The notes under the pieces were generated by a model, which had not been told where the DNA came from, searched no databases, and saw nothing but the letters and a program-made list of their open reading frames with translations. Below are positions 1 through 35,216 of a stretch of 35,216 bases of DNA, piece by piece. A program made the position numbers and the translations under genes. The DNA comes from a virus. Numbering within the stretch: the first letter of the stretch is position 1; each line of letters starts with the position of its first letter. The stretch is taken from positions 1 through 35,216 of the IMG/VR virus record IMGVR_UViG_3300025853_000300; one strand, given 5' to 3'.

Positions 1-12
1 TGAGGAAAACGG

Positions 13-177
13 TGTCTCAGTTTGTGTCTCAACGCAAGGGGGGTCCGTCTCGATTTGAGACATATTGTCTCACACCGCTTGGCGCTGCGCTGGCTCCCTG
101 TGGCATCGTGAGACACACTGCCTCATTCTGGCTCCCCTGGCGCTGTATCGGCGTGGGACGGGTGTATTTTTGTCTCA
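13..177. repeat. Cluster of TGTCTCA / TGAGACA heptamers
   Basis: Exact TGTCTCA lies at 13-19, 25-31, 66-72 and 171-177, and its reverse complement TGAGACA at 56-62 and 109-115. The copies at 56-72 form a 7-bp inverted repeat with a 3-base centre, and a further GTCTC/GAGAC pair lies at 47-61. A seventh copy starts the final 26 bases of the window (35191-35197). Such density in under 180 bases suggests a protein-binding site cluster, such as replication initiator, terminase or recombinase, but the binder is unknown. Confidence 0.7.
90..115 (+). repeat. Left arm of 26-bp inverted repeat
   Basis: These 26 bases are an exact reverse complement of the last 26 bases of the window (35191-35216). The match stops on one side at base 116, where the neighbours differ. 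On the other side it runs off the end of the window, so the true repeat may be longer. The arm includes one TGAGACA heptamer. Confidence 0.9.
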
Positions 178-187
178 TTGTATAGTA

Positions 188-316
188 TTGTGCACTATTG
201 TGCGTCGTTGTGCACGGTTGTGCACTATTGTGCGCTATTGTGCACTATTATTTTTGGTTGATTGTGCGTTATTGTGCGCAATATTGATTGATTGTGCGTT
301 ATTGCGCTAATTGTGC
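188..316 (+). repeat. 10-bp-phased TTGTGC iteron-like array
   Basis: TTGTGC starts at 188, 198, 208, 218, 228 and 238, exactly every 10 bases, then at 262, 272, 292 and 311, with a degenerate TTGCGC at 302. The full decamer is TTGTGCACTA in three copies (188, 218, 238) and close variants elsewhere. Ten-base spacing puts most copies on the same face of the helix, as expected for cooperative protein binding. An AT-rich block follows at once. An origin iteron array or a multi-site operator are the two best readings. It is not a CRISPR, because there are no spacers of usable length. Confidence 0.8.
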
Positions 317-371
317 GTTATTTTGGCCGATATCGTCTAGTTTTGTTTGATACCTTGACGCTTTTCTATTT

Positions 372-400
372 TTTAGATATTTTTTATATAAAAATATAAT
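372..400 (+). promoter_or_regulatory. Candidate promoter in the AT-rich block
   Basis: A perfect TATAAT lies at 395-400, with TTTAGA (4 of 6 matches to TTGACA) at 372-377 and a 17-base spacer. The predicted start near 407 falls at the left edge of the large palindrome at 406-435, so a protein bound there would block it. The block is so AT-rich that a chance TATAAT is possible. Confidence 0.4.
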
Positions 401-405
401 AGTAT

Positions 406-435
406 CCCATTAGGTATATAATATACCTAAGGGAT
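406..435. promoter_or_regulatory. Large palindrome, candidate operator
   Basis: The core at 410-430 is a perfect inverted repeat with arms TTAGGTATAT and ATATACCTAA around one central A. Allowing one unpaired base (409), the arms extend with CCC (406-408) pairing to GGG (431-433), and the outer AT pair also matches. It sits just downstream of the candidate promoter at 372-400 and contains another TATAAT-like core. It could be a repressor operator, an origin element or a cruciform. There is no T-tract, so it is not a terminator. Confidence 0.6.
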
Positions 436-505
436 GCTTATGGGACACTGTTTTTGCTGCCACCATTTTTTTGAGCTAATGAATTCAGGCACTTAGAGCG
501 GAAAC

Positions 506-571
506 AGTGTCACACCCTATTTTGTACGTTTTTAGTTAAGTGCCCGATATCCCTTAGAAAATGGTGTCACA
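506..571. repeat. GTGTCACA motif pair, repeated at the right end
   Basis: GTGTCACA occurs at 507-514 and 564-571 and once more at 34879-34886 near the other end. The related GGGACACTG (442-450) has its reverse complement CAGTGTCCC at 34885-34893. GCCACCATT near 468-476, GCCGCCATT near 591-599 and GCCACCATT near 34840-34848 form a second shared set. Shared motifs at both ends point to one regulatory region cut by the window ends. Confidence 0.55.
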
Positions 572-690
572 GCCGTTTTTTGCCACTTTGCCGCCATTTT
601 TTTGACGGACTGTCGGCGTGGTCGTTAGACCTATATCTATATGTCTAGAAAACAGAACGACGAAAAATCAATGCCGATCCGCTTTTTTTC

Positions 691-718
691 TTGCAAGCGA
701 TCGTTTGCGCATTATGAT
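691..718 (+). promoter_or_regulatory. Candidate promoter for the 750-2065 operon
   Basis: TTGCAA at 691-696 and TATGAT at 713-718 are separated by 16 bases and match the sigma-70 consensus in 4 of 6 and 5 of 6 positions. A start near 725 would give a leader of about 25 bases made of CA-rich sequence, ending in a GGAG ribosome site before the first gene. Confidence 0.5.
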
Positions 719-723
719 AGACG

Positions 724-737
724 CACACACAACACAC
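724..737 (+). repeat. CA-rich leader motif, copy 1
   Basis: CACACACAACACAC is repeated exactly at 1153-1166. Both copies lie just upstream of a start codon (750 and 1182). Unstructured CA-rich leaders can help 30S loading. Whether that happens here is inference. Confidence 0.6.
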
Positions 738-749
738 GGAGCACACGTA

Positions 750-851
750 ATGTCAGATAAAATATTAGATTTGCTAGAGTTCATCGCCGCCGCCGCCATC
801 TCGGCTGGTTTCATTGTTTTGGCGGCCTATGCCGTTGTAGGAGGTATCTAA
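750..851 (+). CDS. 33-residue single-span membrane peptide
   Basis: Translation starts at the ATG at 750 behind an ACGGAG ribosome site (spacer about 9), rather than at the longer upstream in-frame start at 618. The peptide has a short acidic N-terminus (SDKILDLLE) followed by one uninterrupted hydrophobic helix of about 22 residues rich in Ala, Ile, Val and Gly, ending with GGI at the C-terminus. It therefore looks like an inner-membrane peptide. Its stop overlaps the next start (TAATG at 849-853), so the two genes are translationally coupled. Small phage membrane peptides may act in superinfection exclusion, host takeover or lysis control. I do not recognise this one and give it no function. 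Confidence 0.6.
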   Translation: MSDKILDLLEFIAAAAISAGFIVLAAYAVVGGI

Positions 852-1138
852 TGCATATCAACGAAGAAATCCGCCGTTCCGTTTCTTTCTGTCGCTTGTA
901 CCTTGGCTCCCGGTCTTATTTTCATCGCTACCGCAGCGAAAAAGCACGGCTTGACGCGCTGTGGTTGATCCGCAGCGACCTACGTAAGCCAGACGCTAGC
1001 AAGCGTATTAAGCGTAGGATAACCGGTACGATACGTAACTTGCGTAACTTGCGGCGATATAGTGCGCATTGCAATGCATCGATTCGCGAGCAACTAGAGA
1101 CGGAATTGACCGTGCTGCTCTCGTTTCGTCATATCTGA
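851..1138 (+). CDS. Arg-rich basic protein, unknown
   Basis: This 95-residue protein starts at an ATG coupled to the stop of the membrane peptide, with a GGAGG ribosome site at about 839-843. It is strongly basic with many Arg and Tyr residues, including a segment SKRIKRRITGTIRNLRNLRR in the middle, and is predicted mainly helical. It carries no Cys cluster, membrane span or motif I recognise. The charge suggests nucleic-acid binding, but that is inference. The base composition of this operon is visibly more AT-rich than the replication and late operons, which could mean later acquisition. Confidence 0.6.
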   Translation: MHINEEIRRSVSFCRLYLGSRSYFHRYRSEKARLDALWLIRSDLRKPDASKRIKRRITGTIRNLRNLRRYSAHCNASIREQLETELTVLLSFRHI

Positions 1139-1152
1139 AACCACACAACACA

Positions 1153-1166
1153 CACACACAACACAC
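1153..1166 (+). repeat. CA-rich leader motif, copy 2
   Basis: This is an exact copy of the 14 bases at 724-737, inside a longer CA-repeat (about 1142-1166) and followed by TAGGAAAAACGAACC before the ATG at 1182. The gap 1139-1181 contains nothing else I recognise. Confidence 0.6.
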
Positions 1167-1181
1167 TAGGAAAAACGAACC

Positions 1182-1898
1182 ATGACTACACCAAACGGCG
1201 CAATTATTTATCGCGGTCAATCTATGCTAGACGGCAGCCCTATCGTTGCAATTTTAACTGGCATCGATAAACCCTCACATAACCCCAAAACCGGACCGAT
1301 GGTGCAATTGTGGGTTTTGCGTGAAGACATTGCGCCACATATTGCAGTCGCGACCGGTCAAGATAGCGCTGTATGCCCGGAGGATTGCGCACAAAAGCAG
1401 AGCCGCTCCTGTTATGTTAGCACGTTTCAAGGCCCACGTTCTGTATGGGAATCATACCATCGGGGAAATTACCCGCTGATTACACTAGCGGAAACAAGGC
1501 AGCTAGCATCAATGCATAGCGTACGCTTAGCGGCATATGGCGATGTGGCGGCGCTACCTAGCGAATATAGCTTGGCTTTATGTGGCAACAAGCGTACCGG
1601 ATACACCCACGCTTGGCGACAACTCCCACTAATGCGCAATTTCATTATGGCAAGCGCTGACAGTCTACAGGACGCCAAAGAAGCACAAGCGCTTGGGTGG
1701 AGAACGTTTCGCGTTATGAAACCAAACGACACACTACAGCCAAACGAGATTATGTGTCCCAGTGATTCTAAGGGCGTAACTTGCTTCGATTGTCAACTAT
1801 GCCAAGGCGCGTCTAAACAAGCGAAAAACATTGCGATTATGGTACATGGTGCGCGTAAAAAGCGCTTCACTGGTCGTAGACTCGAGGTGCTGGCATGA
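1182..1898 (+). CDS. Cys-cluster phage protein of unknown function
   Basis: This 238-residue protein starts at the ATG at 1182, with AGGA about 10 bases upstream. It resembles an uncharacterised family that I recall from phages and plasmids, with a conserved opening (YRGQSMLDGSPIVAILTG), a Cys-rich segment near residues 65-78 (CPEDCAQKQSRSCY), a central block around YGDVAALP, and a C-terminal Cys set (CPSD...CFDCQLCQG, about residues 192-208). The Cys pairs could bind zinc or an iron-sulfur cluster. I cannot assign an activity. It is the largest gene of the left plus-strand operon, which ends with the coupled small gene at 1895. Confidence 0.75.
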   Translation: MTTPNGAIIYRGQSMLDGSPIVAILTGIDKPSHNPKTGPMVQLWVLREDIAPHIAVATGQDSAVCPEDCAQKQSRSCYVSTFQGPRSVWESYHRGNYPLITLAETRQLASMHSVRLAAYGDVAALPSEYSLALCGNKRTGYTHAWRQLPLMRNFIMASADSLQDAKEAQALGWRTFRVMKPNDTLQPNEIMCPSDSKGVTCFDCQLCQGASKQAKNIAIMVHGARKKRFTGRRLEVLA

Positions 1899-2065
1899 TT
1901 TTCAAGGTAGAACAAAAAGACATTGACTGTGATGACTCACAAGTAACGGAGCGAGATTTAGGTATGTGGGTTATTGTTTTGGATGGCCTAGTTTACGGGA
2001 GATTCGAACACGAGAGCGATGCCGTGCTTTCATATCATGACGTTTGGTTCAAACATAATTCATGA
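1895..2065 (+). CDS. 56-residue acidic protein, unknown
   Basis: A short gene begins at the ATG at 1895, overlapping the TGA of the preceding gene (ATGA), with GAGG seven bases before the start. The product begins MIFKVEQKDIDCDDSQ and ends SYHDVWFKHNS. It is acidic and aromatic-rich, with a short beta-like segment (MWVIVLDGLVYGRF) that resembles the small phage proteins that read VxxDGxxxGxF. No function can be given. The coupling and ribosome site, plus the terminator just after it, support a real last gene of this operon. Confidence 0.65.
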   Translation: MIFKVEQKDIDCDDSQVTERDLGMWVIVLDGLVYGRFEHESDAVLSYHDVWFKHNS

Positions 2066-2083
2066 GCAGAAAACACTAAACCC

Positions 2084-2116
2084 AAAGGGCTAGGCCTAAC
2101 GCCTAGCCCTTTTTTT
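2084..2116 (+). terminator. Rho-independent terminator of the left operon
   Basis: A perfect 12-bp stem (AAAGGGCTAGGC with GCCTAGCCCTTT) and a 5-base loop CTAAC are followed by a T-tract ending at 2116. It closes the plus-strand operon. Because the stem is flanked by A residues on its left, it may also end leftward transcripts of the replication operon, whose last stop is at 2122. Confidence 0.9.
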
Positions 2117-2121
2117 GTGCC

Positions 2122-4239
2122 CTACGCTAGCCGGTACGACATAACGGATCGGCCATTGCGTGCTTTGGCTTCCCTTTCGACAAGCGAGCCTTCAGCGATA
2201 AGCGCGGCGATCCACGCCTCGCAATCGCGGTCACGTACGGCGCGGAGAATATCGCGCTTACGCACGTAACCGTCTGCCCTCGCTTGCTTTTCAATGGAGG
2301 ATAAAACACGTTTAAGACCCCTTTCCCATTGATTCCCAGCGGCGTGGCGGTTTGCTAGGGACCAGAGGTCAGACGCGCACCGCTCGACTAGGCGCACGGC
2401 GAGGGCCTCGCCTTGTGCTGTAATCCTAGGGCTTGACGACAGCCCAGCGATAGCCATGGCTACCCTGTGGGCATGCTCTGCCTGCCTGCCCATCAATTCA
2501 TCCGGCACGTCTATATCTCCAAGTTGCCGCGCGCGATGAATTTCCAGATCGTAGTCGGCCAAGGTTTGGCCATCGGTCGACGGTATTGGCTCCGGCTTTG
2601 GGGCAACCATTGCCTCAGAATTGTTAAGCCAATTTTGCCGCGCGCGATCTAAATCTGCTAGAACGGTCGTGAGGCCTCGATCCTCAATCGATCCGGTTGG
2701 CTGGCGTTTGTCGGGAAGGATATGCTGTGCCCTGAAAACTAAGAAACGACCTAATAAACCATCCCTTAAAGAGGCCTCTCCAAGGACCGTGAGTAGGTCT
2801 TCAGGGGTTGCAGTGCCAAAGATTGACAAGCAAGGCGCATCGAGAACCTGCTGCCTCGCCTCGCCTCCCATTCGATCGCTTGCCGCGCGCTCGAACCGCA
2901 TAGCTTCAGTGCCCCAGGTGCCAAGTTCAAGCAGGATTTGGCCAGCCAGGGCGAGGTATGCTGGCGCTCTGCCGCCCAGGATTTGCCGCAGGAGTTTTGC
3001 TATTTCACCGCTCACGAGGCAAGCCCCCTGGCCCTTGTCGCTTGCCTCCTCCAGGGCATCGCGCAGGGCTTTAACCGATGGCATGCCTGCAATCACTTGC
3101 TCGCCTAAAGCTTGGCTCAAAGCTTTCATGGGCACGTCTTTGCCGCATGCGCTACCAGCAACGCCCAAGACGTACAGGTGCGAGGTCATGCCGTTCCAAT
3201 GCCACCTACGGCCAGCCAAGGTGGCTCCCAAGGCCAAGGTGGCCCCCGTAGCAAGCCCAGGCTGCCAAATGCGGCATTTGCCGCGCAGGTGGCGGAGAAA
3301 ATGCCTCGCAATGTCGCCCTGCTCGGCCAATAGAACGGCCAGTTCCTCGCGCTCCTCGTCTTCGAGAAAAGGGTCAGGTTTTGGTTTTAGTCCTTCTGGC
3401 TTAAGGTCTGCGTCATCGTCAATAACGATAACTTCGTTTCGCTCTTCTAAAAGATACCCGTGCGGCCTTCCTTGCGGGTCTGGGGTGTCGATGGCCGACA
3501 AAATCTTGTGCCGTAGTTCTTTCTCGCTCCAAGGAGGGTGGCAGCCCCCATTCCAATTCCACATGGCCTGTAGCGCATCCTCCTCGCCCAAGCCAAAGCC
3601 CTGCACCATCGCCCTGGCAACGCAAAGGGCCTGGTTGTGTCCTCCAGCCCCTGAAACAGCAGGGCGGCACCTTGCAGCGTACCGCTCAGCCTTCTCGCGC
3701 AAGCTCAGGTCGCTCACAGGGCGTTGTAGAAGGGTTAGGCTGCCTGGGCTAGGGGTAGGCTTCTCGCAAGCCTTACGGACGATCTCAGGAGGGCATGGGG
3801 CCACGTCGCCGCCGATGCCCTCGTACCTGCCACCGCCCGGACGAAACGAGCCAGCCCCGACTACGTAGCCGCCATCGCCGCGCACGTCCACTTTGGGGCC
3901 GAGCCTGCCTGCACTATTGGGAATTGTGGTACTAGCGCTGTAGTAAAAATGCCATCCGCCAGACGGCGTGCTGACCGCATAGGTAGGCGTAGCTGTAACC
4001 TCTTCAGGAACGTAGTCGCCATCGATATCGACAACAACAATGCCGCTGAACTTGCCGCACACCACGCCCCAGCCGGTCGGGTCTTGCAACCGCAGCCATG
4101 CCTCCACTTGCCTGATGTCATCGGTGTGGCTGCTCAACCAGCGCACCAATGGCCGTTTACCGTCCTCGCCACCCACGGGGAAGATGCGCCAGCCTCTCCC
4201 CAGCAGGTCTTTTGCCGCCTCCAACAGTTCTTCTTTCAC
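2122..4239 (-). CDS. Primase-polymerase / DUF3987-type replication protein
   Basis: This 705-residue protein should start replication by synthesising primers and probably unwinding DNA. The N-terminal PrimPol domain (about 1-160) shows the catalytic DID at 71-73, TPSGGWH at 91-97 and DVRGDGGYVV at 118-127, all hallmarks of the bifunctional primase-polymerase family. Residues 199-250 look like the primase C-terminal segment (HNQALCVARAM ... HPPWSEKELRHKI). From about 290 onward it resembles DUF3987 ATPases, with a P-loop-like GVAGSACGKD at 359-368. The start is GTG with a GAGGAG ribosome site six bases upstream, and it overlaps the thyX stop (GTGA). It is the last gene of the early minus-strand operon. 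The helicase role of the C-terminal half is inference. Confidence 0.9.
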   Translation of the reverse strand: MKEELLEAAKDLLGRGWRIFPVGGEDGKRPLVRWLSSHTDDIRQVEAWLRLQDPTGWGVVCGKFSGIVVVDIDGDYVPEEVTATPTYAVSTPSGGWHFYYSASTTIPNSAGRLGPKVDVRGDGGYVVGAGSFRPGGGRYEGIGGDVAPCPPEIVRKACEKPTPSPGSLTLLQRPVSDLSLREKAERYAARCRPAVSGAGGHNQALCVARAMVQGFGLGEEDALQAMWNWNGGCHPPWSEKELRHKILSAIDTPDPQGRPHGYLLEERNEVIVIDDDADLKPEGLKPKPDPFLEDEEREELAVLLAEQGDIARHFLRHLRGKCRIWQPGLATGATLALGATLAGRRWHWNGMTSHLYVLGVAGSACGKDVPMKALSQALGEQVIAGMPSVKALRDALEEASDKGQGACLVSGEIAKLLRQILGGRAPAYLALAGQILLELGTWGTEAMRFERAASDRMGGEARQQVLDAPCLSIFGTATPEDLLTVLGEASLRDGLLGRFLVFRAQHILPDKRQPTGSIEDRGLTTVLADLDRARQNWLNNSEAMVAPKPEPIPSTDGQTLADYDLEIHRARQLGDIDVPDELMGRQAEHAHRVAMAIAGLSSSPRITAQGEALAVRLVERCASDLWSLANRHAAGNQWERGLKRVLSSIEKQARADGYVRKRDILRAVRDRDCEAWIAALIAEGSLVEREAKARNGRSVMSYRLA

Positions 4240-5015
4240 AACGACTCCTCAATGATTACGCGGTATTGTTTCCATCCCTTAAAATTGGCGCTTGGCTCGT
4301 CAGTTTCCATCGCCATGGCTTGGTGCTCGAACGGTGACCAATGGCCGTCTTCTTTCAGCCGATTGTGTAGCTGCCAGTCTTGGTTGAACGTGCTTTTCTT
4401 GCCATGGTTCATGTAAGAAACCCTGGCTGCTCGGGCTACGCTCTGCGCCATTTGTACGATGGTTGTTTTGGTCGGGTCTGCATATGGCAGGTGCCAGTCG
4501 CCAGGGTGCAGGATGGCTGGTTCACTGCTGTAGATGGCCTGCTGCATCGCCAGGGCAAGCTTGCCCATTTCATGCTGGGCACCGGCCCCAGGCAAACGCA
4601 ACTTAAAGAAATTTTCCCATTCCGTTGACGTCACCAGCACCTTGGTCCACATGAATGGCTCCAAAAGCCGGTTGGCGATTTCCTTGTGAACCCCCAAATG
4701 CTCAAGCCATTCGTGGTGCTTTACGGCATCGCTCAAAGCCTGCCGCCATGCCCGTTCGCTGGCCCCTGCATGTGAAGCGTCGAGCGCCTCGCCACCCTGC
4801 ATACCTTTTTGATTGCGTGGCCAAGCAGAGGGAATGTACGGGTTCTCTAACACTTGCGCACGCAGCGTCTTGAGCGGGATGGCCCTGCTGCTGGCACTGT
4901 TGCGGCTAAAACAGCGGTGCGTGTTCAACTGAGCTACCAGCCATTTCGGCATGGTTAGCTCCAGGGTTGTGATGCGCGTTGTGCAGATGCTATCTGCAAT
5001 GATTTCAGCTTTCAT
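4236..5015 (-). CDS. thyX: Flavin-dependent thymidylate synthase (ThyX)
   Basis: ThyX makes dTMP from dUMP using FAD, NADPH and methylene-tetrahydrofolate, raising thymidine supply for phage DNA. The 259-residue protein has the signature region at 32-44 as THRCFSRNSASSR, where the family consensus is RHRxxSxNExSxR, so the first Arg and the Glu are replaced. Other conserved pieces are HKEIANRLLEPF (110-121), EWENFFKLR (132-140), ARAARVSY (194-201) and HWSPFEH (225-231). I start it at the ATG at 5015, which begins the family-like MKAEII; the frame stays open upstream to 5237 but there runs over the neighbouring pyrophosphohydrolase gene. It overlaps that gene by 11 bases and the primase gene by 4. 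Confidence 0.9.
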   Translation of the reverse strand: MKAEIIADSICTTRITTLELTMPKWLVAQLNTHRCFSRNSASSRAIPLKTLRAQVLENPYIPSAWPRNQKGMQGGEALDASHAGASERAWRQALSDAVKHHEWLEHLGVHKEIANRLLEPFMWTKVLVTSTEWENFFKLRLPGAGAQHEMGKLALAMQQAIYSSEPAILHPGDWHLPYADPTKTTIVQMAQSVARAARVSYMNHGKKSTFNQDWQLHNRLKEDGHWSPFEHQAMAMETDEPSANFKGWKQYRVIIEESL

Positions 5016-5358
5016 GGTGATAGCACCCGTCCTTTGCTGGCTTGCTTGGCCATTTGCGAAGCCTGTTCTTCTCAAGCTTTGCGTGGATGACTTTTTCAGG
5101 CAAAAGCCCAAGATCCTTAATGGCTTGCCAGCAACGCTCGGGCAGCCCAACAGGCATACCTCCCAACTGTTCGCATTGCGTGGCCAAGAAGAACACGTCT
5201 GCAAGCTCTTCAGCGGCTTCAGCGCATTCTTTGACAAGATGGTTGCCAGCCCCCTTTAGTTCAGCGTCAGGAAACTGACGGCGTTGCCAGTCTCCTATCT
5301 CTATTTGTAGGCACTTAAGCAGTGCGCTGTCTTCGATACCTAATTCTGGTTTGTTCAT
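5005..5358 (-). CDS. MazG-like nucleotide pyrophosphohydrolase (dATP/dGTP type)
   Basis: The 117-residue protein resembles the phage dATP/dGTP pyrophosphohydrolase branch of the MazG superfamily, which hydrolyses nucleoside triphosphates to monophosphates. The metal-binding helix pair is visible as HLVKECAEAAEELADVFFLATQ, giving the ExxE and ExxD pattern, and the C-terminus has the typical KLEKNRLRKWP block followed by DGCYHH. The start ATG has a GAGG ribosome site. It precedes thyX directly and the two overlap, which fits a joint role in nucleotide pools. A role in degrading the ppGpp alarmone, known for some MazG proteins, cannot be judged here. Confidence 0.85.
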   Translation of the reverse strand: MNKPELGIEDSALLKCLQIEIGDWQRRQFPDAELKGAGNHLVKECAEAAEELADVFFLATQCEQLGGMPVGLPERCWQAIKDLGLLPEKVIHAKLEKNRLRKWPSKPAKDGCYHHES

Positions 5359-5918
5359 GCTTCCACCTCTAGTCTTTCTTTCAATGCCGCCAGCATGCGT
5401 GCCCTCGTTGCACGCACTGCTTCTTTCGATACACCCTGACTCTTGGCTACCTCAGTCAGGTCGCCATGATCGGACGCTGCCAAACGCACCAGCATGTCTC
5501 CCAAGCTAATGCTCTTGGCCGTATTTCGCTCGGCCAGTAAGATAGCCACCTCTCGACGCACAGCGTCAAGCAAGCGTGATTGGTCGGGGTCTGGCGACTC
5601 GGCAGCCAACTGCAAATTCTGCTCGTCGTCGTCTAGGTCTGCGTGCTGCACATGTTCTCTCGATGCACGTTTGCCCATGGCGTAGTGCATTTCCAGATGC
5701 TTTTGCTGCATGTGGCCATCCTTGCACAGCAACCACGTCCAGTTCTTCAAGCTCATTTCTCTTGTGTCGTCGTAAGACCTGTAAGCCTCAATAACACGCA
5801 TGCGCAACTCTTGCGCATATTCGTCGGCCCAGTGCCGGCCCCACTTCTTTGCCAGCTTTGCTACCAGCGGCTCGCAAGCCGCCAGCCATTCAGTTTCAGA
5901 ACGGTACTTCTTCGTCAT
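5355..5918 (-). CDS. Sigma-70-family-like transcription factor
   Basis: This 187-residue protein has the layout of a small sigma factor. The N-terminal half resembles region 2 (WADEYAQELRMRVIEAYRSY ... WTWLLCKDGH), an acidic linker follows (around LDDDEQNLQ), and the C-terminal half is a helix-turn-helix like region 4 (DLTEVAKSQGVSKEAVRATR). I choose the ATG at 5918 because AGGAGG lies nine bases before it; an upstream ATG at 5939 has its own codons made of that ribosome site. It overlaps the helicase gene by 23 bases. A natural role is to direct host RNA polymerase to the late operon, whose upstream region lacks an obvious host promoter, but that link is inference. Confidence 0.7.
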   Translation of the reverse strand: MTKKYRSETEWLAACEPLVAKLAKKWGRHWADEYAQELRMRVIEAYRSYDDTREMSLKNWTWLLCKDGHMQQKHLEMHYAMGKRASREHVQHADLDDDEQNLQLAAESPDPDQSRLLDAVRREVAILLAERNTAKSISLGDMLVRLAASDHGDLTEVAKSQGVSKEAVRATRARMLAALKERLEVEA

Positions 5919-7506
5919 CGGCCATCCCCTCCTTTTCAAATCCCCAAGCGATTACTCGGGCGTATTTGCCATCTTGTCTCACCCGTATGGTTTTTGGTTC
6001 CCGTAGGAACGAAAGCTTGTCTAGTGCGTCTGCCACGGTCGTTGGCGTTACCATCCCCCTAGTATGCAACTCCCACCAGCGCTCGGCCATGTGCCTCGCC
6101 CTGCCGGTGTGCTCCAAGCAGATGAACTCGCTTGCAACCGCTTGGATGCTTTTATGGTTAAAATAATCAACGCGCAACATTTTTTGCTCAGTTCGCTGAG
6201 AAAAATATTCGCAGATTTTTCTCTCATCGATTTCAATGACTTGCGGCTGCTTGCTGATAATGTCCAAGCTTGACGCCTCAATATTGGCCTTTCGCGTCTT
6301 GGTCGGTGGCGGGAATTCATGATTGCAATGCTCACACAACCGCTTGCTGACAAACACTTCAGCATAGCATGAGGGGCACACCTTTAACGGCACATTCCGG
6401 TCGTTACTCGGCTGCGGTGTCTTTATGCGGATGTCGTCAATGGGGCCATGACGCGCCGTGTTGCCGCCGTAGTCGTAAACTAGGCAGTCCGTTTTATGCT
6501 GGGCGATTCTCATGCCTCGGCCCACAACCTGCACCCAGAGGCTCGGGCTCTGCGTTGCTCGCACTACAAAAAGCGCATCGGTCTGCGGGGCGTCAAAGCC
6601 TGTGGTTAAAACATCGCAGTTAACTAGGCATCTCAGGTTGCCATCCTTGTAAGCCTTGAGAAACCTTGAGCGTTCACCGGCAGGGGTAGCACCGGTCACC
6701 ATTTCGCAACTTACGCCGGCCATGCGGATTGCGTTGCGCAGGTGCGCCGCATGCTCAACGCCGCAACCGAAAACGAGGCAGTGCTGGCGCTTGCTGCCTA
6801 CGAGGTCTGCAACTACGGCGTCGGTGACAGCGTCAACGTCTGCTGCCAACTCCAAGTCCTTGGCGACATATTCGCCTTGGCTTGTACGAACGCCGGCTAG
6901 GTCAATGGCTGCGGTCGCTCGGCCTGGGAGCATCGGACTCAGGAAGCCCTCGGCGATCAAACGCTTAACGTCGATGCGGTAGGTAATCGAATCGAACAAT
7001 CGATCCTTACCTTGCGTCAGCATGCCTTGGCCTAGACGGTAGGGCGTGGCTGAAAGCCCCAAGATACGAATGTGCGGGTTTTTGTCCCTAAGCGCGCTGA
7101 TAAGCTTACCATACTGCCCATTAGACTTTGGCGACACCAAATGCGCTTCGTCAATGATAAGCACGTCAATGTGGCCAAGCACCGCAGGCTTGCGGTATAG
7201 GCTCTGGACGCCACCCACCGTGACCTTGCGAATCTGCTTCTTGCCCAAGCCTGCACTATAGATGCCCACATCGGCCTCAGCCCACACACGCCGGATGGCC
7301 TCTGCATCCTGAGCGATAAGCTCCTTGCGATGTGTAATAACTGCAACCCTGCCGTTATGCTCGCCAGCCACCCATTGACACACTGCGCCAAGGATTGCGG
7401 ACTTGCCGCTACCTGTAGGAGCTTCGATTAGCTGGTTGCCGCCACCGCCAGCCCAGTAGGCCTTGATCTTGGCAACCGCCTCTTCTTGGTACCATCGTAG
7501 TTTCAT
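5896..7506 (-). CDS. SF2 DEAH-box helicase with zinc ribbon
   Basis: This 536-residue superfamily 2 helicase shows all main motifs: motif I APTGSGKS at 29-36, DEAH at 119-122, SAT at 152-154, motif V TTGFDAP at 301-307 and motif VI QVVGRGMR at 326-333. After the helicase core comes a four-Cys zinc ribbon (CPSC at 377-380 and CEHC at 391-394) and a C-terminal extension of about 140 residues. The N-terminus LRWYQEEAV is the Q-motif-like start seen in ResIII/RadD-type enzymes. It likely remodels DNA during replication or repair. There is no ribosome site before the ATG, and a candidate promoter places the transcription start at or next to the start codon, so the mRNA may be leaderless. Confidence 0.9.
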   Translation of the reverse strand: MKLRWYQEEAVAKIKAYWAGGGGNQLIEAPTGSGKSAILGAVCQWVAGEHNGRVAVITHRKELIAQDAEAIRRVWAEADVGIYSAGLGKKQIRKVTVGGVQSLYRKPAVLGHIDVLIIDEAHLVSPKSNGQYGKLISALRDKNPHIRILGLSATPYRLGQGMLTQGKDRLFDSITYRIDVKRLIAEGFLSPMLPGRATAAIDLAGVRTSQGEYVAKDLELAADVDAVTDAVVADLVGSKRQHCLVFGCGVEHAAHLRNAIRMAGVSCEMVTGATPAGERSRFLKAYKDGNLRCLVNCDVLTTGFDAPQTDALFVVRATQSPSLWVQVVGRGMRIAQHKTDCLVYDYGGNTARHGPIDDIRIKTPQPSNDRNVPLKVCPSCYAEVFVSKRLCEHCNHEFPPPTKTRKANIEASSLDIISKQPQVIEIDERKICEYFSQRTEQKMLRVDYFNHKSIQAVASEFICLEHTGRARHMAERWWELHTRGMVTPTTVADALDKLSFLREPKTIRVRQDGKYARVIAWGFEKEGMADDEEVPF

Positions 7507-7512
7507 GTCTTA

Positions 7513-7541
7513 TATTTAGAGGTCATTTGCAAAAAACGCAA
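7513..7541 (-). promoter_or_regulatory. Leftward candidate promoter of the replication operon
   Basis: Read on the minus strand, TTGCGT (7541-7536) and TAAATA (7518-7513) are separated by exactly 17 bases. The predicted start falls at about 7506, the first base of the helicase ATG. The minus 35 box overlaps the palindrome at 7539-7552. Confidence 0.5.
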
Positions 7542-7552
7542 CCGGCCGGTTG
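7539..7552. promoter_or_regulatory. 14-bp palindromic operator between divergent promoters
   Basis: CAACCGGCCGGTTG is a perfect 14-bp palindrome. It overlaps the minus 35 boxes of both the leftward promoter (7536-7541) and the rightward promoter (7550-7555), so one bound dimer could shut both early operons at once. GCAACC at 7538-7543 also has an inverted partner GGTTGC at 7564-7569. The small HTH proteins at 8718 and 8923 are candidate binders; this is inference. Confidence 0.65.
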
Positions 7553-7579
7553 ACATTTTGTGTGGTTGCCTCCTATTTA
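7550..7579 (+). promoter_or_regulatory. Rightward early promoter of the recombination operon
   Basis: A consensus TTGACA at 7550-7555 and TATTTA at 7574-7579 are separated by 18 bases. The predicted start near 7586 coincides with a ribosome site AGGAGGTGA (7586-7594) that is fully complementary to the 16S rRNA tail, six bases before the ATG at 7598. The leader would be only about 12 bases. Confidence 0.65.
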
Positions 7580-7597
7580 TGTTGCAGGAGGTGACGG

Positions 7598-8269
7598 ATG
7601 AAAATCGTCAATTTACAGGAACGCCTGCAAGAAGCCACGCTAAACATTGTGGTTTACGGACAGGCGGGGGCTGGCAAGACCAGCCTGATTAAAACTTTGC
7701 CAGGGCGTGTTCTGGTTGTCAGCGCGGAAGCAGGCTTACTGTCCCTGCGGGGTTTCGATGCCGATGTGGCAGAGGTGGCCACCGTGGATGACTTGCGTGC
7801 AGTGCATGGTGTGCTTGCCAAGGGCGGTCACAATTATGACTGGGTTGCAGTCGATAGTCTAAGCGAGATTGCGGAGTTGGTGTTGGCTGCTGAGAAAGCC
7901 AAGACACCAGACCCTCGCAAAGCTTACGGCACGCTAGTGGACCAAATGATGGCCGTCTGCCGTGCATTTCGTGAACTGCCCATCAACGTCTATATGTCGG
8001 CCAAGGCGGAGCGCGTGAAGGACGAGGGCACGGGCAGGCTGATGGAAGTCCTGTCAATGCCTGGGGCCAAACTATCGAACCAGATTCCGTATCTGTTTGA
8101 TGAAATATTCCGGCTGGCAGTCGGCAAAGACCGTGACAGTGGAGAGATCATTCGGATGCTGCAAACAGCACCGGAGCCTACGTCAGACGCCAAGGACCGC
8201 AGTGGTCGCTTGGAACAATACGAACCCGCTGACCTCGGAGCCGTGGTCAGCAAAATTAAAGGAGAGTGA
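7598..8269 (+). CDS. Sak4-like RecA-fold ATPase (single-strand annealing)
   Basis: This 223-residue protein looks like the phage AAA_24/Sak4 family, which uses a reduced RecA fold to promote strand annealing together with a phage single-strand DNA binding protein. The Walker A loop is GQAGAGKTS at 21-29 after a short strand (LNIVVY), and the Walker B strand is WVAVDS near residue 82. The length is typical for the family. It opens the plus-strand operon behind a near-perfect ribosome site and is followed by a DUF669-like protein, a RecB-like nuclease and a RuvC-like resolvase, a recurring phage recombination cassette. Confidence 0.85.
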   Translation: MKIVNLQERLQEATLNIVVYGQAGAGKTSLIKTLPGRVLVVSAEAGLLSLRGFDADVAEVATVDDLRAVHGVLAKGGHNYDWVAVDSLSEIAELVLAAEKAKTPDPRKAYGTLVDQMMAVCRAFRELPINVYMSAKAERVKDEGTGRLMEVLSMPGAKLSNQIPYLFDEIFRLAVGKDRDSGEIIRMLQTAPEPTSDAKDRSGRLEQYEPADLGAVVSKIKGE

Positions 8270-8271
8270 GC

Positions 8272-8718
8272 ATGTTCGCAGATAATGAAAATGATTTTGA
8301 CTTTGGCAGCCTGAACCTTGAGGAAGTCACGCTTGACGACTACTCTGACATTCCCGACGGGGAGTACAACGTAATCATTGAAAGCGCGGAGGCCAAGCCG
8401 CACGCCGATGGCCACGGCAAACGTCTGAGCTTTAAGGTGCGGCTGCTGGATGGCCAGTTCCGTGGGCGCACGCTGTACGATGGCTTGTCAGTTGTGCACC
8501 GTAACGAAATGGCACAGCAGATTGCTCTGCGCAAACTGAAGACGCTCATCGAGGTCACGGGCGGTCGTGCACAGAAGCCTAGCGATCTGGTTGGCGCAGA
8601 GTGCGTTGCTCGTATTGGCATGTCGAAGGGCGGTAACGGCTACGAGCCTAAGAACGAGGTCAAGGCGTACAAGCGCGGCAAAGTTGTTTCTGCACCACAG
8701 TTCCTCGGGGGTAAGTGA
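8272..8718 (+). CDS. DUF669-like phage protein, probable ssDNA-binding partner
   Basis: The 148-residue protein matches the pattern of the DUF669 family: an acidic N-terminus (DNENDFDFGS), DGEYNVIIESAEAKP, a strand block around RLSFKVRLLDGQFRGRTLYD, and a C-terminal FLGGK. Members sit next to Sak4-type ATPases and RecB-like nucleases and are thought to act like single-strand binding proteins; that role is inferred from context. I start it at the ATG at 8272, which has AAAGGAG seven bases upstream; the GTG at 8266 is too close to that site. The preceding gene ends at 8269. Confidence 0.8.
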   Translation: MFADNENDFDFGSLNLEEVTLDDYSDIPDGEYNVIIESAEAKPHADGHGKRLSFKVRLLDGQFRGRTLYDGLSVVHRNEMAQQIALRKLKTLIEVTGGRAQKPSDLVGAECVARIGMSKGGNGYEPKNEVKAYKRGKVVSAPQFLGGK

Positions 8719-8930
8719 TGGCAAGAGCGATAGATGATATCTACGAGGAACTGATGGTCGACCACGCCCTGCGGGTGGAGGAAGTCGCCAGCAGGGCAGA
8801 AGTTGGCGTGTCAACCACAAAGCTTGCTCTCAAGAAGCTCTTGGAAGAAGGCAAGGTGCAGCGCGAGCTAATCAGGCAGGGAGGCGCTGGTCGTCCAGCG
8901 TGGTTCTACACGAGGCTACCTAATGGATGA
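8718..8930 (+). CDS. Small winged-helix DNA-binding protein
   Basis: The 70-residue protein reads as one winged helix: a helix-turn-helix (LRVEEVASRAEVGVSTTKLALKKLLEEG) followed by a wing (KVQRELIRQGGAGRPAWFY), the last part typical of MarR/TrmB-like wings. The ATG at 8718 overlaps the stop of the DUF669-like gene (TGATG). Its own stop overlaps the next gene by 8 bases. It may regulate early transcription or bind DNA in recombination; no data separate these. A 14-bp operator-like palindrome lies upstream of this operon. Confidence 0.7.
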   Translation: MARAIDDIYEELMVDHALRVEEVASRAEVGVSTTKLALKKLLEEGKVQRELIRQGGAGRPAWFYTRLPNG

Positions 8931-9207
8931 CCGTTTTATCGGTTACCTGCTAAGAGGCGACATCCGGCTTTTTCGGCCGGATCGCCTTAAGGCGGTACGA
9001 GTACAACACAACAAGTCGCAAACGGAGATTGGCCAAGTGCTTGGTGTTTCGCACCAGACGATTGCTCAGTGGGAGCTGGGCAAGTCTTGGCCAAGCAACG
9101 AAAACGCACAGAACCTAATGCGAATCCTCGGGGTCGATGGGCCTCGGGTGTTTGTAAAACTTATGGAGGTAGTGGAAGATGAGTTGGAGCATTCCGAAAA
9201 AAACTAG
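8923..9207 (+). CDS. Xre/Cro-type HTH protein
   Basis: This 94-residue protein has a clear Cro/C1-type helix-turn-helix at about residues 24-65: LKAVRVQHNKSQTEIGQVLGVSHQTIAQWELGKSWP is split between the scaffold helix, the Q-rich recognition pair and the conserved WExGxxxP turn. The remainder is an acidic C-terminal tail. The start ATG overlaps the end of the winged-helix gene. It is a candidate for the protein that binds the palindrome at 7539-7552. A lysogeny repressor is less likely, because it lies inside an early operon and there is no integrase. Confidence 0.8.
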   Translation: MDDRFIGYLLRGDIRLFRPDRLKAVRVQHNKSQTEIGQVLGVSHQTIAQWELGKSWPSNENAQNLMRILGVDGPRVFVKLMEVVEDELEHSEKN

Positions 9208-9910
9208 GCGCAAATACCTTGACGCCAAAGGCAACAAGCTGCCCAGCGTCACCGAAATCCTCGGTGGCCTTGGTTGGAACCGTGAAGTCCTGATGGGCTG
9301 GGCCAACAAGATTGGCCGCCAAGGGCAGACGATCAACGAGGTGCGAAACCCGAAGGCTGATGCCGGTACGCTGGCGCATCACCTGATTGAATGCGAGTTG
9401 ACCAACGTGCCATGGAAGGAGACGCAAGAATTCTGCGAGTCCCCAGAGGATTTGCAGGTTAAGGCCATGCAGGCGTTGGAGGTTTGGAACGAATGGTGGA
9501 AAGGTCGCGAGGCGGACGGCTGGGAGGTTGTCGATGCTGAGGTTGCCATGCAGGATGACGATGCTGGCTTTGCCGGTACGTGCGATTTGTTCTTGCGTGA
9601 CCCGAATGGCGAGCTAATCGTTGCCGACATTAAGACAGGTTCACCACACGCTGAAGCCATCATCCAGATGGCGGCTTACGGTATACTTTACGACGAAACG
9701 CCTAAATATGCTCTGTTGATTCACGTTCCCACAGACGGTCGGCCAGTAACCTGCCACTTTGCCAGTGATGACACGTTGCGTCAGGCAGAAGAGATTTGGG
9801 AGAATCTGCTGAACATCTCAAAGTACAAAAAGGCTTGGGCGGCCATCGGGAAGAAGATGTACGCCGACACACCCAAGCTTGAAGAACCCAAGAAAGCGAG
9901 TCCGTTTTGA
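9179..9910 (+). CDS. RecB/Cas4-like PD-(D/E)XK nuclease
   Basis: The 243-residue protein has the full RecB-type nuclease signature: GTLAHHLIE (63-71), GTCD at 133-136 supplying the first acidic residue, the D150-IKTG block giving D-x-K, and QMAAY at 163-167. It probably resects DNA ends to give single strands for the Sak4-like annealer encoded upstream. The start ATG at 9179 has GGAGG about 10 bases before it and overlaps the HTH gene by 29 bases. The length fits phage members of this family. Confidence 0.88.
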   Translation: MSWSIPKKTRRKYLDAKGNKLPSVTEILGGLGWNREVLMGWANKIGRQGQTINEVRNPKADAGTLAHHLIECELTNVPWKETQEFCESPEDLQVKAMQALEVWNEWWKGREADGWEVVDAEVAMQDDDAGFAGTCDLFLRDPNGELIVADIKTGSPHAEAIIQMAAYGILYDETPKYALLIHVPTDGRPVTCHFASDDTLRQAEEIWENLLNISKYKKAWAAIGKKMYADTPKLEEPKKASPF

Positions 9911-10389
9911 CGAAACAGGTCGACCTAATCAATGCAGTTTCTATCGGGGTTGACCCCGGGCGCATCACAGGCTGGTGCGTGGCCGTCAATGGTAAGCCGG
10001 TGGCGTGGGGGCAAGGCGAGGCCGAGAAGGCCGCAGATTCGATTCTGGCGGAGATACTCGGCTTGGATGAACCTGTGACCCTTGTGCTTGAGAGCGCCTT
10101 TCAGGGGCGCTTTGGGGCCGGCGTGGCGGTAGCGTTTCGGGCGGGGCTTATCCTTGGCATCTTGCGCGGGGGCTTGCCCCAGTACAGCACGGTAATCAAG
10201 TGCCCTGCTACGCAATGGCGCAGGGCCTTGGGCTGGCCAAAGCTGAAGCGCAAAGAGGCTAAACAGTACGCGATGCGTACAGCCTTCGAGCTGACCGGCG
10301 ATGCCGAAACCAAGATGGCTACCAGGGAGCATGTTGCAGAAGCCATCTGCATGGCCGTTGCGGCTCAGACGCTAGAGGCGGAAGGGTAA
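9907..10389 (+). CDS. RuvC-like Holliday junction resolvase
   Basis: This 160-residue protein has the RNase-H-fold layout of RuvC-like resolvases: GVDPGRITGW with the first Asp at 16, LVLESAF with Glu at 62, and an acidic EHVAEAICMA helix near 141-150 for the remaining metal ligands. It would cut branched DNA before packaging. The start is a TTG at 9907 overlapping the TGA of the nuclease gene, and there is no ATG or GTG nearby in frame before the first conserved strand, so I keep TTG. It is the last gene of the recombination operon. Confidence 0.8.
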   Translation: MTKQVDLINAVSIGVDPGRITGWCVAVNGKPVAWGQGEAEKAADSILAEILGLDEPVTLVLESAFQGRFGAGVAVAFRAGLILGILRGGLPQYSTVIKCPATQWRRALGWPKLKRKEAKQYAMRTAFELTGDAETKMATREHVAEAICMAVAAQTLEAEG

Positions 10390-10420
10390 AAAAAAGAACC
10401 CCCACTACAGGTGGGGGTTC
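10388..10420 (-). terminator. Terminator of the late operon (leftward)
   Basis: A perfect 10-bp stem (GAACCCCCAC with GTGGGGGTTC) with loop TACAG lies at 10396-10420. On the minus strand it is followed by eight T (10395-10388), so it ends leftward transcripts coming from the late operon, whose last stop is at 10477. Confidence 0.9.
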
Positions 10421-10439
10421 CCAAAAACACACGTAACTA

Positions 10440-10465
10440 GGAGGTGGCGGTAGCCACCTTCTTTA
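10440..10465 (+). terminator. Terminator of the recombination operon (rightward)
   Basis: A 9-bp stem with one G-U pair (10440-10448 with 10453-10461) and loop GGTA is followed by a short T-rich stretch on the plus strand. It lies downstream of the resolvase gene and next to the leftward terminator, so the converging operons are insulated from each other. The T-tract is short, hence moderate confidence. Confidence 0.6.
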
Positions 10466-10476
10466 TAGGTGGCCTG

Positions 10477-12927
10477 CTATTGGTTTGTCAACTGGTCCTC
10501 TTGCATCTTCTCATAGACGATATTGCGCACCATGGCCCTGGCCTCTGCATCTCCACCCGCCAACAGTCGCTGAATGGTGCTCATCTCGCTTTGGGTTATT
10601 TTGCCTTGCGCCTCAAGCTGGCTGATTGCCTGATTCAATTGCTTGTCTGTTAGCTCAACCATGCTTTCAATTGGCTCAAGAGCTGATCGCATTTGCTGCC
10701 TTGCAAACTCTTGACCCTCGCCTGCCCTCGATGCGATGTCCGCAACATTTTCCTGTGCATCCTCAACGGCTTGGTTTGCTAAACGCAATTGCTCGTCTGC
10801 CAGCGGTGACGGCGCAGCGTCAAACGCTTCTTTGGCTTGCCGTTGCGCCTGCTGCGCCTGTTGCAGGGTTTGTTGCGCTTCCTCAAGGGTTTGCTGTTTT
10901 CTTCCTATGGTTTGCGCAAACTCGCTGGCACCAACATCAAAGATCCCAGGCTCTTGCAGCTTGGCAAGCTTTTCTTGTTCTGCCGCAAGTCTGGTCGCAG
11001 CGGCTTCTCGACCCGCTTGGCTCGCTTGCTCGTATGCCTGCTGCGCCTGCGCAACAGCCTGCTGCTGACTTTCAAGCGCCTGCCTGTAGGCAGTCTGCTC
11101 AACACCAACAGGGCCAACCTCGCTCAACGCTTGTTGCTGGCCGGCAAGCCTCTGTTCAAGAATCTGACGCTCTCCTGGTGCTGCTGCCTCACCTTTCATA
11201 ACTTGGCGGATGTCCCCCTTAGTCGATGGATACGCTTCAAACAGCCCAGGGGCTTTGGGTCTTGGCAGGACTTCTGGTGCAACTTCAGGTGCGGCAGCCT
11301 TTTCTGCTTGAGCGGCACGCTCGGCTGCTCGCTTTTCACTTGCTTCCTTAGCTGACTCCCTAGTGATGCCATACTTCTTATTCAGCTTGCGGTTTAGCGT
11401 TCTGAAGTCCATTCCAATTGCGTCTGCTGTTTTGCGTAAACTTTCACCCATTGCATACGCATCCTCTAAAAATTCTCTCTCCTCCTGGCTCTCTCCTCGC
11501 TGATATCTAAACTGCTCGCCCGTTAAAGCAGGCTTTTCAGCAGGAGCCTCAGCCTTGCCTTTTGCTTCAAACTGTTTTGCTGCCTCTTCAGACTTCTTAG
11601 CCGCATCAAGCTGTTTTCTGAATGCGTCCATTTGCTCGTCTGACTCTTCCATCAGCCGGCGCAGCACGCCTATCATGCGCTCTTGGCCCTCTTGGCTTTC
11701 TATCTTAGCCTGGGTCTTGGCGATCTCTTTTTCGAGCCCTTTTTTGACAGCTTGCTCTTGTTTTCCTGCTTCTACTTCTGCTCGTCTGGTTAGCCCTTCC
11801 AATGCAGATTCTTTTTGGGTTAATGCTTTCTGCGCTGACTTAACGTCTGCCGCCTCTGGAATCTTACCCGCTTCAATATCGGCAATGGCTTTCTCGCTCG
11901 CCTTAACGTCTGCCCGTCGCGCTTTTCCTGCGGCAATCTCGGCGCGACCTGTAAGCTTGTCGATCTCATTGGACAACTGGTCAACATATTTCTGAGCAGA
12001 GGATACAGCTGCGTCGGCCTCTTGCAACGCATTGTACTCTGGCGTCCCCTGCTTAAAGTCGCCCTTGCTAATTCTTGTTTGAAGCCTAGCTAGTTCCTTT
12101 TCTGCTTTAGCAAGCTCCTTTTTCGCAGTCCTTGCCTGCGTTATGTCTTTTTGCCTAGCCGCCTCTATGGCTTTTTCCCCCTCACCTCGCCTAGATGCGA
12201 CCGTAATCTCCAACTTGCCTTTTGCCTTTTGCAAGTTGTCTATGCTTGTAAGTATTTTCTGGGTAGTCTTCCCGATGCCTGTTTTGGCCTCGATTTGGGC
12301 TGCAACCTTCTCACCGTACTTCCTGGCCAGCGGCGTGGCCAACGGGTCTAAGCCTTCACCAATCGCACCACCCAATGCGCCGGCAGCCATTCCCCCTGCA
12401 ACGCTTTTATCCTCAAGACCGGCTTGTAGGCCGCCAAGGCCAATATCGCCAGCAACACGGGCAGCGCCTTGTTGGATCGCAGATTTGCGTGCCAATTGTT
12501 TTGCAGCCTCTTTGCTCATACCAGATACGGCCTTGGGGCCAAGCTTTGTTGCCAACGCAGTAGCACCGCGACCAACTAAAGAAGTTGCCCCAAACGGTGT
12601 TACTGCCCCAGCAATCGATCCGCCTAGCGCAGCATCAGGATATTGCTGCTCAAGGATTTGCAACTTTTCAGCCGCGCTAAATCCAGTGTCGCCAGTATCT
12701 CCAAAATATTCGGCTAAGGCATCAAGCATAGGCTGACTAAGCCCTGCTGACGCTGAACTCATTGCGCTACGAACAGCGGTGCCAACGGGGCCTGACTCTT
12801 CCGCAAATTGCCTTGCGCGTTCAACCGTTAACCCAGGCTGCGGTGCATCTGCCCCTGGGAGCATGCCATCTTCAATCGCAACCGTATCTTTGCTGGCTAG
12901 GCCCAACATTTCTTCATAAAGACCCAT
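10477..12927 (-). CDS. Large coiled-coil internal virion / ejection protein with Fis-like HTH
   Basis: This 816-residue protein is dominated by Ala/Gln/Glu/Lys-rich coiled coil (about 220-460 and 585-760). A Gly/Ala-rich stretch at about 100-195 could be an amphipathic or membrane-active region, as in podovirus ejection proteins. Its place at the end of the late operon, after two other coiled-coil proteins, also fits an internal virion protein delivered into the cell. Unusually, residues 481-521 read as a Fis/NtrC-type helix-turn-helix (EREFLEDAYAMGESLRKT, then ADAIGMDFRTLNRKLNKKYG). I see no lytic transglycosylase motif. The start has AGGGG seven bases upstream. Function is inferred from context. 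Confidence 0.65.
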   Translation of the reverse strand: MGLYEEMLGLASKDTVAIEDGMLPGADAPQPGLTVERARQFAEESGPVGTAVRSAMSSASAGLSQPMLDALAEYFGDTGDTGFSAAEKLQILEQQYPDAALGGSIAGAVTPFGATSLVGRGATALATKLGPKAVSGMSKEAAKQLARKSAIQQGAARVAGDIGLGGLQAGLEDKSVAGGMAAGALGGAIGEGLDPLATPLARKYGEKVAAQIEAKTGIGKTTQKILTSIDNLQKAKGKLEITVASRRGEGEKAIEAARQKDITQARTAKKELAKAEKELARLQTRISKGDFKQGTPEYNALQEADAAVSSAQKYVDQLSNEIDKLTGRAEIAAGKARRADVKASEKAIADIEAGKIPEAADVKSAQKALTQKESALEGLTRRAEVEAGKQEQAVKKGLEKEIAKTQAKIESQEGQERMIGVLRRLMEESDEQMDAFRKQLDAAKKSEEAAKQFEAKGKAEAPAEKPALTGEQFRYQRGESQEEREFLEDAYAMGESLRKTADAIGMDFRTLNRKLNKKYGITRESAKEASEKRAAERAAQAEKAAAPEVAPEVLPRPKAPGLFEAYPSTKGDIRQVMKGEAAAPGERQILEQRLAGQQQALSEVGPVGVEQTAYRQALESQQQAVAQAQQAYEQASQAGREAAATRLAAEQEKLAKLQEPGIFDVGASEFAQTIGRKQQTLEEAQQTLQQAQQAQRQAKEAFDAAPSPLADEQLRLANQAVEDAQENVADIASRAGEGQEFARQQMRSALEPIESMVELTDKQLNQAISQLEAQGKITQSEMSTIQRLLAGGDAEARAMVRNIVYEKMQEDQLTNQ

Positions 12928-12928
12928 T

Positions 12929-14881
12929 TCAACGCCCCTGCATTTCGTTGTTCAGAATTCGGCCCTCAATGCCCTGTTCAGAAAGCTTCCTTAGAAACGG
13001 TCCAAGATTTCCTGAATCCACCAACATGTCGACCGGCCCCTTGACCGGATCTACGTAGCCAATAAGGAATTGGCCGGCCGGTATAGACTTGTTGACTGGT
13101 TGATAGTCGGCAGGCAGTGCTTGCATCTGCTGCACTTGCTGCTGTGATGTTTGCGGGACTGCGGGGGATGCCGATTCAGGAAATTTGCTTTTGATTTGCT
13201 GCAACACATTTTTGGCAGCAGCCGCCGCCTCAGGGTCTGCGCTTTCAACTAGCGATGAGATGTAGTCAATCACATCGCCACCAGCCCCGCGAATCATTTT
13301 CCCTGGCGTCTCAAGAAGAGTCGCACCGCCAGCAGCCAAGCCTTCCTCGGATACATCCAGCGATGGCTGGACGGTTGCCTTCGGCTTATTCGCCAGAATA
13401 TCGAGAACAAGCTGCTGCGATCCTTCACCAATAGTTTTATCTAAATTGTCTGCAAACTTTATCCAGTCAGCAGGCATACGCTTGTTGACATCTCGGTACA
13501 TGTTTACCTTGCCGGCAAACTTTTTAGAGATGTCCGCAATCGTATCATAAGCTCTTTGACTAAAATCTTGGTCCGTTGACATTGGATCAAGAACGTAAGA
13601 AATGATTGAACGACGCTCTGGGTCAGAAATTGCGCCAGTACCTTTGAACTCGGCAGTGGTAAGACGCTGCTTCATAATCATCGCATCTTGGAACCAAGAC
13701 TTTTGAGCAGGCGTCAACTCGCCCTCAAAACCAAGCTTGTTTAGCTCTTTCATGGTCCTGTCGACGTACAAAAGACTTGGGACAGCTTCGGCAAGCTTTG
13801 CGGCAATGATTTGTCGATTTTTTGCCGTAAACCCAACCTCGCTTCTTCTCTCAACCAAATTGGCAAGTTTCTCGATGGTGTCTTTATCGCTTGCCAGTTT
13901 CTCTAATGCAGTTTCGGTAAGAGGCTCAAGCTCCAATTCTTTTGCAAGCTGCTTTTGGACCTCGGCCCTTGCAGACATGGCAATGACTGAGTTGGGGTCG
14001 ATGGGGCTGCCATCCGCATCAACCATCGACGAAATTTTAGCATCAACAAGCTTGTCAAGTTTATCGTATGCTTCCGCTCTTAAATTATCGTCGGAACTGT
14101 TTATCGGCTCTTTTAGCGTCTGCGCATCAGCGCGAACAGCGCCCACCAAAGCATTTGCAATGTTTTTAATTTTCCCTGGGTTGACTTTTTGGCTGGAGAT
14201 TTCTTTTTTGGTCAGCAGATTCTTTTCCTTGGCTTTCATTAGCGCAATCTCTGCCTCATCCATCTTGGCCTGCCGCTCCGCAGCCGCCTGCTCTGCCTGG
14301 ACGCGCTGGGTTTCGCCTGCCGCTAACGCTTGGCGTTCACGTTCGGGAAGCAATTGGAGCACAGGGCTTTCATCAAGCACGTACCTTGCCGTTGCTTCAA
14401 CCGGCATTGCTTGAACCACACGTTCTTCAAATTGTTCTTTAGAAAGCTCTTTGCGCTCAGATGGCGCGTCCAGCGGCCTGGGGCCAGCCGCGATGCGCTC
14501 TTTAACGGCTTTGCTGGTCAAGGGTTGCAACTTGGCTACCTCCGCAGGTGCCTGCTCTGCCGCCATCTGCTTAACACGTTGCCGCACCCCCGCATCAAAC
14601 GGATCGGTGATGAACCTGCCGATGTTCTCAAGGATGTCATCGCTTTTTGGTTTCTGCTCGGGCAAGGGCTTCTCGCCGGCCAATATCTGTTGCGCCTGCA
14701 CGTCCTGGAGGCCACCCACAACCTGCGGGGCTGCGCCGATAAGGCCCTCGACCAGACCAAGGATTTGCTCGGTGGTGCGTTGCTCGCGCTGGCCCTTGGC
14801 CAACTCGCGTTGGCGCTGGGATTCGGCCAATCGTGCGGCTGCTTCCAATTCTCGCGCTCGTTTAGGATTGTAGATTGCCAT
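12929..14881 (-). CDS. Coiled-coil internal virion protein, probable
   Basis: A 650-residue, mostly helical, charged protein with no membrane span. The N-terminus has a long basic/Gln-rich helix (RARELEAAARLAESQRQREL), the middle alternates Leu-rich helices (EKLASDKDTIEKLANLVERR), and the last 60 residues are less helical and include PADYQPVNKSIPAGQ and DPVKGPVDMLVD. It is one base apart from the next gene, which it precedes in the transcript. By position and composition it is likely a second ejection or internal core protein. I do not recognise a catalytic motif, and sequence-specific family assignment is not possible by eye. Confidence 0.6.
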   Translation of the reverse strand: MAIYNPKRARELEAAARLAESQRQRELAKGQREQRTTEQILGLVEGLIGAAPQVVGGLQDVQAQQILAGEKPLPEQKPKSDDILENIGRFITDPFDAGVRQRVKQMAAEQAPAEVAKLQPLTSKAVKERIAAGPRPLDAPSERKELSKEQFEERVVQAMPVEATARYVLDESPVLQLLPERERQALAAGETQRVQAEQAAAERQAKMDEAEIALMKAKEKNLLTKKEISSQKVNPGKIKNIANALVGAVRADAQTLKEPINSSDDNLRAEAYDKLDKLVDAKISSMVDADGSPIDPNSVIAMSARAEVQKQLAKELELEPLTETALEKLASDKDTIEKLANLVERRSEVGFTAKNRQIIAAKLAEAVPSLLYVDRTMKELNKLGFEGELTPAQKSWFQDAMIMKQRLTTAEFKGTGAISDPERRSIISYVLDPMSTDQDFSQRAYDTIADISKKFAGKVNMYRDVNKRMPADWIKFADNLDKTIGEGSQQLVLDILANKPKATVQPSLDVSEEGLAAGGATLLETPGKMIRGAGGDVIDYISSLVESADPEAAAAAKNVLQQIKSKFPESASPAVPQTSQQQVQQMQALPADYQPVNKSIPAGQFLIGYVDPVKGPVDMLVDSGNLGPFLRKLSEQGIEGRILNNEMQGR

Positions 14882-14898
14882 TATGCTTTACCCTTAAA

Positions 14899-15831
14899 TT
14901 AAACTGCGTAATATCTACCCTGGCTGTCAACCAAAAGCTGCCTGCCGTTTTCATCGTAAAGTGGTCCCCCAGACTCGTCTTTGGCCCAACGGGCATCGCT
15001 CGGAGTCTCTGATACATCGTTTACAATAATTGGGTTTTCCTGGGAGCCTCGCTGCTGTGTTTCATCCGTTTGAACAAGGTTGGCGTCCAAGGCAGATTCA
15101 CGGGGAGGGGACGTGGGCGCAACTTGGCCTGGAGCGCTAGTATCGCCTTCTGCTGCTTCCGGCGGCGGGACTTCCTCAGGAGGGGCACCGTAGTTGCCAT
15201 CCCCGTCAAGGTCTACGCCAAACTCTTCTTCAAACGTCCAGATGCTTGCCTGCCGGCGAAGCTCGTCAAAGGTTTCCTGCTGCTGGCGTCGTGCAAGGTC
15301 GGCCATGGCAATGTCGCCGGCTCGGGCCTCTTGGCGGCCAATGTCTGCCGTGAGTTCTGCCGTTGCGCCTGACAGGCCCATGCCGCCTAGCCCTGCACGG
15401 GCTTGGGCTTGTTGCATGGCCTCAGCCCTGCGTGCCTCTAGCTCGTCAGCGAACGCCTGACGCTCTCGCTCTTGGCGGGTGTCGATGTCGCCAAGGTCTT
15501 CAAACAAGCCTTGTGGCTCGTCTGGCTCTTTGGCGGGTGCACCATCGCCTTGGTCCGGCTCGGTGCTAGGCTCAGGGAACAGTTCCTCCACATACGTATC
15601 GCCTGCCTTGGCTGCATCGGACACATCCTGCGCGGATTGCTTGATTTCACCACTTACCGCTGCTGGTTCAAGCCCTTCAGCCGCCTCGCCAAACACACTG
15701 GTATCCTTTGCTGCGCCATAGATATCGGTATCGTCTTCTTGGCCAGCCTGCCGCTCGGTAGGTCGCTGGGCTGCCTGCCGCAGTTCGTTTTCGTCTTCTT
15801 TTTGTTTTGGCGGTTTACGCTTAATGGCCAT
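14899..15831 (-). CDS. Acidic Gln/Ala-rich virion-associated protein, unknown
   Basis: This 310-residue protein begins with a basic patch (AIKRKPPKQK), continues with a long acidic, disorder-like region, then a helix ending in AQARAGLGGMGLSGATAEL. That Gly-rich turn recurs in phage internal proteins as I remember them. A calcium-loop-like DLDGDGNYG lies near residue 210. The C-terminus (DESGGPLYDENGRQLLVDSQ) looks like a small beta unit. The start ATG at 15831 has AGGAGG upstream. It is a candidate small ejection protein in the same block as the two larger coiled-coil proteins. Confidence 0.6.
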   Translation of the reverse strand: MAIKRKPPKQKEDENELRQAAQRPTERQAGQEDDTDIYGAAKDTSVFGEAAEGLEPAAVSGEIKQSAQDVSDAAKAGDTYVEELFPEPSTEPDQGDGAPAKEPDEPQGLFEDLGDIDTRQERERQAFADELEARRAEAMQQAQARAGLGGMGLSGATAELTADIGRQEARAGDIAMADLARRQQQETFDELRRQASIWTFEEEFGVDLDGDGNYGAPPEEVPPPEAAEGDTSAPGQVAPTSPPRESALDANLVQTDETQQRGSQENPIIVNDVSETPSDARWAKDESGGPLYDENGRQLLVDSQGRYYAV

Positions 15832-15839
15832 GGCCCCTC

Positions 15840-16865
15840 CTATTTAATCCAAAGAGTGATAAATGCTTTTCCAACCGTCCCACTACCCGAAACAGTGCGA
15901 AGCTGAATGAATCGGTCTTTGCTTGTATCCGATGCGGCATCAGAAGACGCATCCTCAAGCGACACATTCCAACCTGACGCTGCCACGTAACCGGTAACTG
16001 CTGGTGAAGTCAAAGATAGCGTGACGCTGTCCAGCACCGAACCACCGTTGCTCACCAACTCCAAAATGTAATCCTGCGATGGTGGCGACCCGTTCATGTG
16101 CAAATACAGGTTCGCACCATAAACACTGGCCTTGCCTCGGGTCGTTCCGATTTGTGGCACTGGAAACTTTCGAGTAGATGCAACGGTTGAGTTGATAGAC
16201 TGATTGTGCATCACAAAGCAGACAGGCTCGTAATTAAGCTCAACAAGATTGCCAACCTGTGTGCCATACGTAGAATCATTCAAGTTTTGCGCAGCCAGCG
16301 TCCCGTTAAGTGCCTCTGTTGCCAGCGAAGGGGTAAACTTAGGCTCTGCCCCAAAAGCAAATCGGTCAGACAAAACGTGGAAATGCACGTCGAGGCGGGT
16401 AACCGTAAATGCTGCCGATGAATCCAGCAGAATGTCGTATCGCTCCCCGCTTTCCAGCTTAAACCTAGCTGGGTTCAAATCCCTAACTTCTTCATTGACT
16501 GCTGCGCTTGCATCCACATTCAGCCAAGGGTCAGTACACCCCGCTGGCGTCGTACCTGTGGAGTTCTTTACGATGGTAATTTTTATTTCTGCATTGATTG
16601 CGGAAAAGACGCCATTCAAGAACGCTCGGGTTACGTACAGGTCGGCAGGAGCAGTAAAGCTAAACGTGCGAACCTGGGAAGCTGTTGATTCGGTGTAGCC
16701 AGTGGAACAGTCCTCTACAAACGAAAGTGGAAACACGCTCTCGATGTAGCGTCGTCCAGCAGCGTCGGCCAATGCTTCCTGTTTGTATCTCCACACACGG
16801 TTCAAGTCTTCAGGGTCTAGCACCTGACCGTCGTAGAATGTATATGGCTGGCTTACAACTTTCAT
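15840..16865 (-). CDS. Beta-rich tail or fibre-associated protein
   Basis: The 341-residue product starts MKVVSQPYTFYDGQVLDPEDLNR at the ATG at 16865, directly after the TAA of the upstream gene, rather than ten residues earlier. The N-terminal block with YDGQVLDPEDLN is like baseplate or tail-fibre attachment segments that begin with a short anchor. The rest is predicted beta-sandwich, rich in Ser/Thr/Asn, with no catalytic motif I recognise. It lies between tail proteins and internal proteins in the late operon, so a tail appendage or accessory role is likely but not certain. Confidence 0.6.
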   Translation of the reverse strand: MKVVSQPYTFYDGQVLDPEDLNRVWRYKQEALADAAGRRYIESVFPLSFVEDCSTGYTESTASQVRTFSFTAPADLYVTRAFLNGVFSAINAEIKITIVKNSTGTTPAGCTDPWLNVDASAAVNEEVRDLNPARFKLESGERYDILLDSSAAFTVTRLDVHFHVLSDRFAFGAEPKFTPSLATEALNGTLAAQNLNDSTYGTQVGNLVELNYEPVCFVMHNQSINSTVASTRKFPVPQIGTTRGKASVYGANLYLHMNGSPPSQDYILELVSNGGSVLDSVTLSLTSPAVTGYVAASGWNVSLEDASSDAASDTSKDRFIQLRTVSGSGTVGKAFITLWIK

Positions 16866-16866
16866 C

Positions 16867-17343
16867 TTATCGCCCGTAAAACTGACGTAGGACAAGCCCT
16901 ACGGTCAAAAGAGTGTTGCCACCTGCAACTTTGTCAGTGCTAACCGTCACGGTAACCGTTGAACCCTGCGGTAAAACCCGAAACCCCCTATCTCTATATT
17001 TGGTTGTCGCATTGTTAAACCAAGTCCTTGAAAAGTTGCTGGTCGTCAAAAACGTATCTGAAATTTCGATAGGCCAATTGCTTAGAGCGCCGTCACCCGT
17101 AATGTTTACCGTCATGGTGCCTGACGATGCGTAATTATAGCCATAGGCATAAACGCTTTCGACAAAACACGATCTCGGAACAACGAATCTTCGCTGGCGC
17201 AAGCTTTCCGCCGTGGTGTCAAAAAAGTCCTTAAACTGAAAAGACAACTGATGGCTACGGGTCACAAGCTCTTTGTCTGCAATGACGCTCGCCAAATCGT
17301 TGGTCACAAAGGCATTGAGGTCTGTCGCTGTAATAACTGTCAT
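16867..17343 (-). CDS. Small beta-rich tail protein, unknown
   Basis: A 158-residue protein with mixed sequence: an N-terminal helical part (LNAFVTNDLASVIADKELV) followed by beta strands with TVTVTVSTDKVAGG near the end. No motif is recognisable. Its start overlaps the stop of the tail nozzle candidate gene (ATGA), and its own stop is followed after one base by the next start, so it is tightly coupled within the tail block. A small structural or fibre-adaptor role is inferred from position. Confidence 0.6.
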   Translation of the reverse strand: MTVITATDLNAFVTNDLASVIADKELVTRSHQLSFQFKDFFDTTAESLRQRRFVVPRSCFVESVYAYGYNYASSGTMTVNITGDGALSNWPIEISDTFLTTSNFSRTWFNNATTKYRDRGFRVLPQGSTVTVTVSTDKVAGGNTLLTVGLVLRQFYGR

Positions 17344-18770
17344 CGCTTGTCACCTCTGCGCTTGCCTTGACCCTTGGTGCGAACGTCCACCCCAGCTTCA
17401 ACGCGCCTCGTAGGCCCCGTGACGGCAATCTCCAAGGGGATGTTGGTCATTCGCTCTGAGAAGCTTAGACGTGTGTTGCGGAATCGCCTGCCATTTATGG
17501 TTGTACCCCATTCGGTTGTTCCAATAACTGTGTCTGAGGATTTTGTGGGGCAGGTTTCAGTTTTACCCGTGTGGCCAACCATTGCAGACACAACTTGACC
17601 TGCGTTGTCGCTGCTGACTACAGCGTGACGAACCAAAGACTCTAAGCCTTCCGGTACGTCAACGTCTATCGCTGCCACGCCGTAGGTGTTTGCGTCCCCA
17701 AGATGAGTGGCATCTGCGTTGCCTTGGTACAGGTAAACATAATTTTCGTCCACCAAAAGAGTGTCGTTCTCACTGCTGCGAAGGCAACCAACGATGTTAA
17801 AATTCCAACTTACCAGCAACGGCCAGACGTATGACCTGTAGCCTTCTCGCAGATTGAAGTCTAAAAAGAATCTTTCGCTGCCTCGAAAGCCAACGATAAA
17901 ACCCTCTGCCGTCGCGTATATCTGCCCAGACAGCCTGTAATCATCTATTTCCACCGCCCTGCTGTAGGTGCGTGGCCCCTTGTATGGCGCGATGTCGATA
18001 ACTTGGTTTTTGCCTCCAAGGATAGCGATGCCACTACGTTGCAGCACCGCCACCACTCCGTTGCTGGCTGCGGCGTTGCGTGGCTTGGTCACTTGTAACC
18101 CTGGGATGCCACCGACAAAGCCTTCCACCCGCTGGCCTTTACCGATGGCATCCTGCGCCATGAAGAACACACCGGCAGACGTAAACATGTACAGTGCGCC
18201 ATCGTCGCCTTGAAACATGTCGTAGACGGTCCCAGGTAACGGCAAAGCGTTCTGAGAGACGTAGGTGCGTGGATCGATGCCAGGGTCGTTGAAGTAAACC
18301 ACGTTGCCTTGCGCGATAGGCATGCGGTCGCCAAACGAGCAGATATGCCCTGGCATAATCTCTAAGGCTGTAGTGTCAGGGTTTTCGCTTTCAGTCTTGA
18401 CAGCCGGAATTATGCCGCCACCCACAAGCCCGTATAGCGGCGTCGAAAACGACGGGCTGTTGATCATAATCTGATTGTTGGCCACCGCATGCGTGATTAC
18501 GGGGTTTCTGTCTAGCGCCCCAAGGTCATGCGTAAACATCTCCACAAAGTCTTCAGTGTAGACGCGCAGTGTAACCACGCTTGTAGTCGCATCTTGCTCG
18601 AACAGGTAATGCCAAACCTCTGTGGTAAATGGCGACTCGACGCTGAACCCTGCAACGTATTTAGCTGGATAGGTCGCCGCCTTTGCGACCAACAATCCCT
18701 TGCGAACTTCAAGGCCACCCTTGCGCTTGACGATGTTATGCAGTTCTGCATTGGAGATATCGATGCGCAT
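17340..18770 (-). CDS. Tail nozzle / DNA-stabilisation protein candidate (P22 gp10-like)
   Basis: The 476-residue length is close to P22 gp10 (about 472), which forms a propeller-like ring below the portal. The sequence is rich in repeated beta segments (for example GDDGALYMFTSAGVFFM, EGFIVGFRGSERFFLDF, YVYLYQGNADATHLGDANTYGV), consistent with a multi-bladed beta-propeller like tail tubular proteins. It lies between the probable beta-helix protein and a short tail protein. The C-terminus is basic (RTKGQGKRRGDKR). The gp10 link is by size, context and fold impression only; a profile search is needed. Confidence 0.55.
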   Translation of the reverse strand: MRIDISNAELHNIVKRKGGLEVRKGLLVAKAATYPAKYVAGFSVESPFTTEVWHYLFEQDATTSVVTLRVYTEDFVEMFTHDLGALDRNPVITHAVANNQIMINSPSFSTPLYGLVGGGIIPAVKTESENPDTTALEIMPGHICSFGDRMPIAQGNVVYFNDPGIDPRTYVSQNALPLPGTVYDMFQGDDGALYMFTSAGVFFMAQDAIGKGQRVEGFVGGIPGLQVTKPRNAAASNGVVAVLQRSGIAILGGKNQVIDIAPYKGPRTYSRAVEIDDYRLSGQIYATAEGFIVGFRGSERFFLDFNLREGYRSYVWPLLVSWNFNIVGCLRSSENDTLLVDENYVYLYQGNADATHLGDANTYGVAAIDVDVPEGLESLVRHAVVSSDNAGQVVSAMVGHTGKTETCPTKSSDTVIGTTEWGTTINGRRFRNTRLSFSERMTNIPLEIAVTGPTRRVEAGVDVRTKGQGKRRGDKR

Positions 18771-19795
18771 CAGGTGTTCTCGCTTCTGGCCATTTCAACC
18801 CAAGTGGGGTAGCTGGCCCCTAGCACCTGTTGAAACAACATCGTAATAGAGAAATGAGTGTTAGGCTGGTGGCCATGATGGTTTTTGTTAACTTGAATGT
18901 ATGAGCCGCCCGAAACAGGAGATGTTACATCGTCAAGTCTAAGGCTGTTCGTTCCCGTCAAGGCGTAAAAGTACAAAGTTAGAATGTGGCCATTTATCGG
19001 ATGTCTTGGCGGCGCTATCTGCAAGGTCCCAGAAGTATTGTTCAGCACTATGAAAAACATGCTTCTGTTGTCGACGTATCCAGTTGTGCCGACTTGCAGC
19101 AATGGGTCGGCTCCCTGCAACACTTCAAAAGCCGGCTCCAGTACAGCGGCACCGTCAACGCGCAAAGAATGCTTATTGGCACCGTCTCCGCATAGAACAC
19201 CATCAGGAGTTCGAGACAGCACAACGTCAGACTGATTGTACTGCACCAGGGATTCGCCTACAGACTCAATACCAGTAAAACTAGCGGAGCCAACAATGAA
19301 ACTATGCGCAGCAGGATAATCGTCGAAATCAATTCTTGTCGACGTGACAACAATGTCCGTCTGGAACATTGTTAGTGGAACGCCAAGCTCAAGAGAGCAT
19401 TCTTCAAAAATAAAGTCGTCAACAGCAGTCAAACTGCTGCCGTTAAATAGCAACGCAACATTTGTCGTTGAAAACGTAACGCCAACAAAATCTATGTCGC
19501 TAATGCTGCCATCCGGCAAGCCGAACAAATAGCTGCCGGTAAATGTTCCGCCTTCTGCGATGGCAAACCTACCCGAACCCTCAATGCTTACGTTGTACTG
19601 ATACGCCCCCAACTCAATGGGCCGGCTCAAGTAGATGTCGGCAGCCAAACGGATGGTGGATGGCCGCTCGCCCTCAAACGTAGGGTCTACCGCCTGCCAC
19701 AGCACCCTGCGCAAGTCATCCTCGCTGTACACAAGCCGGTCAGCGCCTTGCTGGCGCGACGATATGGCAGGGTAGGCGCGAAAATACCGACGCAT
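18770..19795 (-). CDS. Beta-helix-like tail or head decoration protein
   Basis: The 341-residue product starts at the ATG at 19795 coupled to the TAA of the adaptor gene; a TTG two codons earlier is not needed. The first third (RLAADIYLSRPIELG, NVSIEGSGRFAIAEGGTFTG, GLPDGSISDIDFVGVTF) has the short repeated strands of a right-handed parallel beta-helix, as in tailspikes and fibre shafts. The C-terminus resembles a fibre tip or stabilising domain. No hydrolase site is recognisable. It could be a spike that binds or cleaves surface glycan, or a decoration protein; the family is not identified. Confidence 0.6.
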   Translation of the reverse strand: MRRYFRAYPAISSRQQGADRLVYSEDDLRRVLWQAVDPTFEGERPSTIRLAADIYLSRPIELGAYQYNVSIEGSGRFAIAEGGTFTGSYLFGLPDGSISDIDFVGVTFSTTNVALLFNGSSLTAVDDFIFEECSLELGVPLTMFQTDIVVTSTRIDFDDYPAAHSFIVGSASFTGIESVGESLVQYNQSDVVLSRTPDGVLCGDGANKHSLRVDGAAVLEPAFEVLQGADPLLQVGTTGYVDNRSMFFIVLNNTSGTLQIAPPRHPINGHILTLYFYALTGTNSLRLDDVTSPVSGGSYIQVNKNHHGHQPNTHFSITMLFQQVLGASYPTWVEMARSENT

Positions 19796-20433
19796 TACCA
19801 AACCAATTGTAGCGTGTACGGTGAGGTGATTAGGTAGCGCAATCGGCTCTTGGTCCGGCTGGACCGCCCAATGAGCGGCATAGCGTAAACGCTCGGGATG
19901 TTAATCTGGCCCAAGGCGATGCGCTCCATGTCGGCTGCACGACGCTCCAAGGCTCCGTTGACCTCGTTCTCTGTGATCTTAACGCTTTGGGCCGCCTTGA
20001 GCACCATAAGCTCGTTAAGGGCCTTTGAGGGCGTGTTGGCATCGCCCCAGACGTAATCTGTCACATCGTCGGTGACGGCCGTTGCCTGCGGGATGTACGT
20101 TACATACAGGTCAACCGTAGACGTTGGGTAGTTGGTCATCCCGTCACTGGCTCGCGCCGGCAGGATGGCTAGGCGTCCATTTACGCCGTTCTTCTCGCTG
20201 ATGTTGATGAGCCGCAGCACGCCGCCAGACAGGCTGCTCAGGTCGGCGGTGCCGTTGGTGGCGGTCAAGGCAGCCTCGCGGGATGCAAGGTTGCCACCCG
20301 CCTCCACAACCATGTGCCAGACTTCTTCCTGCGCAAGGTCTAGGGCATCGTTGATTTGAGCATCGGTAGCCAATACACCGTCTTCATCGTCGATGCGTAG
20401 CCGTACTCTGCCCCTAGCTTCTGCGCGGTTCAT
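19795..20433 (-). CDS. Head-tail connector / adaptor protein, probable
   Basis: The 212-residue protein has the helix pattern of gp4/gp6-like head-completion adaptors (RAEARGRVRLRIDDEDGV, DAQINDALDLAQEEVWHMVV), with a later helix carrying ALNELMVLKAAQSVKI. It lies directly between the capsid block and the tail proteins, where adaptors are normally found. The start overlaps the preceding stop (ATGA). I do not see a specific catalytic motif, so the call rests on size, helicity and order. Confidence 0.6.
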   Translation of the reverse strand: MNRAEARGRVRLRIDDEDGVLATDAQINDALDLAQEEVWHMVVEAGGNLASREAALTATNGTADLSSLSGGVLRLINISEKNGVNGRLAILPARASDGMTNYPTSTVDLYVTYIPQATAVTDDVTDYVWGDANTPSKALNELMVLKAAQSVKITENEVNGALERRAADMERIALGQINIPSVYAMPLIGRSSRTKSRLRYLITSPYTLQLVW

Positions 20434-20771
20434 TGTTCCACCAGATGATTCATGAGGGCTTTGAAGTCCTCGTCTTTGCGCTCAAGGCGCTCCTGCTCTC
20501 GAATGAGGTCTTCACGGATAGCTGCCTGCTCCCGCTCTAGGGCCTCCCGCTTGGCGTCCTCTTGGCGTTCCATGAGGCGCATAGCGTAGGTGTGCTCATG
20601 CGCACGCTTGCCGTAGATAGCGCCCCACGGATTGCCCGTTGGGCCGCTCTCGTAAATAACCGTACCGTCGATAGCCACGACGATACGGTTGATGTGACGC
20701 TTGACCTCAAGGTCGCCAATGGGGGTGTCTCGTAAAACGGGGTCCGCATTCACAGCATCGAGGTCAAGCAT
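20430..20771 (-). CDS. Small coiled-coil structural-region protein
   Basis: A 113-residue protein, with three tandem ATGs at 20777, 20774 and 20771. I choose 20771 because TAGGAG lies six bases before it. The N-terminal part (DLDAVNADPVLRDTPIGDLEVKRHIN) is mixed; the C-terminal half is a highly charged coiled coil (ERQEDAKREALEREQAA, EDLIREQERLERKDEDF). It lies between the major capsid and the adaptor, so a head-completion or connector accessory is plausible. No family is recognised. Confidence 0.6.
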   Translation of the reverse strand: MLDLDAVNADPVLRDTPIGDLEVKRHINRIVVAIDGTVIYESGPTGNPWGAIYGKRAHEHTYAMRLMERQEDAKREALEREQAAIREDLIREQERLERKDEDFKALMNHLVEQ

Positions 20772-20783
20772 CATCATCTCCTA

Positions 20784-22184
20784 TTAGAGGCCAGTAATGC
20801 CCAGGATGCTACCACAATCACGACGCTCGTGGGCAACCAATTCGCACTCGCCAGCGATCTGGATTTGGAAGCCATACTTGTCATCGAGAACACGGATGCC
20901 GTTGCCCTCTTCGTCAACCACGCCCATCTCGCGCCATTGGTATAGCTTGAGGGTGGTGTCGTTAAAGAAGAAAATGGACGATGCGGGGCAGTTGGGGTCA
21001 ACCGTGATGGGCAAACCACGCACAGTCATCTTGCCAGCGGCCCCGTACTTGTCCATGGATTTTTCGACATCTTTACGGCCAACACCGCCAACGGCACCAG
21101 TGGCAGGCACGCCAGCGGTTGATCCGTAAAGCATCGCACCGTGAAGACCAGCCGATGCAGCATGAGCCGCAGCAAGCTTGGGCGACATCACAACCTGATT
21201 TGGCCCCATGTCGCTGTAAAGCTCCATCTGAGCCAAGAACGAAAGCACCAACTCTTGGCTATAAGCAGCAGAGGCGGTCGCGCTCTGACCCTTGAAGTTG
21301 CTGCTGGATGCAGTGATGCCGTAGATGTCACCGGTGGCCCCAGAGCCGCAGATGTCATCCAGTGAGGTCAGCGCATTGCCATTGGCAGTTGCAGAGGCAC
21401 CAGCATGTGCAGCGGAGAAGTTGCTACTGGAGAAAGTGCCACGCAGGGCAAACTTGTCACCGCTTGCACCGCTTGCAACAGTCACAGCCGTTCCGCCGTT
21501 AGCGTTAGTGCTGTTGATGTACTGCTGGTTTCCGCTGCTGTCCTTAACGTCGTTAATAAATACAACTTCACCTGCGACGTTTGCGCTGTTGTTCAGCGCC
21601 GTTGGCGTAACAGATTGGCATCGAACAACATAAACGCGAGCAGCTCCAGAGCCGTTGTCAACGTCCACGAAGTCATACGCCTGACCAACACGAAACAGCG
21701 ATATGTCTTCAAACTGAACGGTTAAAGTGTCGTCAAGATCACCGTCATTGGTCCACTGAGGAGTGTTGTCAGCGTTTACAACGCCACCAAACAGCGCACG
21801 CCCAAGCTGGCGAGCGGTGTTGCGTGCGCCAGACTCAAGATGAGCGTCAAGGATGGTTGCTTTCTTGGCGTCGGGCATTTTGGCGTTGGCAACGCTGCGG
21901 CCCATGCGGATAACGCTAACGAGCGGCTTAGGCTCCGCTTTGCCCTCGAACGGGGTGTTGGCAACGCCCAAGGGGAGGTCGCCAAGGTCCTCGACGAACG
22001 TGGTGGAGGACATGCCATCGGGCAGACCGTACACCAGAACCTCGGAGGAATCGGGGTCAGCTTTTTTGATTACGTTGTCAGCAAGAACAGGCACGGCCAT
22101 GTTCACTGCGGTTGCGTATTTAGCGGGAGCGAATTCTTTGATGAGTCCGGACAGATTTCCGAACGTAACGTCTGCAATAGCCAT
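20784..22184 (-). CDS. Major capsid protein
   Basis: This 466-residue protein directly follows the scaffold gene in the transcript and has a strong ribosome site (AAGGAG, seven bases before ATG), as expected for the most abundant virion protein. The N-terminal helix and strand pattern (TFGNLSGLIKEFAPAKYATA) and the overall size fit HK97-fold capsids. A Ser/Asn/Gly/Ala-rich region at about 215-300 is probably a surface loop or insertion. The C-terminus has a conserved-looking VVDEEGNGIRVLDDKYGF. Alternative major virion proteins are less likely given gene order, but no capsid signature is conclusive by eye. Confidence 0.75.
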   Translation of the reverse strand: MAIADVTFGNLSGLIKEFAPAKYATAVNMAVPVLADNVIKKADPDSSEVLVYGLPDGMSSTTFVEDLGDLPLGVANTPFEGKAEPKPLVSVIRMGRSVANAKMPDAKKATILDAHLESGARNTARQLGRALFGGVVNADNTPQWTNDGDLDDTLTVQFEDISLFRVGQAYDFVDVDNGSGAARVYVVRCQSVTPTALNNSANVAGEVVFINDVKDSSGNQQYINSTNANGGTAVTVASGASGDKFALRGTFSSSNFSAAHAGASATANGNALTSLDDICGSGATGDIYGITASSSNFKGQSATASAAYSQELVLSFLAQMELYSDMGPNQVVMSPKLAAAHAASAGLHGAMLYGSTAGVPATGAVGGVGRKDVEKSMDKYGAAGKMTVRGLPITVDPNCPASSIFFFNDTTLKLYQWREMGVVDEEGNGIRVLDDKYGFQIQIAGECELVAHERRDCGSILGITGL

Positions 22185-22207
22185 TGTAGGCTCCTTTCAG
22201 GTTTAGT

Positions 22208-23092
22208 TTATCGAGCTTGTTTGCGAGCGGCGAGCCATCGTCGCATTCCCTCCGCATTCGGAGTGTAATCGTAGCCGGTTCGACTCTGTGTCCCTGGCTG
22301 CACCAAGGCGGGGGCGGGGGGCTTCTCTTGCGGAGCAACCTTGCCTCGAACGGCTTCTAGCCGTTGGTTGGCCATGCGTTCTGCAATCTGTGCGATGGTC
22401 TGACCGATTTCCTCTGGCGACATATCTGGGTTATCTCCCATTTGACGCTTGCATGCGGCTCGCAGGTCTTCCAGACCAACCAGATCGCCATGCTTTTCTA
22501 GGGCGTCAGAAAAATAACCCTTCACTTGGTCGCGCAAAGCATCTCGCTTAAAACGCTGCTCGGCTTCGGCTAGGGATTGTTGATGCTTGCCTTCCAGTTC
22601 CGTTTGCAGTTGCCGAACTTGCTCGGCAAACTCATAGGCCCTGATTTGCTCGTCACGCTCATCCCAGCCGCTACCTTGTTGTAGCGCTTCTGCCAGCCTT
22701 CGCACTTCCCCTTTCAGCAATTCAATGGCTTGGTCACGCTTATCGATGGCCAAGGTGTTGTCATTGAGTTGCTTGGTTAAGTCTTCCCGTTTACGTTTCT
22801 CGTCCTGCAAACGCTTTTTGAAGGCGTCCATAGGAATCGTCTCTGGCTCTTTTTTCGCCTCGGCCTCATCAGCTTCTGGCGCGGCAGCTTCAGCAGGTTC
22901 ACTCGATTCGGGGGCCGGCCCCTCCTCGACCTGATTTTTAGACGCTTTGATTCGCTCCAGCATGGCCGCTTTGTCAAAAGACTTAGGGGCCTCTGGGGCA
23001 GGCTCAGGCGAAGCCTGGGGTGTAGTTGGCGACTCTACAGATACGCCGGTCGGCCCTTCAGGGGCCGCTGCGGGTGCAGGTGCGTCAGACAC
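22208..23092 (-). CDS. Capsid scaffolding protein
   Basis: The 294-residue product is acidic, Ala/Pro/Glu-rich at the start and coiled coil in the middle (AFKKRLQDEKRKREDL, LEGKHQQSLAEAEQRF), ending with a basic patch (MRRWLAARKQAR), the usual layout of phage scaffolds. The GTG at 23092 has GGAGG five bases before it. The in-frame GTG at 23104 actually contains that ribosome site in its codons and is therefore rejected. It precedes the major capsid gene. Removal by exit rather than proteolysis is common in P22-type heads, but cannot be judged here. Confidence 0.85.
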   Translation of the reverse strand: MSDAPAPAAAPEGPTGVSVESPTTPQASPEPAPEAPKSFDKAAMLERIKASKNQVEEGPAPESSEPAEAAAPEADEAEAKKEPETIPMDAFKKRLQDEKRKREDLTKQLNDNTLAIDKRDQAIELLKGEVRRLAEALQQGSGWDERDEQIRAYEFAEQVRQLQTELEGKHQQSLAEAEQRFKRDALRDQVKGYFSDALEKHGDLVGLEDLRAACKRQMGDNPDMSPEEIGQTIAQIAERMANQRLEAVRGKVAPQEKPPAPALVQPGTQSRTGYDYTPNAEGMRRWLAARKQAR

Positions 23093-23123
23093 GTAGTCCT
23101 CCACTTATGGTTTGGGGTTGATA

Positions 23124-24110
23124 CTACTTATTTACAGGACCGTAGGCCTTTCCGTCCCAAGAAAACGAACGGTCGACCATTACGATGTTTTTGGCTGTAA
23201 ATCTTCCGTCAGGCCAGAACTCGTCCCAGCCGAAACCATGGAGCCAGCCATTGTTGGGGCCAGCCCATGATGGCGACAGGGTGCGTAGGCACCCCGTCCC
23301 GATGGCGATGCACACACGTCCATCACCGTAACCCCTTGTGAATACTTGGGGTTTGTGCGTATGCCCGTATCTTACTGAGACGCCATACGCATTGATGTGT
23401 TTGGCTGCGTGGTGCATTGTTGCCCACTCGCCATGGGTGTAGAACAGCTTGCCTTTGACCCCATTAGCAAGCGTTGGCTGCCATAGCTTCCGATAAGGCA
23501 CCCACTCGCAACCATAACTGCCCAAATCAAGCAGGTTTGGAATGTCGATAGCCCCGTCGAATGTGGGTAAATTGGCCGCAACGACTCTATGCAGTCTTGT
23601 TTCATGGTTTCCCTCCAAGTACGTGAGGGCGGCATTTGGGCATGCTTCTCTGATTCGGTCAAGCGTTTTTCGGCCTGCTTTAATCTCATCCACCAGCGCC
23701 AACGGGCTGGGGTTGCCACCGTGCTGGCTGCATGACTCAAGCTCCAAGAAGTCGCCACCCAACACGATGTGGTTGGGCTGTCGGTCGCGTGCAAAGTCCA
23801 GAATCGCCCTGACTGCAAACGCATCCGCATCTGGTACGTGCACGTCGAATAAAGACAGAATAGTGTATGTATCGCCTTGTGATACAGGCTTTTCATCGGC
23901 CACCTCTGCTTTCGGCATCAGCTCCCGCAACGCTTCCCATTCGTCAGGCGTAACCTTTGCTGACTCCTTGGGCACGGCAAACAGAAGCCTGCCGTTTGCG
24001 TCCTTCTTTGTTTCGATGAGGCCACGGTTTTTGCGGCTCTTCAGCGTGTTTGGGCTTACGTTCAACCGCTTGGCGGCTGCGTGCCTTGGCAGCCACTCCA
24101 TGTCACTCAT
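23124..24110 (-). CDS. HTH-metallophosphoesterase fusion
   Basis: The 328-residue product (ATG at 24110, overlapping the preceding stop as ATGAGTGA) combines two parts. Residues 5-50 look like a MerR/excisionase-type helix-turn-helix (HAAAKRLNVSPNTLKSRKNR). Residues 80-310 are a calcineurin-like metallophosphoesterase with D89-x-H91 (FDVHVPD), GGDFLE at 118-123, GNHE at 167-170, THGEW at 225-229 and GHTH at 249-252, the metal ligands of the family. The substrate cannot be told. It may act on nucleotides, DNA or RNA. It lies between the lysis genes and the scaffold gene. A longer start at 24131 is possible. Confidence 0.8.
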   Translation of the reverse strand: MSDMEWLPRHAAAKRLNVSPNTLKSRKNRGLIETKKDANGRLLFAVPKESAKVTPDEWEALRELMPKAEVADEKPVSQGDTYTILSLFDVHVPDADAFAVRAILDFARDRQPNHIVLGGDFLELESCSQHGGNPSPLALVDEIKAGRKTLDRIREACPNAALTYLEGNHETRLHRVVAANLPTFDGAIDIPNLLDLGSYGCEWVPYRKLWQPTLANGVKGKLFYTHGEWATMHHAAKHINAYGVSVRYGHTHKPQVFTRGYGDGRVCIAIGTGCLRTLSPSWAGPNNGWLHGFGWDEFWPDGRFTAKNIVMVDRSFSWDGKAYGPVNK

Positions 24111-24321
24111 CGCCTTCCCCCCGCTCTGCAATGCGCTCCAAGGCTTCCCTGATTGCAGGAAGTTCCTCTTGGTACATTAAGGCGATGGCGTGGATTAGTT
24201 CTTCCAATGGATGGCCCTGGTTGCGACGGTAGCCATCCACAACCAAGGCCGCTATTGACTGCACGCCAGCCAGTAGGAAGGACCACACCAATAAATCTGC
24301 AAATCCTCCCTCAAAATCCAT
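24103..24321 (-). CDS. Small membrane protein in the lysis cassette
   Basis: The 72-residue product starts MDFEGGFADLLVWSFLLAG at the ATG at 24321, with AAGGA eight bases upstream; the longer frame start at 24381 lacks one and overlaps the endolysin gene. One membrane span (about residues 8-28) is followed by an amphipathic charged tail (HPLEELIHAIALMYQEELPAIREALERIAERGEGDE). It sits right after the endolysin gene, where spanins or holin modifiers are often found. It could be a short inner-membrane spanin-like subunit, but no partner outer lipoprotein is seen. Confidence 0.55.
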   Translation of the reverse strand: MDFEGGFADLLVWSFLLAGVQSIAALVVDGYRRNQGHPLEELIHAIALMYQEELPAIREALERIAERGEGDE

Positions 24322-24322
24322 C

Positions 24323-24739
24323 TTACGTTTCCTTGTCTGGCAACACTTGGTTGCGGTTATTTCCCACACGGTAGGACACATGCACGAAGTTGTTTTTACG
24401 ATGCAGATATAGCTGGTCGAACTCTGGCACCGTCTTCAAGATAACTTCTTTAAGTTCTGCCGCATCGAGGCACTGGGCGTAGATGTCCGCCGCTTGGCCG
24501 TCGATATGGCTAGAGGTATCGCTCCCACCGATCGCTCGGTTAAGCTTTAGGCTTCTGTACCCGGAAGTCACAACGATAGGGCAGTCGATACGCTGACGAA
24601 TAGGTTCTAGCACCCTCAAGCAAAGCATGTGCAGTCTACGGATGGCCTCTGGCGGTGGATTGTTTGCCCACCCCATGGCCCTGGCCGTGTCAGACCGCAC
24701 GAACTCTGACAGGTGAAAGTGCTCAGATAGCTGCATCAC
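24323..24739 (-). CDS. Peptidase M15-type endolysin
   Basis: The 138-residue enzyme resembles M15 family (VanY/phage L-Ala-D-Glu or D-Ala-D-Ala type) peptidases that cut peptidoglycan cross-links. The zinc site is visible in SGYRSLKLNRAIGG then SSHIDGQAADI (H and D ligands) and the later FVHVSY His. The N-terminus EHFHLSEFVRSDTA is the typical start of the phage subgroup. There is no signal peptide, so it relies on the holin. The start overlaps the holin stop by 4 bases. The short length fits a single-domain lysin for a Gram-negative host. Confidence 0.88.
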   Translation of the reverse strand: MMQLSEHFHLSEFVRSDTARAMGWANNPPPEAIRRLHMLCLRVLEPIRQRIDCPIVVTSGYRSLKLNRAIGGSDTSSHIDGQAADIYAQCLDAAELKEVILKTVPEFDQLYLHRKNNFVHVSYRVGNNRNQVLPDKET

Positions 24740-25071
24740 TTTCCCGCGAGAATCCGCCGACCAGTGGTTGAAATTACAGCGGCATGCACAGCTTTTTTCT
24801 CGCCTTGCTTGAGCGCGCGTCCAAGCTGCTCTTCCACCTGCTTGGCGACTGCCAGCAGGGCATCGTCAATCTTGGTTGGCGTCTTATCATCGATGAGGTC
24901 CAAAGCGTCTACGATGCCTTTGGCAACGTCATATGCAAAACGCTGCTGGTCACGGCTCAGCTTCTCAAGGATAGCCTTAACGATAAGAGGCACTAGGGCC
25001 AAGGCCGCCAAAGAGATAGCGCCCACCAAAACAGGCTCGATAGCCACAAGAACTTTCAACAATGCTTCCAT
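24736..25071 (-). CDS. Putative holin
   Basis: The 111-residue product starts at the ATG at 25071, with TGGAG about seven bases upstream and 2 bases after the stop of the preceding gene. A single hydrophobic helix (ALLKVLVAIEPVLVGAISLA, extended by ALALVPLIVKAIL) is followed by a helical, charged C-terminal domain ending in TTGRRILAGK. It is directly upstream of the endolysin gene, which is the normal place for a holin. The frame is open upstream to 25137, but the preceding codons overlap the neighbouring gene and lack a ribosome site. Confidence 0.7.
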   Translation of the reverse strand: MEALLKVLVAIEPVLVGAISLAALALVPLIVKAILEKLSRDQQRFAYDVAKGIVDALDLIDDKTPTKIDDALLAVAKQVEEQLGRALKQGEKKAVHAAVISTTGRRILAGK

Positions 25072-25072
25072 C

Positions 25073-25306
25073 TTATGCTCCAAAAATCTTTGCCAGCGCC
25101 CCCAGGGCCGATGCCCCCGCTGCGGTGGTGCTGCCAATCAAGAGCGAGCGCCAAAGCTCTAGCTTGGCTACCCGCTTTTCTAAATCGATAACTTTGCGGT
25201 CTAGGGCTTGGCCCTTTTGCTCCGCCAACGCAAGTTTGATTTCTTGTATTTCGTTTCGCATGGCTCGCATCTCGGCAAGCAACTCTGCTGATTCTTGCGT
25301 AGACAT
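25073..25306 (-). CDS. Coiled-coil membrane protein (XhlA-like, lysis-associated)
   Basis: The 77-residue protein has an N-terminal coiled coil (LLAEMRAMRNEIQEIKLALA, KVIDLEKRVAKLELW) and a C-terminal hydrophobic helix (LLIGSTTAAGASALGALAKIF). This order resembles the phage haemolysin XhlA family, which acts with holins. It is the first gene of the lysis cassette. An alternative is an inner-membrane spanin with reversed topology. The assignment is by pattern only. Confidence 0.6.
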   Translation of the reverse strand: MSTQESAELLAEMRAMRNEIQEIKLALAEQKGQALDRKVIDLEKRVAKLELWRSLLIGSTTAAGASALGALAKIFGA

Positions 25307-25315
25307 AGCGCCCCC

Positions 25316-25795
25316 CTACCTCATCCGCCTGACAGGGTTATCAGGTTCTACAACATACTGCACCCATTCATCCGGCAAAATCCCAGAAAAGTTCACATGG
25401 TAACCACCCAACGTCTCGCTGCCGCCATCCGGCACGATGCCACCATCCGCATCCCTGCGAGGCACAACAAGCGTTCCCAGAATGTCGAAAGCGTGGCCCA
25501 TGTTTGCCATCACCAGCACGCCTGAGTCGACTTCTACGGGCACCATCCCAGCATCCGGCCCAGCGTCCTCAAGCTCTGTGTTGAAGCGCCAGAAGTCGGT
25601 TGAGCGAATGTCACGGCGGAATGTGGCCTCATCGGGGAAACGCAGATAGAAGTTGCCAATCAGCGGCTGTTGTCCAGCATCGGCAACACCTGCATCTGGG
25701 GCAACGCTCGAATCCTCCGGTGACAAGGCGATGCCACCGACCACGAGGGCAGACGTTAGGACCACGCCAGTGACGACGTTAGATGTGGTACTCAT
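25316..25795 (-). CDS. Membrane-anchored protein with Asp-Ala-Gly-rich spacer
   Basis: The 159-residue protein has an N-terminal hydrophobic helix (VVTGVVLTSALVVGGIALS) that could be an anchor or uncleaved signal, then a spacer rich in Asp-Ala-Gly/Pro (VAPDAGVADAG, DAGPDAGM, DADGGIVPDGG) and a folded-looking C-terminal part (NFYLRFPDEATFRRDIRS, YHVNFSGILPDEWVQYVV). Such acidic Gly/Pro spacers suit an extracytoplasmic segment. It overlaps the fibre gene by 4 bases and lies before the lysis cassette. I do not recognise the family. Confidence 0.6.
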   Translation of the reverse strand: MSTTSNVVTGVVLTSALVVGGIALSPEDSSVAPDAGVADAGQQPLIGNFYLRFPDEATFRRDIRSTDFWRFNTELEDAGPDAGMVPVEVDSGVLVMANMGHAFDILGTLVVPRRDADGGIVPDGGSETLGGYHVNFSGILPDEWVQYVVEPDNPVRRMR

Positions 25796-28700
25796 TGGGT
25801 GATCACCTGCAAGGTTGAATCGGCCTGACGAACCGGCCAGTATGTGAGGCGCTTGATGTGGCCGCTGAGCGGAATGCCACCGCCTGCCGTAAATTGGTAG
25901 CCGATCCTTAATTTGTTGAATGTGTAGTAGGCGGTCAGTGCAGCAGATTGCACCGTCCCGCCGTTCATTACGCCCAGTACGTCATCTGCGTCGATTGCAG
26001 AAGATATTTTGTTTACCGATGACGCCGTCACGGATCCCAGAGGCAAATTTTTAAGGCTGTTATCATCGGCTCGAAAATACACTCGCTGGTCCGTTGTCGT
26101 GCCGTTGACCACCGACCAGCCCCTGTTCGATGTCTCATCCCTGTTGAACCAGAGTTGCCCACCAAAGCCCTGTTTTGCCGCTTGCGCCTCCACAAAAACC
26201 GTCCCTTCCGTCGGCTCATAAAAACCATACGCCTTACCCACGACGTCGACGGTGCGAACGTAGTCGCTGGCGGTGCTGCCGGGTTCTAGTTGCATCCCAT
26301 ACAAGTAAACATCCGAAACGCCATCACCGAGATAGAAAAAAGAAATAGAGTTTTGGCCTATGCGAATTCGCATCGTGGTTGATGCCGCCGCAAGCGCCTT
26401 TGACACCGTGCATCGAAACCAACCATTTCCAGCGTCGGTAATCGTTGCAGTTGCGCCTGTCCCAGAAGCGGCAACAACCCCAGCATCTAAATCAAAAACA
26501 GCGAAACTGTTCCCATCAGTCAAAGACATAAGGGTTTCCAAGTATTGGCGTGCGCCTTTTTTGGCGTAAAACGAAAGTACATAGTCTGCCGTTTGATACG
26601 TCACAGATTTCGATGGCCCGTGATTGCCAGTCGTTGCGCTTTCGACAAGCCGGAAACCCTCATTCCCACCAAACGGGTCTTGGTATCCATCATTCCACGA
26701 GGACAACGCAGATTTGGTCCACGTCGACCGCTCAAAATCCTGCGAGTCGGTCAGCAGGTTTCTCGTCGTCGTGTACTCTACCGGATATTCGGTTTGCGTG
26801 AGGCTTGCGCCCCATAGGTAGAGGCCTCCTGAGTCGGTGACGGTTGTGCTCCCATTAGTGTCTGTCGGATATAACAAGACGTTGTACGTGCCAGAGAGAG
26901 TCGAACTAAAAACACACCTGTACCAACCGTTTCCAACGCTCGTAATCGATGCACTTCCAGTCGGACTACCGGAGAGACTGCCCACCGTTCCCGTCGACAA
27001 ATCAAACCAGGCACCAGTTGTTCCAGTCAGCAGATACAAAAAGTTTTTTTCTGACGCCTTTGCGTAAACCGACGCAGTGAACTGTCCAGAAAACGATGAA
27101 GACTGAAGCACTGCGCCAGCGCTGGTCTGCCCCGCCGCCTGTTCAATGTAATCCGCTGTCGATGTCCCGTCCGGTGCCGTCGTTGCATTCGCTACAACCG
27201 GACGCAAGCGCACTGAACTCCACCCCACGTCAAAACTCTCAGAATACGCCAACAGATTCGTCGTCGAGAAATCCTCGTCCTCGACGGCTGCGATGTCAGC
27301 GTAACGAGTCTGTGCGCTGCCCTCGGTGGGGATGTAGGACGTGGGGAAGGAACCGGCTTCGAGTTGGGCTCCCCACAGATAAACGCCATCGGAACCGTTC
27401 CCTGCGTATGCGGCATAGGATGTCGTCGCAAGAACATAAATTTGTGCGCTTGTTGCCCCCGTGTTGTAAATCGAACACCGATACCAGCCATTCCCAACGT
27501 CGGTTATGGAATAGCTTGGTGCGTCCGACAAACCTGTGTTGAACGTCGTCCCACTAGTTAAATCAAAACCCCTACCCTTGTTTGCGCCTGGATTCCACAG
27601 CATAATTTTATCGTACTCGCCAGCCTTCGCATAAACTGTGAATGTTCCACTCGCAGAAATTGTCTGTGTGGAGAAGTGCGCTGCGGTAAGTGTTGTGTTG
27701 GGCATCAGCTTGTCTGCCGTCATTGTCCCATCGGGTGCGACTTCAGCATCGCCAGCATAGAGCAAGTTGTTGGGTGTCCAACCCACATTGAACTGCTCCG
27801 AATACGTCAAAAGATTCGCCCTCGCCTCCTCCACCAGCAACCCCAACGACTCCGCATTGGCGTCGGAGATGCTGCGGGTTTCGGACAGGGTGCGGACGTA
27901 GGTGCCTGCTGTGGATGCGGCTTCGAGTTGGGCGCCGTAGATGTAGAAGTTCTCACCCGTTAGTGCCGATGGGCCACCTCGAATGTAAAACGTGTCTGCC
28001 GGTCCTGACGCTGGGAAGGAATAGCTAATTGAAATCCTGTACCATCCATTGCCGATATCTTCTATCGTTTGGCCAGACGTTGCTACCGGCGTCCCAATTG
28101 TTCCATTTGTCAAATCAAAATCACAATAAGCCGAAACGGTTCCTTGATCGACTATCGTCAACGTAACATTGTCGGCTGTTCCCGCCTTAGCGTAAACACT
28201 TGCCGTGTAGGTTGTTGCCGTCGACGCAAAACCGTCGATTATTGCAGCGGTTGTTCCATTTGCGTTTAGTGTAAACGTGTCAGCCGCATCGTCGCCAAAC
28301 GGCGATGCAATTGTGTTTGGCGTTATCGTAGAACTTATTTTTACCCAAGCCGACTGATCAAACATTTCAGAGTAGATTTGCAGATTCGTCGTCACATTCC
28401 CCGTCGTCGGCTCATGGTCAAACCGTGGGGCTGCGAGCGCTTGGCTTGTCGTGTGAACGTAGGCCGTTGGCGCCATCGTTGCGGGGTCGGTTTCTTCGAG
28501 CTGGGCGCCCCAGAGGTAGACCGCCAACCCGGCAGAGCTTGCTGATTTGAAATGCAACCCGGCTCCGCCTGATGCCGTCGCCACAAACGGAGCTAAAACA
28601 TTAGTCGCTGTATGGCCAGGATAAATTCGATTCCACCCATCATCCAGAAGCGAGAGATCAACGGTCATGTTGCCAAAGCTGCCGCTGTACGGGTTCGAGA

Positions 28701-29238
28701 CTGCAAAAGTTCCAGATGTGGAAATTTTCTTTATGTAGAAACTTGGCGTGTACGGAATGCTTGCAGTTAAGCTTCCGATCAATCGAAACATGTCGCTGAT
28801 GGTTGCTCCAAAAACGATCTTGTCTGCGGTTTGCTTACCGTCTGGCGCAATCGCCTGATTTGCCTCTACGACTAAACTGTTTCTTTTCGTCCACGCCGCA
28901 TTGTCGAACTGCTCACTGTAAACCTGTAAATTCACCGGCGCGTCGTGAATCAACCCATCGGCCCCAACGTAGGTGCCTGGGGATTGGGCGGCGGAGCGGG
29001 AGAAGGTGACGAGGGAGGTTTTGCCGCTTACTGCGTCGGTCAAATCCTTGCGCTTGGCAAAGTCAAAATCTAGCTTTGGCTTTGTCGGCCCTGCCGCTAC
29101 CCACAACGGGTCACCGCCCCGCCCTGGTAGCAAACCACCACCTTGCATGGAGCCAGGACGCAGGCCACCCATGGGGCCGCCAAACTGGGCCACAGCGGGG
29201 ATAGCCAGCAGAATCAAGAGCGCTAGGATTTTACGCAT
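25792..29238 (-). CDS. Giant fibre with five tandem modules and a signal peptide
   Basis: This 1148-residue protein opens with a classical Sec signal peptide (MRKILALLILLAIPAVAQF: basic start, hydrophobic core, AVA cleavage site), which is unusual for a virion protein. Five modules follow, each starting NL..YSE.F...W and ending YLWGAQLE or similar, at about 103-262, 285-450, 475-638, 661-823 and 827-997 (period about 180 residues). Linkers carry RFDHEPTTG and LGLLVEEARANL. This is the phage head-spike/fibre carbohydrate-binding-like module. The C-terminus (about 1005-1140) reads as a LamG-like lectin domain. The start is coupled to the preceding TAA (TAATG). Surface binding is the likely role. 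Confidence 0.75.
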   Translation of the reverse strand: MRKILALLILLAIPAVAQFGGPMGGLRPGSMQGGGLLPGRGGDPLWVAAGPTKPKLDFDFAKRKDLTDAVSGKTSLVTFSRSAAQSPGTYVGADGLIHDAPVNLQVYSEQFDNAAWTKRNSLVVEANQAIAPDGKQTADKIVFGATISDMFRLIGSLTASIPYTPSFYIKKISTSGTFAVSNPYSGSFGNMTVDLSLLDDGWNRIYPGHTATNVLAPFVATASGGAGLHFKSASSAGLAVYLWGAQLEETDPATMAPTAYVHTTSQALAAPRFDHEPTTGNVTTNLQIYSEMFDQSAWVKISSTITPNTIASPFGDDAADTFTLNANGTTAAIIDGFASTATTYTASVYAKAGTADNVTLTIVDQGTVSAYCDFDLTNGTIGTPVATSGQTIEDIGNGWYRISISYSFPASGPADTFYIRGGPSALTGENFYIYGAQLEAASTAGTYVRTLSETRSISDANAESLGLLVEEARANLLTYSEQFNVGWTPNNLLYAGDAEVAPDGTMTADKLMPNTTLTAAHFSTQTISASGTFTVYAKAGEYDKIMLWNPGANKGRGFDLTSGTTFNTGLSDAPSYSITDVGNGWYRCSIYNTGATSAQIYVLATTSYAAYAGNGSDGVYLWGAQLEAGSFPTSYIPTEGSAQTRYADIAAVEDEDFSTTNLLAYSESFDVGWSSVRLRPVVANATTAPDGTSTADYIEQAAGQTSAGAVLQSSSFSGQFTASVYAKASEKNFLYLLTGTTGAWFDLSTGTVGSLSGSPTGSASITSVGNGWYRCVFSSTLSGTYNVLLYPTDTNGSTTVTDSGGLYLWGASLTQTEYPVEYTTTRNLLTDSQDFERSTWTKSALSSWNDGYQDPFGGNEGFRLVESATTGNHGPSKSVTYQTADYVLSFYAKKGARQYLETLMSLTDGNSFAVFDLDAGVVAASGTGATATITDAGNGWFRCTVSKALAAASTTMRIRIGQNSISFFYLGDGVSDVYLYGMQLEPGSTASDYVRTVDVVGKAYGFYEPTEGTVFVEAQAAKQGFGGQLWFNRDETSNRGWSVVNGTTTDQRVYFRADDNSLKNLPLGSVTASSVNKISSAIDADDVLGVMNGGTVQSAALTAYYTFNKLRIGYQFTAGGGIPLSGHIKRLTYWPVRQADSTLQVITQ

Positions 29239-29585
29239 TAGATGTCCGTAATGACAGCGTTGTAAGCGACGGATGCGGCTGCACCAACAATACCGATGCG
29301 AAGCGCAGAGCTAACCACTACCTGACGATACTGGTAGGGAGGCACGCGCATGCCGTCAGCAACCGTCAGGCCCGTCAGGCTTGCACCCAAAGGCTTAATC
29401 AGGATGGAGATATCGTTGGTGTTGTCGCGGTTGTAAACCATGATGCGACGTACCTTGTGATGCTGGGGATCGGCGAGGTCTGTCACCAACACCGCTGGCG
29501 TCAAGGTAGCATTGCCATCGGCAATGGTAGGCTCGGACAAGATAGGGCCAAAGTTGGCTTCGATAGAACGTGCAGGACTAAGCAT
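29238..29585 (-). CDS. Small head or tail associated protein, unknown
   Basis: A 115-residue protein of mixed helix and strand (LVTDLADPQHHKVRRIMVYN, YQYRQVVVSSALRIGIVGA) located between the portal and the fibre gene. No motif is recognised. Its order suggests a decoration or head-completion protein. The start ATG is one base after the portal stop, and its own stop is coupled to the fibre start. Confidence 0.55.
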   Translation of the reverse strand: MLSPARSIEANFGPILSEPTIADGNATLTPAVLVTDLADPQHHKVRRIMVYNRDNTNDISILIKPLGASLTGLTVADGMRVPPYQYRQVVVSSALRIGIVGAAASVAYNAVITDI

Positions 29586-29586
29586 G

Positions 29587-31398
29587 TTACACCACGTTAG
29601 GGTCAGGGATGGGTTCTGGCTGCTGTGCTTCCTCTAGGTTGCCAACAGCAGGAGGTTGCTGCTCTGGCTGCGGAGCAGGCTCCACGTCAGACATAAGCGA
29701 ACGTACAAAACGATACAGGCGTTCTAGGTCGACCCACGTTTGCTGCTGGCCTTGCGCCATAGCAATGGCTTTGCGTTTTTCAATAACGGCAGCCAACACC
29801 ATGGGGTCTGCGCTCTCCAATGGCAGCATTTGCGGGTCAGGCAAGGGCATGGACAGGTAGGCGTCAATTAGCTCTTCAGCCACCTGTTTCGCCATGCCGA
29901 TTCCAGGGCGATCCACAATGCTGCGCCAATCAAGGTCAGATACCAGACCGTATTGGCGGCGAGTAAGCGCCACTTGCTCTTTGCTGCGCTCGTCATGGTC
30001 AAGTTCACTGCCCTGCTCAAGTTTGACGTCCACACCGGCAATGTCATCGCCAGAAAACAGCACCATGTCGCCAAAGGGCAGACCGGTGATTTTAGCCTTG
30101 CGTTGCTCGGTGTAGTAACGGCCAATCAGGGCCATTGCCAGCTTGTCGCGGCTCAGGATGAGGTTCTCGTAAGCACGTCGGGCGTCGGCGTTCTTGCTGG
30201 CGTCCAGCTTACGGCTGTTCTCAAGCGCAACACCCGAACGCACCTTACCGTCGCCCACCACGGCTTCATTGATGCCCAACACGTCGCTCATAAGGCGCTG
30301 GTAGCGGTCTAGCGATTCGTATAGGTCAGAGGGCACCGGAGGCGGCTTGGTGTAAACAATCGTCGGCGCGATGTTCTGGTTGGCCGCTGCACGGTAACGG
30401 ATTATCTGGTCAGTACTGGGGTCAAAAGTATCTGCAAGGTCATCAGGCACAACCAAATGAACATTACGAATACGCTCAAGCCATTTAGCAATCGAAGCAT
30501 GAGTTTCATTGATTCGCCGCTGTAGGGGGATGGCTGCGGTGACCGGCGTGCGCCCGTAGGGGCTGCCACGCACTCGGCGGACGTGCATCTCAACATGAGG
30601 CAACACGTAAACCGATGCACCTGAATCATCTTGAAACACATACGGGTACGCCATCTCTTCTAGCACTTCGCCGCCCAGAATCGTGGCCTGCAAGCCCTCT
30701 GGGTACTCTGTGCATGGCGTCTGCCAAAGCTCCAGGCGTTCTACGCCTTCCCGCTCTTCGCCTTCAATGGTTTTGTATTTGACTGTTGCAGGCTCATCCT
30801 GGCGGCCATACCGTTGGTACAGATCGCGTGCCTCTTGAACGGATACGTGCTCTCGATACACTATCCATCGTGCGTCACGGTAGTCCGGCGTAGGGTCGCG
30901 GAAATAGTCAAAGATGCTGACCACCGATAACTTAACTTCATCGTCGTTGGGGTCGTAAAAGATTTTGAGGCCAGCGGTGCCGTGGTGCGCTGCAATGCGA
31001 ACAGCGTCAACGGTTTTGTTTTTGGTGTCTTGACGCCGCGACCAGTACTCGATAACCGCCTGCGTCACCATGGCCTTGTAGGTGTCCACAGGCTCATCGG
31101 TCGCTGGCTCTGCGCGTGACACAAGGCGGTCGCTTACCAGAAGCGAAACCCAGGTCTGCACAAGCGGGTCGATGAGGTTGACGGTGATGCGCGGCAGGTC
31201 TTCGTTTTCTTCGCTGCCCCACAACTCCCGCTCAATTTCCAAGCGACCGTTGCGGTAGAAGGATGCGCCGAACTGGTCGCCATTGCAGAAACGCTCGTTA
31301 AGCTCTGCCTGCCGCTGGTAGTCGTCAGCGATGGTTGCCACAGACTCGATAAGGTGCGTGGCATAGGCTACGGGGTCTGGATACGCGCCAGGGGTCAC
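29587..31398 (-). CDS. Portal protein (P22-like)
   Basis: The 603-residue protein is the likely dodecameric DNA-gate at one vertex of the head. Recognisable P22-type blocks include the N-terminal RQAELNERFCNGDQF, the conserved LPRITVNLIDPLV, IFDYFRDPTPDYRDARWIVY, and the helix QRRINETHASIAKWLERIRN followed by the wing-like region ending INEAVVGDG. The length is shorter than the 725 residues of P22 gp1, as in many related podoviruses. It follows the glycine-zipper gene (4-base overlap) and precedes the small head protein. The assignment is supported by the neighbouring TerL, scaffold and capsid. Confidence 0.85.
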   Translation of the reverse strand: MTPGAYPDPVAYATHLIESVATIADDYQRQAELNERFCNGDQFGASFYRNGRLEIERELWGSEENEDLPRITVNLIDPLVQTWVSLLVSDRLVSRAEPATDEPVDTYKAMVTQAVIEYWSRRQDTKNKTVDAVRIAAHHGTAGLKIFYDPNDDEVKLSVVSIFDYFRDPTPDYRDARWIVYREHVSVQEARDLYQRYGRQDEPATVKYKTIEGEEREGVERLELWQTPCTEYPEGLQATILGGEVLEEMAYPYVFQDDSGASVYVLPHVEMHVRRVRGSPYGRTPVTAAIPLQRRINETHASIAKWLERIRNVHLVVPDDLADTFDPSTDQIIRYRAAANQNIAPTIVYTKPPPVPSDLYESLDRYQRLMSDVLGINEAVVGDGKVRSGVALENSRKLDASKNADARRAYENLILSRDKLAMALIGRYYTEQRKAKITGLPFGDMVLFSGDDIAGVDVKLEQGSELDHDERSKEQVALTRRQYGLVSDLDWRSIVDRPGIGMAKQVAEELIDAYLSMPLPDPQMLPLESADPMVLAAVIEKRKAIAMAQGQQQTWVDLERLYRFVRSLMSDVEPAPQPEQQPPAVGNLEEAQQPEPIPDPNVV

Positions 31399-31745
31399 GC
31401 TGTCTCCAGCAGACGCCGCAACGCCTCATCGCGCATCTGTTGCGCGGTAATCTTCTCTTGGCGCTCTTGTTCAATCTCAGCAAGCTGCTCCTCTGGTCCC
31501 TCGGCAACCATGCCACCAATGCCGCCACCGATTAGGCGGCCAGCCATTCCGCCAAGCGGCATAGCGAATGGGGCAATGGCAGGGCCAACTCCTGGAATCA
31601 AAGCCGTAGCCGCACCCAAGCCAGTACCTACGAGTCCACCAATAGCTTCACCCGTTCCAGGCGCAGACTGCGCAGTACGCATCATTTCAAGCTCTTCATC
31701 GCTTGGCATTAAGTCTTCTGGCTGTAATCGGTAGTAACCTGGCAT
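31395..31745 (-). CDS. Glycine-zipper protein between TerL and portal
   Basis: The 116-residue product starts at the ATG at 31745, preceded by GGAGG at a 5-base spacing. The in-frame GTG four codons upstream (31757) belongs to the ribosome-site sequence itself. The centre is a glycine-zipper region (GGLVGTGLGAATALIPGVGP, PLGGMAGRLIGGGIGGMV) that can insert in or pack against membranes, followed by a charged helical tail (EEQLAEIEQERQEK). It overlaps the portal start by 4 bases. A small internal or ejection-linked virion protein is the best guess. Confidence 0.65.
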   Translation of the reverse strand: MPGYYRLQPEDLMPSDEELEMMRTAQSAPGTGEAIGGLVGTGLGAATALIPGVGPAIAPFAMPLGGMAGRLIGGGIGGMVAEGPEEQLAEIEQERQEKITAQQMRDEALRRLLETA

Positions 31746-31776
31746 AAACGCCTCCACCTATGAAACCCGCTTGATA

Positions 31777-33246
31777 TTAAGCCCGTACTCTTGTCTTTTT
31801 CTTGCGTGGTCTGATGTAAAACTTGTTTGGATTTAGCGACTTAGCCGGCATGGATTCAGGATGTAGCCTAGCCCATTCCAGCGCAAGAGCAACAGCCTTG
31901 GTAAGCGTTGTAGTCTCTTCTCCCCGTATCTTTCCGCTCTTATCGTCCAAGAACACATGCTTGATTTCCGCATGTAGCTGCTCCCCCACCATCACTTGGC
32001 CGCCCTCTATGCGAGAGCGCATCTCTGAGCGCATTCGCAGCCATGCAGACTCGGTTGTATGGTGAGCGTACACCGATACGTTGCGCCTGTCTGCCAAAAG
32101 TTTGACAAGCTCGCAACCAGGGTCATTACCGACTTCAACCACTAGAGATTTTGGTTTTCTTGCGTCGTAGGCTCGGACCAACGTGTTACAGAAGCTTGGG
32201 ATTTCGCAGAAGTCGGTCCACGTGGCATATACCGTCCCACTCCACATGCCAATCTCAGCGATTGAAGAAGGTTCTTTGCCAAGCCCAGTACTAGCCATGG
32301 CAGCCATAACACGGGGTTCCTCTTCCGCCTCGTTCTGGTAAATATCCCATCCGTCAACGGTTGTGACTGCTGCTGGATGCCATTCGCGATAGTATCGGCC
32401 AAGAGGGAACGCGAATGCGTCATCGAAGGTGACTGGGTACTCTCTGAGGGCGCGTTGGGTGTCGCCGCCAAGGTCCGTGGTCCGTTTCCATTCCCACCAT
32501 GCGGCGGCATCCCTGCGTTGAAAGCCATGTTTCTCCCTTAACTGCTCAAAAAGCTCGTCTTCAATCGATTTTGGGTCGCGCCGATACGCCTCATGGTGCT
32601 CAACACCGAAAAACAGCCTTGCATAGCGCTCTTGGTCGCCAACAACGTCTCTGGCGTCCACTGCGTTGCGTGCCAGGCTCTCAAAAAGCTCTCCGGCAGG
32701 GCTGCCGGTGCTTTCCACCAAGATTTTAGCCGACAAGCCGGCTGTAGAGGTCAATGCAGCCCAAACAGCACGCGCATTGCGCCAAAACGCCTGCTCGGTG
32801 CCCCATATGCACCCATAACTCTTCGACCGGCCCACCCGTGACTCGTCATCCTCGCTTGTAGACATCGCACTGATAGCATCTATGTTGGCCCCATTAGCCA
32901 AGATGCAACTGCGCACGTTGTCTTTATGCAATTTGACGCCAAGCTCCTTAAGCCAGCCTTTAATTTTCATCAGCAGGCCTTCAGACTTCACCTGCTCATC
33001 AGCAATGATGCAAATCGGCAGCCCGGGGTTCATAAGTGCAGCCAGTACCACGAAATATGCTGACACTGTGCTGCAACCTATCTGCCTGCCCTTCACAATG
33101 ACCAAACGCTGGTGCTCAATGATGCACCGGAGCACTTCCCTCTGCTCTTGGTTGAGGTCAAACGGTATCAGGCTGCCAGTTTTCTGGTCCAGCACCGACA
33201 ATCGTTGCGCAAGCTTTAGCGCTTTGTCATAGCTCGGCAGGATCAT
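31777..33246 (-). CDS. Terminase large subunit (TerL)
   Basis: The 489-residue motor pumps DNA into the capsid and cuts it. The ATPase domain carries the TerL-type Walker A KGRQIGCST at 52-60, followed by SAYFVVLAALMNPGLPICII. The C-terminal nuclease half has the SLVVEVGNDPGCELVKLL strand-and-loop, matching the RNase-H-like metal-binding strand of phage terminases. It ends in a basic tail (RPRKKKTRV). The start overlaps the previous gene by 20 bases. Whether packaging is headful or site-specific cannot be decided from this sequence. Confidence 0.9.
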   Translation of the reverse strand: MILPSYDKALKLAQRLSVLDQKTGSLIPFDLNQEQREVLRCIIEHQRLVIVKGRQIGCSTVSAYFVVLAALMNPGLPICIIADEQVKSEGLLMKIKGWLKELGVKLHKDNVRSCILANGANIDAISAMSTSEDDESRVGRSKSYGCIWGTEQAFWRNARAVWAALTSTAGLSAKILVESTGSPAGELFESLARNAVDARDVVGDQERYARLFFGVEHHEAYRRDPKSIEDELFEQLREKHGFQRRDAAAWWEWKRTTDLGGDTQRALREYPVTFDDAFAFPLGRYYREWHPAAVTTVDGWDIYQNEAEEEPRVMAAMASTGLGKEPSSIAEIGMWSGTVYATWTDFCEIPSFCNTLVRAYDARKPKSLVVEVGNDPGCELVKLLADRRNVSVYAHHTTESAWLRMRSEMRSRIEGGQVMVGEQLHAEIKHVFLDDKSGKIRGEETTTLTKAVALALEWARLHPESMPAKSLNPNKFYIRPRKKKTRVRA

Positions 33247-33640
33247 CGGCTAGTTCTTTGGCTAAGTCGGCAAGGGGGTTGCCATCCTTGGGCAGGCTGC
33301 CGGCTTCTTTGAGTGCAATAAGCTGGTTCTTGAAGGTAATCAGCTTTAGCGTAACATCGACCGCCGCTTTTGCGGCAGCCGGCGTGCCTGTCTCGTCTGT
33401 TGCCTTGGGAAGCCACCAGTTCAGCATGTACTCAACTTCCTCCAGCTGGGCGTCAAGTTCCTTTTGCTTGTTTGGTGGCTTCCTTGGCCTGCCCCGTTTA
33501 GTACGGGTTGATTTTTCCGAACCATCCGGCATCGGTTCTGGCAAGCTGGTTTCCGTCTCCGTCTGCAAGCTCGACGTGGCAGATATCGATGCCAAAAAGG
33601 GTGTCGCAGCGGCTTTCTTCGTAGACTTCGACTGCTTCAT
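33227..33640 (-). CDS. Putative small terminase-position protein with AT-hook
   Basis: The 137-residue product precedes TerL directly and overlaps it by 20 bases, the usual position of a small terminase. The N-terminal third is Ser/Thr/Ala-rich and disorder-like, then an AT-hook-like basic core (TKRGRPRKPPNKQKELDAQL) leads to a helical C-terminal half. GAGG six bases before the ATG at 33640 supports this start. The first 143 bases of the gene overlap the end of the 71-codon gene in another frame. If the terminase begins later, at the ATG at 33532, this overlap shrinks, but no ribosome site is seen there. Confidence 0.55.
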   Translation of the reverse strand: MKQSKSTKKAAATPFLASISATSSLQTETETSLPEPMPDGSEKSTRTKRGRPRKPPNKQKELDAQLEEVEYMLNWWLPKATDETGTPAAAKAAVDVTLKLITFKNQLIALKEAGSLPKDGNPLADLAKELADDPAEL

Positions 33641-33713
33641 TGATGTCCTCGCCTACGTAAATCAAGGCATAGCGGCCCTCTACTGGGTTCTTAATCGATA
33701 CGCGATAAATCAC
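33498..33713 (-). CDS. 71-residue acidic protein, GTG start, partly overlapping
   Basis: The product has an ordinary globular composition: RYALIYVGEDINEAVEVYEE, then FGIDICHVELADGDGNQL, ending GKINPY. The GTG at 33713 overlaps the TGA of the upstream gene (GTGA), giving translational coupling. It shares 143 bases with the next gene in a different frame. Its acidic Val/Glu-rich pattern is unlike shadow frames, which argues for a real gene. Function is unknown. Confidence 0.6.
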   Translation of the reverse strand: MIYRVSIKNPVEGRYALIYVGEDINEAVEVYEESRCDTLFGIDICHVELADGDGNQLARTDAGWFGKINPY

Positions 33714-34066
33714 ACGTTCGACTCTTCGCCCACTTTCGCCAGTATGTGGCGGCAGTGTACCAGCAGCGGTTGAAGCTCAGGGTGCACTGGCTCTGCCATC
33801 GCGGTGCGAATGATGACGACATCGCCAACAGCCAAATCGAGTTTTGGTCCATCGTAGTTCTCATCCTGGGGGCCAACAACCGCAACACGGTGCAAGATGC
33901 AGCGTGGCGCAGGCATCGTGGCCCAGTCTACAGCCGTGTGGATGCCACCCAGCGTAATGGCGGGAGGGCGAACAGGAGTAACCACAACCAGCCCTGGTTG
34001 CAAGTGCAAAAAATCCTCAGCCTTAAAGCCGTTTTGGTAAATCCGCCCAACATGATGTTCAAGCAT
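33710..34066 (-). CDS. GroES-like co-chaperonin candidate
   Basis: The 118-residue protein shows the pattern of GroES: LVVVTPVRPPAITLGGI corresponds to the first strand and mobile-loop area, then HRVAVVGPQDENYDGPKLD to the VxAVGPG segment, AVGDVVIIRTAMAEP to the VGDxVxF strand, and LLVHCRHILAKV to the final SDILAIV. Phages such as T4 encode their own GroES-like proteins for capsid folding with host GroEL. AGGAG lies seven bases before the ATG. It overlaps the preceding gene by 8 bases. Similarity is partial and judged by eye; a structure prediction would decide. Confidence 0.5.
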   Translation of the reverse strand: MLEHHVGRIYQNGFKAEDFLHLQPGLVVVTPVRPPAITLGGIHTAVDWATMPAPRCILHRVAVVGPQDENYDGPKLDLAVGDVVIIRTAMAEPVHPELQPLLVHCRHILAKVGEESNV

Positions 34067-34661
34067 TCTTCGCTCCTGGTGTTTTTAGAACTTTGATTCG
34101 GATGCCATCCGTGTGGATGTAGCCGCCCCAGCGTAGCCGTGGCAGCGAATGGGTAACAACCTGTGGCGGCATAGCACCATAGGCGTCAGAAACCGTCAGA
34201 TTGCCTTCTGCGTCCGCTAAGGCCGCAAAAACGAGATGAGCCGCCATCTCCACAAATCGGTCGGGCGGCGCACCGGCGAACCAGGTTGCAAGCGCATGGC
34301 GGCCAATGGGGTCTGGGGTTTCAACGGGCTTTTTAGCCATAGCCTTGAACGTCTCATCTTGCTCTAGTGCCTCTTTGACCATTTCAACGACTCCTTTCAG
34401 CTTGCGGGACCGGCTGCCATACAAAGTGCGGTGTACGCTCTCTGTATCGCGCTCTAAGGCGTTTGCGCACTCGGTGGTAGTGTACCCCCGCATCCACATC
34501 TCAAACGCCTCACGTTGCGTCTGACGGCGCAAGGAGGCCTTTGCCACATGGAGGATGCGCCTATGGGCCTCTGCGGTGTCCACAGCGCACTCATAGCCTT
34601 CCGGCCACAGGCTGGCGTAGCGCTTGGAATCGAGCAATCTGGGGTCAGTTAGCGTTGCCAC
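34059..34661 (-). CDS. HTH protein at the head of the late operon
   Basis: The 200-residue protein begins at GTG (34661); an upstream in-frame stop rules out longer forms, and no ATG lies early in the frame. Residues 45-85 (RQTQREAFEMWMRGYTTTEC, ANALERDTESVHRTLYGSR) read as a sigma region 4/LuxR-like helix-turn-helix. The C-terminal part (VVTHSLPRLRWGGYIHTDG, IRIKVLKTPG) looks like a winged helix. Being the first late gene, it could be a late transcription regulator or the DNA-recognising small terminase. No ribosome site of quality is seen, only AGG next to the start. Confidence 0.6.
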   Translation of the reverse strand: MATLTDPRLLDSKRYASLWPEGYECAVDTAEAHRRILHVAKASLRRQTQREAFEMWMRGYTTTECANALERDTESVHRTLYGSRSRKLKGVVEMVKEALEQDETFKAMAKKPVETPDPIGRHALATWFAGAPPDRFVEMAAHLVFAALADAEGNLTVSDAYGAMPPQVVTHSLPRLRWGGYIHTDGIRIKVLKTPGAKNA

Positions 34662-34794
34662 ACCTGGTAAATATGCGACAAACCCCTAAAATGTCCACTT
34701 GTCTTTTTAGGGTTGCCGATTTGGGGCTTAGTCTGCTATAAAACTAGCTGGAGCATTGTGTTCCACACCAATTTAACCAGTCTTTAGCAAGGAG

Positions 34795-34829
34795 TGTGCC
34801 AAAAAGAGAAGTGACCGGACAGTGGCACA
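34795..34829. repeat. TGTGCCA / TGGCACA inverted repeat
   Basis: Two 7-base arms (34795-34801 and 34823-34829) form an inverted repeat with a 21-base gap, followed by a run of A. The arms are long enough to be an operator, and with no downstream T-tract on the plus strand it does not look like a terminator. Confidence 0.5.
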
Positions 34830-34910
34830 AAAAAAAATTGCCACCATTCCCTTAATAAAAACGGTTACTTACCCTATAGTGTCACAGTGTCCCTATACGC
34901 GCGAGAGATA

Positions 34911-34929
34911 AATATAGCTTGGCTATATT
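34911..34929. repeat. AATATAGC / GCTATATT inverted repeat
   Basis: Perfect 8-base arms surround a 3-base centre TTG. It lies in AT-rich DNA upstream of the late operon and is a possible operator or hairpin. Confidence 0.55.
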
Positions 34930-34942
34930 GCGCTATCCTATT

Positions 34943-34959
34943 ATCTTTTATTAAAAGAT
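34943..34959. repeat. ATCTTTTA / TAAAAGAT palindrome
   Basis: A 17-base palindrome with a single central T, 13 bases after the previous inverted repeat. Together they form a compact pair of dyads, as expected for binding sites in a control region. Confidence 0.55.
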
Positions 34960-34984
34960 CTAAAGAATATAAGAGTATAAAACA

Positions 34985-35008
34985 GGGCCGCAAGGCCTAT
35001 TTTTTTTG
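34985..35008 (+). terminator. Possible terminator in the right region
   Basis: GGGCC pairs with GGCCT (one G-U pair) around a GCAA tetraloop at 34985-34998, followed after one A by a T-tract to about 35007. The stem is short. It could stop rightward transcription or be coincidental. Confidence 0.4.
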
Positions 35009-35190
35009 GTCAAATCCCTATTTTTTTGCTTGCAAAAACTTTTTTTGCCGTTCTAGTACGATTTTTGTTGACACGCATTATGCAACCAAGCGCTAGAAAT
35101 GCCTGATGCACGTTAAAATAGGCCTGTCAACAGGGTTTTTTGCGAAAAAAACAAAAAAAATAAGTCAAGAAAAAAGCGACTACCCCCCTA

Positions 35191-35216
35191 TGTCTCACGA
35201 TGCCACAGGGAGCCAG
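35191..35216 (-). repeat. Right arm of 26-bp inverted repeat, at the window end
   Basis: The last 26 bases are the exact reverse complement of 90-115 and stop because the sequence stops. In a circular reading the two arms would be separated by 89 bases and could fold into a 26-bp stem. Confidence 0.9.

Follow-up and report, generated by a model that had tools for sequence, protein, structure and literature searches.

The left end of this virus genome carries a dense array of the hexamer TTGTGC ahead of the first genes, raising the question of what function the array serves. The window analyzed is the whole record, a single virus sequence of 35,216 bases classed as linear, in which no direct end repeats are present and whose ends may be incomplete. 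It encodes structural and lysis proteins (a P22-like portal, large terminase, tail protein, and endolysin) and a replication module comprising a PrimPol-helicase, thymidylate synthase, a sigma-region-2-like protein, a DEAD/ResIII helicase, Sak4, and a DUF669 SSB-like protein, together with an HTH_3 protein, a PD-(D/E)XK nuclease, and a RuvC-like resolvase. The protein encoded at 5355-5939 has a sigma-70 region 2 match (Pfam, 7.8e-6) and is a possible phage sigma factor. In our own gene calls only two gene-free gaps exceed 100 bp, one at each end (1-749 and 34662-35216), and most cis-acting sites should therefore be located there. The original prediction placed a candidate replication origin at the array. 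The favored single reading remains that the array together with the AT-rich block at 330-430 forms an origin of the iteron plus unwinding element type, with a probability of about 0.5. It is favored because the array is far above chance, is the sole such cluster in the record, and adjoins the weakest 100 bp, and because it lies in one of the two gene-free gaps of a genome encoding a PrimPol, a helicase-like domain, and a predicted winged helix. Neither GC skew nor third-position skew gave a usable signal for a replication start.

Direct reading locates ten exact TTGTGC copies over 188-316. The first block (188-243, plus strand) is composed of six copies starting at 188, 198, 208, 218, 228, and 238 with an exact 10-bp period and 4-nt spacers that differ (ACTA, GTCG, ACGG, ACTA, and GCTA). 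The second block (262-316, plus strand) has copies at 262, 272, 292, and 311 and a one-base variant, TTGCGC, at 302, and is in phase with the first at 10.5 bp/turn. All ten positions of the original prediction are thereby reproduced, and its proposal that the copies align on one face of the helix stands in part, with the ten copies lying on roughly one face at 10.5 bp (vector R = 0.80) but R falling to 0.43 at exactly 10.0 and the 10-bp spacing being exact only for the first six copies and the 262/272 pair (later intervals are 24, 20, and 19 bp). Helically phased direct repeats of a short site, as expected of an iteron origin, are thus present. The arrangement TTGTGC-N4-TTGTGC occurs six times in the record compared with 0.02 expected from shuffles. 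In the left 760 bp the ten copies within 130 bp compare with a maximum of 3 in 2,000 Markov shuffles, and no 6-mer of any sequence exceeded 4 copies in 500 shuffles. No other 6-mer clusters as densely anywhere in the record (the runner-up has 4 copies); a single isolated TTGTGC is found at the right end, and the motif clusters nowhere else.

The variation of the spacers around a constant 6-bp core points to selection for a binding site and not to slippage of a 10-mer. Partition and attachment sites can likewise hold direct repeats spaced at about 10-11 bp, and many of the TTGTGC arrays found in bacterial genomes consist of perfect tandem 10-mers; a partition-type centromere, integrase arm sites, or a functionless tandem repeat derived from slippage could also be envisaged here. 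These readings are very improbable, as the variable spacers are unlike those of slippage arrays and no partition or integrase gene was recognized among the scanned proteins or, by eye, in the listed ORFs. Integrase arm sites were rejected specifically because no integrase was recognized among the scanned proteins.

The array adjoins a block at 330-430, the 100 bp of lowest stability in the record and a candidate DNA unwinding element. Its nearest-neighbor energy is -1.073 kcal/mol/bp compared with a record mean of -1.470 (sd 0.074), placing it 5.4 SD below the mean, and its GC content is 22% (27% over 317-436). An adjacent AT-rich unwinding element, the second feature expected of an iteron origin, is therefore found; the second least stable DNA of the record is in the right-end gene-free gap. 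Within the block a TTTAGA box and, after a 17-bp spacer, a TATAAT (395-400) form a sigma70-like promoter directed toward the early genes (372-400, plus strand, 10 of 12 matches), which is weak evidence, with three promoter-like sites found in the region compared with 3.2 by chance. A perfect palindrome at 410-430 (TTAGGTATAT-A-ATATACCTAA) lies within a larger imperfect hairpin (401-437), a possible operator or cruciform, for which arms of at least 10 arose in 2 of 200 shuffles. The AT-rich stretch of about 100 bases holding a TATAAT and a large palindrome is thus as originally described. Further stem-loops are located at 441-514 (TGGGACACTGTTTTTGCT / AGCGGAAACAGTGTCACA, with a 38-nt loop) and 558-600 (AAAATGGTGTCACAG / CTTTGCCGCCATTTT), and the fold z-score of 400-620, with its three predicted hairpins across 401-600, is -4.1. 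The 21-bp palindrome had no match in viral contigs, and Rfam gave no match. The features that define an iteron plasmid origin, DnaA boxes and a plasmid-type Rep gene, are absent, with no TTWTNCACA in roughly the first 800 bp or the last 600 bp of the record and no Rep family recognized among the scanned proteins, the latter agreeing with the original prediction that no known Rep is obvious.

The same arrangement can be read as a control region, in which cooperative binding of a phage regulator to TTGTGC would govern the rightward early promoter at 372-400, the AT block would be the promoter region, and a second motif, TGTCTCA, would provide the sites of a second regulator. The array is directly upstream of the promoter-like sites and of the palindrome near the expected start, and the phage encodes the HTH_3 protein, a small winged-helix-like protein, and the sigma-region-2-like protein. 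Six TGTCTCA/TGAGACA half-sites are present at 13-177, including a palindrome TGAGACA-TAT-TGTCTCA at 56-72, and an imperfect TGAGACA-CAC-TGCCTCA also occurs within 1-177. The record as a whole has nine half-sites (one at the right end) compared with 3.8 expected, and from their sequence they are likely operators of a separate dimeric regulator. Diverged elements also recur in one order in both end gaps, as two co-controlled promoters would be expected to show. Ten direct half-site copies over 129 bp are however long for an operator, the promoter-like sites are no commoner than chance, and operators usually recur near other promoters, whereas TTGTGC clusters only here. Control of the early promoter through the array is considered unlikely but is still a serious rival of the origin reading.

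The elements shared by the two ends include a 26-bp segment (90-115, plus strand) that is the exact inverse of the last 26 bases (35191-35216, E = 7.6e-8). This match may belong to a longer terminal inverted repeat, form a stem at the junction of a circular molecule, or stem from a chimeric assembly. Two more stretches at the left, 361-405 and 537-599, correspond to diverged elements at the right end in the same order and in inverted orientation, including GTGTCACA and TGCCACCATT. Taken with the 26-bp match, they give the two record ends the appearance of a single control region present in diverged, inverted copies, an arrangement compatible with both a linear and a circular molecule.

The strongest reason for caution on the origin reading is the left end of T7, which has a nearly identical layout of short direct repeats before early promoters and genes. 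T7 has CCTAAAG repeats with a 13-bp period at 175-338, immediately internal to its terminal repeat, promoter A1 at 498, and its first gene at 925, and here the array is at 188-316, the promoter-like site at 372-400, and the genes start from ~750. By this analogy the TTGTGC array would mark the left end of a fixed-end linear genome and would act in end processing or packaging, not in initiation. In a T7-like contig bearing DUF7227 (G001, L290), a separate array of GCGCAC phased at 10 bp (L290:220-560) is located at the left end, between the contig end and DUF7227, and both ends of the present record fall in gene-free gaps and share the 26-bp inverted match. The T7 repeats differ in having a 7-bp unit and belonging to a phage with its own RNA polymerase, compared with a 10-bp period, a 6-bp unit, and no T7-type RNA polymerase (PF00940) in this record. 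T7 carries such repeats at both ends, unlike the isolated TTGTGC at the right end here, and the record, classed as linear, is without direct end repeats, although its ends may be incomplete. A role of the array in end processing or packaging is a possible but rather unlikely explanation. The presence in T7 of a similar array in the same place but with another replication system nevertheless weakens the origin reading.

For an origin at the array, the likeliest candidate initiator judged from domain matches and models is the PrimPol-helicase (2122-4239, minus strand, 705 amino acids; Prim-Pol 6e-26, DUF3987 3.1e-6), which is proposed to bind the iterons. The N-terminal domain matches Pfam Prim-Pol and gives profile matches to the primase structures of NrS-1 and to 7ola, which is from SaPI5. 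The last 116 residues, modeled with one distant homologue, form a helix-strand-helix-helix-strand-strand arrangement with pLDDT of ~80-90 over the last 65 residues, and Foldseek matches this model to winged-helix regulators at ~2 Å over 60-80 columns with marginal E-values near 0.01, so the C-terminal domain is predicted to be a winged helix. The whole-protein model from the single sequence has a pLDDT of 38. The naming of the PrimPol as a candidate in the original prediction is borne out to this extent. The second protein it put forward, a Cys-cluster protein at 1182-1898, is a DUF7227 protein and was rejected as an initiator or Rep, as DUF7227 is an early gene in phages that replicate by unrelated systems (148 phage records, including T7-like phages, 140-150 kb phages, and mycobacteriophages) and phased arrays are not enriched upstream of it (10/79 upstream compared with 9/76 downstream).

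Binding of the array by a protein, the identity of that protein as the PrimPol, and a replication start at this site are inferred. The TTGTGC iterons would hold several molecules of the phage initiator on one DNA face, and the resulting strain would open the adjacent weak block at 330-430, where a helicase ring would load and a primer would be made. The C-terminal winged helix would bind the iterons, the helicase domain would open the block, and the PrimPol domain would prime. Both ORF904 and NrS-1 PrimPol prime at GTG (PMC8718748). This trinucleotide is within each TTGTGC, and the array might also offer sites for primer initiation, although ~6% of random 6-mers also contain GTG, making this only a weak hint.

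The position of the weakest DNA relative to the PrimPol gene was compared with that in seven annotated phages encoding homologous PrimPols (22-42% mutual identity; L338-L344; phage AP-16-3 covered over 50 of 61 kb), in each of which the weakest 100 bp was located. In six of the seven it is downstream of the PrimPol gene, at distances of 161, 208, 213, 569, 1520, and 2433 bp, and in the seventh it is 902 bp upstream; in this record the distance is 1742 bp downstream. Random placement within 2.5 kb downstream has a chance of ~5.6% per genome, giving P ~2e-7 for six of seven, a value to be read with the 2.5-kb limit having been chosen after seeing the data and with some of the seven lineages being related. 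Weak DNA gathers in promoter-rich gaps, and the positional result could reflect promoters instead. By eye in the same seven annotation tables, no such proximity holds for the annotated helicase or large-terminase genes, where named: the 2.5 kb downstream of them does not contain the weakest DNA. The origin reading is strengthened by this positional agreement in six of the seven phages and by the block next to the array being the weakest of the record.

The gaps themselves differ between these phages. Escherichia phage Shy has six TATAAG copies in the gap downstream of its PrimPol gene next to the weakest DNA (0 of 300 shuffles reach six), and the Synechococcus phage Ssp-JY40 gap has four AACCGA copies and a stem-loop with 12-bp arms. 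No non-coding gap in the seven phages holds an array of the length of the TTGTGC array, which weakens the origin reading, and in four of the seven the gap has no significant repeat, indicating that iterons do not always accompany a PrimPol of this class. A conceivable but improbable reading is that phages replicating with an archaeo-eukaryotic PrimPol-helicase have in common an origin at the weakest genome DNA, on the downstream side of the PrimPol gene, which in this lineage has turned into an iteron origin with each repeat binding the winged helix and offering a GTG priming site once per helical turn. Few origins of such phages are known, those of NrS-1 and BIP-1 being only suggested, and the positional rule, seen in six of seven deeply diverged phages, offers a direct means of picking candidate origins in many genomes. 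The TTGTGC array reduces the test to one small DNA piece and one protein domain.

Several known replication systems combine some of these features. The repeats of the P4 origin are 10 bp in length. Like the system proposed here, P4 encodes a single primase-helicase whose C-terminal domain is a winged helix (predicted here) and has direct repeats in its origin, and its alpha protein binds the origin repeats through the winged helix (PMC4234260). The primase of P4 alpha is of the bacterial type (TOPRIM) compared with the archaeo-eukaryotic PrimPol here, and the iteron sequence also differs. The staphylococcal and Gram-negative phage-inducible islands (pri/rep-ori) similarly have iterons by an AT-rich melting region and a phage-type primase/helicase, with 7ola matching the PrimPol profile. 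The island iterons are on both sides of the AT-rich stretch (PMC6092414), whereas all TTGTGC copies of the region are left of the block, a one-sided arrangement that further weakens the origin reading, and the islands are satellites, unlike the present phage with its structural genes.

The plasmid pRN1 and Bordetella phage BIP-1 share the combination of a PrimPol, a helicase, and a winged helix (predicted here), and in both the origin, with a stem-loop, has been placed on the 3' side of that gene, by deletion in pRN1, which needs the region 3' of the gene (PMC4234260), and by prediction in BIP-1. These proposed origins are without iterons and directly 3' of the gene, whereas here a small operon intervenes and the site is 1.7 kb further away; the only structure immediately past the 3' end of the PrimPol gene is a short terminator-like hairpin (2084-2112), and the stem-loops at 401-600 are on its 3' side but at least 1.5 kb away. 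The pRN1 protein shows no specific binding to its own origin region, which counts against the origin reading here. NrS-1 also has the PrimPol domain (a profile match here), and the phage likewise encodes a helicase and an SSB. Its PrimPol primes at TTTGGTTA or GTG (PMC8718748). NrS-1 is not known to have an iteron array, unlike the arrangement here, and its two TTTGGTTA sites are mid-genome, with none in this record. If the origin reading is right, the pairing of iterons with an archaeo-eukaryotic PrimPol-helicase in a phage with its own virion genes would be new, as a variant of known systems; no paper joining phage, PrimPol, origin, and iteron was found in the literature searched.

No DNA relatives of the record were found in phage or plasmid records, and no relatives were found through the terminase, capsid, and DUF7227 peptides in viral contigs or through the portal protein in phages. 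Two viral contigs share the PrimPol neighborhood, L333 with 88-89% DNA identity over 2890-10978 and L334 with 79% over 4033-9073, so that close relatives exist in fragmentary form, and both end before the array; no relative covering it was found in the phage, plasmid, or viral-contig searches. Phased TTGTGC was rejected as a family signature, as a 4-copy pattern finds only three unrelated loci and a 3-copy pattern mainly matches P88-type P2-like prophages and perfect tandem 10-mers. In the prophages, L047:9457-9482 and ~90 similar loci, three 10-bp-phased TTGTGC copies are located between an 87-amino acid gene and a portal-looking 348-amino acid gene, and L047 has a ParM/StbA-like gene near the array. 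Imperfect TTGTGC/TTGTGT arrays also occur between genes at L103:7060-7150 and L336:10490-10545, the latter with Mu-like head genes. A DUF7227-bearing contig has approximately nine head-to-tail TTATCCACA DnaA-box-like repeats spaced ~10-11 bp apart (L311:2318-2440).
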